A stretch of DNA of 64,000 nucleotides from Psychrobacter sp. PL19 (GTDB lineage Bacteria > Pseudomonadota > Gammaproteobacteria > Pseudomonadales > Moraxellaceae): the NCBI RefSeq assembly GCF_017875835.1, contig NZ_JAGING010000001.1, forward strand, positions 2,666,001-2,730,000, written 5' to 3'. Of the stretch, positions 1 through 64,000 are shown piece after piece (within the stretch, counting starts at the first letter, position 1; each line of letters starts with the position of its first letter). The notes below the pieces were generated by a model. That model had not been told where the DNA came from. It was given only the letters and a program-made list of their open reading frames with translations, and did not search any database. The position numbers and the translations under genes were made by a program.

Positions 1-1477
1 TGGCGACGATAGCTTCAATATCTGCTACGCCAATCTTCATTGGTGGCTTTTTCTTTTTGGGCTTTTGTAAATTATCAGCCTTAGACTTATCCTTGGCTTT
101 AGCAGCGGCGGCTTCATCTTGCATTTCGTTATCGATATCCGTGTCATCAATATCCATAGCGGTTTGCTCGTCAAAATCCTGCTCTAAATCAGCGATAAAG
201 CTGTCTTCAGCATTAATATCGTCCGCATCAGGAATCACACCTAAGCGTTTATACGCACCGGCTTCATCGATAACATCAATAGCTTTATCAGGTAAGAAAC
301 GCTCATGTATATGCTTAGATGATAACTGTACTGCGCTAATTAATGCCTCATCAGTATATTCGACATTATGAAACTCTTCATAGCGAGGTTTAAGACCGCG
401 TAAGATATCGATGCTTTCTTCGACACTTGGCTCTTTAACATCAATTTTTTGAAAACGACGTGATAACGCATGGTCTTTTTCAAACACCTGACGATATTCT
501 GTAAATGTGGTTGAACCCACACAGCGTAACTCACCATTGGCAAGGGCTGGCTTGATAAGGTTAGATACGTCCATGTTGCTACTCATGGACGAGCCTGCAC
601 CGATAATCATATGAATCTCATCGATAAACAAGATAGCATTGGGTTTATTTTTCAGTGCGTCAAGTAACGCCTTCATGCGTTTTTCAAAGTCACCACGATA
701 TTTCGTACCTGCAATCAGGGCACCAATATCAAGACTGTAGATCACACAGCCATTGAGTGGTTTTGGGGCTTTATTATTAATAATTAACCATGCCAAACCT
801 TCAGCAATTGAAGTTTTACCAACGCCGGGTTCACCAACTAATAGCGGGTTATTTTTGCGGCGGCGGCACAAGACTTGTGCGGCACGCTCAATCTCAGGAC
901 CACGGCCAATGAGTGGATCAGTCTTACCTTCGGCTGCCCGCTGGTTAAGGTTACTAGCAAATTCTACTAATGGATCTTTACTGGTCTTTTCAGAGGCACT
1001 GCGACGCTCGCCAGTCATAGAAGCACGCGGCTCTGATGGTTCATTTTTGTCCTGCCCATGGGATAGATATTGGGTTAGCTCAAGACGGCTAATGCCTTGT
1101 TTTTTCAGTAGATAAACCGCATAGGTATCATGTTCTGAAAACATGGACACTAGGATATCTGAGCCTTCAACCAAGCGACCGCCGCCGATAGATTGCACAT
1201 GGAATATTGCCCGTTGCAAGATACGATCAAAACTTTGGGTTGGCTGTGGTGATTGCTCTAACTCTGCATCTACTGTTGGCGTGTGCTTATTAATATAAGC
1301 TTCAAGCTCGGTACGCAGATTTGAGACATTAGCATTACAAGCAGTCAAGGTATTAGCAGCATGCGTGTTTTCCAGCAATGCCAGTAATAAGTGCTCAACA
1401 GTGAGGTATTCATGTGATTTTTGGCGCGCAAGCGTCATGGCTAGACGCAAGGAAACTTCAAGATGACGACTTAACAT
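1..1477 (-). CDS. clpA: ATP-dependent Clp protease ATP-binding subunit ClpA (partial, C-terminal part outside window)
   Basis: Hsp100 unfoldase that feeds substrates to ClpP, in partnership with ClpS. I read this open frame directly: it starts at the ATG at 1477, preceded by AGGAA, and runs without a stop off the left edge, giving 492 codons. The N-domain begins [14 protein letters not shown] and is followed by the first AAA+ module, with Walker [10 protein letters not shown] (about 815-845), Walker B-type LFIDEIHM (about 610-640) and a sensor/arginine-finger region. The module ends [10 protein letters not shown]. Between this and the conserved VADIEAIVA that opens the linker to D2 lie about 70 residues, Asp/Glu-rich and then Lys-rich, where E. 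coli ClpA has about 11. The second AAA+ domain is not in the window. clpS lies upstream on the same strand, but 679 bp away. Confidence 0.95.
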
Positions 1478-2156
1478 AACGAATTCCTACGGTTATACAT
1501 ATCTTTAGGATTTAATAGCTTAGTGAGTAAATCAGGGCGACAGGTGGATTGTTCAAGTCAGATTACTATGCAGTATTACTAATAATTAACCAGTCATTAG
1601 GTAACAATAGTTAATAAGCAACAGTTAATACGAGACGGTTATCATAAAATGGTTTACGTCAGCTTTTCTTTATCTCAACATGATAAGCACATATAGTCAA
1701 TCAATTAACACGTACTAAAATGTATCAAATAATGCAGCGAACAAGAAGATGACAACGCAACAGAAATAACGATATCTTTAACAGCTAATTCGATGGACAG
1801 AAAAGCTAATGGTAAAAACAGCAGTAGAAGAATAGCAATAAAGGCGTTTAAAAGTAGCGACGCTAAACGCTGCTTTTCTTTACTGGTAGCGCATTAGGAT
1901 ATGCGATAGCAGTGGCGAGCATTTAATTCTCTATACAATAATAGATAGGGTTACTTGGGTAAAAAATCAAGGTTGATGCAGAGAGAAAGCAGCAGACTTA
2001 GGTATTTTTATGCAGTAGGAGTGACACAAAATCGGGTTAGGAGGAGTCATTTATGAGCGCTATTACAACGATCGGATTGCTGATTTCCCAACTATCTCGT
2101 TGAGACCACCCTATCAAAAGACAATTCTAAACGAACAACGAAATGACTGACATTAC
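1478..2156. other. Intergenic region between clpS and clpA, no convincing gene
   Basis: This is 679 bp without a recognisable gene. It must hold the clpA promoter, since clpA is too far from clpS for simple co-translation. It contains a hairpin at 1850-1877 and a 16-codon plus-strand ORF at 2053-2103 with a strong GGAGGAG ribosome-binding site, which points at the end of clpS. Confidence 0.6.
1850..1877. terminator. Hairpin between clpS and clpA, possible terminator
   Basis: The arms AAAAGTAGCG and CGCTGCTTTT pair over 10 bp with one G-T wobble and an 8-nt loop. Both outer sides are A/T-rich. It lies about 280 bp beyond the clpS stop and upstream of clpA, so it could end the clpS transcript, but no long U-run follows. 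Confidence 0.35.
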
Positions 2157-2564
2157 TTATTCGCCTTGATGGGGCTCGATCTGGGTAAGTAACGGATAGC
2201 CCTCACGGTGAGCAAGACTGTTGACTTTTTTTGCTTTAGTCTCAGCAATATCTTTAGGATAAATACCGGCAATACCTTTGCTGCTATTGTGAATCGTTAA
2301 CATCACTTCAACGGCTGAATCCACAGTATGACGAAATTCTGACTGCAGAATATAAACCACAAACTCCATCGGTGTGTAGTTATCGTTGTACATGACCACC
2401 GCGTACATGGGCGGTTTGGCCACTTCTGGTTCCGCCACCATAACGTCGGCTTGTGGTGCCGTTTCACCATCAGGGTCACTATCTTGCGCACGGTGAGCCG
2501 GCATATTTGGGAAATGCCAATCAAAAACAACAGGCTTAGCTTGTGATAATATTTTTTTCATCAT
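2157..2564 (-). CDS. clpS: ATP-dependent Clp protease adapter ClpS
   Basis: N-end-rule adapter that binds the ClpA N-domain and delivers substrates with destabilising N-terminal residues. The core carries the ClpS signature YNDNYTPMEFVV, whose Asn-Asp pair lies in the N-degron pocket, then MLTIHNSSKGIAGIY with the pocket His, and a C-terminal AHREGYPL. The frame is open upstream to 2636, but those extra residues are hydrophobic and unlike ClpS. I prefer the tandem ATG-ATG at 2564/2561, giving about 135 residues. No clear Shine-Dalgarno precedes it. The first 50 residues are a loose Asp/Pro/Ala-rich segment, longer than in E. coli ClpS (106 residues). clpA follows on the same strand after an unusual 679 bp gap. 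Confidence 0.93.
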   Translation of the reverse strand: MMKKILSQAKPVVFDWHFPNMPAHRAQDSDPDGETAPQADVMVAEPEVAKPPMYAVVMYNDNYTPMEFVVYILQSEFRHTVDSAVEVMLTIHNSSKGIAGIYPKDIAETKAKKVNSLAHREGYPLLTQIEPHQGE

Positions 2565-2666
2565 AACCAAATTATAAAATAAAAGGGAAACTAACAATAA
2601 GGGAGAGAGTATCAAGTACAAACATGCTAGGTACAACAGACTGCGAACTGAGTGTTAAAAATGCAA

Positions 2667-2772
2667 CAGTTACTAGACTAAACAGTTACTAGACTAAACA
2701 GCTACTAGACTAAACAGCTACTAGACTAAACAGTTACTAGATTAAACGGTTACTAGACTAAATAGTTACTAG
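2667..2772. repeat. 16-bp tandem repeat array upstream of clpS
   Basis: Six complete copies of a 16-bp unit (consensus CAGTTACTAGACTAAA) sit head to tail at 2667-2762, followed by a partial seventh to 2772. Units differ at one or two positions (GTTA/GCTA, GACT/GATT). The array lies between the end of the membrane coiled-coil gene and the start of clpS, so it is in or beside the clpS promoter region. Confidence 0.95.
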
Positions 2773-2799
2773 CATCAGATAATACTAAGAACTGGACAG

Positions 2800-3690
2800 T
2801 CACTCAGGATCAATAGGGTTTTTGTCTGCTTCTGGTAAATCTAAGAGCGATAATGGCATATTATCAACCATAGCACCAAGCTTCCAATCATACAATTGCT
2901 CTACTTCCTGCGCTCCTGACTTCAAGCTGAGCTTAATTTGTAGGGGCTTAAAGCCTGACGGCATGACAAAGCGCCCACGAACACGTTCAATGCCCTGAAT
3001 ATTATAACGCGCTGGCTCTAACGGCACTTCTACCAAACTATTATCATTAAGTAGCGTTAAAGTGATCTGCAAATTTTTTGCTTGTCCATCGCTACCAAGC
3101 ATACCGATATCGAAACCGTATTCAAAAGCATTTTCAGGTAGAGGTGCAATCTTAGCGCCAAGTACTTGTAACGGCATACCACCTTTTTCACCAATCACAT
3201 TAGCATATAACTCATTAAGCTGAGCCATTTGTTTATTTTCGATTTCTAGTGCTTGCTGAGCCTGGCGCAGATCATCTAAATTTGACAGACTGATCGTTAG
3301 CTCTTGCTTGGCGGTAGCCGCTTGATTGGTCAATATTTTATCACTTAAACGCAATTCTGTGAGCTCTTTAGTCGCCTGCTCACTGTTAATGAAAGCTTGT
3401 TTGGTTTCGGTTTGCATGGAATAGTAGCCACGCTGGTAACCCAGCTTATGACCAAACATTAGCCCAACAATAGCGGTCACTAGTACCGCCACGACAAATA
3501 ACGCTAATACCAAGGTCGACGCACCTTGTTGTTTGCCATTTATATAATTATGGGTCGTATTAGTATTTATTATGTTATCGATACTTTGATAAGAAGACTG
3601 TAATCTGCGATCAGAATCGTCTAATACGGAAGCTTGGCACGACAAGGAAGCTACCTGCGAGCGCAAGCGGTGGGCATTCTTAACAAGCAT
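2800..3690 (-). CDS. Inner-membrane coiled-coil protein of unknown function (DUF6776-like)
   Basis: A 296-residue protein whose function I do not recognise. The first 58 residues are polar and cytoplasmic in character. A single hydrophobic helix follows at about 59-80 (STLVLALFVVAVLVTAIVGL), then a heptad-like, Gln/Glu/Leu-rich coiled coil at about 95-165. A C-terminal beta-rich domain includes LQITLTLLND and VRGRFVMPSGFKPLQIKLSL, ending in an acidic tail. The predicted topology is a short cytoplasmic N-terminus with a periplasmic coiled coil and beta domain. Pseudomonads have a protein of this architecture beside argC, which I recall as DUF6776; that family name is from memory. argC lies 200 bp upstream on the same strand. 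Confidence 0.75.
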   Translation of the reverse strand: MLVKNAHRLRSQVASLSCQASVLDDSDRRLQSSYQSIDNIINTNTTHNYINGKQQGASTLVLALFVVAVLVTAIVGLMFGHKLGYQRGYYSMQTETKQAFINSEQATKELTELRLSDKILTNQAATAKQELTISLSNLDDLRQAQQALEIENKQMAQLNELYANVIGEKGGMPLQVLGAKIAPLPENAFEYGFDIGMLGSDGQAKNLQITLTLLNDNSLVEVPLEPARYNIQGIERVRGRFVMPSGFKPLQIKLSLKSGAQEVEQLYDWKLGAMVDNMPLSLLDLPEADKNPIDPE

Positions 3691-3890
3691 CTAGAGTGTA
3701 TCTCGTAACAGTAAGAGCGCTGTATTATAACGGAATTTAGAATCAATACCTAGCATCGTAAATAGGAATGACCCAACAGTAAAGGTTCAGTAATAAAGGA
3801 TCAATGTTAAAATATATGAAGTAACATTCATCCAATACTACTGACTAAAAAAGTTAAAAATCAAATAGCTACAAACAGCTTAAAGATATC

Positions 3891-4958
3891 TTAAGGAACA
3901 ATCGGTGCAAAATTTAACCCCAACGTCTCATCAAGCCCAAACATCACATTCATGTTTTGCACCGCCTGTCCTGCTGCACCTTTCACTAAATTATCTTGTA
4001 CTACCAATACCGTTAACTCAGCGCGGTCATTATCTTGATATACTGCAATGCGTAAGCGATTACTGGCACGCACGCTACGAGTATCCGGATAAATACCGCT
4101 TGGCATGATGTCAATAAAAACCTCTGTAGCATAGTCAGTCTCAAACGCTTGCTGCCAGTCTATAGCTTTTCCAGCCTCGGTTAACTCCATGTGAATAGAG
4201 CTAAACATACCGCGGATCATCGGTACTAAATGTGGCAAAAAGCGGACTCTCTGAGTAAACTGGCTGTCTAATAACTGGGCAATACCTTGTTCAATTTCTG
4301 GCAAGTGACGGTGGCCGGTCACCCCATACGCCTTAAAGTTATCAGTCGTTTCGGCATAGTTAAGGGCAATACTTGCTTGGCGACCAGCGCCTGAGACTCC
4401 CGATTTGGCATCAATGACAATACGGGCTTCAATTAAGCGCATGGCTTGTTTATTCTGCGCCTCTATAATAGGCTTTAATCCTAAAATAGCAGTAGTTGGG
4501 TAGCAACCAGGATTACCGACCAGCAAAGCATTTGCAAGCTTATCACGATTGATTTCTGGTAGACCATAAACAGCGGTTTTTAACAGTTCTGGACAAGCAT
4601 GTGGCTGTTGATACCACTGCTCAAACTCAGTTAATGACTGTAAACGAAAGTCAGCGGCCAAATCAATGACTCGAACACCCGCTTGGGTTAGCGCTTGTGC
4701 TTGTTTCATAGCAACCCCATGCGGTGTGGCAAAAAACACCACGTCGCAACGTTGTAGTGCGGCAAGCGTATCATCACCTAAGTCACTAAAAACAATGTCG
4801 GAAATACCGCGCAAACTTGGAAATATCTCATCAGCACGCGTTCCTGCCTCACTACGCGAAGTCAATAAATCAATGGACACCTCAGGATGTGCAGATAGCA
4901 GACGAATGAGCTCGATACCTGTGTAGCCTGTTCCACCGACGATGGCTGCTGAAATCAT
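3891..4958 (-). CDS. argC: N-acetyl-gamma-glutamyl-phosphate reductase
   Basis: Third step of arginine synthesis: NADPH-dependent reduction of N-acetylglutamyl-5-phosphate to the semialdehyde, in the cytoplasm. The 355 residues open with the nucleotide-binding GGTGYTGIELIRLL. The catalytic cysteine is in LVGNPGCYPTTA (Cys152), and conserved SGVSGAGR and HRHLPEIEQ motifs follow. Length matches the long-form bacterial enzyme. The start is supported by AAGGA eight bases upstream. The gene stands with the DUF6776-like gene downstream; no other arg gene is nearby. Confidence 0.97.
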   Translation of the reverse strand: MISAAIVGGTGYTGIELIRLLSAHPEVSIDLLTSRSEAGTRADEIFPSLRGISDIVFSDLGDDTLAALQRCDVVFFATPHGVAMKQAQALTQAGVRVIDLAADFRLQSLTEFEQWYQQPHACPELLKTAVYGLPEINRDKLANALLVGNPGCYPTTAILGLKPIIEAQNKQAMRLIEARIVIDAKSGVSGAGRQASIALNYAETTDNFKAYGVTGHRHLPEIEQGIAQLLDSQFTQRVRFLPHLVPMIRGMFSSIHMELTEAGKAIDWQQAFETDYATEVFIDIMPSGIYPDTRSVRASNRLRIAVYQDNDRAELTVLVVQDNLVKGAAGQAVQNMNVMFGLDETLGLNFAPIVP

Positions 4959-4993
4959 AAGAAATCCTTGTTTGCTAAATAAACGCTAATATA

Positions 4994-5142
4994 TATAGTC
5001 AATGAAAAGTAATATCGATACATAACCTACTGCTGGCATAAGTTTTTCTTGCTTGCTGTGCCTACGCAGACAGAGGCTGCAAAAAGCGTATGCCAGCAGT
5101 ACCGTCGCGTTTTTGTCGCGTTTTTAAGGTATGTTAACTATA
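4994..5142. repeat. Dispersed structured intergenic element, copy A
   Basis: Bounded by TATAGTCAA and TTAACTATA, which are inverted repeats of each other with one or two mismatches. Inside are long arms TACTGCTGGCATA and TATGCCAGCAGTA around a core with a further small hairpin. It is nearly identical in reverse orientation to 27559-27696 and 41210-41347, but 11 bp longer because GTCGCGTTTTT is tandemly doubled near one end. It lies between argC and hemE. Confidence 0.9.
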
Positions 5143-5226
5143 TAACACTAAATATCTAAAGCGGTCCAGAATTTTGTCTTAAACCGCTATTTACTTGAAT
5201 CAAAAAGCGGTTAATTTTATAGATTG

Positions 5227-6342
5227 TTAAAGCTTATAGTCATGTACCGCATCGATAAATACTTTAGCATTATCAGGGTTAACCCATTGGGTAATACCAT
5301 GACCTAAGTTTGCCACATAGCCAGTCTTCTCGCCACAAGCGTAAGCTCTATCGAGCATCAACGTCACTTCCGAACGGATAGTTTCCGGTGAGCCATACAG
5401 GGTCGCAGGGTCTAAATTACCTTGAACGGCTTTTTTGCGCTGTAATGGTTTATGCTGTGCAGTCAAGACTTGGCGCGCCCGATCAAGCGGCATGGTCCAA
5501 TCTAGTCCCAATGCATCCGCTTCACTATCTGCTTGAGTCTCTAACCAGAGGCCACCACCTTTGGTGAATAAAACCACTGGAATATCAGGGTGACGTACTT
5601 TTAACTCAGCAACGATACGCTTGTTATACGCATGTGAAAATTCAATGAACTGACGATGGCCTAATGCACCACCCCAACTGTCAAATATCTGTAAGATTTG
5701 CGCACCAGCGACCACTTGTGCATCTAGATAATCAATCACAGAAATTGCAATTTTATCAAGCAGCTGATGCAAAAACTCAGGGTTGCTATACAAAAAGCCT
5801 TTGGTATAACGATAGTCTTTTGAGCTGCCCCCTTCAATCATATAAGTAGCTAGGGTCCAAGGACTACCTGAAAAGCCAAATAGTGGCACTTGTCCGTTTA
5901 GTGCGGTACGGATACTGGTCACTGCACGCATAACATAATCGAGTGAGTCATTGACGTCAAGTGTCGGTAGCCGATCAAGATCTGCCTGCGTACGGATAGG
6001 ATATTTAAACTTAGGACCTTCACCAGTCTCAAAGTACAGACCCAAACCCATAGCATCAGGAATAGTCAGTATGTCACTGAATAAAATCGCTGCATCTAGA
6101 TCCATACGTCGTAACGGCTGCAATGTCACTTCCGTGGCACGGGCAGTATCTTTGCACAGGCTCATAAAATCGCCTGCTTCCGCGCGGGTGGCTTTATACT
6201 CTGGTAAATAACGCCCGGCTTGACGCATCATCCATACTGGCGTGGTATCGACAGTCTCAAAGCGTAGCGCACGCAGCAGTCGGTCATTTTTAAGGGGGGC
6301 AAAGTTTTGCTTAGGCAAGTTACTATTGTCTGAGGCGCTCAT
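5227..6342 (-). CDS. hemE: Uroporphyrinogen decarboxylase
   Basis: Decarboxylates the four acetate side chains of uroporphyrinogen III to coproporphyrinogen III in heme synthesis (cytoplasm). The signature [10 protein letters not shown] lies near residues 40-49, with [28 protein letters not shown] and the later NLGHGI also present. The frame is open to 6366, but GGAG sits seven to eight bases before the ATG at 6342 (MSASDN), so I place the start there (371 residues). Element A lies about 85 bp downstream. A weak Fur-like sequence lies just upstream at 6368-6386. Confidence 0.97.
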
Positions 6343-6480
6343 GTACAAATCTCCAAAATAATGCAATATTCATTATTATCATTGTTAAAAATAAGGATAA
6401 ATAAGAATAGTAAGTAGGTGAGATAATTTAAAAATTTTTGATTGAGGAGGTAATTGTCATTGTTTGAAGCACATATAGAA

Positions 6481-6516
6481 TTAATGCCATAAAGAATTGT
6501 TCTGTTATGGCATTAA
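6481..6516. terminator. Perfect 12-bp hairpin downstream of proB
   Basis: TTAATGCCATAA and TTATGGCATTAA are a perfect 12-bp inverted repeat with a 12-nt loop, about 40 bp after the proB stop. It resembles a factor-independent terminator stem for proB, though the U-tract is poor. Confidence 0.5.
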
Positions 6517-6554
6517 TAGGCCAGCTATGTATCTGTTAGCCATAGACCACTCTT

Positions 6555-7727
6555 TTACATAGACAAGGCTAAATTATCACGATGTACCATGACCACGCGC
6601 TCTTCATTATTGCCCAAGATTCTATCGAACTGCTCAGTACGTTCACGCGCAACACTGCGCGCATCGGTAGACGAGAAGTTAACTTGGCCAACCGCTAAGC
6701 GCTCATTGGTGTCTTGATGAATAATCTCTACTACATCACCTTCATCAAAGTCGCCACGTACTTCTACTACCCCAACTGGTAATAAGCTTCTGTTATGTTT
6801 GGTCAGTGCTGTTGCCGCACCAGCATCCACAATCAGGGAACCGGACATCCGTAAATGCGCCGCGATCCACTGTTTACGAGCGATGATTTTGTCCTCATCA
6901 TTGGTAGTTAGCAATGTACCTACCGCTTCACCTGCCACCACACGAGTGATAACATCTTCGATCGCACCGCTGACAATTACTGTCGGGCAGCCACCCATTG
7001 CCGCCAAACGACCAGCACGAATTTTAGTCAACATCCCACCACGGCCTAATTTGCCACCATCACCAGCAATATCAAATAAATAATCAGCCATCGCACGTTC
7101 TTGACGAATCATTCTGGCATCGGGATTATCGCGTGGATTGTCAGTAAATACCCCTTCTTGATCAGTTAATATAATGTATAAGTCAGCATTGACCATCGCC
7201 GCTGCCATCGCGCCTAAGGTATCATTGTCGCCAAACTTAATTTCATCAATAGTGATGGTATCGTTTTCATTAATTACCGGCAATACACGCCATTCTAATA
7301 GCTGAGTCAACGCACTAGTAGTGTTCAAGTAACGGCTACGATTGGACAAGTCATCATGAGTCAACAACAACTGAGAGCTCTGTATCCCATGTTGGATAAG
7401 TGCTGACCACCAGGTACCAATCAAGCCCATCTGGCCGATAGAGGCACAGGCTTGTAATGCTGCAAGCTTTTTTGGGCGCTCATCAAGGTTCATGCGTACC
7501 ACACCTTCAGCGACCGCACCTGATGACACCAACAGCACTTCCACACCCTGATTGTGCAATTCAGCAATCTGGGTTGCCCACTCGTAGATGGCAGTTCGAT
7601 CCAGCCCTCGACCATTATTAGTTAATAATGATGAGCCGATCTTGACAATAACGCGCTGAATATCAAAGTTACGAGTTTGCTTAATAAACCTTGCTTCTTC
7701 GGTGGGTTGTTCCATGTCATCTGCCAT
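6555..7727 (-). CDS. proB: Glutamate 5-kinase
   Basis: First step of proline synthesis: ATP-dependent phosphorylation of glutamate. The amino-acid-kinase domain starts VIVKIGSSLLTNNGRGLD (about residue 26) and continues with LVSSGAVAEG, INENDTI and KFGDNDTLGAMAA. It is followed by a C-terminal PUA domain (about 295-375). At 390 residues it is slightly longer than E. coli ProB (367) because of an N-terminal extension. AGGAG before the ATG supports this start. obgE lies just upstream on the same strand, an order seen in many gammaproteobacteria (obgE-proB). Confidence 0.97.
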   Translation of the reverse strand: MADDMEQPTEEARFIKQTRNFDIQRVIVKIGSSLLTNNGRGLDRTAIYEWATQIAELHNQGVEVLLVSSGAVAEGVVRMNLDERPKKLAALQACASIGQMGLIGTWWSALIQHGIQSSQLLLTHDDLSNRSRYLNTTSALTQLLEWRVLPVINENDTITIDEIKFGDNDTLGAMAAAMVNADLYIILTDQEGVFTDNPRDNPDARMIRQERAMADYLFDIAGDGGKLGRGGMLTKIRAGRLAAMGGCPTVIVSGAIEDVITRVVAGEAVGTLLTTNDEDKIIARKQWIAAHLRMSGSLIVDAGAATALTKHNRSLLPVGVVEVRGDFDEGDVVEIIHQDTNERLAVGQVNFSSTDARSVARERTEQFDRILGNNEERVVMVHRDNLALSM

Positions 7728-7865
7728 AAAAACTCCTATATATTGCAGGGATTGGTTTGAAGAACTTTTTTTATAAATAAAGGGCTGAAAAATTAGTTAA
7801 AAGAAGATGCTAGCCAACTGGCTTACATCCTCTTTAAATGAGTCTTTTCTGATAATGAAGATAAA

Positions 7866-9425
<1,560 letters not shown>

Positions 9426-10862
9426 TTATGCTGGAATTTGAGTGTAACTAATACCAGCCATCTGATTCGCTAAGCGCAGTACTTGAGTACTATAGCCCAC
9501 TTCATTGTCATACCAAATATAGACAATGGCCTGATTGTCAGTGAGGATAGTGGCTTGAGCATCAACCACGCCAACGTGAGTCGTCCCAACAAAGTCAGTC
9601 GATACTGCTTCAGTTGAGTCCGTATAAGCAATTTGTGATTGCCACAGATTACTGTTAGATATGTTACGCATAAATTCATTTAGGGCATCAACACTTTGCG
9701 GTGCCGTTTTTAGATTCAAGTTTAAAATTGCCAAGCTGACGTTTGGCGTGGGTACACGAATCGCGTTGCCTGTTAGTTTGCCACTCAACTCTGGCAGCGC
9801 TTTGCCAGCTGCTTTTGCCGCACCCGTACTGGTAATCACCATATTCAATACGGCACTACGACCACGGCGATCCGCTTTGTGATAATTATCAATCAAATTT
9901 TGGTCGTTAGTAAATGAATGAATAGTTTCCACATGACCATTTTTAATACCATACTCATCATTCAATACTTTTAACATGGGCGTAATAGCGTTGGTGGTAC
10001 AGCTGGCGGCACTAACGATAGGGTCATCACCGATAGTGTCATTATTAACGCCATATACCACGTTCTTAATCTCGCCACCAGCAGGCGCAGTGAGTAGGAC
10101 CTTATTCACACCTTGAGCTTGCAAATGCTTGCCAAGACCGGCTTCGTCTTTCCAAATACCAGTATTATCAATAATCAAAGCATTATCGATACCATAAGCA
10201 GTATAGTCAATTTCGCTTGGGTCATTGGCGTAAATGATTTGTACAAAACGGCCGTTAATAATCATGCCATTGTTGTCATCATCAATACTGATGCCACCTA
10301 AAAATCTACCATGAATCGAGTCACGCTCAAGCAATGAGATACGTTTGGCTAAGTCGCCTGCAGCAGCAGGACGTACGACAATCGCTTTTAATTGTAGACC
10401 CTTGGCACTTGACGCTTGTGATAACAAGAGACGCGTTACAATACGGCCAATACGACCGAAACCATATAACACCACATCAGTCGCACCGTTAGTAGCCGTT
10501 TCATCATTGCTGATAGACTGCAATACGGCCTGTATATCACTGTCATTAGCAATCAGCTGACCCACATCGACTCGCGCTGCTTGAATATTATCGCTAGCCG
10601 CCACTGCTTTAACCATCGCTAAAGTATCTGCAATAGCGATCGGCTTAGCACCTTGTTCACGTATTGCCGCTTTTTGATGCAAGGCCAACACTTGACCAAC
10701 TGAGGTGGTATCAAGCATTTCACCAAACAGGGTGATTTGTACGTCTTGCTCGTTATACAGCTTATTAAGTAGACCAATCAGCTCGATAGCTTGTTGCTCT
10801 TGGTTATTATAATTGCTTAAATGCTCTTGATGTAGGTGGCGTAAGGTATCAGCGTTGCTCAC
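9426..10862 (-). CDS. gap: Glyceraldehyde-3-phosphate dehydrogenase, long form
   Basis: NAD(P)-dependent interconversion of glyceraldehyde 3-phosphate and 1,3-bisphosphoglycerate. The NAD-binding motif LYGFGRIGRI lies near residue 135, the catalytic Cys in SAASCTTNAITP near 288, then STGAAKAAGKALPEL and the terminal WYDNEVGYSTQVLRL. About 130 residues precede the Rossmann fold; this long architecture is known from Pseudomonas and Acinetobacter. The frame opens with ATG at 10871, but that ATG is part of the AAGGATG ribosome-binding site. The GTG at 10862 sits eight bases after AAGGA, so I place the start there. Which glycolytic direction it serves cannot be read from sequence. Confidence 0.93.
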   Translation of the reverse strand: MSNADTLRHLHQEHLSNYNNQEQQAIELIGLLNKLYNEQDVQITLFGEMLDTTSVGQVLALHQKAAIREQGAKPIAIADTLAMVKAVAASDNIQAARVDVGQLIANDSDIQAVLQSISNDETATNGATDVVLYGFGRIGRIVTRLLLSQASSAKGLQLKAIVVRPAAAGDLAKRISLLERDSIHGRFLGGISIDDDNNGMIINGRFVQIIYANDPSEIDYTAYGIDNALIIDNTGIWKDEAGLGKHLQAQGVNKVLLTAPAGGEIKNVVYGVNNDTIGDDPIVSAASCTTNAITPMLKVLNDEYGIKNGHVETIHSFTNDQNLIDNYHKADRRGRSAVLNMVITSTGAAKAAGKALPELSGKLTGNAIRVPTPNVSLAILNLNLKTAPQSVDALNEFMRNISNSNLWQSQIAYTDSTEAVSTDFVGTTHVGVVDAQATILTDNQAIVYIWYDNEVGYSTQVLRLANQMAGISYTQIPA

Positions 10863-10871
10863 GAGAAACAT

Positions 10872-11249
10872 CCTTATGGTCGGTAGAATTTGATATTAAT
10901 CAAAATAGGGTAATGAAAACAATAACGTATGCAATAGGATAAAGCTAAGAATAAACGAGTCGTTTATTAAAACGAAGTTATAACTACAAGAAGTTATTGC
11001 TATTAGTGCGGTTAAATCGCCTACATTTTAGCTCAGAACGCCCTTTTTTGCCAGTGATAACCATTATTAATAGCAGTTACTCTATTCTGTAGATAACTTT
11101 GGCAAAAAATTGTAGATTATTAGATATTTATTTAGAAACTCACAAGGCAAAGGCAGCCTATACAGCTGCCTTTGCCTTGTCGAACAGTTTTTTAGCACAC
11201 CAACCTCTATAATATAGCGCATTGAGATACACCTTATTGCAAAAATAGC
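10872..11249. other. Intergenic region between lipocalin and GAPDH genes
   Basis: It holds the GAPDH promoter region and the strong hairpin at 11143-11179. I see no gene. Confidence 0.6.
11143..11179 (-). terminator. Terminator-type hairpin after the lipocalin gene
   Basis: CAAGGCAAAGGCAGC and GCTGCCTTTGCCTTG form a perfect 15-bp stem with a 7-nt loop, about 70 bp beyond the lipocalin stop. The distal flank is only moderately T-rich. Confidence 0.6.
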
Positions 11250-12503
11250 TTAAGGAGCTAGATTAATCGTTTGCTTGGTCTGGGTGGTTAGCTTGAATTT
11301 TTTTAGATCATAGCCTTGTTGCTGAGCAATCTCACGGTATTTGGCATAAGTCTGCTGGGTAATATTAGGCGAACGCGCCAATAACCATAGATATTTATTA
11401 TCCGGCGTGCCCACTAAGGCGGTTTGATAATTAGCATCACGAGCTAGCACCCAATAATCGGCACGACCTACCGGCAACCAACGAATCCATGCAGGCAAAA
11501 AGGTAACTTTTAGTTTACTACCAGTATTATCAACCACTTTTGCCAGTCCTTCAGCACTAATGGCTGCGCCATCTTTGCCAATGCACTCATTCAGTACGGT
11601 AATGCCTGAACCGTCAGTTTTTCCGGTATAAGTGGCGGTCACATCGCGAGCACAGTTGCGCTGAAAGTACATCGGCAAGCGCCCTATCTCATACCAAGTA
11701 CCCGCATACTGTTCGAGGTCAACACTGTCTACAGTCGTTGGCACCGTTGCAGATTTATGAATGATGGCGCTTGGGGTCACTGCTAATGTCGCAGCCGTAG
11801 TGGTCTTATTAGTAGTGGTCTTATTAGTAGTTGCTGTATTCGTTGTGCCAGCTGGGGTTGCTTGCGGTGCGGCATAAGCTGAAAATGCCGCTAACGGTAT
11901 AATAATCGCTAGTGCAATCGCGGTATGCTTGATCAATCCATTCATAAAGAATCGCTCTGGTATTTCAGTACTAGACATATTAGGGATGACTGTCACTGAT
12001 GGTGGAATATTGTCGTCTGGCTTAGCATTACTTTGCTTAAAGCTATCCTGTTCTACGCTGTCCTGCTCAGCAAGGTCTCGTTCAAAATCGCTTTGTAGTT
12101 TCTCAATGTACGCAGCTGGTAACTGGGTCATAAATGGCGCTACATCAGCAGTTTTATTCATTTTTTTGTAGCCACTGGCAATGCTGGGTTTATCTAGATC
12201 GTCGTTTTTTATAGTTGTAATTGTGGTTGTAATTATATTTGTATCTTTAGTCATAATAGACTCTTGTGCCTTTATTAAGCTGTTGTCGAAACACTTATAT
12301 GCAGAATAGTTATCTTTTGAAGGCCACCCCTCTACATGATAGTGTGAGTCTTCATCGACATCGTTAGCGTCATTACTGGCGCTACCGGTCTGTTTCATTT
12401 TATCGCCACTCAGATGACGAGTATTTATGCTAATCTGCTGCGATTGAAAACCAGCTGCCTGCGAGTCAGTCCCTGCTGATTCAGGTAACTTATTGGTTTT
12501 CAT
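11250..12503 (-). CDS. Lipocalin family protein (Blc-like) with a long N-terminal extension
   Basis: The C-terminal 165 residues are a bacterial lipocalin: YAGTWYEIGRLPMYFQRNC near the start of the barrel, then YWVLARD and YLWLLARSPNI. Family members bind lipids in the periplasm or outer membrane. A good signal-like segment lies internally at residues 187-211 (MNGLIKHTAIALAIIIPLAA, then FSAYA), followed by a Thr/Asn-rich linker with a repeated TTNKT. The 186 codons before it are open and low complexity (repeated EQDS). No start has a strong ribosome-binding site: alternatives are 12503, 12254 (M84) and 11945 (M187). Starting at 11945 gives a normal exported lipocalin of about 231 residues; the full frame would instead be a type II membrane protein. 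It has no lipobox. Confidence 0.8.
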   Translation of the reverse strand: MKTNKLPESAGTDSQAAGFQSQQISINTRHLSGDKMKQTGSASNDANDVDEDSHYHVEGWPSKDNYSAYKCFDNSLIKAQESIMTKDTNIITTTITTIKNDDLDKPSIASGYKKMNKTADVAPFMTQLPAAYIEKLQSDFERDLAEQDSVEQDSFKQSNAKPDDNIPPSVTVIPNMSSTEIPERFFMNGLIKHTAIALAIIIPLAAFSAYAAPQATPAGTTNTATTNKTTTNKTTTAATLAVTPSAIIHKSATVPTTVDSVDLEQYAGTWYEIGRLPMYFQRNCARDVTATYTGKTDGSGITVLNECIGKDGAAISAEGLAKVVDNTGSKLKVTFLPAWIRWLPVGRADYWVLARDANYQTALVGTPDNKYLWLLARSPNITQQTYAKYREIAQQQGYDLKKFKLTTQTKQTINLAP

Positions 12504-12849
12504 AGTCGTACCATTGATAGTTGTATAAAAAATTGGATTTGATTGGTTTAATAACAGAGACTCAACTGAATCAATAGGCCATAATTAATTATTAGTGATT
12601 TAGTCTCTCCTTAATCTCATATCCTATATTGAGGGTAGTGCTACTATTAAAACAGTGCGGCAGTGTAGGAAAAGGCAACAGTTTGTAAGTAATTCTGTGT
12701 CTATTTCATATATTAGTTATATAGTTACTAAACTGTAAAACATGTTGAAAAACAATCATTTGTACTCATGAGTTACATTCTATTATATTCATAGCTCAGC
12801 TTCATACTAACCATACAGACCCAAACCCCAGCACTGTATAATTAGTCTT
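12504..12849. other. Intergenic region upstream of the lipocalin gene
   Basis: AT-rich spacer between two minus-strand genes. It should contain a promoter for the lipocalin gene, but I see no gene, strong hairpin or repeat. Confidence 0.5.
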
Positions 12850-14166
12850 TTATTGCCCTAAGAACTGACGAATACCGGCGACACTTAGCGCACCATGCTG
12901 CTCAGCCTGATCAATCATCAGTGGTGACAACCCACCCAAACCAATGACTGGCATATCAGCTAACTGCGCTAATACTGCCCATGCTTCCCATCCCAGTGGC
13001 GCGCTATCAGGATGCGTTTTAGTGGCCAATACTGGTGATAAGAAGATACCGATCACGGGTGACAGTTGATTTTGTAAGCGCGTCGCAGCGAGTTGATTGG
13101 CAGCATAAATGCTATCCGCATCATGGCAACTTATTATTAATGGCAAAGCTATTAACGGCAATCTGGATAGCTGACCGTCTAAAGAAGATCGACTGCCTTT
13201 GGACTGGTCTTTAGAGAAATCGCCTGCAGGAACACTCTTTTTAGAATCATTATCTTGACAGTCATTGTCTATATAGGCATTGAACCACTGCATCACTTCA
13301 TGATGGGTCAAGTGGCAAGCCATAACCTGCTTAGTGGTGTCAATATGCTTAGAAATTTTGACGTTTTCATTGCTGGTTGCTAATTGTGTTATTTCGAGCG
13401 AATTAGGCTGCTGCACTATTTGATGAGCATAATCTTGATGAGCATAATCATAAGTTACGATGCTATGAATATCAGGTCGCAAGCGCATTAGCTGAATCGC
13501 AAGTTCCGCATCAGTAGTCCGCTTGGCTTTGGTAAGTGTGTTTTCTAGCTCTGCGGCTTTAGTGCGTATGTATACCCAAGCTCCTTTAGAAATGCGCTGT
13601 TGGTGGTAATCAAACCAAGCATTGCTAACATCAGTATATTCGCTAAATGGTGCTAACGGATGCGTAATCGTTATCTGCGCTGGTAGCTGTAGCCATGCCA
13701 AAATAGTCCGGTTAGCCGCTGGTAGCGGATAATGGCCTGCCAGTAGTGGGATTTTGTCTACCCAAGTTAATGCTTGACCTTCTAATCCATAGTCGCAGTG
13801 TTGATGCTGCTTATACTGCTCTGCTGTCAGCGCCACCTTGTATACCTGCAGACATACTTGCTTATCACCATAATCATGATGCAAACGGCCAAGCTTGACG
13901 AGATTGTTGTTCTGAATATCAATACCAGTCTCCTCACCAACCTCACGTACTAAGGCCGCTGACACAGTTTCATGCTCATCTGTCTTACCGCCGGCAAACT
14001 CATAGCGGTTGCCTTGGTGCTGTGTAGAACTACGAAACCCAAGTAAGTACTGCTGTTGGTAATGTATCACTGCCACAGCGACAGTGACCCTTGCTTGGGT
14101 AGCCACCGTTCTGCCAGCGACCGCCTTATCATCAGTACTAATTTGCTGTTTTGTCTTATTTAACAT
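12850..14166 (-). CDS. Nudix hydrolase fused to a thiamine-phosphate-synthase-like domain
   Basis: The N-terminal half is a MutT-type Nudix hydrolase with a complete Nudix box at residues 60-82 (GKTDEHE, then REVGEETGI), expected to clean up oxidised dGTP or a related nucleotide. The C-terminal half resembles ThiE/TenI TIM-barrel proteins: LIISCHDADSIYAANQL, IGIFLSPVLATKTHP, and MPVIGLGGLSPLMIDQA near the phosphate-binding end. This fusion is known in Pseudomonas and Acinetobacter and is annotated there as a Nudix family hydrolase. At 438 residues it is longer than the usual 310-320. The extra length is a low-complexity linker with a perfect 15-bp in-frame duplication at 13420-13449. AGGAA precedes the ATG. 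ThiE activity is doubtful. Confidence 0.88.
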   Translation of the reverse strand: MLNKTKQQISTDDKAVAGRTVATQARVTVAVAVIHYQQQYLLGFRSSTQHQGNRYEFAGGKTDEHETVSAALVREVGEETGIDIQNNNLVKLGRLHHDYGDKQVCLQVYKVALTAEQYKQHQHCDYGLEGQALTWVDKIPLLAGHYPLPAANRTILAWLQLPAQITITHPLAPFSEYTDVSNAWFDYHQQRISKGAWVYIRTKAAELENTLTKAKRTTDAELAIQLMRLRPDIHSIVTYDYAHQDYAHQIVQQPNSLEITQLATSNENVKISKHIDTTKQVMACHLTHHEVMQWFNAYIDNDCQDNDSKKSVPAGDFSKDQSKGSRSSLDGQLSRLPLIALPLIISCHDADSIYAANQLAATRLQNQLSPVIGIFLSPVLATKTHPDSAPLGWEAWAVLAQLADMPVIGLGGLSPLMIDQAEQHGALSVAGIRQFLGQ

Positions 14167-14337
14167 GACTGTTTCCTAGAAGAGTGCCTGTTATGTCATT
14201 AACAGTGTTTTAAGTAATTGATTTATGCAGCGAAGGGTAGTCAGTGCCGGTTTTATAAGAAAACAATAAGTATAGTTACATAAGTTTACTCAATACTTAA
14301 CATTTATTTTACCAATTGCCTTGTAAATTATATTAAT

Positions 14338-14356
14338 ATAAATGATAATTATTATC
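14338..14356. promoter_or_regulatory. Fur box upstream of hemP
   Basis: ATAAATGATAATTATTATC matches the Fur consensus GATAATGATAATCATTATC at 15 of 19 positions by my count. It lies about 110 bp before the hemP start in an AT-rich promoter region, as expected for iron-repressed hemin uptake genes. Confidence 0.75.
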
Positions 14357-14464
14357 GTTAATTAGATTTATTCAGCGTGTCCTTTGCTTAGCTCAACGCT
14401 GTTTATATTGATTATTATTTACTATCCAGCCAGCCACTTACCAAAAAGACAAAAGGAATTCATT

Positions 14465-14629
14465 ATGAGCATGGTTATCTCTCGTTATCTAAATTGCCGT
14501 GAAAATCGTCTGCCTACGCTGCAATCACAGCATCTATTTGCGCTAACTAAAGAAGTACGTATTGAGCATGAGGGCGAAGAATATCGCTTGCGGCTAACCC
14601 GCAATAATCGCTTAATCCTGACCAAATAG
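14465..14629 (+). CDS. hemP: Hemin uptake protein HemP
   Basis: A 54-residue protein whose second half, EVRIEHEGEEYRLRLTRNNR followed by LILTK, is the HemP signature almost residue for residue. HemP is needed for iron or heme acquisition in several proteobacteria, probably through regulation of heme receptor expression. AAGGA eight bases before the ATG at 14465 fixes the start; the frame is open further upstream, but that part is not HemP-like. A Fur box lies upstream and a terminator downstream, so it looks like a single-gene iron-regulated unit. No TonB receptor or hemin transporter gene is adjacent. Confidence 0.92.
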   Translation: MSMVISRYLNCRENRLPTLQSQHLFALTKEVRIEHEGEEYRLRLTRNNRLILTK

Positions 14630-14675
14630 CTTATATGCTAGCAATAATTTAATCGTCGATCGTCTGACAACCATA

Positions 14676-14703
14676 AAAAAACGCCAATCAGAGGCGTTTT
14701 TTT
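14676..14703. terminator. Bidirectional terminator between hemP and tamB
   Basis: AAAAACGCC and GGCGTTTTT form a stem with a 7-nt loop and T-runs on both strands. It can end hemP (plus) and tamB (minus). Confidence 0.85.
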
Positions 14704-14823
14704 ATTGGACAAGGTTTATTGTGTTGATCAAGGACACTAAAAATCAATAGGCTTAACTAAGCTGAACTGAACTGAACTGATAATATCAACAGCCAAACCG
14801 CCCATTACTCACACTTGCCAGCG

Positions 14824-17800
14824 CTAAAATTGCCAGCTATAGACCACATCTACCGCATTTTCCGCAGCAGAAGTCGCTTCAACATAGATACGGCGGGTAA
14901 GCTGATAACGAACAGATAAGCTGTTTTGCGCGTTGAAGACACCTACCCCATAGCGAATATATAAGTCAGGTGTGACATAGCCAGTGACGTTGACATTGGT
15001 GTCTTCACTGGTTCCTGACGCATCAACCGTTAAGCTTTGTAGACCAAAGGCTTGTCCGATCTGGTTGGTTAAGCTGCGCGTGCCACTCAAACCAAAGCTC
15101 AATCCAGCCGCAGCCAAATTATTGGTCACCTCAGATTTAAAGCCTTGCTCACTAATCTGAGTCGCACTGGTATTATTGATTCGACCTGTAATCAAGGCAT
15201 TCATTGCTTGTTGTTGCGTAAGCCCTGCATTATTAAAGACCACAATATTCGGATTTTCAGTATTACCTTTGACCCGTAGACCAACCGTTTTGCCATTGAT
15301 GATTTTTACCGCCTCAATACTCAGATTCGGCTTCAATACATTACCATTAAAACGCACTTGGCCATAATTGAGCTCTAAACTCTGACCAAAAATATTGATA
15401 TTAGTACGACGTGAGGCTTGTACTACGCCTTTAGCACGCATGATACCTTGGCCGTTTTGGGTGATGTTGATAGCACCAGCAAGCGGAATAACAGCCCCAA
15501 AGCCTCGGAAGTTAATATCATCACCCAAATCAATACCGATGTCTGCGTTGATCGACCATGGTTTTGAGATGGCCAAAACCTCATCAATATTACCAATTAA
15601 GCGTCGATCAAGAACTACCGCATCTTCGGTTTGGGTGATAATGTCTTCACTAGCCTCAGGTGGGCGAATGGTCGCTGATGGCACACTGATGGCCCCTTCG
15701 ATTTTGACATAGCGGTCGCCTGGGCGCACGATGATGTCAATATCAGGATTAATTTCAGCCAACAATAACGGTGGCTGGGTCAGTACTAAGCGCTCACCGA
15801 CAACACTGAGCTTAGCTTGTAGTTTTTGTCGCCAATCGACAGTACCTGTTAAGGTGCCTTTACCAGTACCACTATTAAATTTTCCATCAATCGTCGCTTG
15901 CGTACCACGGATTTTGGCCGCGACATTAACGTTAGTCAAATTAATCGGTAAGTCCAGCATAGCGACGCGACCATCCATCAAGTCAACATCGCCATAAAAC
16001 TGTGGTTTCTCAAGCGTGCCACCCAGGCCACCTGCCATCGTAATATTGCCCTCAAGTACGCGCATCCCAGGGAAGAAAGGTTTGAAAATTGCTAAGTTAA
16101 GCTCATTGAGCACTAGTGCACCTGAAATAGGCTTCGGGGTCTTGTAAGGGTCGACGATTACCTCAGCGTAACCACGGCCACCGCGACCGGTATTAATATC
16201 AGTTCGCAGTTTTAGTCCTTCCGGAACAGATAGTGCGATGAGCGACACGCGCTTATAAGGCAAGGTAACAGGTGCAGCATCACCATCTTGAATGAGGCCA
16301 ATCTTACCGTTGTCAGAATATAAGGTGGTATTAATGGTCGGCGGCTTGCCACGCTGCCAGCCAACGATTGCTCGACCATTAATTTTGCCATGCCAATCGA
16401 TGTCTTTAGGTAAGAACACGGCAAACAGCGAGGTATCCAACTTTTGTACCGCCAGATTAACTTGTCCCGCTGCTGCTGAAGCAATAAGGTTCTCACGCAG
16501 ACATAGCTTGCCGGTTTGATCTTCTGCTTGCCAACAGTGGGCAGCCAGCTGTACTTTTAGCTCCCCTGTATTACTCTTTTTACCGCCTTTACTATTTTGC
16601 GGTAAGTTAACAATCAGCTGCGCCGGTTGTAATTGGTTCAAAGTGGCATATTTGGATTTGACGCGACCTTTACCGATCGCCCCCGTCCAACTGAGGTTTT
16701 GACGGTTAAAGCCCCCTTTGAGTCGCGCCGATAGTTTAAGCTGCTCATTAGCAACCTCAATATCGACCACGTGCGCTTGCTCAGTACCATTAAAAGAGGC
16801 GTTGACACTTTTAAAAGTTTGTCCAGCAGCGTCCAGACCTTCAGCACTGATAATCAACTGGCTTGGGCTGTTGGCTAAATTAACCAGCTTGCCACGAATA
16901 CGACCTTGACGCAGAATAAATCCAGGTAGTGCGATACGTTCACCAACCAGATCAATATAGATGGTGGGTAACGCTTGCCCAGATGGCTGCGATAAGGTGA
17001 CGCCACCCGTTACTTTGCCCGCAAGCTTGTTTGACAGCTGATCGAGACTGGTGATGTTAATTTTTGCCTGTAGCTGCTTCGCATTGCCATTAGCAGTCAG
17101 GTAGTTATCCCCCCAACGTATCACTAAATTATCAGCATTTAGGCTCTCTATTAAGGCATTGACTTGCTTATATTGCGCCTCGGCATCTTGCTTTTGCAGA
17201 CCCTTAAAATAGCTTGCTAAGTCTTCAGGTAAGTGCAGCTTGGCTTTTAAGCTCCCTTTAGCACTTAAGGGCCGACCCTTTAGCACGCCATTCAAGTTGA
17301 GCTGATTTAAATTAATGACTTGCTGCGTCTTTGTCCAGCGTCCATCACTGTTGAATGAACCGGTAATGACGCTTGGGGTGTCTTTAAGAAAGTAGCCTAA
17401 ATTAAAGCGATCCATAACGGCGCTGATATCCCAAGCGATACCTTGACGCACATCAACAGTTCCTTTGGCATCAATACTACCTGCCGCGCCTACATGCCGA
17501 AAACGTTTGATGCGAATTAGCTTGTCATCACCGCTAGCATTGAGGGTTAATCTACCGGCTGGCAGCTGCTCAGCATCCAGCATGCCTGCGAAATCAACGG
17601 CGAATCGCTGCAATTTACCTTTAGCATTAGGGTTGTTTTTGGGCGCCGGCTGCCACTGCCCACTAGTAGTCAAGTCGCCAGTAAGAATCGCGGCGTTGTT
17701 CGGTAAGAAATAACCCAAATTGAACTGATCAAAGCGTCCTTTGACGTTCCAGCCAATATTGTTGCGTAAGTCAATCACACCTTTGGCTTTAACCGCACCT

Positions 17801-19842
17801 GCTTCTCCGCTATAGTTTAATTTACGGAAACTTATTAGCTTGGGCGTACCTGCCGCGTCAATCGATAGGCGACCTTTGGGCACATCTTTAGTATCGATAT
17901 TGCCGTCAAAGCGTGCGTCGAAGACCGACAGCTTACCGTCGATAATATCTACACTGGCCTTGCCGCCGCCGGTAATACCAATAGCACGACTGTCCTGTGA
18001 GGCGTCTAGCTGCGCCTGCAAGTCCGTGTTACTGAAGTTAATAATATGACGCTGGCCTTTGACCTGGTTTTTGCTAATATTAAGCAGACGCCCACGCGCA
18101 TTTAGGCGGCCAGTAAGACGCTCAAGTGGCAAGTCACTACGATACTTTTTGGGCAACAGGCCAGTAGTCCGTGCATCAATCTGCCACCTTAGCGGGCGAT
18201 TTTTGGTCGCCAACTGAATTTGACCACTACCAGCTAGGTCACCTACGATACCTTGGTAGTTCAAACGATTGATATCTATGACGTTGCCGGCTTTACGCAC
18301 GCGCACATCATAGTTGCCTTTAGGCGCGACATTGAGCTCATTAATCACTGCGTTGGCATCAACAGATAAGCGTGAACCACGGACGATGACGCTCGCTTGG
18401 CCACTAGGGCTATTAACGTTGCCAATATTTGGTAATTGACGGCGCACCAGATTTTGCCAGGTCGCATCAATATATATAGGTGCTTTTTGCTTGGATTTCG
18501 CTAACACTTTGCCACGTATAATTTTGGCATTAACGTGTTCACCATCACGTTGTTTTAAGTCAGCATTGAGCTGTAGATTGCCCGTGGTATTTTTTTGTTG
18601 GTAATGTACGAATAGCTTACCATCAAGCTTTTGCGGCGCATATACCTTGTAATCGGTATACTCTTTGGGAATGGCACGGCGAATGTCAAAATCACTACTG
18701 GTCGCCACTACTTTGGCATCAAAGCTCTGTTTCCAATCTAAAATACCTTGTAGCATCAAGCGTCCTGCTGGAACATTAGCGCTTAGGCGATCAATACGCA
18801 GTTGCTTGTTCTCAATGACTGCACGACCTTGATAATGTCCTGATGGAATATCTTTTGCTGTTAGTTCAGCATTAATCCGTAACCTTATTTCAGAGATAAC
18901 ACCATCGGCGACTAGCGTACCACTTTTTAGATGGATATTTTGCTCATCCGCATACGGTATCAGGATGTCATCCCATTGCAACTTGGCTTGGAACGGTGCC
19001 CCTTTATCGAGTCCTTGTACGACGATATCACCACTCACGTCGCCGTCATTGTAGCGGCTACTTACCTTACCTACCGTGCGTTTCAAACTACCGGTTGCAG
19101 TGATGTCTAGCGGATCGATATAGACTTTTTCTAAGCCACTAACCTCAGCAATCGCGGTAAAGTCCAGCGGATAATCACCCTGTAAATCAATATTACCCTG
19201 TAAAGCACTGATTTTGACTGTGTCGGCATAGCGTAAGTCGCCGCGACCGACAGTGATCTTACTGCCTACCCAGGTCAAATCACGAGCCGTTATATTATGA
19301 ATAACAAGAGGATTTTTAGTGACTTGGTTGTAGACGATAGTCTTTATTTTTGCTTGATCAAAGCGCAGATTAACCGGTAGCTTAAGGGTTCTATAATCGA
19401 ACGGCTTGCCAGTTGGTGGCTTTTTATTGATGATTTCAATACGCTCGATATCAGCATCACGTAGATGGACTTCTTTGGCAAAAATAGCGCGCCAGCCAAT
19501 CTTAATATAAGCCTTATCTACTAATATTTCTAAATCGTCAGTCGCTTCGATATCGATGTCCGTGACCCAAATGCCATCACGTAAGTTACCACGGCCATAT
19601 TTAAACTCAATTCCCGTCTCCGCACTAATCTTTTCTAATATAAACTTAGTACCTGAGTCCGTGCCTATCATATAAAAAAATACTGCAAACATAATCATCA
19701 GCACAATAACAACCAGTGCCAATAGCTTGAGTACAAAGGATAGCGGATACCAACGACGTACGGCACGCGCGTCTCTTTGCGCCGGATCTTCGTCCAATGG
19801 CTCAGGGGTGGGCGGGGTATGATTGTTCAATATGACACTCAA
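14824..19842 (-). CDS. tamB: Translocation and assembly module subunit TamB
   Basis: A giant AsmA-like, bridge-type inner-membrane protein that spans the periplasm with TamA and is implicated in outer-membrane protein assembly and phospholipid transport. The 1672 residues begin with a cytoplasmic segment, then one membrane helix at about 35-58 (FVLKLLALVVIVLMIMFAVF). A long run of beta repeats follows, with recurring LNARGRL- and GDLAGSGQI-like strands, as expected for a hydrophobic groove. The C-terminal TamB/DUF490 domain ends in YVEATSAAENAVDVVYSWQF. The open frame has no ATG before residue 49: it begins with TTG at 19842, with another TTG at 19830, so the start codon is non-canonical. tamA lies 98 bp upstream, the usual order. 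Confidence 0.95.
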   Translation of the reverse strand: MSVILNNHTPPTPEPLDEDPAQRDARAVRRWYPLSFVLKLLALVVIVLMIMFAVFFYMIGTDSGTKFILEKISAETGIEFKYGRGNLRDGIWVTDIDIEATDDLEILVDKAYIKIGWRAIFAKEVHLRDADIERIEIINKKPPTGKPFDYRTLKLPVNLRFDQAKIKTIVYNQVTKNPLVIHNITARDLTWVGSKITVGRGDLRYADTVKISALQGNIDLQGDYPLDFTAIAEVSGLEKVYIDPLDITATGSLKRTVGKVSSRYNDGDVSGDIVVQGLDKGAPFQAKLQWDDILIPYADEQNIHLKSGTLVADGVISEIRLRINAELTAKDIPSGHYQGRAVIENKQLRIDRLSANVPAGRLMLQGILDWKQSFDAKVVATSSDFDIRRAIPKEYTDYKVYAPQKLDGKLFVHYQQKNTTGNLQLNADLKQRDGEHVNAKIIRGKVLAKSKQKAPIYIDATWQNLVRRQLPNIGNVNSPSGQASVIVRGSRLSVDANAVINELNVAPKGNYDVRVRKAGNVIDINRLNYQGIVGDLAGSGQIQLATKNRPLRWQIDARTTGLLPKKYRSDLPLERLTGRLNARGRLLNISKNQVKGQRHIINFSNTDLQAQLDASQDSRAIGITGGGKASVDIIDGKLSVFDARFDGNIDTKDVPKGRLSIDAAGTPKLISFRKLNYSGEAGAVKAKGVIDLRNNIGWNVKGRFDQFNLGYFLPNNAAILTGDLTTSGQWQPAPKNNPNAKGKLQRFAVDFAGMLDAEQLPAGRLTLNASGDDKLIRIKRFRHVGAAGSIDAKGTVDVRQGIAWDISAVMDRFNLGYFLKDTPSVITGSFNSDGRWTKTQQVINLNQLNLNGVLKGRPLSAKGSLKAKLHLPEDLASYFKGLQKQDAEAQYKQVNALIESLNADNLVIRWGDNYLTANGNAKQLQAKINITSLDQLSNKLAGKVTGGVTLSQPSGQALPTIYIDLVGERIALPGFILRQGRIRGKLVNLANSPSQLIISAEGLDAAGQTFKSVNASFNGTEQAHVVDIEVANEQLKLSARLKGGFNRQNLSWTGAIGKGRVKSKYATLNQLQPAQLIVNLPQNSKGGKKSNTGELKVQLAAHCWQAEDQTGKLCLRENLIASAAAGQVNLAVQKLDTSLFAVFLPKDIDWHGKINGRAIVGWQRGKPPTINTTLYSDNGKIGLIQDGDAAPVTLPYKRVSLIALSVPEGLKLRTDINTGRGGRGYAEVIVDPYKTPKPISGALVLNELNLAIFKPFFPGMRVLEGNITMAGGLGGTLEKPQFYGDVDLMDGRVAMLDLPINLTNVNVAAKIRGTQATIDGKFNSGTGKGTLTGTVDWRQKLQAKLSVVGERLVLTQPPLLLAEINPDIDIIVRPGDRYVKIEGAISVPSATIRPPEASEDIITQTEDAVVLDRRLIGNIDEVLAISKPWSINADIGIDLGDDINFRGFGAVIPLAGAINITQNGQGIMRAKGVVQASRRTNINIFGQSLELNYGQVRFNGNVLKPNLSIEAVKIINGKTVGLRVKGNTENPNIVVFNNAGLTQQQAMNALITGRINNTSATQISEQGFKSEVTNNLAAAGLSFGLSGTRSLTNQIGQAFGLQSLTVDASGTSEDTNVNVTGYVTPDLYIRYGVGVFNAQNSLSVRYQLTRRIYVEATSAAENAVDVVYSWQF

Positions 19843-19940
19843 CTGGGTTAAGATAGGTTCGGCATCAGCTCATCGCTAATACAATAAGATTGATGCCATG
19901 CAGGGGTGACGCTTAGTGAGCTTACCACTTACTTATTTGC

Positions 19941-22900
19941 TTATAAAGGCGAGCCGATAAAGAAATGCAGTCTAATTGGAATACTCTCTTCTGTTACACC
20001 AGCGGCAATATCAACCCGCACGACACCTACAGGTGAGGCCCAGCGAATACCAACGCCGACGCCGACCTTGGTATCAGTCTTAAAATCTTTGTCATAAGCA
20101 TTACCCACATCGCTAAATAACGCCCCACGGAAGCCCGGTTTAAATTCATAATTATATTCAGCACTACCCACGGCTAGTATTTGCCCACCAGCTAAAAAGC
20201 CTTTTTCTAGCGGCGAGAGACTCTCAAAATCATAACCGCGCAGACTTTGATCGCCACCGGCAAAAAAGCGTAATTTGTAGGGCACATCATTAAAGTCGTC
20301 AGCCCAAATATAGCCGCCAGTAAAGCGGCCAAGCACCTGGTGTCTATTATCCTCACCAAAACTATAAAGACCACTAACCCCAGCATTGACAATCGCCAAA
20401 TTAGTATCGCTAAGCAGACTGTCTGATCCAGCCTCAATACTGTAGTACTGACGAATACCACGGGTAGGATTGATGGCATTATCCACACTAGTTTTGCTTA
20501 CACCATAACCAAATAGCAGCGCCTGTTGCTGAGGCTTAGAGGAAATAAAGCGAATCGGCAAATCATCTAAAGCAGCGTCATCGACGCCCGTCTCTAATTC
20601 ATCTAGTCGATAACGCACAAAGTAGCTACTATCCCAGCCATTTTCACGATGGATATTACGGCCTAATGCAGCCTTTAAAGTTTGGGTCGACAAATCAAAA
20701 TTACCTTCACCTTGATCGATGATCTCCTCTTTATATGTCAGACGCGCTTCGAGCTTATCATTAAGCGGATGGGTCAACGGGCGAATGCCGTAAACAGTCG
20801 CATTTTTACTAATGCGTGATAATTCTACCTCTGCACCTGCTTGGTAGCCCTTACGGTTGATTAAGTTATAATCTATTTTTGCGGTAGCTCGCACGCCGGT
20901 ATCCGTTCCATAACCTAGGCCCGCTTGCGCATCACGTGGTTTATCAGAAGACACAAACACATATAGGGGTACTTTCTTACTTTCTGCTACTTGCTCAGGG
21001 GTCTTACGACCTTCAAGCGTTGGCGGTACAAAGTTTTCATCAGCGATTAAACTTTTTTCATCCGGGAATATCTTTTTAGCGACGTTGCTAATGGAATCAC
21101 TAATCTTACCTAAAATAGTGTCTGTTTCTTGCGTCTTTTCATCAAGCACACGATCGGTGGGCAAACGGCTTAAACGATCTGCTTTTTGTCTAATGGCAAG
21201 TAACTTTTCATAGGTTTCCTCGTCTACTTCAAACTCAATAGGTGCAATGTCATTTTCATTAACCGTGGTACTATTATTGTCATCGGTATTAGCATCGGTA
21301 TTAGTATTGTCATTAACGTTGGCATCATCATCATTATTAATGGCCACACTACCATTATTAGTGCGGCTGCCAGAACGACCTTGACTGGATCCATTGCTTG
21401 TATTTGAGGTATTCAATAGACCGTCACTATTCACATCTCCATCGAGGTCATTATTATCAATACCAATACCCTCCTCGCTATTTGTAGGCGTGTTATCAAA
21501 GGCTAAAGAACTGCCTGCGCTGCGCTCATCTGGCGGTAAGATGGTCTCGACGTTGACCGTATTGAAATAACGAGTGGCTGATAGATCGTTACTGAACTTG
21601 GTAATATCAGGACGATAAAAGGGGTCGCCGGCCTTAAAATTGTACAATTGACGCAGTAGTGACGTCTCTACAGGCAGTTTATCAGGGTCTTGGGTGAGCG
21701 TGCCAGACTCTCTATCGTAAGTAAAAAACACCACGTCATCGAACTCATAACGGTCCCCAGTGTTATACACTAGCGAGACATCTGCGGTATTATCCGGCAA
21801 AATGATGTCGACCGATTTGTTTAGCCAATATTGATCAAAATAACCGTAAGTGCCGCTCAAGCCCTCAAGCGCCGCCTTACTATTTTTATAGACACGGTGA
21901 TTGAATATGTCACCCTCTTTGGGCGGCAACTCTTTCTCAAGCGTTTGGTATTCTGGTAGCTCAATACCTGCACCACGAACATCAACGATGCGGCTGTCAA
22001 CACGTACTGGCTCACCAAGATTTTCGATGATGACATCGATGGTATCAGAGTTAGGCTGGCGCAATTTTAAGGTAATGTCGTAATAGCCAACAACGCGGGC
22101 AGCATCCAACGCGGTTTGGCGCAGACGCGGTAAAGCAGCAGTGAAATCAACCACTGATTGCACCGTGATATCATCAAGCGCGGCTTTAATGTTGTTGATA
22201 GGTTGAATGTCATCGTCAGCTTTTATAAGTTTTGGTGGTGCGTTGACGGCACTCACATCGCTGGCAGCAGGAGCTTGCTGTAAATAAACCGTCGTTTCGA
22301 CGTTTGGCAATGCTGTATAGCCGCTATTGAAAAAGCGATTGTATAAACGCTTAATAAAGTTGCTACTATCGCGAGCGCGTGGTTTGGGCTTGGACGCTTG
22401 TGCGATGCTATCACTGACCGCTTGAGTCTCGGTCGCCACTTGATAGTCTGGCAAATAATCATCAGGATCTAGCAGCTTCTCTGACCTATTTTCTGTGCCG
22501 TCTACTGTATCCGGTACAGTGGGTAACTTGCCAGCACTAATCTGTGCTTGAATATCCGTTGTAGTATTGCCCGCTCCAGTGACCGGCTTACGCGCTTGCT
22601 GTGCTAAGGTTTTTGCGGGATCAACTTGTTGATTAATGTATACGCTCGCATCAGCACGTCCACTACTGACAGCGTCACTCACGCTAATAGGACGCGCCAT
22701 AATCTCGGCGGTCTCCGCGCGCTCGGCAGCGGTCTCGTTCCTGCCCAAAGTGTCGAGGTTCGTAGGTGCGAGTAAACTGGCCGCATCTAGACTAACATCT
22801 AAGCCAATAGGTGGCGCGCGACCGTCTAGAGTGGCAACGGGTATATCAAAGCCGTTATTGCCATTAATGTCACCACCATTATTTTGGGCATCCATAGCGT

Positions 22901-23369
22901 CAAGCTCGCGCTCAATCTGCTCAGGCGTCATCATTTGATAACCCTGCTGTTGTACCATTGCGGCTTGTTGTTGCAAACGCTCATTAAGCATAGTCTGCTG
23001 AGCACTAGTCGAGATGTCTGATTCGTCATCATTATTCGACTGAGCTGCTGGGTTTTTCTGAAGTTCAATATCTAAATTTTGTTCGGTATAATCATAAAGT
23101 ACCGATCGATCGATAATGCCTTGTTCTACCGCCTTTTTTAGACGTAACGCGTCCAAGGCGTCATCAAGCTGGGCATCTGAGCCAGACACTTCTGAACTAT
23201 TATTAACATTGCTATTAGCGCTGTTATTGTTACTACCATCAGAATCAGCAGCTATCGCGGGTGCCACACCAAAGCCAACTAAGCTGCTGGCAAGAGCAGT
23301 AAAGATCGCTGAGCGAGCAAAAATTTTGCGAGGCAAGTTGCGCGCTATAATTGAAGGCTGATGTCTCAT
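19941..23369 (-). CDS. tamA: Autotransporter/TamA-type outer-membrane assembly factor with large insertions
   Basis: Omp85-family outer-membrane protein, partner of TamB. Residues 1-41 are a signal peptide ending PAIAA. POTRA-like sequence begins near residue 390 (NIKAALDDITVQSVVDFTAA) and runs through YRPDITKFSNDLSATRYFN. The C-terminal barrel starts at about KVPLYVFVSS and contains GLGYGTDTG, FFAGGDQSLRGYDFESL (the RGY lid-lock motif) and the final RLHFFIGSPL. At 1142 residues it is about twice the usual TamA. The extra sequence is a 350-residue disordered N-terminal region and an insertion of about 180 residues between the last POTRA and the barrel (about 20975-21525), including a poly-Asn/Asp stretch. 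AGGAA lies upstream of the ATG. Confidence 0.93.
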   Translation of the reverse strand: MRHQPSIIARNLPRKIFARSAIFTALASSLVGFGVAPAIAADSDGSNNNSANSNVNNSSEVSGSDAQLDDALDALRLKKAVEQGIIDRSVLYDYTEQNLDIELQKNPAAQSNNDDESDISTSAQQTMLNERLQQQAAMVQQQGYQMMTPEQIERELDAMDAQNNGGDINGNNGFDIPVATLDGRAPPIGLDVSLDAASLLAPTNLDTLGRNETAAERAETAEIMARPISVSDAVSSGRADASVYINQQVDPAKTLAQQARKPVTGAGNTTTDIQAQISAGKLPTVPDTVDGTENRSEKLLDPDDYLPDYQVATETQAVSDSIAQASKPKPRARDSSNFIKRLYNRFFNSGYTALPNVETTVYLQQAPAASDVSAVNAPPKLIKADDDIQPINNIKAALDDITVQSVVDFTAALPRLRQTALDAARVVGYYDITLKLRQPNSDTIDVIIENLGEPVRVDSRIVDVRGAGIELPEYQTLEKELPPKEGDIFNHRVYKNSKAALEGLSGTYGYFDQYWLNKSVDIILPDNTADVSLVYNTGDRYEFDDVVFFTYDRESGTLTQDPDKLPVETSLLRQLYNFKAGDPFYRPDITKFSNDLSATRYFNTVNVETILPPDERSAGSSLAFDNTPTNSEEGIGIDNNDLDGDVNSDGLLNTSNTSNGSSQGRSGSRTNNGSVAINNDDDANVNDNTNTDANTDDNNSTTVNENDIAPIEFEVDEETYEKLLAIRQKADRLSRLPTDRVLDEKTQETDTILGKISDSISNVAKKIFPDEKSLIADENFVPPTLEGRKTPEQVAESKKVPLYVFVSSDKPRDAQAGLGYGTDTGVRATAKIDYNLINRKGYQAGAEVELSRISKNATVYGIRPLTHPLNDKLEARLTYKEEIIDQGEGNFDLSTQTLKAALGRNIHRENGWDSSYFVRYRLDELETGVDDAALDDLPIRFISSKPQQQALLFGYGVSKTSVDNAINPTRGIRQYYSIEAGSDSLLSDTNLAIVNAGVSGLYSFGEDNRHQVLGRFTGGYIWADDFNDVPYKLRFFAGGDQSLRGYDFESLSPLEKGFLAGGQILAVGSAEYNYEFKPGFRGALFSDVGNAYDKDFKTDTKVGVGVGIRWASPVGVVRVDIAAGVTEESIPIRLHFFIGSPL

Positions 23370-23843
23370 GATTACTTACTTCCTATCGCCTAACACGGCA
23401 CAAGATTACTGAAGATACTAGTCACCTAGTCTTATGGGTGAATAAACCTGTCGTACGTGGTTGATATTATCTGGCTGATGCCGTAGCGCTAATAACGCTT
23501 GACAGTTGTTCTGAAATAACATGATAGTATTGCTGTTAGTGGTTTTTACCAGGCCTTTGACCCCTATAGATCCATAAAAATCACAAATCACAAATCACAA
23601 ATCACAAATCATAACTTAGTTAATTATCAAATCATAGCACCGGGCGCATGTATTTCCTGTAGAGCCTTGCTATTATACGACCTAACATTGATAAAACCTA
23701 TCTTATATTTTGATAAGTTTTTGATACTATTCACAATTACGGATAATAATTTGAATACTAGAAGCGCGTTAGCTTTATATAGTTAGCCTTAATATAGCTC
23801 GTCCACTCAACTTACTAGACGCCATCCGCTTGTAGGAGTCTTC
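23370..23843. other. Divergent intergenic region between tamA and the lplT-like gene
   Basis: This is 474 bp with promoters expected for both divergent genes. The only structure I see is the short heptamer repeat at 23581-23608. Confidence 0.6.
23581..23608. repeat. Heptamer tandem repeat
   Basis: Four perfect copies of TCACAAA, followed by a degenerate fifth (TCATAAC). It lies between the tamA and lplT-like starts. Confidence 0.85.
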
Positions 23844-25184
23844 ATGGCAAATCAGTTTCAGTTATTTAAGCGCCGCCGTTTTAGCGCCATGTTTTTCACC
23901 CAGTTTTTAGGTGCTTTTAACGACAATGTTTTTAAGCAAGCGCTAATATTAGTGTTGACCTACACTGCTGCCAGCCAAATGGGCGTAGCAGTTAGTATTC
24001 TAAATAACTTGGCGGCAATGCTATTTATTTTGCCCTACTTCTTATTTTCAGCATTGGCAGGGCAAATTGCCGATAAATTTGAAAAATCAAAACTGACGCG
24101 ATTTATTAAGTTGCTTGAAATAGTCATCATGGTGATCGCGGCAGTAGGCTTCGTATTTGAGTGGTATACGCTATTGTTTGTGGCGTTGTTTTTGATGGGT
24201 ACTCATTCAACCTTTTTTGGCCCGATTAAATATGCCTATTTACCCCAAGCGATGCAAGAAGATGAGTTAGTTGGTGCCAATGGTCTGTTTCAAATGGGTA
24301 CCTCACTTGCCATCTTACTCGGTATGATTATTGCGGGCGTATTGACCCAGCTACCACAGTCCTTATATTGGATCAGTGTGACAGTATTGGTAGTAGCGGT
24401 ATTAGGCTATATGGCGGCGCGATATATTCCTGTCATGCCAGCAATGCAGCCTAATTTAGATATCAATTGGAATATCTTTACCACCAGTATGGCGACCGTA
24501 CGCTATTTGTACTCTTTACCCTTTTTATTCTTTGTCATTCTAGGCAACAGTTGGTTTTGGTTTTATGGTGCAACATTTTTAACCCAAACCCCCGAATTTA
24601 GCAAAGTTATCTTGCATGGAGATGAGTCAGTGGTGATCTTCCTGCTGACCTTGTTTTCTGTTGGGGTATCTATCGGCTCACTACTATGTAAAACCTTCAC
24701 CAAAAATCAGGTTAGTTTGCGATTACTACCCTTTGGTATTGCGGGCTTAAGTATTTTCGCCATCGATTTGTACTTTTCCTTGTCGGGATTGTCCATCGAT
24801 GTTAATACCGAAGCGCTGTTAGGTATTGGGGCGCTGTCTAATGTGCCTGGTAGTTGGCGGGTGTTTGCTGACTTGTTCTTTTTAGGGTTCAGCGGCGGCT
24901 TATATATCGTACCGCTATATGCCTCAATGCAGGCTTATGCGCCAAAAAGTCATCGCGCGCGTATTGTTGGTGCTAATAATATCTTTAATGCCATATTCAT
25001 GGTCAGTTCAGCCATCTTTGCTATCGTCGTATTGAATAGCCTAGGAATGACGCTACCGCAATTATTCTTAGTCACGGGCGTACTTAATATTGCCTTTGGA
25101 TTATTTTTGTATATTAAGTTAAATAAACATATTAAACAGGCAACTATACAAACTCATGACGATGTACTCAAGCGCTTAGATTAA
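23844..25184 (+). CDS. MFS transporter, LplT-like lysophospholipid transporter
   Basis: A 446-residue, 12-helix major facilitator. The N-terminus FFTQFLGAFNDNVFKQALIL and the cytoplasmic-loop motif GQIADKFEKSKLTRFIKL are characteristic of the LplT branch, which flips lysophospholipids across the inner membrane for re-acylation. HSTFFGPIKYAYLPQ is also typical. In enterobacteria LplT works with Aas, and in other bacteria it is fused to the acyltransferase; here no acyltransferase domain or aas gene is seen, so the specificity is inferred. AGGAG before the ATG supports the start. Its neighbour across the divergent promoter is tamA. Confidence 0.85.
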   Translation: MANQFQLFKRRRFSAMFFTQFLGAFNDNVFKQALILVLTYTAASQMGVAVSILNNLAAMLFILPYFLFSALAGQIADKFEKSKLTRFIKLLEIVIMVIAAVGFVFEWYTLLFVALFLMGTHSTFFGPIKYAYLPQAMQEDELVGANGLFQMGTSLAILLGMIIAGVLTQLPQSLYWISVTVLVVAVLGYMAARYIPVMPAMQPNLDINWNIFTTSMATVRYLYSLPFLFFVILGNSWFWFYGATFLTQTPEFSKVILHGDESVVIFLLTLFSVGVSIGSLLCKTFTKNQVSLRLLPFGIAGLSIFAIDLYFSLSGLSIDVNTEALLGIGALSNVPGSWRVFADLFFLGFSGGLYIVPLYASMQAYAPKSHRARIVGANNIFNAIFMVSSAIFAIVVLNSLGMTLPQLFLVTGVLNIAFGLFLYIKLNKHIKQATIQTHDDVLKRLD

Positions 25185-25391
25185 TTCAGGACCGACAGTC
25201 AATGTCGTCCTTGACTGCTGGTTAACAAGTCGCAGTCAAAAAGTGACGGCTGAACTTATAATTTCCATGCCGATAATCAGTATTGTTTGCTATAGTAATG
25301 TTTATCGGCAGTCGTTAAGCCGTTACCCTCACGTTCTAACTATAAATAGCGATATGACCTCGGTCATACCTAAACCAATAAGGTGTTAATC

Positions 25392-26036
25392 ATGGCACTG
25401 CGTTCTTTATCTAAGATTGATCACTTACTACTTGGCGTTGACAAGGCCTTGCGGGCTGTCGTACCGCATTCGAATCCCAGTACCCGTCCGCTACCGGTCA
25501 GTAGTGATAATATTCCGGAGCTGACCATTACTGAAGCCAGACATGTCGCTGGGCTGATGCGTGTCAATCATACGGGCGAAGTCTGTGCACAAGGGCTTTA
25601 TCATGGGCAAGCCTTTACCGCAAAAAATGATGGTGTTAGGCAAGCTATGCACGAATCAGCAGTAGAAGAGATCGATCATCTGGTCTGGTGTGAGACCCGT
25701 CTGGATGAATTGGGCAGTCATGCCAGTATCTTTACCCCATTGTGGTATGGCATGTCATTCGGACTCGGTGCGGTGGCAGGGGCAATCTCTAATAAGTTTA
25801 GTTTAGGGTTTGTCGCGGAGACTGAGGCACAGGTGAGTGAGCATTTACAAGACCATATTGAGCAACTCCCTGCGCAAGACAAACGGTCACGAGAAATACT
25901 AGCGCAAATGGATATTGAAGAATTACACCATCGTCAGGTGGCATTAGAAAATGGGGGGGGCGCACTGTCACCGCCTATACGCTTTACCATGCGCTGGATG
26001 GCCAATGGTATGAAAACTACCGCCTATCATTTATAA
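25392..26036 (+). CDS. coq7: 3-demethoxyubiquinol 3-hydroxylase (Coq7)
   Basis: Di-iron monooxygenase that hydroxylates the demethoxyubiquinone ring in ubiquinone synthesis. The iron ligands appear in order: HTGEVCAQGLYHGQ, ESAVEEIDHLVWC, FVAETEAQVSEHL and MDIEELHHRQVAL. At 214 residues it has the usual length for the Pseudomonas/Acinetobacter enzyme, which replaces UbiF of E. coli. The frame also opens at a GTG at 25383, but that GTG is part of the AAGGTG ribosome-binding site, so the ATG at 25392 is the start. Confidence 0.95.
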   Translation: MALRSLSKIDHLLLGVDKALRAVVPHSNPSTRPLPVSSDNIPELTITEARHVAGLMRVNHTGEVCAQGLYHGQAFTAKNDGVRQAMHESAVEEIDHLVWCETRLDELGSHASIFTPLWYGMSFGLGAVAGAISNKFSLGFVAETEAQVSEHLQDHIEQLPAQDKRSREILAQMDIEELHHRQVALENGGGALSPPIRFTMRWMANGMKTTAYHL

Positions 26037-26208
26037 CAGCACTTATAGATGAAGTCATAATTAAGCTTACTCAATTTTTTATTTTTAACAATCCTACTAC
26101 TGATAACATTAGGGTTAATTTGCTAGGGTAATGGAAGTTTGTACTATTTTCTCTATTTTAAAGCTAATGACAATAAACAACTGCTAAATAAACAAGGTAA
26201 CGACTTCT

Positions 26209-27315
26209 ATGAAAGCCATAAGCCCGCCTAATAATTTTACTAAATCGCCTAAGCTTGCGACCTTAACTGCCCTAGCGGCAGCGTGCACTATGATGCTAGC
26301 GGCACCTGCTATTGCTGCCCCTGATACTGCAACTACTGCTGATATCAGTACTAGTGCGCCTAGCGCTATCGACTCCAGCAAACGGGTTATTCGTCTGGCT
26401 CAGCCTAATGCTACTGTAAGTGCTGCAACTCAAACTAGCGCACAGTCAAATACCGTACAGCCCAGCAGTTCACAACAAAACAGTTCACAACAAAGCAATG
26501 TTCAATTTAGTACCGCACCAGCAGCAGTACCGCCACAACAACCAATACAAATACCTGGTGCGTCGGAGCTGACTGGATCGACTCTGGTGTATCAACGTGG
26601 GCCTATGACCAGTACCGGTATCGATATTAGCGGCGGTCAGCTCTCTAGTATCCCCACACCACAAGTGCGACTGTCAGATATTAGCTTTGTGCCTACGGTG
26701 TTAATCTCGCAGCAGCAAGGCTCAGGTATCGATAAGCTAGATGTCAGCTTGGTTGACGATTTCATCACAGAAGTGTCTCCTAACGCCCGTCACTATCCAC
26801 CAAACTTTCCTAACCGCACCCAACGTCATAATACCCGTGAAAAAATCAAAGTATTGGCTGAATGGATTGAACCTTATGCCAAAGCGCCTAATGCGTCTTA
26901 TGATGTGCTACTGCGGGCGGCCAAACTAAACGGTATGGGACGTAACTTAGATTTAGGTACCGCCTTTACGATACGTGGTGGACAGTATGTTGATCGCGCC
27001 ATTAAAAACAAGCCTGATAGTGGGGAAGCCAACTTTCTGTATGGCATGATGCTAGCAGAAGGCGGTGGCTTTAAAGAAGGCCAAAAGTATCTGGACCGTG
27101 CAGTAGCGCTTGGCTATACCGAAGCAGAACAAAGCTTGGCACAGTCAGATCTGTTGAGCGATCGCCGTAGCCAAGCCTTAGATCGTCTGCGTCGCCTTGA
27201 GCAACAAGTACCTGACAACAGTATTATTCGTCAACAAATCAAGTTAGTTGAAGACGGTAAGTTTTATATTTGGGATTTGCCGGCTCCTAACGTTAAAATT
27301 AAAGGTATGAGCTAA
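26209..27315 (+). CDS. Exported TPR/Sel1-like repeat protein of unknown function
   Basis: A 368-residue exported protein I cannot name. A signal peptide covers residues 1-37 (LAAACTMMLAAPAIAA). Residues 38-110 are Ser/Thr/Gln-rich and disordered, with repeated QNSSQQ. A middle region (about 115-185) contains VRLSDISFVPTVLISQ. The C-terminal third looks like TPR- or Sel1-type helical pairs: ANFLYGMMLAEGGGFKEGQK with YLDRAVALGYTEAEQSL, then SQALDRLRRLEQQVPDNS. It is probably a periplasmic scaffold or a surface protein partner. AAGGT lies ahead of the ATG. A strong terminator follows at 27441-27495. Confidence 0.75.
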   Translation: MKAISPPNNFTKSPKLATLTALAAACTMMLAAPAIAAPDTATTADISTSAPSAIDSSKRVIRLAQPNATVSAATQTSAQSNTVQPSSSQQNSSQQSNVQFSTAPAAVPPQQPIQIPGASELTGSTLVYQRGPMTSTGIDISGGQLSSIPTPQVRLSDISFVPTVLISQQQGSGIDKLDVSLVDDFITEVSPNARHYPPNFPNRTQRHNTREKIKVLAEWIEPYAKAPNASYDVLLRAAKLNGMGRNLDLGTAFTIRGGQYVDRAIKNKPDSGEANFLYGMMLAEGGGFKEGQKYLDRAVALGYTEAEQSLAQSDLLSDRRSQALDRLRRLEQQVPDNSIIRQQIKLVEDGKFYIWDLPAPNVKIKGMS

Positions 27316-27440
27316 CGTTAATGAGGGACTTAGGCTTCATTGTTTAGATGCAGCTATCAGTACGCGCTGATCTGTAAGCGTCGACACATAAGTACTGCTC
27401 AGTAAGCGCTGACGTGAAAAAATTCTGAGATTGAAACCAT

Positions 27441-27495
27441 AAGCGCGTTCGTTTTGTATTGACATTAAATCAATACCAAACGAACGCGCTTTTTT
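27441..27495 (+). terminator. Strong terminator after the repeat-protein gene
   Basis: A long hairpin with AAGCGCGTTCGTTT and AAACGAACGCGCTT as outer arms and GTATTGA/TCAATAC as inner arms, with one mismatch between them. It is followed by a T-run. It lies 125 bp past the stop codon. Confidence 0.9.
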
Positions 27496-27558
27496 GTGGG
27501 TGTGCTAATAGCTATTCGTCCACTCACCCATTTATCTAGCCAAACCTCATCCTTAATA

Positions 27559-27696
27559 TATAGTTAAAACACCTTAAAAACGCGACGGTACTGCTGGCAT
27601 AAGCTTTTTGCAGCCTCTGTCTGCGTAGACACAGCAAGCAAGAAAAACGTATACCAGCAGTAGGTTATGTATCGATATTACTTTTCATTGACTATA
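27559..27696. repeat. Dispersed structured intergenic element, copy B
   Basis: A 138-bp element bounded by TATAGTTAA and TTGACTATA. Internal arms TACTGCTGGCATA and TATACCAGCAGTA enclose a core with a second stem (CTGTCTGC paired with GCA and CAG around GTAGA). It is about 96 percent identical to copy C by eye and reversed relative to copy A. It lies just after the terminator at 27441-27495. Confidence 0.93.
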
Positions 27697-27711
27697 GCTT
27701 GTAAGTAACAA

Positions 27712-27753
27712 AGCTCAAATAAAACAGCTCAAATAAAATAGCTCAAATAAAAC
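27712..27753. repeat. 14-bp tandem repeat, three copies
   Basis: Three consecutive copies of AGCTCAAATAAAAC (the second with final T), about 90 bp upstream of the hydrolase lipoprotein gene and 16 bp from element B. Confidence 0.9.
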
Positions 27754-27842
27754 AGTACCATCACCAAAGTTCAGCTACACTTTTGTATGTGTCAATAACA
27801 TGCTGATTGCTAATTCTTAACTATTCTTTAATGAGAACCCCG

Positions 27843-30323
27843 ATGACGTTTGCCAGACTTGTCATAGCCCTAGCGGCGCACGCTAATAGAAAACTCACTG
27901 CTATCGCCCCCCTGTTCGCTTTAGTAGGAGTAATAGTGCTACTGCCAGCCTGCAGTACAATCTCAGTGGATAGGCAAGCCTCGGCAAAGACTATTTCTGC
28001 TCAGCGTGGCAATATCGTTACTGACAATAAACTCAGTAGCGATACCGCCTCAACCTTGTTATCAGCCGGTCTTAATGAGCAGGCATGTATGCAGCAATTC
28101 GACTTGTGCTTAGCGCAGCTCAGTGACAGCATGCTCAATGAGCATTATCGCCCAGCGCTGGCCATTTTTGCAGAGTTACACTATGCCAAAGCACGCGAGC
28201 TGGCAAAATCACAAGATTGCCGTGATGCGCTCTCACGTCCACCAATTGACCCTTATTATGCCAACGCCCCATTAACCCCTACTCAAGCAAACAACCAACA
28301 ACAAAATACCGATCAGTGTTTGGTTGGCTATCAGGGGCGACTATTTAATGCCGTTAAATACAGTTATACCTATCTATTTTATGACAGTTTAGATCATGAT
28401 TTTGAAGGAGCAGATTTAGACAGCCGCCGCTCAGTACAGCAAAATCGCATACCAAGTGATATTGACATCCAAACCCAAGACATCTATAACGCCGCCAGTA
28501 ACGATGTTATTACCCAACTTTATGACTCAGCTGATAACTCACATAAGCTGCTAGGCGATGGCAAAATCAACTACTTGTCAACCACGGCTGCCCTAGACGA
28601 GGATAATAAAGCCGCTATCGCTAATCGCTCCCCGCTTGCTGGCAAGCCCACCGACCAAATTAAGGTTATGGCCATGCAAGTGGATAAGTACAATCTTAAT
28701 GTTTATCTACCAAACGAAAACAACTATCTGCAGAATGCTAATAAGCAAACTTCTGCGCTAGTAGATTTGGTATCAACTTATGAGTTACGTCTCTCTGGCT
28801 TGAACTCGGTTAGCAAACGCCCTGGTTTGGGTGTGAGCTTGGTGGCTTCGTTAGATGACCGCTATACGACAACTATTCGCCAGCTACTAATCTCAACGCT
28901 CTCAGGCAGACTCGGTAAAGAGACGACCAATGGCAGCATGGATGACAGCGAAGCCAGCGCACGTATCTATCCTACAGGCCATTTGTTAATGACCGGTCTG
29001 ATTAAGCCTACCGGCGATAGCGTCCTCGATGTACTCAGTAGTAAGCAGCTCGGCATTCATTTATACAACCCCTACCGCAGCGAGAATGTCAATATATTGG
29101 GTGATGACTATCCCCTTGCGGCTAATTTCTCAGCAGGTTATGGCCTGTGGCTGGCGGAAAACCAACTTGACGGCGTGGGCTATTTAAACCTTTTGACCCG
29201 CCAGCAACAAGCCAGCTTACCCAAACTATTTATGTTAGAGCCCTATGACCCTGATAAGCGAGTGATTGTCATGTTACATGGTTTGGCATCGAGCCCGGCG
29301 ACTTGGGTTAATTTGACCAACGATATTTTTAATGATGACAAGCTGCGTGATAACTACCAAGTATGGCAAATTTTCTACCCTACTAACTTGCCTATTTTAG
29401 AAAATCGCTATCAGATTCAAGAATTACTTAAAGCTGCTTATCAGCAAACAGACCCTAGCGGGAAGAATCGTGCCAGTAAGAATAGCGTTATTGTGAGCCA
29501 TAGCATGGGGGCCATTATCGCTCGTATGATGCTATCTGATGATAACTTGACCCAAAATCTCGATGCATTAGACGATCAAAGCATGCTGTCCAGTAATAGG
29601 CGTCAAATCGATGCCATGCTAAAACAAGAATTTGGTAAAGCAGATCTAGGCAAACGCTTTGAGCTTAAGACCTTACCACAAGTCGATACCGCGGTATTTT
29701 TATCCGCGCCATTCCGAGGTACCGACTATGCTGATCGCTGGTTTACTCGCGCCCTGCGTCGTATTATTTATCTACCAATAAGTTTGGTAAAAACAGTCAC
29801 TGATAACTTAGCGACTATCGCCACTCAAGGTGATTTGGCACAGAATCCGTTAGGGGCTCTATACTTACAAAATGGCGCTAGCCAGTTGAGTAATAAATCA
29901 TCATTTATTCAACTAACCAAAGACATCACTATCAACGACCGCATTACTTATCACTCAATCATTGCTAATAACGATGCAGATATCACCAGAGGCTTGGCGC
30001 AAATGCAGCCGAATGGGGCGAAAATTGATTTGTCTCAAGCGTTACCAGAAGATAGTAAGATTATAGGCGACAGCGCGGCTAATAGCACTGACATGAGCGC
30101 GTTACCCAATCAGCCACTGGTGGCGGCAGTAACCGTTAATGAAGACATCAGCCAAGCGTTAACCGCACGGTTATCCGACGGTATCGTGCCTTATACTAGC
30201 GCCCATCTCGATGGTGCCGCATCTGAAACCATTATCAATGGGGGTCATAGTATTCAAGCCAATCCACAGACCATTCTAACCTTACGGCGTATTTTGCATC
30301 AACAGCTACAGAGCTCGCGTTAA
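27843..30323 (+). CDS. Alpha/beta-hydrolase (lipase/esterase-like) lipoprotein
   Basis: A lipoprotein of about 826 residues. The signal sequence ends in the lipobox LLPAC, so it should be lipid-anchored to a membrane. The N-terminal half (about 40-460) matches no family I recognise. The C-terminal half is an alpha/beta hydrolase: VIVMLHGLASSPATW forms the oxyanion-hole loop, VSHSMGAIIARM the nucleophile elbow, SDGIVPYTSAHLDGA carries a candidate acid, and GGHSIQANPQTI the catalytic His. The elbow is S-H-S-M-G rather than G-x-S-x-G. The frame is open to a TTG at 27807; ATGs at 27831 and 27843 are possible, and I prefer 27843 because GAGA lies 6 bp upstream and a clean signal peptide follows. 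Substrate unknown. Confidence 0.82.
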   Translation: MTFARLVIALAAHANRKLTAIAPLFALVGVIVLLPACSTISVDRQASAKTISAQRGNIVTDNKLSSDTASTLLSAGLNEQACMQQFDLCLAQLSDSMLNEHYRPALAIFAELHYAKARELAKSQDCRDALSRPPIDPYYANAPLTPTQANNQQQNTDQCLVGYQGRLFNAVKYSYTYLFYDSLDHDFEGADLDSRRSVQQNRIPSDIDIQTQDIYNAASNDVITQLYDSADNSHKLLGDGKINYLSTTAALDEDNKAAIANRSPLAGKPTDQIKVMAMQVDKYNLNVYLPNENNYLQNANKQTSALVDLVSTYELRLSGLNSVSKRPGLGVSLVASLDDRYTTTIRQLLISTLSGRLGKETTNGSMDDSEASARIYPTGHLLMTGLIKPTGDSVLDVLSSKQLGIHLYNPYRSENVNILGDDYPLAANFSAGYGLWLAENQLDGVGYLNLLTRQQQASLPKLFMLEPYDPDKRVIVMLHGLASSPATWVNLTNDIFNDDKLRDNYQVWQIFYPTNLPILENRYQIQELLKAAYQQTDPSGKNRASKNSVIVSHSMGAIIARMMLSDDNLTQNLDALDDQSMLSSNRRQIDAMLKQEFGKADLGKRFELKTLPQVDTAVFLSAPFRGTDYADRWFTRALRRIIYLPISLVKTVTDNLATIATQGDLAQNPLGALYLQNGASQLSNKSSFIQLTKDITINDRITYHSIIANNDADITRGLAQMQPNGAKIDLSQALPEDSKIIGDSAANSTDMSALPNQPLVAAVTVNEDISQALTARLSDGIVPYTSAHLDGAASETIINGGHSIQANPQTILTLRRILHQQLQSSR

Positions 30324-31124
30324 ACGAGACGTTAAGGAGCTAGTAACGATAACTTTGACAGTACACGCCTTATTAACCTCAGCGGATATAAGCGCTGTTT
30401 TTGTGATCAATCCTTACACACACTTAAAAATGCAAACATCTCAAAGCAAGGAATAGCAACAATAGATTTACAATATTTGATAAATTCTGGGACTATAATC
30501 TTGAACGCAGATATAGCCCCAGACGCCGATAATAAGCTAGAGCTAAATTATAAAACCTGAATTTAAAAACCTAGTGTTAGGTGCTTGAGCATAGTGATTT
30601 TTAACAGTGATGATAGGCTCAGCAAATATCGTTATTGATAAATACAGTTAAACAATCCCCTACTTATTAAATGGCTGCAAAGTTTATTTAAATAAGTAAT
30701 GACTGACGGATTCGTGACTGGTACGTACGAATTGATTATAAGACCTTTGTTGCACGCCCACTTGAGGAAGCGCATAATACACGAACGTTAATTTCACTTA
30801 ACCTTTAATTAAACAGACGAATGATTTGTAATTTATAAGGACATAGATTATTCACTTTAGCTAAATAATCCTCGGCTAAATACCATTTGCAGACAAACAA
30901 CAACTGGCTATTGCCCGTAAAACTTTTACTAGCGTTAATACCATATTTAGTAGCGAAACCAGACAACCGAATGTCAGTTATACCTAGACTATCAAGACAG
31001 GTGTGACAAACTCGGCAGATACCGCATCGCAAATATAGCGTATTCACTACATCAGTTACGGACAGTTACTTAAGCGTATCATGGAAGCTAGCGCCACACA
31101 GCTAACAGATAAAGGTAACCGTTT
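30324..31124. other. Long intergenic region upstream of cioA
   Basis: About 800 bp. It starts with the terminator at 30380-30402; the remainder must hold the cioAB promoter. I see no convincing gene. A minus-strand frame at 30805-31047 is open, but has no ribosome-binding site or recognisable family. TTGAT half-sites occur, but no full FNR/ANR palindrome. Confidence 0.55.
30380..30402 (+). terminator. Terminator after the hydrolase lipoprotein gene
   Basis: CAGCG and CGCTG form a short stem with an 8-nt loop, followed directly by five T residues, about 57 bp after the stop. Confidence 0.7.
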
Positions 31125-32633
31125 ATGTTCGCTACGTTTATGATCGACCAGCTTGATGCGCTGATGCTTGCGCGTATTCAATTTGCATTCGTTATCTCCT
31201 TTCATATTGTCTTCCCCGCATTTTCTATCGGACTTGCCAGCTTTTTGACTGTGATTGAATTTCGCTGGCTTAGAACAGGCGAAGCCATTTATGCTGAAGT
31301 CTATAAGCAATGGATAAAAATATTCGCTGTGGTCTTTGGGATGGGTACTGTCTCAGGTGTGGTCATGTCCTACCAGTTTGGGACTAACTGGGCGGTATTC
31401 GCTGACAAGGCGGGTAACGTCTTAGGGCCACTATTGGCCTACGAAGTCCTGACTGCATTTTTCTTAGAAGCCTCATTCTTAGGCATCATGCTCTTTGGTT
31501 GGGGACGAGTCAGCAAGCGTATGCACTTTGCATCGACTGCGATTGTGGCTATTGGTACCCTCATCTCAGGATTTTGGATCTTATCTGCCAACAGCTTCAT
31601 GCAAACACCACAAGGCTTTATGATCGGTGCAGATGGTCTATTGTATCCAACCGACTGGCTCAAAATCATCTTTAACCCCTCATTCCCTTATCGTTACGCC
31701 CATATGATGACTGCAGCATTCTTGACCACTGCCTTTGTTATCGGTGGTATCGGTGCTTATTATATTCAATCTAAAAAACACATCGAACACCGCAAGCATG
31801 GCCGAGTCATGTTAAGTATGGCGATGGTTATGGCCATATTCGTTGCGCCAGTACAAATATTTATCGGTGATATGCATGGGCTTAATACCCTCGAGCATCA
31901 GCCGGCAAAAGTAGCGGCAATGGAAGGTCTTTGGGAGAATGAACGCGGGGCGCCACTGGTGTTATTCGGTATTCCAGATCAAAAAGCCGAAAAGAACCAT
32001 TACGAAGTTAAAATTCCTTACCTATCAGGTTTGATCCTAACGCATTCATTAGATGGCGAAGTAAAAGGTCTCAAAAGTTTTGCACCAGAAGACCGGCCGT
32101 ACGTTCCTATTGTGTTCTGGTCATTCCGGGTCATGGTTAGTATTGGCATGTTAATGTTGCTTGTGGGTATATTTAGTGCTTATAAATACTTTAAAAAGCA
32201 ACAATTCAGTCCTGAAAGCAAATGGTTTCACCGCTTATGGATGATGATGACGCCGCTCGGATTCATCGCTCTACTCGCAGGTTGGTTTGTTACCGAAACC
32301 GGCCGTCAGCCTTGGACAGTATATGGCGTAATCCGCACTGCTGAAAGTATGTCACCAATTGCGGCACAGCAAGTTGCAACGACCCTGATTGGCTTTATTG
32401 TAATGTACATCTTCGTCTTTGGCGCCGGTACTTTTTATATCCTACGCTTGATTGCTCAAGGACCTAAACCGTACCTAGATCCTACGAAAGATAACTACTA
32501 TGAAAACTCTGTCACCGAAGGCCAAGGCCTTACCTTAAGTGGTAATAGTGAAGCCAGTGATGACATGAAAAAAGAGTCAACTGAAGATCTTGACCAGCCT
32601 GCGAATGACAAAGATAATGGAGGGTTACGCTAA
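31125..32633 (+). CDS. cioA: Cytochrome bd-type ubiquinol oxidase subunit I (cyanide-insensitive CIO type)
   Basis: Quinol-oxidising, heme-bearing subunit of the terminal oxidase in the inner membrane. Conserved parts include ARIQFAFVISFHIVFPAFSI (heme-ligand His near 27), GTNWAVFADKAGNVLGPLLA, YRYAHMMTAAF with a second His ligand, GDMHGLNTLEHQPAKVAAME, and GRQPWTVYGVIRT. After SLDGEVKGLKSF the sequence goes straight to the next helix, so the C-terminal part of the long Q-loop of E. coli CydA is missing. That is the short-loop class represented by Pseudomonas CioA. AAAGG lies 9 bp before the ATG. The stop overlaps the start of the next gene. Confidence 0.94.
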   Translation: MFATFMIDQLDALMLARIQFAFVISFHIVFPAFSIGLASFLTVIEFRWLRTGEAIYAEVYKQWIKIFAVVFGMGTVSGVVMSYQFGTNWAVFADKAGNVLGPLLAYEVLTAFFLEASFLGIMLFGWGRVSKRMHFASTAIVAIGTLISGFWILSANSFMQTPQGFMIGADGLLYPTDWLKIIFNPSFPYRYAHMMTAAFLTTAFVIGGIGAYYIQSKKHIEHRKHGRVMLSMAMVMAIFVAPVQIFIGDMHGLNTLEHQPAKVAAMEGLWENERGAPLVLFGIPDQKAEKNHYEVKIPYLSGLILTHSLDGEVKGLKSFAPEDRPYVPIVFWSFRVMVSIGMLMLLVGIFSAYKYFKKQQFSPESKWFHRLWMMMTPLGFIALLAGWFVTETGRQPWTVYGVIRTAESMSPIAAQQVATTLIGFIVMYIFVFGAGTFYILRLIAQGPKPYLDPTKDNYYENSVTEGQGLTLSGNSEASDDMKKESTEDLDQPANDKDNGGLR

Positions 32634-33649
32634 TGTTTAACTATGGTGATGTATTAGACTTACCCTTGATTTGGGGTGGCTTAGTTGCTTTGGCTGTTTT
32701 TGTTTATGTCCTACTCGATGGCTTTGATTTAGGCTGCGGCATCTTATTCCCGTTTGCAGGCTCTGACAAGAACCGTAGCCGGATGATGAACTCTATCGCA
32801 CCGTTCTGGGATGGTAATGAGACTTGGTTGGTGCTAGGCGGCGGCGGTTTGTTTGCAGCTTTCCCCGTTGCTTATGGCATCATTATGACGGGGCTATATC
32901 TGCCGGTCACTTTAATGTTATTTGGTCTTATCCTACGCGGAGTGGCGTTCGAGTTTCGCTTCAAAGCCACGTCACGGCGCTATGTATGGGACTTTTTCTT
33001 CTTTGCAGGCTCAGTCATTGCCGCCTTCTCTCAAGGGGTTATGTTAGGTGCACTAGTACAGGGCTTACAGGCCAGTAATCGTTTATATTCAGGGGGACCC
33101 TTTGATTGGGTCACACCGTTCGCTATGGTCTGCGGTGTTGCCCTTGTTATCGGCTATGCGTTACTCGGATCCACATGGCTCATCATCAAAACTGAGCACA
33201 AGCTACAAGTTTGGGCACGGAAAATATCAGGCTGGATTCTATCAGCGCTGGTATTAGCGATGGTGGTAGTAACGGCATTTATGTACTTTTCAGATATCAA
33301 AGCAATTGAAGGTTGGTTCAGTCTGCCAGGCGTGTTGTACATAGCACCTATGCCCATTATTGTGCTGTTACTGTTCTTTGTGATGCGTAAAGACTTAACC
33401 ACTGAGCGCGAGTATCGTCCTTTTTTATTGACGGTGGCGTTGTTTCTAATGGGTTATATTGGCGTCTGTTATGCTATGTTCCCATATATTGTGCCGTATC
33501 AAATGACTATTTATGAAGCCGCTGCGGCTGATACCTCACTATCATTTATGTTGATTGGCGCGGGTATTATGCTACCGATAATTTTAAGCTATACCGCTTT
33601 TGCCTATTATACTTTTAAAGGTAAATCAGACCATAAGCCTATGTACTAG
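32633..33649 (+). CDS. cioB: Cytochrome bd-type ubiquinol oxidase subunit II (CIO type)
   Basis: Second integral-membrane subunit of the bd oxidase. The 338 residues begin DLPLIWGGLVALAVFVYVLL followed by DGFDLG, the signature of CydB/CioB, with PFWDGNETWLVLGGGGLFAAFP next and a run of further helices. Its ATG shares one base with the TAA of cioA (TAATG), and GGAGGG lies upstream, so translation is coupled. The small membrane-protein gene 33828-33944 follows 178 bp later. Confidence 0.95.
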   Translation: MFNYGDVLDLPLIWGGLVALAVFVYVLLDGFDLGCGILFPFAGSDKNRSRMMNSIAPFWDGNETWLVLGGGGLFAAFPVAYGIIMTGLYLPVTLMLFGLILRGVAFEFRFKATSRRYVWDFFFFAGSVIAAFSQGVMLGALVQGLQASNRLYSGGPFDWVTPFAMVCGVALVIGYALLGSTWLIIKTEHKLQVWARKISGWILSALVLAMVVVTAFMYFSDIKAIEGWFSLPGVLYIAPMPIIVLLLFFVMRKDLTTEREYRPFLLTVALFLMGYIGVCYAMFPYIVPYQMTIYEAAAADTSLSFMLIGAGIMLPIILSYTAFAYYTFKGKSDHKPMY

Positions 33650-33827
33650 GTAGTAGGTAGTAGGTAGTATAAATATTATTTTGAGCGCTAAGAATTATAG
33701 TAGCTGCCGCCAATCATTGCGGCAGCTCAGTTCAACAAGCTACAGTTAATCCTAGATAAACGTAATGCTACCAAGCATAGTTGCTACTGAAAACTTACAA
33801 GGGATTAACGATAACTAAGAGGTCATC

Positions 33828-33944
33828 ATGAAAAAGCTCAGTAAAAAACAAACACAATGGGCATGGTTTATCGGCTTATATTTAGTAGGTTTTTTGACTA
33901 TCTTTATTATTGCCCAACTGATCAAGCTGGCAATGGGTGTTTAG
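33828..33944 (+). CDS. 38-residue single-helix membrane protein beside cioAB (DUF2474-like)
   Basis: A short ORF: MKKLSKKQTQ, then WAWFIGLYLVGFLTIFIIAQ, then LIKLAMGV. It has a basic N-terminus, one membrane helix and the W-x-W-F-I-G-L-Y start typical of the DUF2474 small proteins that accompany CIO-type oxidases. By analogy with CydX it may be an accessory subunit that stabilises the bd oxidase; that is inferred. AGAGGT lies 5 bp before the ATG, and the strong terminator at 34004-34042 follows, so it closes the cioAB unit. Confidence 0.82.
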   Translation: MKKLSKKQTQWAWFIGLYLVGFLTIFIIAQLIKLAMGV

Positions 33945-34003
33945 ATCTGTATCTAGTTTTGATTGGCTGTAACTGGCTCTAACTGATTTTAATCAATAAT
34001 AAC

Positions 34004-34042
34004 AAAAATGCAGCGCTGAAAAATTATCAGCGCTGCATTTTT
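34004..34042 (+). terminator. Terminator of the cioAB unit
   Basis: AAAAATGCAGCGCTGA and TCAGCGCTGCATTTTT form a perfect 16-bp stem with a 7-nt loop and T-rich end. It also faces the convergent murU gene and may serve both strands. Confidence 0.9.
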
Positions 34043-34097
34043 GATTTAATAGCTTTATCTCTGCAAGCTTTGTTTCTTAACTTTGTTTTAAAAAAGG

Positions 34098-34826
34098 CTA
34101 AACACCACGATGGTCGCCTACCCCTTTAGTCTCAATAAAGTGATTGACCTGCGTTAAGCGCTCTTCCGTGCCCACGTCGATCCAGTGGTCTTTGATGACT
34201 TCTGCAGTCACTTGAAACCTCATCATCGCTTGCTTCAATAATGGTGCGAGGGCAGCTGGCTGTCCTGGTACTAGGCCATCAAGCAATCGCGGCGACATAA
34301 CGCTAAGCCCTGCGAAAGTATATTTATCAGCGTCACCAACAGCATGCTCACTTGCCAAGCCATTATTCACCGCGAAGTCGCCGCCATTATTGTGTTCTGG
34401 ATTGTCAATAAGAAATAAATGGGCGCGCTGATCTGCCCCTAAGGTATAATCCTGTAATTGTGCAAAGTCAAACGTTGTCCACACATCAGAATTAACTAGG
34501 ATAAATGGTGCATCTTGTAGCTTGCCTGTTTGTAGCGCCTGAAAAATACCACCTGCAGTCTCTAATGGCTCATCATTTTCTAACGACCAATGCAGCGTCA
34601 CGCCATATTGCGAACCATCACCTAAAGTGTCCATTAACTTGTTGGCAAGCCATGAGGCATTAATAGTGATATCAGTAATACCTACCGCTTGTAGCGCCTT
34701 AATGTGCCAGACAATCAGTGGCTGTCCGCCCACTTCGACTAGAGGTTTGGGGGTTTCAAGGGTTAGCGGACGCAGGCGCGTTCCCTTGCCAGCAGCCAAA
34801 ATCATTGCTTGCGTTAGTGCGGACAT
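34098..34826 (-). CDS. murU: N-acetylmuramate alpha-1-phosphate uridylyltransferase (MurU)
   Basis: Nucleotidyltransferase that makes UDP-MurNAc from MurNAc-1-phosphate in the peptidoglycan recycling shortcut that bypasses MurA (and so fosfomycin). The sugar-nucleotide signature MILAAGKGTRLRPLTLETPK lies at the N-terminus, with LVNSDVW (metal-binding Asp), LETAGGI and IDVGTEERL later. The length (about 242) is typical. The frame opens at 34832, but AAGGA lies six bases before the inner ATG at 34826. amgK lies immediately upstream on the same strand, the partner kinase, as in Pseudomonas. Confidence 0.92.
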   Translation of the reverse strand: MSALTQAMILAAGKGTRLRPLTLETPKPLVEVGGQPLIVWHIKALQAVGITDITINASWLANKLMDTLGDGSQYGVTLHWSLENDEPLETAGGIFQALQTGKLQDAPFILVNSDVWTTFDFAQLQDYTLGADQRAHLFLIDNPEHNNGGDFAVNNGLASEHAVGDADKYTFAGLSVMSPRLLDGLVPGQPAALAPLLKQAMMRFQVTAEVIKDHWIDVGTEERLTQVNHFIETKGVGDHRGV

Positions 34827-34908
34827 ACTCATTCCTTTCTAAAGAGGGGTTGTAGCTATTGATGTTTTATAACCACTTATTCAGTCAATATAACTTCAAC
34901 AAAAATAG

Positions 34909-36027
34909 CTAAATATATTGCTGCGCAAACTTAAGCTGATAGGCTGGCAGAATCCTATCTTGTATCCATACATTAAATGGCAATGCCGCCTGCTGCATAT
35001 TATCACTGCCATGAGCAGCGAGCCACTCCAGCTCAAACATCAAATCGCGCATAACTTTGGGAATATCAGCCAGATAACGACTCTTGCCATCACGCTCATA
35101 TAAGCGGACAAAAATACCCAAAACTTTTAGATGTCGCTGTACGCCCATGACATTGACGTCATTTTCCAGCTGTGCTGCGCTACTCACTGTTTGCAGTTCA
35201 GACTGCTGCTGTAATTGCCAAAAATCATGGATCCAATGTGTTACCTGTCGCTCGGGCCATTCCACATAGGCATCACGCACCAGTGATACTAAATCATAAC
35301 TGTACGCACCAATCACCGCATCTTGAAAGTCAATCACGCCTAAACGTGAGTGCGCTGCCTGATCTTGCATCAGATTGCGACTGTGGTAATCACGATGGAC
35401 GATCACTTGTGGCTGCGTTAGAATTTCTGCTATTAACGCTTCTTTTAGGTTTTCCCACAGTATGTTATCAACATTTACGCCAATATACGGTATAAACCAG
35501 TCGCTAAATAAGTCCATCTCGCGAGTTAACAGCGCTGTATCATAATCGGGTAATTGATGCTGGGTCTTGGCGGTCGCTACTGGTAACTTCTGTAATGCGA
35601 GTAGCGTGTGCATTGCCAACTGATAATAGTTATTCACTTGCGTCGGAGTCGCGTCGATCAGTAGATGAGCAAATTCTATCGTGCCGAAATCTTGTAGCAC
35701 CAAAAACCCTTGTTCTAAATCTTGGGCAATAAAATCCGGCACATTGATTGCGGGTGACATTAATTTACCAACATTGATAAATTGCTGCAACGCTTCTTGT
35801 TCATCAGCAGAATCCATGACAATATAGCGCTCAATGCTGTCATTATTACTGTTTGACAACTGAATACGATGATATTGACGGGCACTGGCATCACCGGGTA
35901 GGCTATCAAGTGTAAAATCTTGATTGACAAATATTTGCTGTAGCCAGTTCTCTAACTGCTGCTTACGGGTGTTGGCAGTCAAGTGAGTTGTTGAAGGTGT
36001 TTTATCTGTCATATTATTATTTATCAT
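34909..36027 (-). CDS. amgK: N-acetylmuramate/N-acetylglucosamine kinase (AmgK)
   Basis: Phosphorylates MurNAc/GlcNAc at the anomeric position, supplying MurU. It has the aminoglycoside-phosphotransferase fold: the catalytic loop VIVHRDYHSRNLM and the metal-binding LGVIDFQDAVIGAYSYDLVS are clear. An early GDASARQYHRI matches the nucleotide-loop region of the family. It is 372 residues, slightly long owing to a Gln-rich N-terminus and C-terminal half. The start is uncertain (36027 or 36012) and lacks a clear ribosome-binding site. It is divergent from lptD, an arrangement conserved in pseudomonads. Confidence 0.9.
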   Translation of the reverse strand: MINNNMTDKTPSTTHLTANTRKQQLENWLQQIFVNQDFTLDSLPGDASARQYHRIQLSNSNNDSIERYIVMDSADEQEALQQFINVGKLMSPAINVPDFIAQDLEQGFLVLQDFGTIEFAHLLIDATPTQVNNYYQLAMHTLLALQKLPVATAKTQHQLPDYDTALLTREMDLFSDWFIPYIGVNVDNILWENLKEALIAEILTQPQVIVHRDYHSRNLMQDQAAHSRLGVIDFQDAVIGAYSYDLVSLVRDAYVEWPERQVTHWIHDFWQLQQQSELQTVSSAAQLENDVNVMGVQRHLKVLGIFVRLYERDGKSRYLADIPKVMRDLMFELEWLAAHGSDNMQQAALPFNVWIQDRILPAYQLKFAQQYI

Positions 36028-36505
36028 ATAAGAGCATCGCAGGTTAAATATCAGTGGTAAACAACTAAAGTAGTGATAATTCAGGCCAATACTTGCTAAA
36101 ATGGTGAGCGATTTTATTCATACTGGCTGTTGTATTATATGGTTTAATGCTTGGCACTGAGCATGGATTTAAAAAAACGCCTTGCTACACCATAAAATTT
36201 GATGAATAGTGTAGCTGATTTGGTTTTTTTTGACTATGATAAGTCGTTGATAGTTGTGATATGAGCGAATATCTAAAGCCATATTATCGTATAGTGATCG
36301 CAGAATTGTCTATTAATAGACCAGTATATGATGGACTAAACCCGTTTACGGTGCTGCTCCAGTATTTTACGCTCCTTTGCGACACTGACAATCTTATTTG
36401 TCACTAACGATTACTGGATTAAATAGCATGACTGATCAAAAATTACTGGCTAAATAGTACTAACAAACTAAATACCGCGACCCCCTAGGCTCTGCAATCA
36501 TAGGT
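36028..36505. other. Divergent promoter region between amgK and lptD
   Basis: This is 478 bp with no gene visible. Promoters for amgK-murU and lptD-surA should lie here. A 14-bp perfect palindrome at 36308-36321 is noted, but a palindrome of that size is expected by chance in a window this large. Confidence 0.55.
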
Positions 36506-39424
36506 GTGCCCTTGTTATATTCTCCGCTCTACCAAAGCATACGTCTAATTTTATTTGGTGCATTAGGATTGACTGTGAGTGCGGCTGTTGCAGCGAATGC
36601 TGACATACAGACGACCGAGCCGTTTCTAGATGATAGTACCAGCATCAGCAGTAACATGACTGAAATCACTGAGAATACTACCATACGGTTGCTAAACAGC
36701 GATGATGTTGGTAGTGAAAATAACGCTACTGATACTAACTCTACTAATAGCGGCACTATACAAGTACAGGCCCGCAATGAAGCGATAACTGAGGCAATCA
36801 CTAAGCCGGCGCTGGATAGCAGTCGCCTGAATGTCAATGATGAAAGTATTCAAGACAGTCTCATGCGCTTGGCAGAATTTTATGAGCTTACCCCCGATTC
36901 TGACGCTTCTAAACCAAATACTGCCGATAACACTATAGATAGCAGTACTAATAACACGCCATCCGGATCAAACAATGCTCTACAGCCTACCATGGCCAGT
37001 CAGCCTGTGCGCCCACTTGGAAAAGATCTGGATTTATTACCGCGTATGGCAGACAGCAGTCTGCGCTGTGAAGGTCAATGGGTCTCTCCAAAGAGCAACC
37101 CTAATTATCAGCGCGCTGTCAATGAAGCCAATGCGAACAACGGACAAGCCCCTAACGATTTAAACGCTACTCCCAATAGCCAAGCAGCACTGTTTGCCGA
37201 GTCCGATTATGGCTATTATGATAACGTCGACTATGCCGAATTATCAGGTAACGTCATCATTGACCAAGGCACCCAGCATATTGAAGCAGAGAAAATTCTC
37301 TTAGATTTAAGCACTGGCGTAGCTAGCGCAGAGGGTAAAGTACTGTTTACTGACCAAGCCACTGGCAAAGGCAAGACCCCAAATAATGATCAAGCGTCCA
37401 TTACCGAAAAAGCCTCGCAAGGCGGTCTAATTGGGGTAGCGGATAGCCTGGCTTATAGTACTGAAACGGGTCAGTCGACTGCCTATAACGTGGCCTTTGC
37501 CAGTGTGCCATTGCAAGCGCATGGCTACGCCAAACGCCTTAATCGTCCTAATGACAGTCAAGTTGAGCTTGATCAGGTAATGTTTAGCACCTGTCCACCC
37601 ACCGATCGCAAGTGGCAACTTGAGGCTTCAAGTATTGATTTAGACACTGATAGTGGCCGTGGTAAGGCTTATAATACTATCTTCCGTATCGCTGATATTC
37701 CCGTACTGTATTTGCCTTATTTTAACTTCCCGATAGACAGTCGACGCAGTAGCGGATTTTTGTTACCTAGCGCTAGCATTGGTAGTGAAAGTGGTCTTGA
37801 GATCGATGTTCCTTATTATTTGAATATAGCGCCCAACTACGATGCTACAATCAACACGCATGTTTATACCAGTCGCAACCCAATGCTTTCAGGCGAGTTT
37901 CGCTATTTAACAGAACAATACGGTAAAGGCATTGTTAGTGGCTCATATTTACCCAACGACCAGGAGTTTGATGGCGAAGACCGCAGCAGCCTTTTTTATG
38001 ATTACTCATGGGCATCAAAAAGCATTCCGCGCCTAAGCGCTGACGCCAAATACAGCTATGTATCAGACTCCGACTATCTCAATGACTTTGACACGCTAGG
38101 TCTGTCAGACAACACCTTAAATCTGCCACGGCGCGCCCGTCTCAACTACTATAATGATTATGTCGATGGGGAGCTAAAAGTTGAAACGTTCCAGACCCTT
38201 GATGCCTTTAATAGCATCGGTCAGCCGTTACAAGATAAGGATAAGCCCTACTCGCGTTTGCCACAATTAGAGTTGAACTACCGCCTACCCTGGTTGAAAA
38301 GCATAGACATTACCGGTACCAGTGATTCTGCTTATTTTAAAAAGTCTATCGATGATGGCTCAGAAGCTGAAAAAAGTGGCGCACGCCTTTATAACAAAAT
38401 CAGCGCCGCTTACCCAGTGGAAAAGGCCTGGGGTTATGTAAAACCTCAGCTTAGCCTACAACACTTATATACCTCATTTGACCAAGACAGCTTGGCAGCT
38501 CTTTCGCTAAGTGAAGAAGACGGCAGTCGATCAGTATTTGTACCGCAAGCCAGCATCGATGCAGGACTGAATCTATACCAATCTGGTTCACCATTCGGAG
38601 CATTCGACGATACTATGGGTGGCTATCAGCTACTCAGCCCACGCCTCAAATATATTTACTCACCATTTGAAGATCAAAAGGGTATTCCTAACTTTAACTC
38701 CCGTATTGCCTCTATTAACTATGAGCAGCTCTTCTCAGACAGTTGGTTTTTAGGGCATGACCGCTTGCAAGACTTGCACTCGCTTACCCCTGGTATTAAC
38801 TATCGTTACATCGACGCAACGGGTGTGACACGTTTTGATGGTAGCATTGCGGAGCAGTTCTATCTTGGTGAGAGTCGCGTTACTCTAGAAGGCCAAACCC
38901 CAGTATTTAACACCTCATCCTCTGGGATGGTATGGGATGTCAGTACCCAACCTTATAACAATGTATGGGTCGATGTCAGTGGCGCGCTTACTAACAGCTA
39001 CGATTTAAATTTCATCACTACTGAACTGCGTTACCAGCCAACAGACAACAGCTTATTTAACGTTGGATTTGTTAAACGTCAACGCGATGACAATACCAAT
39101 CAACTTGCGTTATCGGCATTTACCGCATCAGCTGTTTTCCCTGTAAATAATAACTGGCGGGTACTCGCACAAGGTCAATATGATTATCAAAATAATAGAA
39201 TGCTCGACTCCCTAGTCGGTATTGATTATGAAGATTGCTGCTTCGGTTTTGCGGTTTATGGCCGCCGTTACTTCAATGACTTAAATGTTAAAGACAAGCC
39301 TACTCAAGCCATTATGGCAGAGATTAGACTCAATGGTCTGGGCAGTGGTAGTAGCCGATTGACACGCTTACTCTCTGATAAAGTGCTTGGCTTTGAGCCA
39401 GTTCAAACTGCATGGAAAGACTAG
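36506..39424 (+). CDS. lptD: LPS-assembly protein LptD
   Basis: Outer-membrane translocon that inserts LPS into the outer leaflet together with LptE. A signal peptide (about 1-30, ending AAVAANA) is followed by 130 residues of Asn/Ser/Thr-rich sequence, then the periplasmic OstA/LptA-like domain (SGNVIIDQGTQHIEAEKILL). The rest is a large C-terminal barrel. The disulphide cysteines are in place: LRCEGQW and STCPPTDRKW in the N-terminal part and the adjacent pair in YEDCCFGFAVYG. The 972 residues exceed E. coli LptD (784), mainly through the N-terminal extension. The start is non-ATG: GTG at 36506, or TTG at 36512 with AGGT just upstream. surA follows. Confidence 0.95.
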   Translation: MPLLYSPLYQSIRLILFGALGLTVSAAVAANADIQTTEPFLDDSTSISSNMTEITENTTIRLLNSDDVGSENNATDTNSTNSGTIQVQARNEAITEAITKPALDSSRLNVNDESIQDSLMRLAEFYELTPDSDASKPNTADNTIDSSTNNTPSGSNNALQPTMASQPVRPLGKDLDLLPRMADSSLRCEGQWVSPKSNPNYQRAVNEANANNGQAPNDLNATPNSQAALFAESDYGYYDNVDYAELSGNVIIDQGTQHIEAEKILLDLSTGVASAEGKVLFTDQATGKGKTPNNDQASITEKASQGGLIGVADSLAYSTETGQSTAYNVAFASVPLQAHGYAKRLNRPNDSQVELDQVMFSTCPPTDRKWQLEASSIDLDTDSGRGKAYNTIFRIADIPVLYLPYFNFPIDSRRSSGFLLPSASIGSESGLEIDVPYYLNIAPNYDATINTHVYTSRNPMLSGEFRYLTEQYGKGIVSGSYLPNDQEFDGEDRSSLFYDYSWASKSIPRLSADAKYSYVSDSDYLNDFDTLGLSDNTLNLPRRARLNYYNDYVDGELKVETFQTLDAFNSIGQPLQDKDKPYSRLPQLELNYRLPWLKSIDITGTSDSAYFKKSIDDGSEAEKSGARLYNKISAAYPVEKAWGYVKPQLSLQHLYTSFDQDSLAALSLSEEDGSRSVFVPQASIDAGLNLYQSGSPFGAFDDTMGGYQLLSPRLKYIYSPFEDQKGIPNFNSRIASINYEQLFSDSWFLGHDRLQDLHSLTPGINYRYIDATGVTRFDGSIAEQFYLGESRVTLEGQTPVFNTSSSGMVWDVSTQPYNNVWVDVSGALTNSYDLNFITTELRYQPTDNSLFNVGFVKRQRDDNTNQLALSAFTASAVFPVNNNWRVLAQGQYDYQNNRMLDSLVGIDYEDCCFGFAVYGRRYFNDLNVKDKPTQAIMAEIRLNGLGSGSSRLTRLLSDKVLGFEPVQTAWKD

Positions 39425-39655
39425 TAAAGTATTTATAGATAGGATTATAAAGCCAGCTATTTGTTAGGTGTAAACCATCCAATAACATAAGCTGGCAAAG
39501 CAAGTTAGCTCGAACTATTACTCGTTTAGCTGTTTACGTGGCACTATTTGTTGTAATACCATTGCGGACACAACTATCTAGTATATGATCATTAAAATAT
39601 AGTGGATATGGTTGACCAACTACCATCCAATGCAATGTCATTGATGAGGAACCTC

Positions 39656-41059
39656 ATGAGATTTTTTTCTTTACGTCAAACCAGCCGTGCTGTACTGTTT
39701 TCTATGGGTATGGGCGCAGGTCTTGTACTTAGCTTCAGTACTCAAGCAGCGACAGTCAAACCTGCAAACGTGTCGGCCAATACGGCTACCGACCAAGGTA
39801 GCAGTACTCGTCTAACCCCTGCTAATAGTACAGATGGCATCATTGCACTAGTCAATGATAATGCCATTCTCAAAAGCGATTTGATCGATGCCGTTAATCA
39901 AACTCAAGCCCGTGCGCAGGCGGCTGGCGAGCCTATTGCTAATTCAGCGCAGCTACAGTCTGAAGTATTGAATGCGCTGATTTTACGTGAGCTACAGCTG
40001 TCATTGGTTAATCGTGTCGGACTCAAGCCTGACGAAGCTGCTATCAATCAGCGCCTGGCTCAAATTGCTCAGTCTGAAGGTCTTGATAGTATTGCCGCCT
40101 TACAACAGCGCCTAGATGCGAGCCAAGTCGGTAGGTATGCCAGCCTGCGCGCGCAGTTAATTGAAGATGCGGCCATTCAATCTTTGCAACAACGCCAGAT
40201 TACCAATCGTGTGCGCATTAGCGAACAAGATATTGATGCGTTTTTGGCCTCTCCTGAAGCCAAACGCTTAAACCAAAGCGAGTACCAGACCATTCATGTG
40301 CGAGTGCCTTATATAGATGATTATAGCCGTCTATCACCCGCCCAACGCGATGAAGCACTCAAAGTCGCCCTAACACTACGTACTCGCTTGCAAGTACCGA
40401 ATGTGGATGTCGCTGAGGCGGTAGCCGCTGCTCAGGGTAATTACCCGATTCCGTTGCAAGGTGGTGATATGGGTTTTAATAAAGCCGCCGCCCTACCTAC
40501 CGAGTTATCAAGCGAAATTACCAAGCTAGAAGTGGGCGCTGTCAGTGCACCGTTAGTAACGCCTGAAGGCATCGATATTATTAAACTGGCTAATAAAAAG
40601 TCTAGCGATACCATGCTTATACCGCAGTGGAACACTCGCCATATTTTGATCAAGGTTGATGAGTTGCAAACTGACGCCTTGGCGGAGCAAAAGATCAATG
40701 ACTTGTATGATCAGCTACGTAAGGGAGCAGATTTTGCCGGTCTAGCAGCCACTTATTCAGACGATCCGGGCTCTGCTGGACGCGGTGGTGATCTTGACTG
40801 GGTTAGCGAAGATGATATGATCGGTCCCTTTGAAGCGGTAATGAAAACCACCACAGTCGGTGACTATTCTGCGCCATTTAAAACTCAGTTTGGTTGGCAC
40901 ATCCTTAAACTAGAAGGCGAGCGTCAGTTTGATGTGAGCGATCAGTATCGCCGTAATATGGCGCGCCAAGCGCTATATCAACGCTTGGCACCACAGGCCA
41001 AAGAAGATTGGTTACAAGAGCTGCGTACTAGCGCTTATATTCAAGTGCTGGCGTCGTAA
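39656..41059 (+). CDS. surA: Periplasmic chaperone and peptidyl-prolyl isomerase SurA
   Basis: Escorts outer-membrane proteins to BamA. The signal peptide is MRFFSLRQTSRAVLFSMGMG plus AGLVLSFSTQAA. A helical chaperone domain starts at IIALVNDNAILKSDLIDAV and LREL. A degenerate first parvulin domain (GGDMGFNKAAALPTEL) is followed by a clear second parvulin domain (NTRHILIKVDEL, DDPGSAGRGGDLDWV, FGWHILKLEGER). The frame extends up to 39602, but GAGGA five bases before the ATG at 39656, with the signal peptide directly after it, fixes the start (467 residues). It lies in the conserved lptD-surA order. Its usual followers pdxA and ksgA are absent; a terminator comes next. Confidence 0.95.
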   Translation: MRFFSLRQTSRAVLFSMGMGAGLVLSFSTQAATVKPANVSANTATDQGSSTRLTPANSTDGIIALVNDNAILKSDLIDAVNQTQARAQAAGEPIANSAQLQSEVLNALILRELQLSLVNRVGLKPDEAAINQRLAQIAQSEGLDSIAALQQRLDASQVGRYASLRAQLIEDAAIQSLQQRQITNRVRISEQDIDAFLASPEAKRLNQSEYQTIHVRVPYIDDYSRLSPAQRDEALKVALTLRTRLQVPNVDVAEAVAAAQGNYPIPLQGGDMGFNKAAALPTELSSEITKLEVGAVSAPLVTPEGIDIIKLANKKSSDTMLIPQWNTRHILIKVDELQTDALAEQKINDLYDQLRKGADFAGLAATYSDDPGSAGRGGDLDWVSEDDMIGPFEAVMKTTTVGDYSAPFKTQFGWHILKLEGERQFDVSDQYRRNMARQALYQRLAPQAKEDWLQELRTSAYIQVLAS

Positions 41060-41108
41060 GTTACATAGCTATCGCTGCGTTAACCTAGTTTGATAGCAAT
41101 GAGTTGAT

Positions 41109-41139
41109 AAGGGCATATGTGAACGCGTATGCCCTTTTT
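41109..41139 (+). terminator. surA terminator
   Basis: AAGGGCATA and TATGCCCTT form the stem, with a 10-nt loop and T-run, 50 bp after the surA stop. Confidence 0.85.
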
Positions 41140-41209
41140 ATGGGGTAAAAAATGAGTCAGAATTGCAGCTGATTTATTTGAGTGCCTTAACTGAGTCTGA
41201 CAATATTGC

Positions 41210-41347
41210 TATAGTTAAAATACCTTAAAAACGCGACGGTACTGCTGGTATAAGCTTTTTGCAGCCTCTGTCTGCCTAGGCACAGCAAGCAAGAAAAACG
41301 TATGCCAGCAGTAGGTTATGTATCGATATTACTTTTCATTGACTATA
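41210..41347. repeat. Dispersed structured intergenic element, copy C
   Basis: A 138-bp copy with ends TATAGTTAA and TTGACTATA, in the same orientation as copy B and differing from it at only about six positions. In this copy the central stem is a perfect palindrome TGCCTAGGCA. It lies between the surA terminator and the next terminator, so all copies occupy untranslated spacer. Confidence 0.93.
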
Positions 41348-41471
41348 TTCTCTAGAGCCACACAAAAATTATTAATGATCAAGCTATGTACCAAAATGTG
41401 TACCAAAATATGTACCAAATATTATGACTCATGACCTCAGACCTTTAAGATCAGCAATTTATACACAAAGA

Positions 41472-41507
41472 AAAGCCCCGAACCTAGGGCAATGGGTTCG
41501 GGGCTTT
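41472..41507 (-). terminator. Terminator for the EEP-family gene
   Basis: AAAGCCCCGAACC and GGTTCGGGGCTTT form a 13-bp stem; on the minus strand it is followed by TCTTTG. It lies about 260 bp after the EEP gene stop. Confidence 0.7.
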
Positions 41508-41763
41508 AGCGTTTCATATTGTTATTATTATCTTGTCTTCCATGGCGACTTATCCTAAGTCATAAACAGTAGCCTATAAGACAGTGGGCTGACCTGTGCT
41601 TGTATTGCTACTGCCTCAACACTGCATCCTTGCCTATCCTTGTGTTGATGAAGGTATTGTATGGCAATCGCTGTGGCGCTACTAGACGCTAAAGACTCTA
41701 TTTTATGTACGCATTTGCTTACAGACGCTACCTTATCACCTATATTGACCACTTTTACTAAAA

Positions 41764-42882
41764 CTACTGATTTTCCGCACGATCTTTTGAGACTTTAGAT
41801 CCTTCTTTTTTACCTTCTTTAATTTTATTTTCGGTCTCTTCGATATCTTCAGCTTGTGCCGTCGGGGCGTTTTCTTGCTGTTTGCTGGTTTGTTCTGGCT
41901 CATATTGTAAGGTAGTCAATACCGGAAAATGATCAGAACCAACAGAGGGTAAGCGTTCAATAGCAACTACCGTAAAGCAAGCACTATGAAAGATATGGTC
42001 TAACGCCCAGCGTAGCAACGGGTAATTGACATGAAAAGTATTGACAAAATACCGACCAATACGTGGATCTAACAAGCCTGAAATACGTTGAAAGCGACGG
42101 GTGGTCTTTGACCAAGCCACATCGTTAAGATCTCCGGCTAATATCGCAGTCTGACTTTGCTCTTTAATGTGACGTCCAACCATCAGCAGTTCAGCATCAC
42201 GCGTGGTAGATTTATCCGCTTCTGTTGGACTTGGGGGCATCGGGTGTAGACAATATAGCCAAATGATACGGCCACTTTGCAGCCGTAACTGAGTATGGAT
42301 AGAGGGGATATCATCAATAATTAAGTACTTGACTTCCGGATCTATCAACTCAAGTTTAGAGTACAGATGCATACCATATAGATTGTCTAGCGGTACTTTG
42401 ACCGTATAGGGGTAATCGGGCTCAATTTGGGTAAGCGCATCCTGCCATTTCTGGTCACTCTCGAGGGTAATTAATATGTCAGGTTGTTTTTGTTCGACCA
42501 GATCAACCAAGTCTTGCATTTTATTATTAGGGGTAAGGACATTAGAGACCATAATTTTGAGGTGATTTGCCTCCCCTTTTGGTTTTTTTTTGGCGTGCTG
42601 TACTTCCTTTTTCCATAGCTTGGTGTAAGGCAATACCATTCTGAGCTGAAAGGCCAATGCCATGCTTAAGATAATAAATAACGCCCACTGCCCAAGCTGC
42701 CACTGCGACCAAAATAGCAGCATTGCGAACCACGCAATAATACCAAGCACCAAGAGTTGGATACGCGGAAAATCAACGCTACGTACCCACCAGTTATCCA
42801 ATGGTAGCCAGCCCCAAATTGTTATAAAGGCAATCAGCCCTGCCAGCAGCTGTACGCCATAATATAGTAGGGAAGAATCCAT
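41764..42882 (-). CDS. Membrane-anchored endonuclease/exonuclease/phosphatase family protein
   Basis: Three hydrophobic helices fill the first 85 residues (YYGVQLLAGLIAFITIWGWL and two more). A periplasmic or cytoplasmic EEP domain follows with the family's ordered motifs: KIMVSNVL, ILITLESDQKW, YCLHPMPP, AILAGDLNDVAWS, RWALDHIFHS and VGSDHFPVLTTL. These are the metal-binding and catalytic Asn, Glu, His and Asp residues of DNase I/exonuclease III-like phosphodiesterases. The substrate is unknown. The tail (about 330-372) is a charged Lys/Glu-rich segment. There is no strong ribosome-binding site. It is divergent from asd and not part of an operon. Confidence 0.87.
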   Translation of the reverse strand: MDSSLLYYGVQLLAGLIAFITIWGWLPLDNWWVRSVDFPRIQLLVLGIIAWFAMLLFWSQWQLGQWALFIILSMALAFQLRMVLPYTKLWKKEVQHAKKKPKGEANHLKIMVSNVLTPNNKMQDLVDLVEQKQPDILITLESDQKWQDALTQIEPDYPYTVKVPLDNLYGMHLYSKLELIDPEVKYLIIDDIPSIHTQLRLQSGRIIWLYCLHPMPPSPTEADKSTTRDAELLMVGRHIKEQSQTAILAGDLNDVAWSKTTRRFQRISGLLDPRIGRYFVNTFHVNYPLLRWALDHIFHSACFTVVAIERLPSVGSDHFPVLTTLQYEPEQTSKQQENAPTAQAEDIEETENKIKEGKKEGSKVSKDRAENQ

Positions 42883-43261
42883 AAAATCTATAAACCTATT
42901 GTCAAGTTAATTACCGAATCTATAGCCAATCGTAAGCATTACAATCAAAACTATAATAACTCTATTTTAGCAGCTGATGCTTACTTTAGCATTTCACGCG
43001 CCAATCACCTACTGCTAGCCCTTGATTAGTATGAGCTGTCATCAAAACATTACAATAGCCATCTAGGTAGTCCAATCCTTCAACAACCATTTAAACCAGA
43101 TCAAAACCCTTGTGGTTTGATAACCTAAAGTTATGGTAAACATAGTTAATATTGATTAAAAACGGGCTAAAATTATTCAAAACGCCTTGCTTTTTATGGT
43201 TATTCACGGCATTGTCATTGGTTGGTAAAGCAATAAACAACTGTAAATAGGATAACGTTTC
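42883..43261. other. Divergent promoter region between the EEP-family gene and asd
   Basis: About 380 bp, AT-rich, expected to hold both promoters. I see no gene, hairpin or repeat that stands out. Confidence 0.5.
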
Positions 43262-44395
43262 ATGAGTAATTTGACAGTAGGCTTGGTAGGCTGGCGCGGG
43301 ATGGTAGGATCGGTACTGATACAACGTATGCGTGAAGAAAATGACTTTGACAAAATGACACCGGTGTTTTTTTCGACCAGCAATACAGGTGGCGATGCCC
43401 CAAGTTTTGATGGCATTAACGCAAGCCAACTAAAAGATGCTCATGATATTAAGGCACTGGCCGCTTGTGATGTGGTTATCACTTGTCAAGGTGGCGATTA
43501 TACCCAAAAAGTACATCAGCCATTAAGAGCCAGTGGCTGGCATGGCTATTGGATTGATGCGGCGAGCACGCTACGAATGGAAGAGGATAGTATTATCATT
43601 CTTGATCCTGTCAATCGTAAGGTTATCGATAGCGCGCTTGCTAATGGCAAAAAAGACTTTATCGGTGGTAACTGTACGGTATCACTTATGCTGATGGCAA
43701 TTGGTGAGCTGTTTAACAGAGGCTGGGTAGAATGGGTCAGTGCCATGACTTATCAAGCGGCAAGCGGCTCAGGTGCGAATAATATGCGCGAGCTAATCAA
43801 TGGTATGGGCATACTACACGATGCTGTAAAAGATGAACTGGCTGATCCTGCCAGCGCGATACTAGAGATTGATAAAAAAATTGCGCAAACTCAACGTTCA
43901 GCTGATTTTCCTAAGCAATATTTCGGTGTACCATTAGCAGGTAGCTTAATTCCATATATCGACTCACAACTAGAAAACAAACAATCACGCGAAGAATGGA
44001 AAGGTGGTGTTGAAACCAATAAAATTCTTGGTAATAACCAAGAAAATAACATCGCCATTGATGGGATGTGCGTACGTGTTGGTGCCATGCGCTGTCATGC
44101 CCAAGGCTTAACTATTAAGCTGAAGCAAGATATCCCATTAGAAGAAATCGAAGCGGCGCTAAAAAACAGCAGTAACCAGTGGTTAGATGTGGTCGAAGAT
44201 GACAAAGAAGCGACTATGAACCGTTTAACGCCAGTAGCCGTTACCGGCACGTTAACCGTTGCTATTGGCCGGCTACGCAAGCTTAATATGGGCGGTGAAT
44301 ACTTAGGTGCATTTACGGTTGGTGATCAGCTGTTATGGGGCGCCGCTGAGCCCTTACGCCGGATGCTAAACATCATTCGCGAGCAAAACAGCTAA
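43262..44395 (+). CDS. asd: Aspartate-semialdehyde dehydrogenase
   Basis: NADPH-dependent reduction of aspartyl phosphate to the semialdehyde, the branch-point reaction to lysine, diaminopimelate, threonine and methionine. The 377 residues start with the nucleotide-binding [14 protein letters not shown]. The catalytic Cys is in [11 protein letters not shown] (Cys138), and [18 protein letters not shown] and [12 protein letters not shown] match the gammaproteobacterial enzyme. AGGA lies upstream of the ATG. The gene stands alone between a divergent promoter and a strong terminator. Confidence 0.96.
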
Positions 44396-44429
44396 GCCAT
44401 TTTGTCTTTGAGAACATTTCTGTTTTAAA

Positions 44430-44471
44430 GATCAATAAAAAAGACAGCATTTGCTGTCTTTTTTATTGATC
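44430..44471. terminator. Terminator between asd and the SOUL gene
   Basis: GATCAATAAAAAAGACAGC and its complement GCTGTCTTTTTTATTGATC form a nearly perfect palindrome that can end both convergent genes. Confidence 0.88.
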
Positions 44472-44491
44472 ATATAAGTGAGTAAGAACAA

Positions 44492-45169
44492 TCACTTTTT
44501 CTGATAGGCAATCATAATCTCATTACGACGCATGAATGGTAGAGTCCATGGCGGATTGTAACGTGCCAGCTCGGGTGTGCCTGTAATCGTTAAGTCTTGC
44601 TTTTGTACCCATGACTGCAGTTTTTTGGTTTTGTCTGCGACTTTTTTAGCACCTGCTAATCCTGAGAACTTAATTACTGCATAAGTTTTTACCGGCAACT
44701 CAGTAATCGTAATATCTGGGTTATTTGGCTTGGGCAGCGTTTGCATGGTGTAGTTACTAGGCATGATAAATTGTACTCGCCACTGGTCATTACCCTGCTG
44801 TGCTTTTTGCGTCATTACTGGTGCCGTCATAGCAATTTTTTGCGAGTTACCCTTATCATCGCCACTTTTATCGGTAGTCTTCTGTTGCGGTTGCATCATC
44901 ACCGGAGCAGTCATGCTAATTTTACTGCTGTTGCCATTTTCAGCCGTATTGTTACCAAAAATGTAGCCCGCTAGCGTTTTAAACCCTTGACGACTGGCAG
45001 CATCTTGATCGCCTGTGACCCAAGTTTGTGCGACGATTTGTGCATCGTAACGGCGCAGTTCAAAGTCTTCGCTTTGGGTCAAAATTGTATAACTGGGTTC
45101 TTCAGTGGCCATAGCAACTCCTGGTATCCATAATAAACTACTGATTAACATGGGCAGCACAATCTTCAT
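44492..45169 (-). CDS. Exported SOUL-family heme-binding protein
   Basis: A 225-residue protein with a signal peptide (1-21, ending AMA). SOUL motifs include YTILTQSEDFELRRYDAQIV and FKTLAGYIFGNN, then SMTAPVM, QWRVQFIMPSNYTMQTLPKP and the terminal ARYNPPWTLPFMRRNEIMI. Homologues bind heme or tetrapyrroles; in bacteria the role is unclear. The MTAPV motif is present twice (KISMTAPVMMQ and KIAMTAPVMTQ), about 28 residues apart. GGAG seven bases before the ATG supports the start. It is monocistronic, with the terminator at 44430-44471 downstream. Confidence 0.9.
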   Translation of the reverse strand: MKIVLPMLISSLLWIPGVAMATEEPSYTILTQSEDFELRRYDAQIVAQTWVTGDQDAASRQGFKTLAGYIFGNNTAENGNSSKISMTAPVMMQPQQKTTDKSGDDKGNSQKIAMTAPVMTQKAQQGNDQWRVQFIMPSNYTMQTLPKPNNPDITITELPVKTYAVIKFSGLAGAKKVADKTKKLQSWVQKQDLTITGTPELARYNPPWTLPFMRRNEIMIAYQKK

Positions 45170-45204
45170 AATTTGTCTCCGCAGACGAATAACGATGTTA
45201 TTGT

Positions 45205-45251
45205 CAGGTTGATCTAAATTCGGGTTGATCTAAATTCGGGCTGATCTTAAT
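45205..45251. repeat. 16-bp tandem repeat, nearly three copies
   Basis: CAGGTTGATCTAAATT, CGGGTTGATCTAAATT and a degenerate CGGGCTGATCTTAAT follow one another in the SOUL gene promoter region. Confidence 0.85.
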
Positions 45252-45385
45252 AACGTTTTGTCTAATGCAGTCCTTTAATAAGGCTGTCCATTAAAATAAT
45301 GACTTATTAATCTACTTCACACTTTATCAGGCATTAGGCACTACTGTCTGTGCTTTTTCAGTATAAATTAAAGCATAGTGTTTGC

Positions 45386-45531
45386 TATAGCTAGTTCAAA
45401 ATAAAATAGCTACATTTGTATCAACGTGCTACTGGTATAAATTTTTCTTGCTCGCTGTTCGCACGCGTGACAGAGGCTGCGAAAAAGCCATAACAGCAGC
45501 CCTGTGTCGTTTTTAAATTGGATTGACTATA
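45386..45531. repeat. Dispersed structured intergenic element, diverged copy D
   Basis: It shares the layout of copies A-C: an end GACTATA, the arm CTACTGGTATAA, TTTTTCTTGCTCGCTG, then ACAGAGGCTGCGAAAAAGCC, and a GTCGTTTTTAA block near the other end. The sequence is clearly diverged, and the central stem is CACGCGTG here instead of the TGCCTAGGCA of copy C. The 45386 end is uncertain. Orientation is as copy A. Confidence 0.7.
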
Positions 45532-45647
45532 TGAGTACGGTTGATCCGCTGCCTTTGAATTTACATGCCATACGAGATACACACTCAACATAGTCAGCAG
45601 ACTTTAAACATCCGCACCCAAAAAATACCTAGCAATGCTATAATTAG

Positions 45648-46832
<1,185 letters not shown>

Positions 46833-46863
46833 TCGCTTTTTATTGCTAATTTTACTAAATATA

Positions 46864-46911
46864 GATATGAAAAAAGGGCTTAAGATATATCTTAAGCCCT
46901 TTTTTCATATC
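46864..46911. terminator. Bidirectional terminator between tgt and the NSS transporter
   Basis: A 48-bp near-perfect palindrome with arms AAAAAAGGGCTTAAGA and TCTTAAGCCCTTTTTT and a 4-nt loop. Convergent genes flank it. Confidence 0.92.
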
Positions 46912-46941
46912 TATTGAAGTTAATCAATGAGGTTAGCAGTT

Positions 46942-48294
46942 TTAACCAATTAAGGTCGCGACAAAAACCACGATCACAGCGATTGGCGCTACAAACTTAG
47001 CGACAACCTGCCATACCTTCCAAGCACCATTAGACAAGCCAAGCTCTTGCTGGATACTATTTTGATCCATTTTCCAAGCAAAGAAGATGATTCCTGCAAG
47101 ACCAGTCAATGGCAACAAGAATTTGCTGGTAAGTTTATCTAGAGCGTCAAATATACCGTTGCCCATGATCGTAAAGTCAGCCCATAGGTTGAACGACAAT
47201 AGTGCGGCAATACCTAATAACCAAATTACCGTACTAGCAGCAATAGTCGACATGGTACGACCCATCGATGTGCGCTCTTCTAAAAACTCTACTGTAGGCT
47301 CAAGTAATGATATCGATGAAGTTACTGCAGCAAAAGTAATTAACAAGAAGAATAAAGTACCAATAATAACGCCGCCTGCCATGCTACCAAAGGCAATCGG
47401 CAAGCTGACAAAGATAAGCCCAGGACCTGAAGCAGGATCGAGACCATTGCTAAAGATAATCGGGAAAATAGCTAGGCCAGCAGCTAAAGCAATGACTGTA
47501 TCTAAAATCACAACTGTTCGTGCTGTTTTGAGTAAGTTTACTTCACGGCCTAAGTATGAACCGTAAGCAACCATGATACCCATACCAATAGAGAGCGTGA
47601 AGAAGGCATGACCTAACGCCGCCAACATAACATCACCTGTTAATTTGCTCAGATCAGGAGCAAACAAATAATTAACTGCCTCACCAAAACCACCATTTAC
47701 TACGTTATAACCAACGATAATAAATAGAATAATACCTAATAATGGCATTAAAATCTTAGCAGTAGTCTCAATTCCGCGAGTCACACCAATGCCCACAATT
47801 AATGCGGTAACGATCATAAATATAGTATGCCAGATAGTCAACGTACCAGCTGATGCTAGCATAGCATCAAAGGTAGCGGCGACGGCATCGCTATCTTGTC
47901 CTGCAAAGCTACCGGTGCCTACTTTAGTAATATAGTTGAGCGCCCAACCACCGATGACACTGTAGAAGGATAGGATTAAAAAACCACCTAGAATACCAGT
48001 GGCACCAATAATACCCCAACTGCGCGATTTGCCTTCTTTTACCGCCACATCCGTAAAGCTATTGATAGGATTTTTCTGTCCACGGCGACCGATCAACCAC
48101 TCGGCAACCAGTACGGGAAAACCAACCAATGCGATACAAAATAGGTAGGCGATAACAAAGGCTGAACCACCACTCTCCCCAACCATGTAGGGGAATTTCC
48201 AAATATTTCCTAAGCCAACTGCTGATCCCACTGCCGCGAGTACAAAGCCAAAGCTCGAGCTCCACTGCGCATGATCTTGTTTGTTAATAGCCAT
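46942..48294 (-). CDS. Sodium-dependent transporter of the NSS/SNF family
   Basis: LeuT-fold sodium symporter, probably for an amino acid; the substrate cannot be read from sequence. The 450 residues begin with the family signature FVLAAVGSAVGLGNIWKFPY and MVGESGGSAFVIAYLF, with about 11-12 membrane helices following. AVTSSISLLEP in helix 8 is the usual sodium-site region. AAGGA lies upstream of the ATG. It is convergent with tgt. Confidence 0.92.
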   Translation of the reverse strand: MAINKQDHAQWSSSFGFVLAAVGSAVGLGNIWKFPYMVGESGGSAFVIAYLFCIALVGFPVLVAEWLIGRRGQKNPINSFTDVAVKEGKSRSWGIIGATGILGGFLILSFYSVIGGWALNYITKVGTGSFAGQDSDAVAATFDAMLASAGTLTIWHTIFMIVTALIVGIGVTRGIETTAKILMPLLGIILFIIVGYNVVNGGFGEAVNYLFAPDLSKLTGDVMLAALGHAFFTLSIGMGIMVAYGSYLGREVNLLKTARTVVILDTVIALAAGLAIFPIIFSNGLDPASGPGLIFVSLPIAFGSMAGGVIIGTLFFLLITFAAVTSSISLLEPTVEFLEERTSMGRTMSTIAASTVIWLLGIAALLSFNLWADFTIMGNGIFDALDKLTSKFLLPLTGLAGIIFFAWKMDQNSIQQELGLSNGAWKVWQVVAKFVAPIAVIVVFVATLIG

Positions 48295-48488
48295 TTTGCC
48301 GTCCTTGTACTTTTTTTAATATTGTCTGTAGTCAGAGATTGTTATCTTAAATAGTACTTAACCGCTGAAGCTATTTAACACTGTACAATGTGACATGCTT
48401 AGCAACATTAAGAAAGAATTGTTTACAATTTTATAGATAATCAGTTTCTGCTAAGCGCTTTAAAAAGTCAAGTGTTCATAAACACAAA

Positions 48489-48513
48489 AAGCCATAACAA
48501 ATAGTTATGGCTT
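48489..48513 (-). terminator. Terminator after lpxA
   Basis: AAGCCATAAC and GTTATGGCTT form a perfect 10-bp stem with a 5-nt loop. On the minus strand it is followed by a T-run, about 48 bp beyond the lpxA stop. Confidence 0.8.
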
Positions 48514-48560
48514 AATGAGAAACGTATATTTTTATATATTAAGAGTAAAGAGGGTAAGTT

Positions 48561-49340
48561 TTAGCGGACAACACCACGTTTACTCTGCTGTAAAGAGTCA
48601 ATTAACAGCTGAATTTTAGGTTCTTTCGGTAACAGTTCTTCTTGTAGTACCGTAAGTGCTTGTACCGTCGTTAAGCCAGATCTAAAAATAATACGATAAG
48701 CTTGGCGTAAGGTATCAATAGTTTGTTGCGACCATTCTTTACGACGCATCCCTTCTATATTAAGGCCATGCACGTGCGCTGGGTTACCCGATACCATAGT
48801 AAAAGCCGCGACATCTTTTAAGATTAAACTGGCCCCTCCTACCAAGCTATAATCATCAATCTTACAGAACTGATGGATGCCCGAGTTGCCACCAATAATC
48901 GTGTGATCACCGATAGTAACATGCCCTGCAATACCGACATTGTTGGCCAATACATTGTGATCACCAATTAAGCAATCGTGAGCAATGTGAGTGTTTACCA
49001 TCAGCAGATTATGACTACCAATCTTAGTCAAGCCCCTGTCCTGTGATGTCCCACGATGCAGACTACAAGCCTCGCGGATATTATTGTAATCGCCTATTTC
49101 CAGCCAAGTTCGCTCGCCGGCATATTTTAAATCCTGTGAGTCTTCGCCGATACTGGCGAACTGATAAAATTGATTGTGCTTACCAATACGAGTGAGCTTT
49201 GTCACTACTACATGCCGATGCAAAATCGTATGCGCACCGATCGTCACCTCATCACCGACAATACAGTAGGGTCCAATGATTGCAGTTTCATCGATCTTAG
49301 CGGATGGTGAGATGAGTGCTGTGTGATGGATCTGACTCAT
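48561..49340 (-). CDS. lpxA: Acyl-ACP--UDP-N-acetylglucosamine O-acyltransferase
   Basis: First step of lipid A synthesis (3-O-acylation of UDP-GlcNAc). It is a left-handed beta helix with many hexapeptide repeats: IGPYCIVGDEVTIGAHTILH, IGDHNVLANNVGIAGHVTIG and so on. The catalytic His lies in the HDCLIGDHNV/GIAGHVTIGD region. A C-terminal helical part contains RMRRKEW-like GMRRKEWSQQTIDTLRQAYR. The frame is open to 49385, but AAAGG eight bases before the ATG at 49340 (MSQIHHTALI) gives a 259-residue protein of normal size. fabZ lies upstream; lpxB does not follow. Confidence 0.95.
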   Translation of the reverse strand: MSQIHHTALISPSAKIDETAIIGPYCIVGDEVTIGAHTILHRHVVVTKLTRIGKHNQFYQFASIGEDSQDLKYAGERTWLEIGDYNNIREACSLHRGTSQDRGLTKIGSHNLLMVNTHIAHDCLIGDHNVLANNVGIAGHVTIGDHTIIGGNSGIHQFCKIDDYSLVGGASLILKDVAAFTMVSGNPAHVHGLNIEGMRRKEWSQQTIDTLRQAYRIIFRSGLTTVQALTVLQEELLPKEPKIQLLIDSLQQSKRGVVR

Positions 49341-49520
49341 AATTCGGGCCTTTGTATCATGTAATGCGAGTAAATGGTAAAACAAAATACCTGTGATTAA
49401 AAATACCTACGATTAAGCGGTCTGACGACTACTGCTGACAGTAATATTAACCTTTTATGTAAAATTGTGATGAGTTCTGAACTTTAGCACAATTTATGAT
49501 AATAAAGGCAATGCTATGCA

Positions 49521-50048
49521 TTATCGATGATCAGACTTTGGTTGTTCTTGACGAGCAATCATTACTTGCGCGCTGGCGGCAAGCTCATCTTCGACGTGTA
49601 CCGTACAATCAAACTTATAAATACCGCGCTTTTGCATCACAGTTTTTGCGCGAATTATCAGTTGATCGCCAGGAATGACCCGTCGTCTGAAGCGAACTTT
49701 ATCCACACCTGCAAATAAATATAAATAGCCGTCTTCTGCGGTCAGTCCAGCACTAATGAAACCCAGCACCCCTGAGACTTGAGCCATAGACTCTACCATT
49801 AGCACCCCAGGCATAATAGGCTCACCAGGGAAATGTCCATTGAAGAACTCTTCATTGATAGTAACGTTCTTAATACCAGTGATGCATTCGCCAGGCTTGC
49901 AAGCCGTAATCTTGTCTACCAGCATGAATGGATAGCGATGCGGTAGATAATGTTTGAGCGTATGGTAGGTTAACGGTAACGTCAAACCTTGTTCAGATAA
50001 GGTTTTGATGTCTGCATCATTTAAAGTATCGAGATCGGTGCTGCTCAT
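49521..50048 (-). CDS. fabZ: (3R)-hydroxyacyl-[acyl-carrier-protein] dehydratase FabZ
   Basis: Dehydrates 3-hydroxyacyl-ACP in fatty-acid elongation and competes with LpxA/LpxD for hydroxyacyl-ACP. Hot-dog fold motifs are YLPHRYPFMLVD (catalytic His), FFNGHFPGEPIMPGVLMVES and DKVRFRRRVIPGDQL. The 175 residues include an N-terminal extension of about 25 relative to E. coli (151). AAGGA lies upstream. It lies 160 bp after lpxD and 180 bp before lpxA, the classical order. Confidence 0.95.
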   Translation of the reverse strand: MSSTDLDTLNDADIKTLSEQGLTLPLTYHTLKHYLPHRYPFMLVDKITACKPGECITGIKNVTINEEFFNGHFPGEPIMPGVLMVESMAQVSGVLGFISAGLTAEDGYLYLFAGVDKVRFRRRVIPGDQLIIRAKTVMQKRGIYKFDCTVHVEDELAASAQVMIARQEQPKSDHR

Positions 50049-50207
50049 AACGGAGCTTCCTTGCTATTTTTATAGACTATTGGTTTATAGGCTATTAGTT
50101 TATAGGCTACTATCACTTGCTTTTGATAATAATGTGCTACGTTGTTAATAGCATAACTTTATGTTGTGCGTTTTTTATTCAGGGGCAATAAGGCTTCCCT
50201 GACAGAA

Positions 50208-51224
50208 CTAGTTATGGCCCAATTGGCGGAAACGTACTGCTGCTCGGCGCCAATTGGCTGTTGGCATCGCGGTTGTTCCTGAAGAGTATGAACCAGCAAC
50301 TTTTATCGATTTAGTCACCATGGTCATACCGGACAAAGTCACATCGTCTGTGATCTTAATATGACCCGTGATTCCAACAGCACCACCAATAATACAACGC
50401 TTGCCAATAGTGGTACTGCCAGCGATGCCAGTGTTAGCCGCAATAGCCGTACCATCACCGATATGGACGTTATGTCCTACCTGTACTAAGTTGTCGATAA
50501 TAACATGATTGCCTATCACGGTATCCTCAATCGCACCGCGATCAACACAGGTATTACTACCGATTCGTACATGGTCACCAATGATCACCCGACCAAGCTG
50601 AGCAATACGCTCCCAACCACTAACACTAGGATTTCGCGTTGGCGCAAAGCCAAAGCCTTCAGCCCCTATACTCACCCCAGCATGCAACCGAACATGATTA
50701 CCGATAATGCAATCATGTCCTACCACTACTTGTGATTTAAAGACACAGTCAGCACCGATATTGGTATGCGCCTCAATCGCCACATGCGAAGCCAAAAAGC
50801 TACGGTCACCAATGTGTACCTGTTCACCAATCACACAAAAAGGCCCGATACTGACCTGTTCGCCAATGACTGCACTATCGGCAATCACTGCTGTAGGATG
50901 AATACCGCTGACGGACGAATGGCGCGCGAATAACTGACTACCACTAGCATAAGCCAGATAGGGCATTGCAACTACTAATGCCAAAGACCCCTCTGGTACT
51001 TGCTCATAATATTGCTCAGTAACCAACACCGCTCCTGCCCGACTACTAGCAAGACTGGCTATATAATGAGGGTCAGCCAAAAAAGTTAGCTGCGTATGCT
51101 CGGCATCAGTCAAGCTACCGACGCTATTCAGGCTCAAGCACAACTGGGCAGCGCTGAGCCCAGCTTTATTCAATACTGGCTGACGCTGCTCAATTTGGGA
51201 TATAAGTTGCTCAATCGTTATCAT
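50208..51224 (-). CDS. lpxD: UDP-3-O-(3-hydroxyacyl)glucosamine N-acyltransferase
   Basis: Third step of lipid A synthesis. An N-terminal uridine-binding domain (residues 1 to about 100, with QLTFLADPHY and AVLVTEQYYE) is followed by a hexapeptide left-handed helix (SVSGIHPTAVIADSAVIGE onward). The catalytic His is in NLVQVGHNVHIGDGTAIAAN, and a C-terminal helix ends the protein. The frame is open to 51263, but the extra residues are a hydrophobic stretch foreign to LpxD, so I use the ATG at 51224 (MITIEQLISQIEQ). bamA lies only about 120 bp upstream, without the usual skp gene between. Confidence 0.94.
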   Translation of the reverse strand: MITIEQLISQIEQRQPVLNKAGLSAAQLCLSLNSVGSLTDAEHTQLTFLADPHYIASLASSRAGAVLVTEQYYEQVPEGSLALVVAMPYLAYASGSQLFARHSSVSGIHPTAVIADSAVIGEQVSIGPFCVIGEQVHIGDRSFLASHVAIEAHTNIGADCVFKSQVVVGHDCIIGNHVRLHAGVSIGAEGFGFAPTRNPSVSGWERIAQLGRVIIGDHVRIGSNTCVDRGAIEDTVIGNHVIIDNLVQVGHNVHIGDGTAIAANTGIAGSTTIGKRCIIGGAVGITGHIKITDDVTLSGMTMVTKSIKVAGSYSSGTTAMPTANWRRAAVRFRQLGHN

Positions 51225-51347
51225 AGTTAACGCTAATATGATTAATACAAGTAAGACCAGCACTAAGCTCAGACATCAGCTTAGCGACCTATTAAAATAA
51301 AAAATTGAAATAATACAGTCGAACTAACAACAAGTCCAGATTATAAT

Positions 51348-53795
51348 TTAGAACGTGCTACCAATTTGGAACTGAACTTTCTCAGTCTCATCGCCTTCTT
51401 TATCACCAATAGGCACAGCATAGCTGAGCGAAATCGGTCCAATAGGTGTAAACCAAGTGAGACCAACACCAGCACTAAAACGTAGTTTATTATCTTGAGT
51501 GAGTAACGGTACCGTTCGAGTCTTGTCAGGGTCACTATCGTCACTACGGTCAGGAAGTCTATCAGAACCAGTAGCAGGATCGATAAAGTTACGATCTTCC
51601 CTATCAGTGGTATCAAACACTTGTCCGCCTTCAGCGAACAGCACTGGACGCACTTGATCAGCCCAGTCGCCTTTAAATGGCATGGGTAAAATCAATTCCG
51701 TACCAAAACTAACTAGGGCATTACCACCAACCTCTTCGTCACGGAGACGGTCGGTACCCGTAATGGCATCATTATAGCTTTTCGATCTAGGACCAAGGGT
51801 CGAGGCTTCGTAGCCCCGTACCGAACCATAACCACCCGCGTAGAAATTCTCGTAAAAGGGCAAGTCGTTACCATAACCAATTTTGGTGTAGCCGCGTGCT
51901 ACCAAATCTTTAAACAATGGCTGATACACGTTACCACGGTAGATTAGTTTTTGATAACTCGCATCACCAAACGCCAGAGTTGCATCTACGTTGTGACTCA
52001 TACCCTTGGTCGGAAATACCGGACGATCTAAGGTACTATAATCCCAACCTAATAGCAGGTTATAAGTCATATAATCGTTTTTAAATCCAGTACGACCATT
52101 GTCAAAGTTAGTAAACTTACCGCCGTCATCAACAATCTGTTGGACGTTAGAAACACCCAGTCGGCTACCGCCACGTACTGACGTGTTATCAATATTTATA
52201 CCCGCGCTGACTCGCGTGGTCTCATCGACCGGATAACCATAATTTAAGGTACCGCCATAAGAGTCAGTAACGAAGTTGCTAACGTTTCTATCATCGAATT
52301 TGGTTTCACGATAATAGGCACTAACGCCTTGTGACACACCATTTTCAGTGAAGTAGGGATCGGTATAGCCAAGGCTGTAGGAGTCGCGCGTTTCTGAACG
52401 TGACAAGGCCGCTTGGACTCGATTACCGGTACCCATAAAGTTATTTTGGGTCAGTTCTAACTGGAAGGTGACACCGCCACTTTGGGAGAAACCAGCAGCA
52501 ATCGTTGAACTACCAGAAGGCTGTTCTTCAACGGTATAGTTGACATCGATTTGATCAGGCTGGTTGGGTACAGGCTTGACGTCAACGCTAACAGTTTTGA
52601 AGAAGCCGGTACGGAGTAGACGCGTGCGTGACAGCTGGATTTTTTCGTTAGAAGAAAGCGCACCTTCTAATTGACGCATTTCACGGCGTAGCACTTCATC
52701 TTGCGTACCCAAGTTACCACTAAAATTGATACGGCGAACATAAATAGGACGCGCAGGGTCTATAAAGTAGTCTATATCGACCACTTTAGTCTCATCATTA
52801 ATGCGTGGCACAGGACGAATCTGAGCTAGATAGTAGCCTTCATTGCCATAACGGCTTTTGAGCGCCGCGGACGTCGCATCAAGCTTGGTTTGTGAGTACT
52901 TGTCATTGGGTGCAAAGGTAACGAGCTCTTGTAGCTCATCAGTATCAAATGTTGGCTGACCTAAGAAATTAACGTCACCAAATTGATACTGCTCACCTTC
53001 GTTTAGGCTGATTTCGATAAATACACTGCGCTTATCTTCACTGATATTAAGCACGGCGTTATCAACGTCAAAACGCACATAGCCATCATTCTGGTACAGC
53101 GCTTTTAAGTTCTCTAGACTGGCGGCCAGTTTTTCTTTGGCATAACGATCAGACTTAGATAGCAGACGGGTCCATGAGGATTCTTTTACCGCAAACACGT
53201 CCTTAATCTCAGAGTCGCTAAAGTGCTGGTTGCCAATGATATTAATATCAACGACTTTAGCAGGCTTACCTTCGACAAAACGCACGTCTAATTTGACCCG
53301 GTTACCATCAAGCACAGTCTGGTCGACTTCAATATCGCTATTGTAGTAACCTTGGCTGATATATTGCTGTTGTAGCTCATTAGCCACGCCTAGTAAGGTC
53401 GACTGCTTGAGCACTTCACCTACCGATAGACCGGCATTTTTGAGACCTTCTGTCAGCCCTTCTTTAGGGATAAGTTTATTGCCCTCAAAATTTACTTCGC
53501 TAATAATTGGGCGCTCAGTAACTTCAAAGCGCAGTTGGCTGCCTGCCACTCGACTTTGGATATTAGCAAAATTATCAGTGGCATACAGCGCTTTAATACT
53601 TGCTGCCAGACTGCTATCAGTAACCGTGTCACCGACCGAAATAGGCAAGACCGGATAGAGACTATCGGGAGTTAGACGTTGCAGACCAGTAAAAGCAATA
53701 TCGGTTACCACAAATTCTGCGGCCTGTGCCGAAACACTCATCATTGCTACAACTAACGGCAACCCAGCCGCGCTCATAAATAAAGGCGTACGCAT
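51348..53795 (-). CDS. bamA: Outer-membrane protein assembly factor BamA
   Basis: Omp85 core of the BAM complex. A signal peptide (ending VSAQA) is followed by five POTRA domains over about residues 24-425 (FVVTDIAFTGLQRLTPDSLY at the start; VNFLGQPTFDTDEL in a later one) and a 16-strand barrel. The lid motif is VRGYEASTLGPR (RGY instead of the commoner RGF), and the protein ends VQFQIGSTF with the terminal Phe. The frame opens at a GTG at 53801, but GGAT seven bases before the ATG at 53795 favours that start. rseP lies upstream and lpxD downstream. Confidence 0.97.
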   Translation of the reverse strand: MRTPLFMSAAGLPLVVAMMSVSAQAAEFVVTDIAFTGLQRLTPDSLYPVLPISVGDTVTDSSLAASIKALYATDNFANIQSRVAGSQLRFEVTERPIISEVNFEGNKLIPKEGLTEGLKNAGLSVGEVLKQSTLLGVANELQQQYISQGYYNSDIEVDQTVLDGNRVKLDVRFVEGKPAKVVDINIIGNQHFSDSEIKDVFAVKESSWTRLLSKSDRYAKEKLAASLENLKALYQNDGYVRFDVDNAVLNISEDKRSVFIEISLNEGEQYQFGDVNFLGQPTFDTDELQELVTFAPNDKYSQTKLDATSAALKSRYGNEGYYLAQIRPVPRINDETKVVDIDYFIDPARPIYVRRINFSGNLGTQDEVLRREMRQLEGALSSNEKIQLSRTRLLRTGFFKTVSVDVKPVPNQPDQIDVNYTVEEQPSGSSTIAAGFSQSGGVTFQLELTQNNFMGTGNRVQAALSRSETRDSYSLGYTDPYFTENGVSQGVSAYYRETKFDDRNVSNFVTDSYGGTLNYGYPVDETTRVSAGINIDNTSVRGGSRLGVSNVQQIVDDGGKFTNFDNGRTGFKNDYMTYNLLLGWDYSTLDRPVFPTKGMSHNVDATLAFGDASYQKLIYRGNVYQPLFKDLVARGYTKIGYGNDLPFYENFYAGGYGSVRGYEASTLGPRSKSYNDAITGTDRLRDEEVGGNALVSFGTELILPMPFKGDWADQVRPVLFAEGGQVFDTTDREDRNFIDPATGSDRLPDRSDDSDPDKTRTVPLLTQDNKLRFSAGVGLTWFTPIGPISLSYAVPIGDKEGDETEKVQFQIGSTF

Positions 53796-54058
53796 AAACA
53801 CTATCCGTCAATAAAAAACTTGCTTAAGTTAAGTTAAAAAGCACCGTTTGTCTAGCCCAATTAATGCGGAGTCTGTAACTCAATCATGGGTGACTCAGAA
53901 CACTCTATATAAAACCCATCATAAAATAAACTAAAAATTACTACTGGTACACCACTGGCGCCATAGGAACGGCACAATATAAGACTAACAATCAAAACCC
54001 TATCCCCACGTAGCCATTAGTGTATCGCGCCTTTCCCTATGAGTCATGTCGCACTCAA

Positions 54059-55435
54059 TTAAAACAGCCTACTAATATCATTACCAATCGCTAACACCAT
54101 GAAACCTACCAGCAAGAGTAAACCAATATTCAACCCAGCAATTTGTACCCCTTCAGAAAGTGGCTTACCACGAATGAGCTCAATCACGTAATATACAATA
54201 TGACCACCATCTAACACTGGAATGGGCAGCAGATTCAACACCGCAAGACTCAAGCTAATTAAGCCGGCGGTAGATAGCACCATCTCCCAACTGATATCAA
54301 AACTTTGTTTGGCGACTTTCGCAATGGTAATGGGACCAGACAAATTGTCAAGACCAATCGTACCTGAGAGCATTTTTCCCATTGAGCTTAAAGTCATCAC
54401 AGCAAGCTGTTCAGTCTTCTCAAACGATTTAACCAGTGATTCACCAGGGCCATAAACTACCGTCGTTTTATAGGCATCAGGGATGATGATTTCGGATTGT
54501 GCAACCATAGCACCAATTTGTCCATAATCGTTACCCAAATTGTCTTTTTTACCTTGCGGCATTATTTGTAATTGTACTGACTTATCATTACGCAGTACGG
54601 TGAAGTTCAGTAAGGTCTCAGGGTTGTCGCGAATGAGTCGAGTGGCGCTAATCCAATCGGTTACTGCAATACCATTAATAGCAGAGATTTGATCGCCAAC
54701 TTGTAGACCTTGAAGACTGGCGGCACCATCAGCCGTCAGTTCACCAATCACTGGTGCAATCTGCGGCTGCCATGGTAACATTCCAAAGCTACTTAAAGCA
54801 TCCTTACCTTGCGCATCACCTTGCATAAAGCGATTGACTGGTGCTTGGTAAGTCTTTAAATTCTCAGCAGAACCTGTAGGCGATTGCAAAGTAATGCTGA
54901 CGTTGTCGGTCTCACCCATACGTCCTGCTAGACGGTAATTGATCCCTTCCCATGTCTGTACTTCGTGACCATCAATAGCGACAATCTTATCACCAGCCGG
55001 AAGTTGGGCTATTGCCGCTGGCGTATCGGGCAATATACTGCCAATCTTGGTCGCTAGCTGCTCAGACGGGGTCATAAACAATACCCAGAACAGCGCAATA
55101 GCGATAATAAAGTTCATGATAGGACCAGCAGCAACAATAGCGATTTTCTTCAGTGGATGCTGGCGATTAAAAGCCAAATGCTGTTCGTGCTCTGCTACTT
55201 CACCTTCGCGTTCATCCAGCATCTTGACGTAACCGCCGAGCGGTAGCATCGAAATACGATAGTCAATACCGCTACGCTTACTGGTCCAGCCAGTAAGCTT
55301 GGGGCCAAAACCGATCGAATAGGTCAAGACTTTAACGCCGCACAGGCGTGCCACGATATAATGACCCCACTCATGCAAAGCAATCAGAGGACCTAGGACA
55401 AAAATTGCCGCCAATAGCGTTAATAAAAACGTCAT
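54059..55435 (-). CDS. rseP: RIP metalloprotease RseP (site-2 protease)
   Basis: Intramembrane zinc protease that cleaves anti-sigma factor RseA in the envelope stress pathway and clears signal peptides. The zinc motif is in LHEWGHYIVA (HExxH, near residue 21) in the first helix. Two PDZ domains follow (GSILPDTPAAIAQLPAGDKI; GLQVGDQISAINGIAV), and the second active-site motif is LLPIPVLDGGHIVYYVIE. At 458 residues the length is normal. Of the two possible starts, the ATG at 55435 has GAGGGG five bases upstream. It lies between dxr and bamA in the conserved order. Confidence 0.96.
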   Translation of the reverse strand: MTFLLTLLAAIFVLGPLIALHEWGHYIVARLCGVKVLTYSIGFGPKLTGWTSKRSGIDYRISMLPLGGYVKMLDEREGEVAEHEQHLAFNRQHPLKKIAIVAAGPIMNFIIAIALFWVLFMTPSEQLATKIGSILPDTPAAIAQLPAGDKIVAIDGHEVQTWEGINYRLAGRMGETDNVSITLQSPTGSAENLKTYQAPVNRFMQGDAQGKDALSSFGMLPWQPQIAPVIGELTADGAASLQGLQVGDQISAINGIAVTDWISATRLIRDNPETLLNFTVLRNDKSVQLQIMPQGKKDNLGNDYGQIGAMVAQSEIIIPDAYKTTVVYGPGESLVKSFEKTEQLAVMTLSSMGKMLSGTIGLDNLSGPITIAKVAKQSFDISWEMVLSTAGLISLSLAVLNLLPIPVLDGGHIVYYVIELIRGKPLSEGVQIAGLNIGLLLLVGFMVLAIGNDISRLF

Positions 55436-55554
55436 CACTACCCCTCATTACTGTTTTAATCAACATTTTTGATATTTGATATTTGATAGACGTATTTTAC
55501 AGGAGATTATGCTATAAAAGCTTGTTTTATCTAGACCTACTGAGGCAATATTTT

Positions 55555-56757
55555 TTAGACAATATTTGCAATGATAGCATTGGTATAACGCCGTGCTGAC
55601 GCATCAATCGCTAATATGTCTTCAATGTCTGCATCAGCACCTAACAGAGGTGCCTGTGATTGACTCAGCGCTTGCTCATTAATATCTGCAATGTCAGTCA
55701 GGCGTACTTGACCGGCTAAAAATGCCGCGACTGCCATTTCATTAGCAGCATTGAGCACAATAGTTGCCTGCGCCCCCGCTTGCATCGCTTGACGTGCCAA
55801 TTTCAGACAGGCAAATTTTTGTAGATCTGGCTTAATAAAGGTTAAATTACTCAGCGCATATAGGTCTAACGGCTGCGAGCCACTATTAATACGTGCAGGA
55901 TAGCTTAACGCATGCGCGATTGGGGTCTTCATATCTGGACTGCCAAGCTGAGCTAAAAAACTGCCATCGCTATATTCTACCATTGAGTGAATAATACTTT
56001 GTGGGTGAATAACCACATTTATCTTATCTTCTGGCAAATCAAATAAGTGACAAGCTTCTATCAGCTCTAAACCTTTATTCATCATGGTCGCAGAATCAAC
56101 AGATATCTTTTGTCCCATTGACCAGTTGGGGTGCTTGATCGCTTCGGCTACCCCCGCTTGCTGCATTTGCTCAAAAGATTGATTCAAAAATGGGCCACCA
56201 GAAGCGGTTAACCACAACTTGCGCACACCGTGGCTAGGGTTGTGAATCTGGGTGTTATCCTGTTGAATAGCAGATGGCAAACACTGAAAAATAGCATTGT
56301 GCTCAGAGTCGATCGGCAGCAAGGTCGCATGATGGGTCTTTACAGCTTTAATCAGCACTTGTCCTGCCATAACCAACGCTTCTTTATTGGCCAGCAAGAT
56401 ACGCTTGCCAGCCCGCGCTGCCGCTAATGTCGATGACAAGCCAGCCGCGCCGACAATAGCTGCGACTAGGGTATCCGTCTGCGAGTCAGTAGCAATATCT
56501 ATCAGACCCGCCGCACCGCCCACCACATCAATACGCAAACCTGCATCACTAAGTCGCTTAGCAAAATCGTCAACTGCTATCATGGGGACGCAAACACGCT
56601 GAGGCTCAAACTGCTGACAGAGTGCAAATAGCTTATCTAAACGCTGATAACCGGATAAGGCGTAAACCTCATGGTCTTGAAGCTGCGTTGCCAGAATTGC
56701 CAAGGTACTATCGCCAATAGAGCCTGTTGCGCCTAATACGGCAATGCGTTGCGTCAT
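55555..56757 (-). CDS. dxr: 1-deoxy-D-xylulose 5-phosphate reductoisomerase
   Basis: NADPH-dependent second step of the MEP isoprenoid pathway and the target of fosmidomycin. Motifs: GATGSIGDSTLAIL (NADPH), LLANKEALVMAG, LLPIDSEHNAIFQCL (metal-binding), TASGGPFLN, and HPNWSMGQKISVDSATMMNK followed by GLELIEA. The 400-residue length is usual. No strong ribosome-binding site is visible. Its leader holds the 13-bp tandem repeat at 56777-56841 and, further up, a TATAAT-like -10 at 56876-56881 and a 21-bp palindrome, so it probably has its own promoter within the cluster. Confidence 0.96.
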   Translation of the reverse strand: MTQRIAVLGATGSIGDSTLAILATQLQDHEVYALSGYQRLDKLFALCQQFEPQRVCVPMIAVDDFAKRLSDAGLRIDVVGGAAGLIDIATDSQTDTLVAAIVGAAGLSSTLAAARAGKRILLANKEALVMAGQVLIKAVKTHHATLLPIDSEHNAIFQCLPSAIQQDNTQIHNPSHGVRKLWLTASGGPFLNQSFEQMQQAGVAEAIKHPNWSMGQKISVDSATMMNKGLELIEACHLFDLPEDKINVVIHPQSIIHSMVEYSDGSFLAQLGSPDMKTPIAHALSYPARINSGSQPLDLYALSNLTFIKPDLQKFACLKLARQAMQAGAQATIVLNAANEMAVAAFLAGQVRLTDIADINEQALSQSQAPLLGADADIEDILAIDASARRYTNAIIANIV

Positions 56758-56776
56758 AACTATTCGTGCCCATGGT

Positions 56777-56841
56777 TTTATGAAAGATTTTTATAAAAGA
56801 TGTTTATGAAAGAATTTTATGAAAGAGCTTTATAAAAAATA
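56777..56841. repeat. 13-bp tandem repeat, five copies, in the dxr leader
   Basis: Five consecutive 13-bp units in exact phase, each starting TTTAT(G/A)AAAGA with two variable bases at the end: TTTATGAAAGATT, TTTATAAAAGATG, TTTATGAAAGAAT, TTTATGAAAGAGC, TTTATAAAAAATA. The array begins 19 bp from the dxr start codon. Confidence 0.95.
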
Positions 56842-56888
56842 TCGTTAGAAATTAAAGAAAATAAAAAGCCAAATGATTATAGACGTCG

Positions 56889-56909
56889 CTCTGCTCTAGT
56901 AGAGCAGAG
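56889..56909. promoter_or_regulatory. 21-bp perfect palindrome upstream of dxr
   Basis: CTCTGCTCT and AGAGCAGAG are 9-bp perfect arms around AGT. On the minus strand it lies just upstream of a TATAAT hexamer (56876-56881), where a -35 element would be. It could be an operator, or a hairpin after cdsA; there is no U-tract. Confidence 0.5.
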
Positions 56910-56994
56910 TTAGCTTACCCACGGATTAATTTATTCTATGGCTTACGCTATAGGCAAAGACTATGACGATTCATTCTAAACCACCAATAAACTT

Positions 56995-57804
56995 CTAAAC
57001 CACCAATAAACCTAGCTGTTGTAGACCCCAAAAACCAAGTGCAAATATCGGAGTGGCAGACAATAATGAATCAATACGATCAAGGATGCCACCGTGTCCG
57101 GGTAAAATAGTTCCCGAGTCTTTGACCCCTGCACGGCGCTTTAACATCGACTCAAATAAATCACCAAGTACTGATGCTAAAATAGTGAACGCGGATAAAG
57201 CGACAAAAGCGATCATAGCCGTGCCGGTCAGTTGTAGCTTAAAGACACTGATAACCACAACCACTATCAAGCCAGTTACTAGTCCACCTGCCAGCCCTTC
57301 CATACTTTTATTAGGCGAGACGTTCGGTGCCATTTTGCGACGACCGAGCTTGCGTCCAACGAAGTAGGCGCCGCTATCAGCACACCAGACCAGTAAGAAT
57401 ACATAAAGTAGCCACCACGCCGACTGTTGCCATAAATAAAACATCGCAGTAATAGAAGCAGTAAGAATAACCACCCCCATCAATGCCAGCTGTTTACCAT
57501 ACCAATTAGTATGGGTTGGGAACTTGCCCACCCAAGACAAGGCCATCAGCCATATTATTAATGACGCTGCCCACCAAAACACCCAAGTCATTTCAAACAG
57601 TAGTGATATTAGGGTTACTACCAGTACTAATAAGACAAAAACTATAGGCTGCCGCCATTTTGGCATCAATTTTGTCCATTCATGCGCAGCAATGATGACA
57701 CCAACTATTAATAATGGCGCAAATAAGACGGGTGTCTGGCTCGCAAATAATGCAATACCAACGATAATAATTAAGATGACTGCCGTTTTAATCCGTTGCC
57801 ACAT
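56995..57804 (-). CDS. cdsA: Phosphatidate cytidylyltransferase
   Basis: Makes CDP-diacylglycerol from phosphatidic acid and CTP in the inner membrane, the common precursor of phospholipids. The 269 residues have about eight membrane helices. The C-terminal signature reads NKSMEGLAGGLVTGL, GDLFESMLKRRAGVKDSGTI and LPGHGGILDRIDSL, with the metal-binding and catalytic acidic residues. uppS lies upstream and dxr downstream on the same strand. Confidence 0.95.
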   Translation of the reverse strand: MWQRIKTAVILIIIVGIALFASQTPVLFAPLLIVGVIIAAHEWTKLMPKWRQPIVFVLLVLVVTLISLLFEMTWVFWWAASLIIWLMALSWVGKFPTHTNWYGKQLALMGVVILTASITAMFYLWQQSAWWLLYVFLLVWCADSGAYFVGRKLGRRKMAPNVSPNKSMEGLAGGLVTGLIVVVVISVFKLQLTGTAMIAFVALSAFTILASVLGDLFESMLKRRAGVKDSGTILPGHGGILDRIDSLLSATPIFALGFWGLQQLGLLVV

Positions 57805-57986
57805 ATTTATCGAGCCTTATAATAATGAGAGACATCTGGTCAAAGATATATTATAACAGTTAATCAACAATAGCTCATCGATAGCCTTTTTTCACTATTT
57901 AAGGTGAACGAACCTTTCATTAACAAGCGTGGCTAGATGTTTAGCATACGCTGTTCAAGACTGGTTTAGATTAACGGTTATTTTAA

Positions 57987-58742
57987 TCACTGTGAAGTTT
58001 GCGTCTCTATCTGCTCACTCGTCTTGCCAAAACGGCGCTGACGTTGAGCAAACTCTACTACCATTGCTTCAAGTTCAGGTGCTGCAAAGTTTGGCCAGAG
58101 TGTCTGGGTAAAAAACAGCTCAGCATATGCTGATTGCCACAATAAAAAATTGGAAATGCGGTACTCTCCACCAGTACGTATTAACATATCCACCGCTGGC
58201 TCATCTGCCAGTTGTACGTGCTGGCTGAGCATAGTTTTATTGATATCCTCGGCACGTAACTGACCGTCTTGCACCTGCTGCGCCAGTTGTTGTGCTGCAT
58301 TAGCGATGTCCCACTGTCCACCATAACTAATGGCAATCACTAATGTCATAGCATCAAAATGGGCGGTTTTGACCTCTGCATCTGCCAGTAAGTGTTGCAA
58401 GTCAGCCGTAAGCTGGCTACGATCACCAATGAAGCGCATCCGAATACGGTATTTATGCATGCGCGGCATTTGTTCGTTAACCGTCAGGGCTAACAAATGC
58501 ATGAGTAAGGCTACTTCAGTTGCTGGACGTTGCCAATTTTCACTCGAAAACGCAAATACAGTTAATACCTCAACCCCAGTCTCAAGACAATACTCAACGA
58601 TAGGATCTAAAGCATCTTTGCCAGCAACATGTCCTTCACCCTTATTTAAATCATTGGCTTTACCATAACGGTTATTACCGTCCATAATGATCGCAATATG
58701 ACGAGGAATAAAGACAGGAAGTAAAGGGGCGAAAATTGACAT
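57987..58742 (-). CDS. uppS: Undecaprenyl diphosphate synthase
   Basis: Cis-prenyltransferase that makes the C55 carrier lipid for peptidoglycan and O-antigen. The 251 residues contain HIAIIMDGNNRYGKAN (catalytic Asp), FAFSSENWQRP, MRFIGDRSQL, and the C-terminal DMLIRTGGEYRISNFLLWQS and AYAELFFTQTLWPNF. The first motif normally reads DGNGRW; here it is DGNNRY, conservative but unusual. The key Asp and Arg and the following His are kept. No strong ribosome-binding site. It lies between frr and cdsA. Confidence 0.95.
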   Translation of the reverse strand: MSIFAPLLPVFIPRHIAIIMDGNNRYGKANDLNKGEGHVAGKDALDPIVEYCLETGVEVLTVFAFSSENWQRPATEVALLMHLLALTVNEQMPRMHKYRIRMRFIGDRSQLTADLQHLLADAEVKTAHFDAMTLVIAISYGGQWDIANAAQQLAQQVQDGQLRAEDINKTMLSQHVQLADEPAVDMLIRTGGEYRISNFLLWQSAYAELFFTQTLWPNFAAPELEAMVVEFAQRQRRFGKTSEQIETQTSQ

Positions 58743-58920
58743 GGACTATACTGCTTATTATTAATATAAAAATAATCATATCGCGCTCTATGCCAATTAA
58801 AAAGTACAGCGCATAGAATTCACAAACTTATCATAAACAAGCTGAGATACTGGATATAACTTGCAAGCATTAGGGCTGATTGTATTCAAGCAGTTAATAC
58901 AGCACCAGTTGATATATAAT

Positions 58921-58951
58921 AATAGCCAGTAGTATTACACTACTAGCTATT
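58921..58951 (-). terminator. Hairpin between frr and uppS
   Basis: AATAGC/GCTATT and AGTAGT/ACTACT form a 12-bp stem with one C-A mismatch and a 5-nt loop, about 90 bp past the frr stop. It may attenuate or end the pyrH-frr transcript; the downstream side is T-rich but not a clean run. Confidence 0.4.
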
Positions 58952-59037
58952 ATTAAAAAACCTTTTAGCCAATAGTCTAGCTGCTTAAACTATAAGCAAG
59001 AAGCTATAGACCTTGAACTTTAAACAAGAAACTTTGC

Positions 59038-59592
59038 TTATACTGCCATCAAGTCCGTTTCTTTCTTACTCAGACGACTGTCTATAGTTTCGATAAACTT
59101 ATCAGTAATTTTTTGAATGTCATCACTAGCGCGATGTTCTTCATCTTCTGATATTTCTTTCTCTTTAGCCAAGTCTTTAATATCACCCAGCATATCGCGG
59201 CGAATATTACGAATAGATACCCGGCTATTTTCGGCCTCACCGCGCGCAAGTTTTTGCATATCACGGCGGGTCTCTTCAGTCAAAGCAGGCAGCGGTACTC
59301 GAATGACGTCAGCAGTCATTGGGTTCAGGCCTAAACCAGCTTCACGAATGGCCTTGTCTATCGCTTGTACCATAGTGCGATCGAACGGCTGTACCAATAG
59401 CGTACGCGAATCTTCAACGTTGACGCTAGCAACTTGGTTCAAAGGTGTGTCTGAACCATAATAGCTCACCATTACGCCTGACAACATGCCTGCGTGCGCA
59501 CGACCAGTACGGACTTTACTAAAAGTACTCTCAAGCGCTTCTAGGGTCTTTTGCATACGCGCTTCGCCATCTTGCTTAATCTCTTTAATCAT
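59038..59592 (-). CDS. frr: Ribosome recycling factor
   Basis: Splits post-termination ribosomes with EF-G. The 184 residues start [20 protein letters not shown], then [54 protein letters not shown], and the C-terminal coiled helix bundle. AAGGA six bases upstream of the ATG supports the start. It follows pyrH by about 120 bp. Confidence 0.97.
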
Positions 59593-59716
59593 TACGTGTC
59601 CTTATTTATCGCTGCCGATAATATTAGCTATTGTTAGAGCTTGTTAGATGTTATTAAATATTAGTAGGGGTTACTTTCTGATTACAAACTGGGTTATTAC
59701 AGGCTATAAAATGACC

Positions 59717-60442
59717 TCAATGATAAACGCGCGTGCCTTCATTTTCGCCCATAATGACATTTAACAAGGCATTGGGCTTAGTCATATCAAACACTTGTAA
59801 CGGCACATTGTGTTCACGGCATAGTGCAATCGCAGTCAAATCCATCACGCCAAGCTTTTGCTCTAAGACTTCATCAAAGGTCAAACCGTCATATTTGACC
59901 GCATCAGCATGCAGGCTAGGATCTTTGTCATAGACGCCATCAACTTTGGTGGCTTTAAGAATCAGACCGGCCTCAATCTCGATGCCGCGCAAACAGGCTG
60001 CAGTATCAGTCGTAAAGAATGGATTGCCAGTACCGGCAACGAAAATACAAACTTCGCCGTTTTTGAGATAGCGAATCGCATTACGGCTGCTATAGCTTTC
60101 GGTTACCTCACCAATCGGTAAAGCTGACATCAAGCGGGTTTTAATATTGCGGCGCTCAAGGGCATCACGCATCGCTAAACCATTCATTACTGTGGCTAGC
60201 ATACCCATTTGGTCACCAGTAACTCGGCCGACCAAGCCTTCTTTTTGTAGCTGCGCACCGCGATATAAGTTACCACCGCCCACGACGATGCCAACTTGCA
60301 CCCCCAGACCACGTAAATGCGCAATGGATAAGCTCATTTTATCAAGCACTTCACTATCAATACCCATGTCTTTGCCGCCAGCTAAAGCTTCGCCAGAGAG
60401 TTTTAGCAGAATACGAGAGTAACGGGGGTTTTTGTCAGACAT
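59717..60442 (-). CDS. pyrH: Uridylate kinase
   Basis: Phosphorylates UMP to UDP; hexameric amino-acid-kinase fold. The 241 residues contain [14 protein letters not shown] (phosphate-binding), [33 protein letters not shown], and the acceptor region [27 protein letters not shown] before the ATG supports the start. In many bacteria rpsB-tsf lie directly upstream; here rimO does. Confidence 0.97.
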
Positions 60443-60610
60443 GAGGTCACCTTATTATCATTGAATTATAATTATCGTTAATATAAAAATAAAAATCGTT
60501 AACACACAAATAAAATTAGCCTTTGAACCAACACAGGCCAAATTGCGCCAATTGTAGCAAAAACTACTCATGGTTGGGTAATTTTAACCTTCAATTGCGT
60601 GTGCACTTTT

Positions 60611-62248
60611 TTAACCATTATAACTGGCGAACAAATCATATTCACTAGCATCGTCAACAGTAACTGTTAAGAACTGGCCAACTTTTACAGCAGTAGTAAT
60701 ATCATCAACATAAACATGACCGTCAATTTCTGGCGCATCGGCATAACTACGGCAGATCGCAACGTTCTCTTCAAAGTCAATCTCATCGACTAATACGGTT
60801 AAGGTTCTGCCAATTTTCTCTTGCAATTTCTGCGCAGAGATAGTTTGTTGCAAGGTCATAAAGCGCTCATAACGTTGTTGCTTAATAGCTTCAGGTACGG
60901 GATTGGGCAAATCGTTGGCCACTGCACCTTCTACTTCTGAATAAGTGAAAGCGCCCACGCGATCGAGACGTGCCTCGACTAACCAATCAAGCAAACACTG
61001 AAAGTCTGCTTCAGTTTCCCCTGGGAAGCCGACCACGAAGGTTGAGCGAATGACGATATCAGGACAAATAGCACGCCATGCATGAATACGTGCCAGAGTA
61101 TTTTCACTATGCGCTGGACGTTTCATGGCCTTTAGGATGCTATGACTGGCATGTTGGAAGGGAATATCCAGATAAGGTAACAGCTTCTTTTCACTCATTA
61201 ACTGAACCACTTTATCCACGTGCGGATAAGGATAGACATAGTGCAGACGCACCCAAATGCCTAAATCATTCAGCGCTTGGCATAAGTCATAAAATTTAGA
61301 CTTTAGCGGCATACCGTTCCAAAAGCTGGTTTTGTACTTTAAATCCAAACCATACGCAGAAGTGTCTTGCGAAATGATTAACAGCTCTTTGACCCCAGCG
61401 TTTTTGAGCGCCATCGCCTCATTCATCACGCTATCAATCGGGCGCGATACCAAATCGCCACGTAAGCTTGGGATAATGCAAAAAGTGCAACGATGATTAC
61501 AGCCTTCTGAAATCTTTAAATAGGCATAGTGACTGGGCGTTAGCTTAATCCCCGCCTCGTTAATCAAATCTATTTTAGGATTATAATCTTTATCGGTGCT
61601 GCGGTCAGGCTTCGGTACGTGTAGCGCTACCGCCCTAATCACTTCATCATAGGCGTGCGCGCCAGTCACTGCCAATACCGCAGGGTGCATCTTGCGGATT
61701 TTGTCCGCTTCTTTGCCGAGGCAACCAGTGACAATCACTTTTCCGTTTTTGCTAATGGCTTCACCGATAGCATCCAACGACTCTTGTACCGCTGATTCGA
61801 TAAAGCCGCAGGTATTAACTACCACTAAATCTGCGCCTTCATAATCACTAGCAACCTGATAACCATCACGGCTCAGCTCAGTGATAATACGTTCACTATC
61901 GACCAACGCTTTAGGACAGCCTAACGATACAAACCCAATCTTTGGCGCAGTCGTTGCTGGACTAGAGGCGGTCGCGCTGATGTTTGCCTGTATGGTTGCA
62001 TCGCCACTTTGAGCGATACTGCGGTTTTGATTGTGATTGGCTTTATGATGATATGGCTGAGCGCTGTCTACCACGCGCTCATTTTGTGTTTGAGATTGCG
62101 CAGGATTAAATACGCTGGCGCTGTTCTTGATACCGTGCGTATTAGAAGCATGCGACTCTGTATTTAGAGCATCAACTGGATGAGTAGATAAAGTAGTGGG
62201 CTTAATCGTCACCGTAGAATCATTAGATGGGATAGAAATCTTGGGCAT
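60611..62248 (-). CDS. rimO: Ribosomal protein S12 methylthiotransferase RimO, with N-terminal extension
   Basis: Radical-SAM enzyme that methylthiolates Asp88 of ribosomal protein S12. The N-terminal UPF0004 domain starts [20 protein letters not shown], with [10 protein letters not shown] and [10 protein letters not shown] completing the first iron-sulphur site. The radical-SAM motif is [17 protein letters not shown] (C-x3-C-x2-C), and a C-terminal TRAM domain closes the protein. The frame is open to 62284, but AAGG six bases before the ATG at 62248 ([10 protein letters not shown]) fixes the start. That leaves about 100 residues of Ser/Thr/Asn/Gln/His-rich, apparently disordered sequence before the catalytic domains (545 residues against about 440). 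Confidence 0.94.
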
Positions 62249-62381
62249 AGCTGACCTTGCTTGAGATAAATTGGCTGAGCGCATTGTACGTTTTTTTTAT
62301 GATAATCACCAGTTTTGCCGCGCTATAGTGTTGATTTGTGGTTAAATATTATACCTAACATGATCAGTAACCAGGTTTTCT

Positions 62382-63812
62382 ATGTTTATGGCTTACCCAA
62401 TATCATCATCTCGCCCTGCTCCCGACTCAGCCTTTATGTTGCAGCAGTTATTTACCGCTATTTTATGGGTAGATGAAGGGCTCTTTATTACCTGGCTTAA
62501 CCCTCAAGCTGAGCAACTATTAGCCATCAGTAGTGGACGGTTGCTGAATAAATCTATCTTGAACGTGCTTGCACCTGATGAATTAAAAGAAAACAGTAAT
62601 TATAATCTACATAATGATGATCTACATAATGATGGTTTAAATACTGATATAACATCTGATACTGATGAAACATGCCCTTTAACTGAGCGCTTTATTCAAG
62701 CTCAGCAGTATCAGCAGCCCTTTATTGACCATGATCATACTATAAGGTTACCGATGAATGGCGGTGCTTCGATAACAGTGGATTATAGTGTGACACCAGT
62801 CATATATGAGCAGCAGACTTATTTTATTATTGAAATGTGGGGTAAAGATCGTCAGAGTCGTATTTCAGAAGAGCAGCGCCAGCAGCAACAATATAATGTT
62901 GCGCGTCATATGCTTCGCTCGGTCGCCCATGAAATAAAAAACCCACTTGCTGGTATTCGTGGGGCGGCCCAGCTATTACAAAGACAATTTACCAAGTTCA
63001 GCGATATGACTGCACCCGACCATGTACCTAATGATAAAAACCAGGACACAGCACCCGCTATCACGGATCCAAACATCCGAACGACAGCAAAAAAACTACG
63101 TGCTTACACTGATATCATCATTTCAGAGACTGACCGATTAACCCAGCTCATTGGTCAACTCTTAGGCTCTAACCAGCTACCAAACTGGCAAGCGCTCAAC
63201 ATTCACGAGCCTATTGAACATGTCTTGACCTTGGTACTCAGTCATTATTCACAAATACAAAGTTCTTTAATAACAGATTCTCCGATAAAAAACCCTTTAA
63301 TAACAGTACAACGAGATTATGATCTGTCGTTGCCAGAGCTGCGCGCTGATAAAGACCAACTGATTCAAGTATTTTTAAACCTGATCAATAACGCTTGTGA
63401 AGCCATGATAGAGCATCAACAAACCATTACCACTAGTGATAACCCCGCCAAAGCAATTAATACTCAGACGCATATTAACTATCCGCAGCACGGTGACCAG
63501 CAGGGTGGCAACTATCAACCGAAGCTACATATTCAAACGCGGGTCATTTTTCAACATACCATCGGTAGCCGGCAACATAAGCAAGTCGTACAAATAACTA
63601 TCACTGATAATGGCTGCGGTATTGACCCTGCACTTATTGGGCAGATATTCTTCCCTATGGTGACCAGCCGTGCGTCAGGAACAGGTTTGGGTCTGGCTAT
63701 CGTGCAAGATATTATCAACCAGCATCATGGTATGATTGACGTTAGCTCAGTCCGCGGCCAAACACGTTTTACGGTATATTTACCGTTCAACTCGCCAGCT
63801 TATAACGCTTAA
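62382..63812 (+). CDS. ntrB: Nitrogen regulation sensor histidine kinase NtrB (GlnL)
   Basis: Cytoplasmic kinase that phosphorylates NtrC under nitrogen limitation, controlled by PII. A PAS domain (about 20-150) is interrupted by an Asn/Asp-rich stretch containing a 15-bp in-frame duplication (62607-62636). The phosphorylated His is His183 in SVAHEIKNPLAGIRGAAQLL, the NtrB-type H box. ATPase motifs are LINNACEA (N), DNGCGIDP (G1) and GTGLGLAIV (G2). The 476 residues exceed the usual 350-360, through that stretch and other inserted loops. AGG lies six bases upstream of the ATG. ntrC begins 53 bp downstream. rimO is divergent. Confidence 0.93.
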   Translation: MFMAYPISSSRPAPDSAFMLQQLFTAILWVDEGLFITWLNPQAEQLLAISSGRLLNKSILNVLAPDELKENSNYNLHNDDLHNDGLNTDITSDTDETCPLTERFIQAQQYQQPFIDHDHTIRLPMNGGASITVDYSVTPVIYEQQTYFIIEMWGKDRQSRISEEQRQQQQYNVARHMLRSVAHEIKNPLAGIRGAAQLLQRQFTKFSDMTAPDHVPNDKNQDTAPAITDPNIRTTAKKLRAYTDIIISETDRLTQLIGQLLGSNQLPNWQALNIHEPIEHVLTLVLSHYSQIQSSLITDSPIKNPLITVQRDYDLSLPELRADKDQLIQVFLNLINNACEAMIEHQQTITTSDNPAKAINTQTHINYPQHGDQQGGNYQPKLHIQTRVIFQHTIGSRQHKQVVQITITDNGCGIDPALIGQIFFPMVTSRASGTGLGLAIVQDIINQHHGMIDVSSVRGQTRFTVYLPFNSPAYNA

Positions 63813-63865
63813 GTGCGAATGCTGAATGACCACCCTGGCTTAATGACTTTTTAAGGCTTATATAT

Positions 63866-64000
63866 ATGACTGAAAACTGTAATAAAGATGAAAATAATAG
63901 TCAATTATCTAAGATAGATGTTGCTAGTGGGTCTCGTAAAGACCTTGCGACATTATGGCTAATCGATGACGATGCAGCACTGCGTCTGGTATTAACCGAT
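63866..64000 (+). CDS. ntrC: Nitrogen regulation response regulator NtrC (partial, N-terminus only)
   Basis: Only the first 45 codons are in the window. After a polar extension of about 30 residues, the receiver domain begins LATLWLIDDDAALRLVLTD, the NtrC-type N-terminus with the acidic Asp triplet. It is expected to continue into a sigma-54 activator. AAGG lies about nine bases before the ATG at 63866. Its place directly behind ntrB supports the identity. Confidence 0.88.
   Translation, partial: MTENCNKDENNSQLSKIDVASGSRKDLATLWLIDDDAALRLVLTD

Follow-up and report, generated by a model that had tools for sequence, protein, structure and literature searches.

What is the 138-bp structured sequence that recurs between genes in this stretch of Psychrobacter DNA, how was it dispersed, and why does it keep a hairpin? 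The DNA analyzed here (the window) is a 64,000-nucleotide stretch of Psychrobacter sp. PL19, whose genome is a single contig of 3,119,997 bases (3.12 Mb). An initial annotation of the window described three matching copies (A, B, and C, with B and C reversed relative to A) together with a diverged fourth one. The arrangement of A, B, and C was confirmed, and the diverged copy proved to be a full-length member, D, scoring 103.7 bits. A covariance model drawn from 43 copies of nine genomes found four places only in the window, namely A, B, C, and D, each accompanied by a weak opposite-strand match because the element is near-palindromic. Copy A owes its extra length to an internal tandem duplication of 11 bp near the left end (GTCGCGTTTTT). 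The element ends are TATAGTYAA...TTGACTATA, and the terminal repeats TATAGTTAA/TTGACTATA are 89% complementary over 9 positions; the short terminal inverted repeats with a nested hairpin are as described. Likewise, no protein appears to be encoded, as the longest ORF overlapping copy B comprises 33 aa. Three 14-bp-spaced repeats of the AAATAAAACAGCTC type lie directly right of copy B (window 27703-27755), and short repeats of the GTACCAAAATATGTACC type lie beside copy C (window 41387-41420).

Table. Members of the repeat family in the window and the parts of copy B (window coordinates; positions in the last column are counted within the element).
Feature	Coordinates	Strand	Description
Copy B	27559..27696	+	138 bp; family strand as written 5' TATAGTTAAAACACC...TTGACTATA 3'
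Copy C	41210..41347	+	138 bp; 96.4% identity to B over its whole length
Copy A	4994..5142	-	149 bp; flanked by argC-like and hemE-like genes; empty site in relative G092
Copy D	45386..45531	-	Diverged 146-bp subfamily; plus-strand left end agrees with a resident IS630 terminal repeat at 25/30 bases
Left terminal region of B	27559..27588	+	Outermost TA is the duplicated target or equivalent
Right terminal region of B	27667..27696	+	Inward reading TATAGTCAATGAAAAGTAATATCGATACAT
Main stem, 5' arm of B	27589..27604	+	Positions 31-46; covarying
Main stem, 3' arm of B	27647..27662	+	Positions 89-104; covarying
Apical core of B	27605..27646	+	Positions 47-88; best-conserved part of the family

Next, we counted the family beyond the window. 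A 31-nt core pattern with up to three mismatches was found at 129 places in the genome (70 forward, 59 reverse); the reversed control pattern gave 0, which puts the repeat far above chance. With the covariance model there were at least 150 matches at E ≤ 1e-3, a lower bound because every one of the 150 candidates scored was a match. Many genomic copies had indeed been predicted, and they extend well past the four sites of the window. When 124 copies were compared with their consensus, the median identity was 96.4% and the minimum 67%, so that the wording "near-identical" was slightly strong. With strict filters and 31 candidates scored per genome, the family was present in 94 of 105 Psychrobacter genomes (E ≤ 1e-4) and, outside this genus, in one of 194 sampled Moraxellaceae genomes (95 of 299 family-wide); the earlier guess of Moraxellaceae was borne out. 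The sole match in another genus of the family (genome G143, E 3.5e-13) is possibly a transfer or an old relative. The strict 31-nt subfamily pattern of the host genome itself occurred in only nine of the 105 Psychrobacter genomes, as against 94 for the model, indicating that the species each carry their own subfamily. Copy number is also patchy between Psychrobacter species. A 17-mer scan of contigs gave 103 stretches, 100 of which were re-searched with the model; this left three, all from Psychrobacter glacincola. The species-specific subfamilies may reflect amplification in recurrent bursts, with different copies as the source.

The insertion site could be read exactly at copy A, which provided the one exact empty site obtained. 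In relative G092 the empty site reads AACGCTGAATATG-TA-TAACACTAAATATC, and the filled site in the window reads AACGCTAATATA-TA/TAGTCAA...TTAACTA/TA-TAACACTAAATATC. A single TA was thus the target, and it now flanks the element on both sides. At site B, other family members occupy the same spacer in two relatives, G090 (L242:1336-1483) and G036 (L243:2940-3091), and G092 is without any; these members were inserted independently, and therefore the same spacer was hit more than once. At site C, the relatives are without a full copy. Base-level joins at B and C were not obtained because the spacers of the relatives are too diverged or hold other members. As a whole, 109 of the 124 distinct copies were bounded by TA on the left and on the right, and in the same 124 any direct repeats extending past TA into the flanks did not exceed mismatched controls. 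The flanks were weakly and symmetrically biased, with A at -3 in 70 copies and T at +3 in 68.

A candidate parent resides in the same genome. The host genome contains 16 matches to PF13358 (DDE_3, an IS630-type transposase domain), and all six IS630 loci fetched from it showed paired TATAG ends, 914-920 bp apart. Some copies have an intact coding region of ~284 aa, and others have two frames of ~114-132 and 187 aa. Their proteins match Pfam DDE_3 and HTH_Tnp_IS630, and intact transposases matched NCBIfam IS630 at 1.7e-37 (L224, host genome) and 6.9e-39 (L213, relative G013). An IS-end profile was then prepared from 29 distinct ends of 18 loci in six genomes; the other 12 of the 30 fetched IS630 loci added no TIR pair, three being repeats of counted elements and nine being without a convincing pair. 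The element right end scored 9.4 and the left end 0.5 with this profile, whereas none of the remaining 132 TATAG sites in the window exceeded -2.0. Shuffled sequences reached the right-end score in 5 of 20000 cases and the left-end score in 147 of 20000, the latter giving modest support. In direct comparison with the IS end in L212, copy D was identical at the 25 bases given in the table, and two cousins were identical at 24 and 26 of 30 (the higher value belonging to a 147-bp cousin), where 131 control sites attained at most 20 of 30. The best values for copy B against six IS ends were 22 of 30 on the right and 20 of 30 on the left, the left value being equal to the single best control. The match to the IS630 terminal repeat is in register, with the right end and copy D above controls and the left end by profile only. 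An autonomous element with ends identical to those of the 138-bp form was not found among the six IS ends compared.

The element is 138-149 bp long, is without a transposase gene, is present in at least 150 copies, and duplicates a TA target at the one exact empty site. We therefore conclude with little hesitation that it is an IS630-type (Tc1/mariner-like) MITE, namely, a short non-autonomous DNA transposon. The initial annotation had proposed a MITE that is moved by a transposase encoded at another place, and this proposal is supported by the IS630 ends in register, the TA-duplicating empty site, and the high copy number. With high confidence, judging from the sequences, IS630-type machinery is the probable mover. 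The IS630 transposase, with its HTH and DDE domains, would bind the terminal repeats in trans, excise or copy the element, and insert it at TA.

We then analyzed the genomic context of the copies, with ORFs of at least 240 nt called mechanically and an overlap criterion of >60 bp. Outside ORFs lay 123 of the 124 copies, compared with an expectation of 24% from the TA sites of the window, 76% of which are in ORFs. The description that the element sits only in spacers consequently holds except for one copy, in L364, that overlaps an ORF end by 79 bp. Among the 118 copies with both neighbors in view, 59 were in tandem, 48 in convergent, and 11 in divergent spacers; convergent spacers were over-represented (25% expected from the intergenic TA sites of the window), and divergent ones were under-represented (21% expected). 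Genic insertions would be purged, which would leave surviving copies mostly downstream of genes. Relative to the 3' end of the nearest upstream gene, 54 copies were sense and 53 antisense; there was no bias, and an orientation-specific 3'-UTR function was rejected on this basis. The TTGACT of the right end resembles a -35 box. However, -10-like hexamers (≤2 mismatches) at the matching flank distance were not enriched, being found in 37 of 124 copies versus 27-36 at other offsets, and a portable outward promoter was therefore rejected. As to the remark that the element often follows a terminator, inspection by eye showed a hairpin with a T-run immediately before both B and C, but a simple terminator scan of 27300-27850 around copy B reported none. 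A terminator role, considered for the element, was rejected on the same scan.

The hairpin itself consists of a main stem of ~15 pairs (positions 31-45 with 90-104), followed by an interior in which a T-run lies opposite an A-run, and then by an apical stem-loop. For copy B by itself, the folding energy was -33.5 kcal/mol (z -2.1) for the strand as written and -39.4 kcal/mol (z -2.9) for its complement. In the consensuses of six genomes, identity was 98.4% in the core (positions 47-88), 89.2% in the 60 terminal positions, and 75.2% in the stem arms; the corresponding values for 34 representatives were 91.8, 81.5, and 76.6%. The 146-148-bp cousins were similarly 71-90% identical to the main consensus in the core and 60-75% at the ends. 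One would not expect a simple mobile repeat to have an inner core better preserved than its ends, and this counts against a pure MITE, which does not predict it. The stem arms, in turn, covary: 13 of 33 pairs had changed on both sides, cells with changes on both sides numbered 53 versus 16.1 in shuffles, and the covariation score was 0.196 versus at most 0.042 with the partners slid.

Such covariation could be a by-product of palindrome correction, in which replication switches template between the arms, rather than of selection for structure, and the element would then be a plain MITE. Correction of palindromes by template switching between arms is a known mechanism, and near-perfect palindromes exist in the family, e.g., the 147-bp cousin in L260. 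We give this explanation a little less than an even chance. However, it leaves the higher conservation of the core unexplained, and it predicts no strand asymmetry between G.U and A.C mismatches. In 55 aligned copies from ~30 genomes, stem mismatches comprised 151 G.U and 16 A.C cells, values raised both by common ancestry among the copies and by the model that had selected the rows. The changes were counted by parsimony on an approximate tree of 262 copies, in a test conceived after seeing the data and with several looks uncorrected. On internal branches, 27 changes led from Watson-Crick pairs to G.U and 11 to A.C, compared with 58:66 for unpaired transitions (Fisher p 0.0097). This asymmetry was also observed without the host genome (18:6, p 0.038) and in the BLAST-picked copies (11:2, p 0.0039), and it was weaker within the host genome alone (12:4, p 0.085). 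Terminal branches showed no excess (67:47 vs 204:163 unpaired, p 0.59). Furthermore, the strand as written folded better in six of six genome consensuses, two of which are near-identical, by 2.1 to 7.6 kcal/mol; contrary to these, full-length copy B folds better on the opposite strand.

The strand asymmetry and the conserved core together suggest selection on a single-stranded hairpin, and we treat the asymmetry, a post hoc result, as a lead. Selection in amplifying lineages would fit the covariation, the asymmetry, the core, and the absence of an orientation bias, although none of these requires it. Tentatively, and with the odds against it, spread of the transposon may depend on a strand-specific single-stranded hairpin, either as RNA or as ssDNA during replication. 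The transposase would recognize the ends only, and the apical motif on its freely covarying stem would be kept by selection in amplifying lineages, e.g., because it recruits a host protein or renders insertions innocuous for neighboring transcripts. Lineages that keep the hairpin would spread or persist better by some further step. If so, the MITE would have functional structured RNA as its cargo throughout the genus, and the old problem of what retains long hairpins in bacterial MITEs (palindromic origin versus a function in spread or tolerance) would become testable. RNA selection after insertion was considered separately and rejected inside the host genome, where the wobble states were symmetric (17 G.U vs 16 A.C; cells 58:29).

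Alternatively, the element could serve the host as a structured RNA or in RNA processing, e.g., as a 3'-end stabiliser, and be multicopy through host use. The covarying stem with its very conserved tip, the excess downstream of genes, and the preference for G.U over A.C on internal branches would agree with such a role. Nevertheless, we consider it very improbable, as the copies show no orientation bias toward the upstream gene, the terminal branches have no asymmetry beyond the unpaired control, copy number is patchy between species, and a relative has an empty site. Rfam covariance models gave no match either, neither in the window at gathering score nor up to E=5 for 27500-27760.

The initial annotation offered a large BIME-type unit as its other option. 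Least probable of all is such a REP/BIME-type unit, in which a Y1 (RAYT) transposase would disperse palindromes outside genes by way of single-stranded DNA: the element is palindromic, extragenic, and of high copy number, REPs have been predicted for Psychrobacter arcticus (2,260, with families unnamed in the available part of PMC12306157), and the genome has one IS200/RAYT-like Y1_Tnp gene (G000:C1:1488810-1489172, L484), but that is its only Y1_Tnp match, the units are single and 138-149 bp long instead of alternating 20-40-nt REPs, their ends match IS630 elements instead, and the terminal inverted repeats with a TA duplication lead us to reject it.

Taken as an IS630-type MITE, the element is by kind closest to RUP, Correia, and ERIC, and is an IS630-type MITE like RUP. 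According to the available portions of the sources, RUP of Streptococcus pneumoniae is 107 bp long with ~110 copies, has 9-bp terminal repeats like those of the resident IS630-Spn1 and a TA target (PMC3049150, PMC2229807), and is over-represented between convergent genes (PMC3049150). Likened by description only, the Psychrobacter element is similarly short and of high copy number, with IS630-like ends, a TA target, and a convergent excess. It differs from RUP in its length of 138-149 bp, its phylum, its genus-wide presence with species-specific subfamilies, and the stronger conservation of its core relative to its ends. Correia/NEMIS of Neisseria, as described in the accessible text of PMC2229807, are ~107/155 bp long with TA termini and target duplication, and their hairpin transcripts are proposed RNase III substrates. 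The Psychrobacter element resembles them in size, TA termini, and target duplication, but it is set apart, by description, through terminal repeats of ~9 bp, perfect or nearly so, instead of the 24 bp of Correia. Correia ends presumably also begin with TATAGT.

Similarly, the enterobacterial ERIC/IRU/RU-1 elements are outlined in the available text as ~127 bp long (PMC2759123), with 7-bp terminal repeats, TA ends, and a long hairpin (PMC2229807). Size, short terminal repeats, TA ends, and hairpin are shared with the Psychrobacter element; however, the ERIC/IRU/RU-1 parent transposase is listed as not known in the part of PMC2229807 available, whereas the Psychrobacter element matches IS630 ends. 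Within Moraxellaceae, MITEAba12 of Acinetobacter is reported (PMC6382973) as 111-114 bp long, with ends (GGCTTTGTTGCACAAA; GGCTTTGTTGC...) that tie it to a resident IS, its parent ISAba12, and with a 9-bp duplication. Both are thus Moraxellaceae MITEs with ends tied to a resident IS, but the TATAGTYAA ends and TA duplication place the Psychrobacter element in a different family. The word Psychrobacter is absent from the main text of PMC6382973. In the searches made, no known annotated repeat family explained the element: it had no Rfam match, and no description of it in Psychrobacter was found in the part of the matching papers covered, which lay largely outside subscription journals. The family explains a large part of the repeats found between genes in this well-studied, cold-adapted genus. 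Its candidate parents are co-resident, its subfamilies are species-specific, and its bursts are dated by divergence, which makes it a good natural experiment on bacterial MITE amplification.

Carriage by plasmids or phages was also considered. Neither copy B in plasmids or phages nor the 147-bp cousin in plasmids gave a match, in searches from which records very near the genome of the window were possibly excluded. Such carriage was rejected, the single hit being a 51-bp stretch of an Acinetobacter baumannii plasmid (NZ_CP151079.1:75087-75137) that partially matches (82%) the left end of a copy from G036 and is perhaps the end of a related element. Paired arrangements were observed as well. 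In L281 of G090, two copies in the same orientation (G090:C1:389704-389841 and 390498-390642) are separated by ~0.65 kb; the right end of the second is degenerate, and the two possibly form a composite unit. Host IS630 copies likewise occur in opposite-strand pairs 1.6-2.5 kb apart (G000:C1:1270540/1272990 and 2759679/2761304), possibly as composite or inverted pairs.
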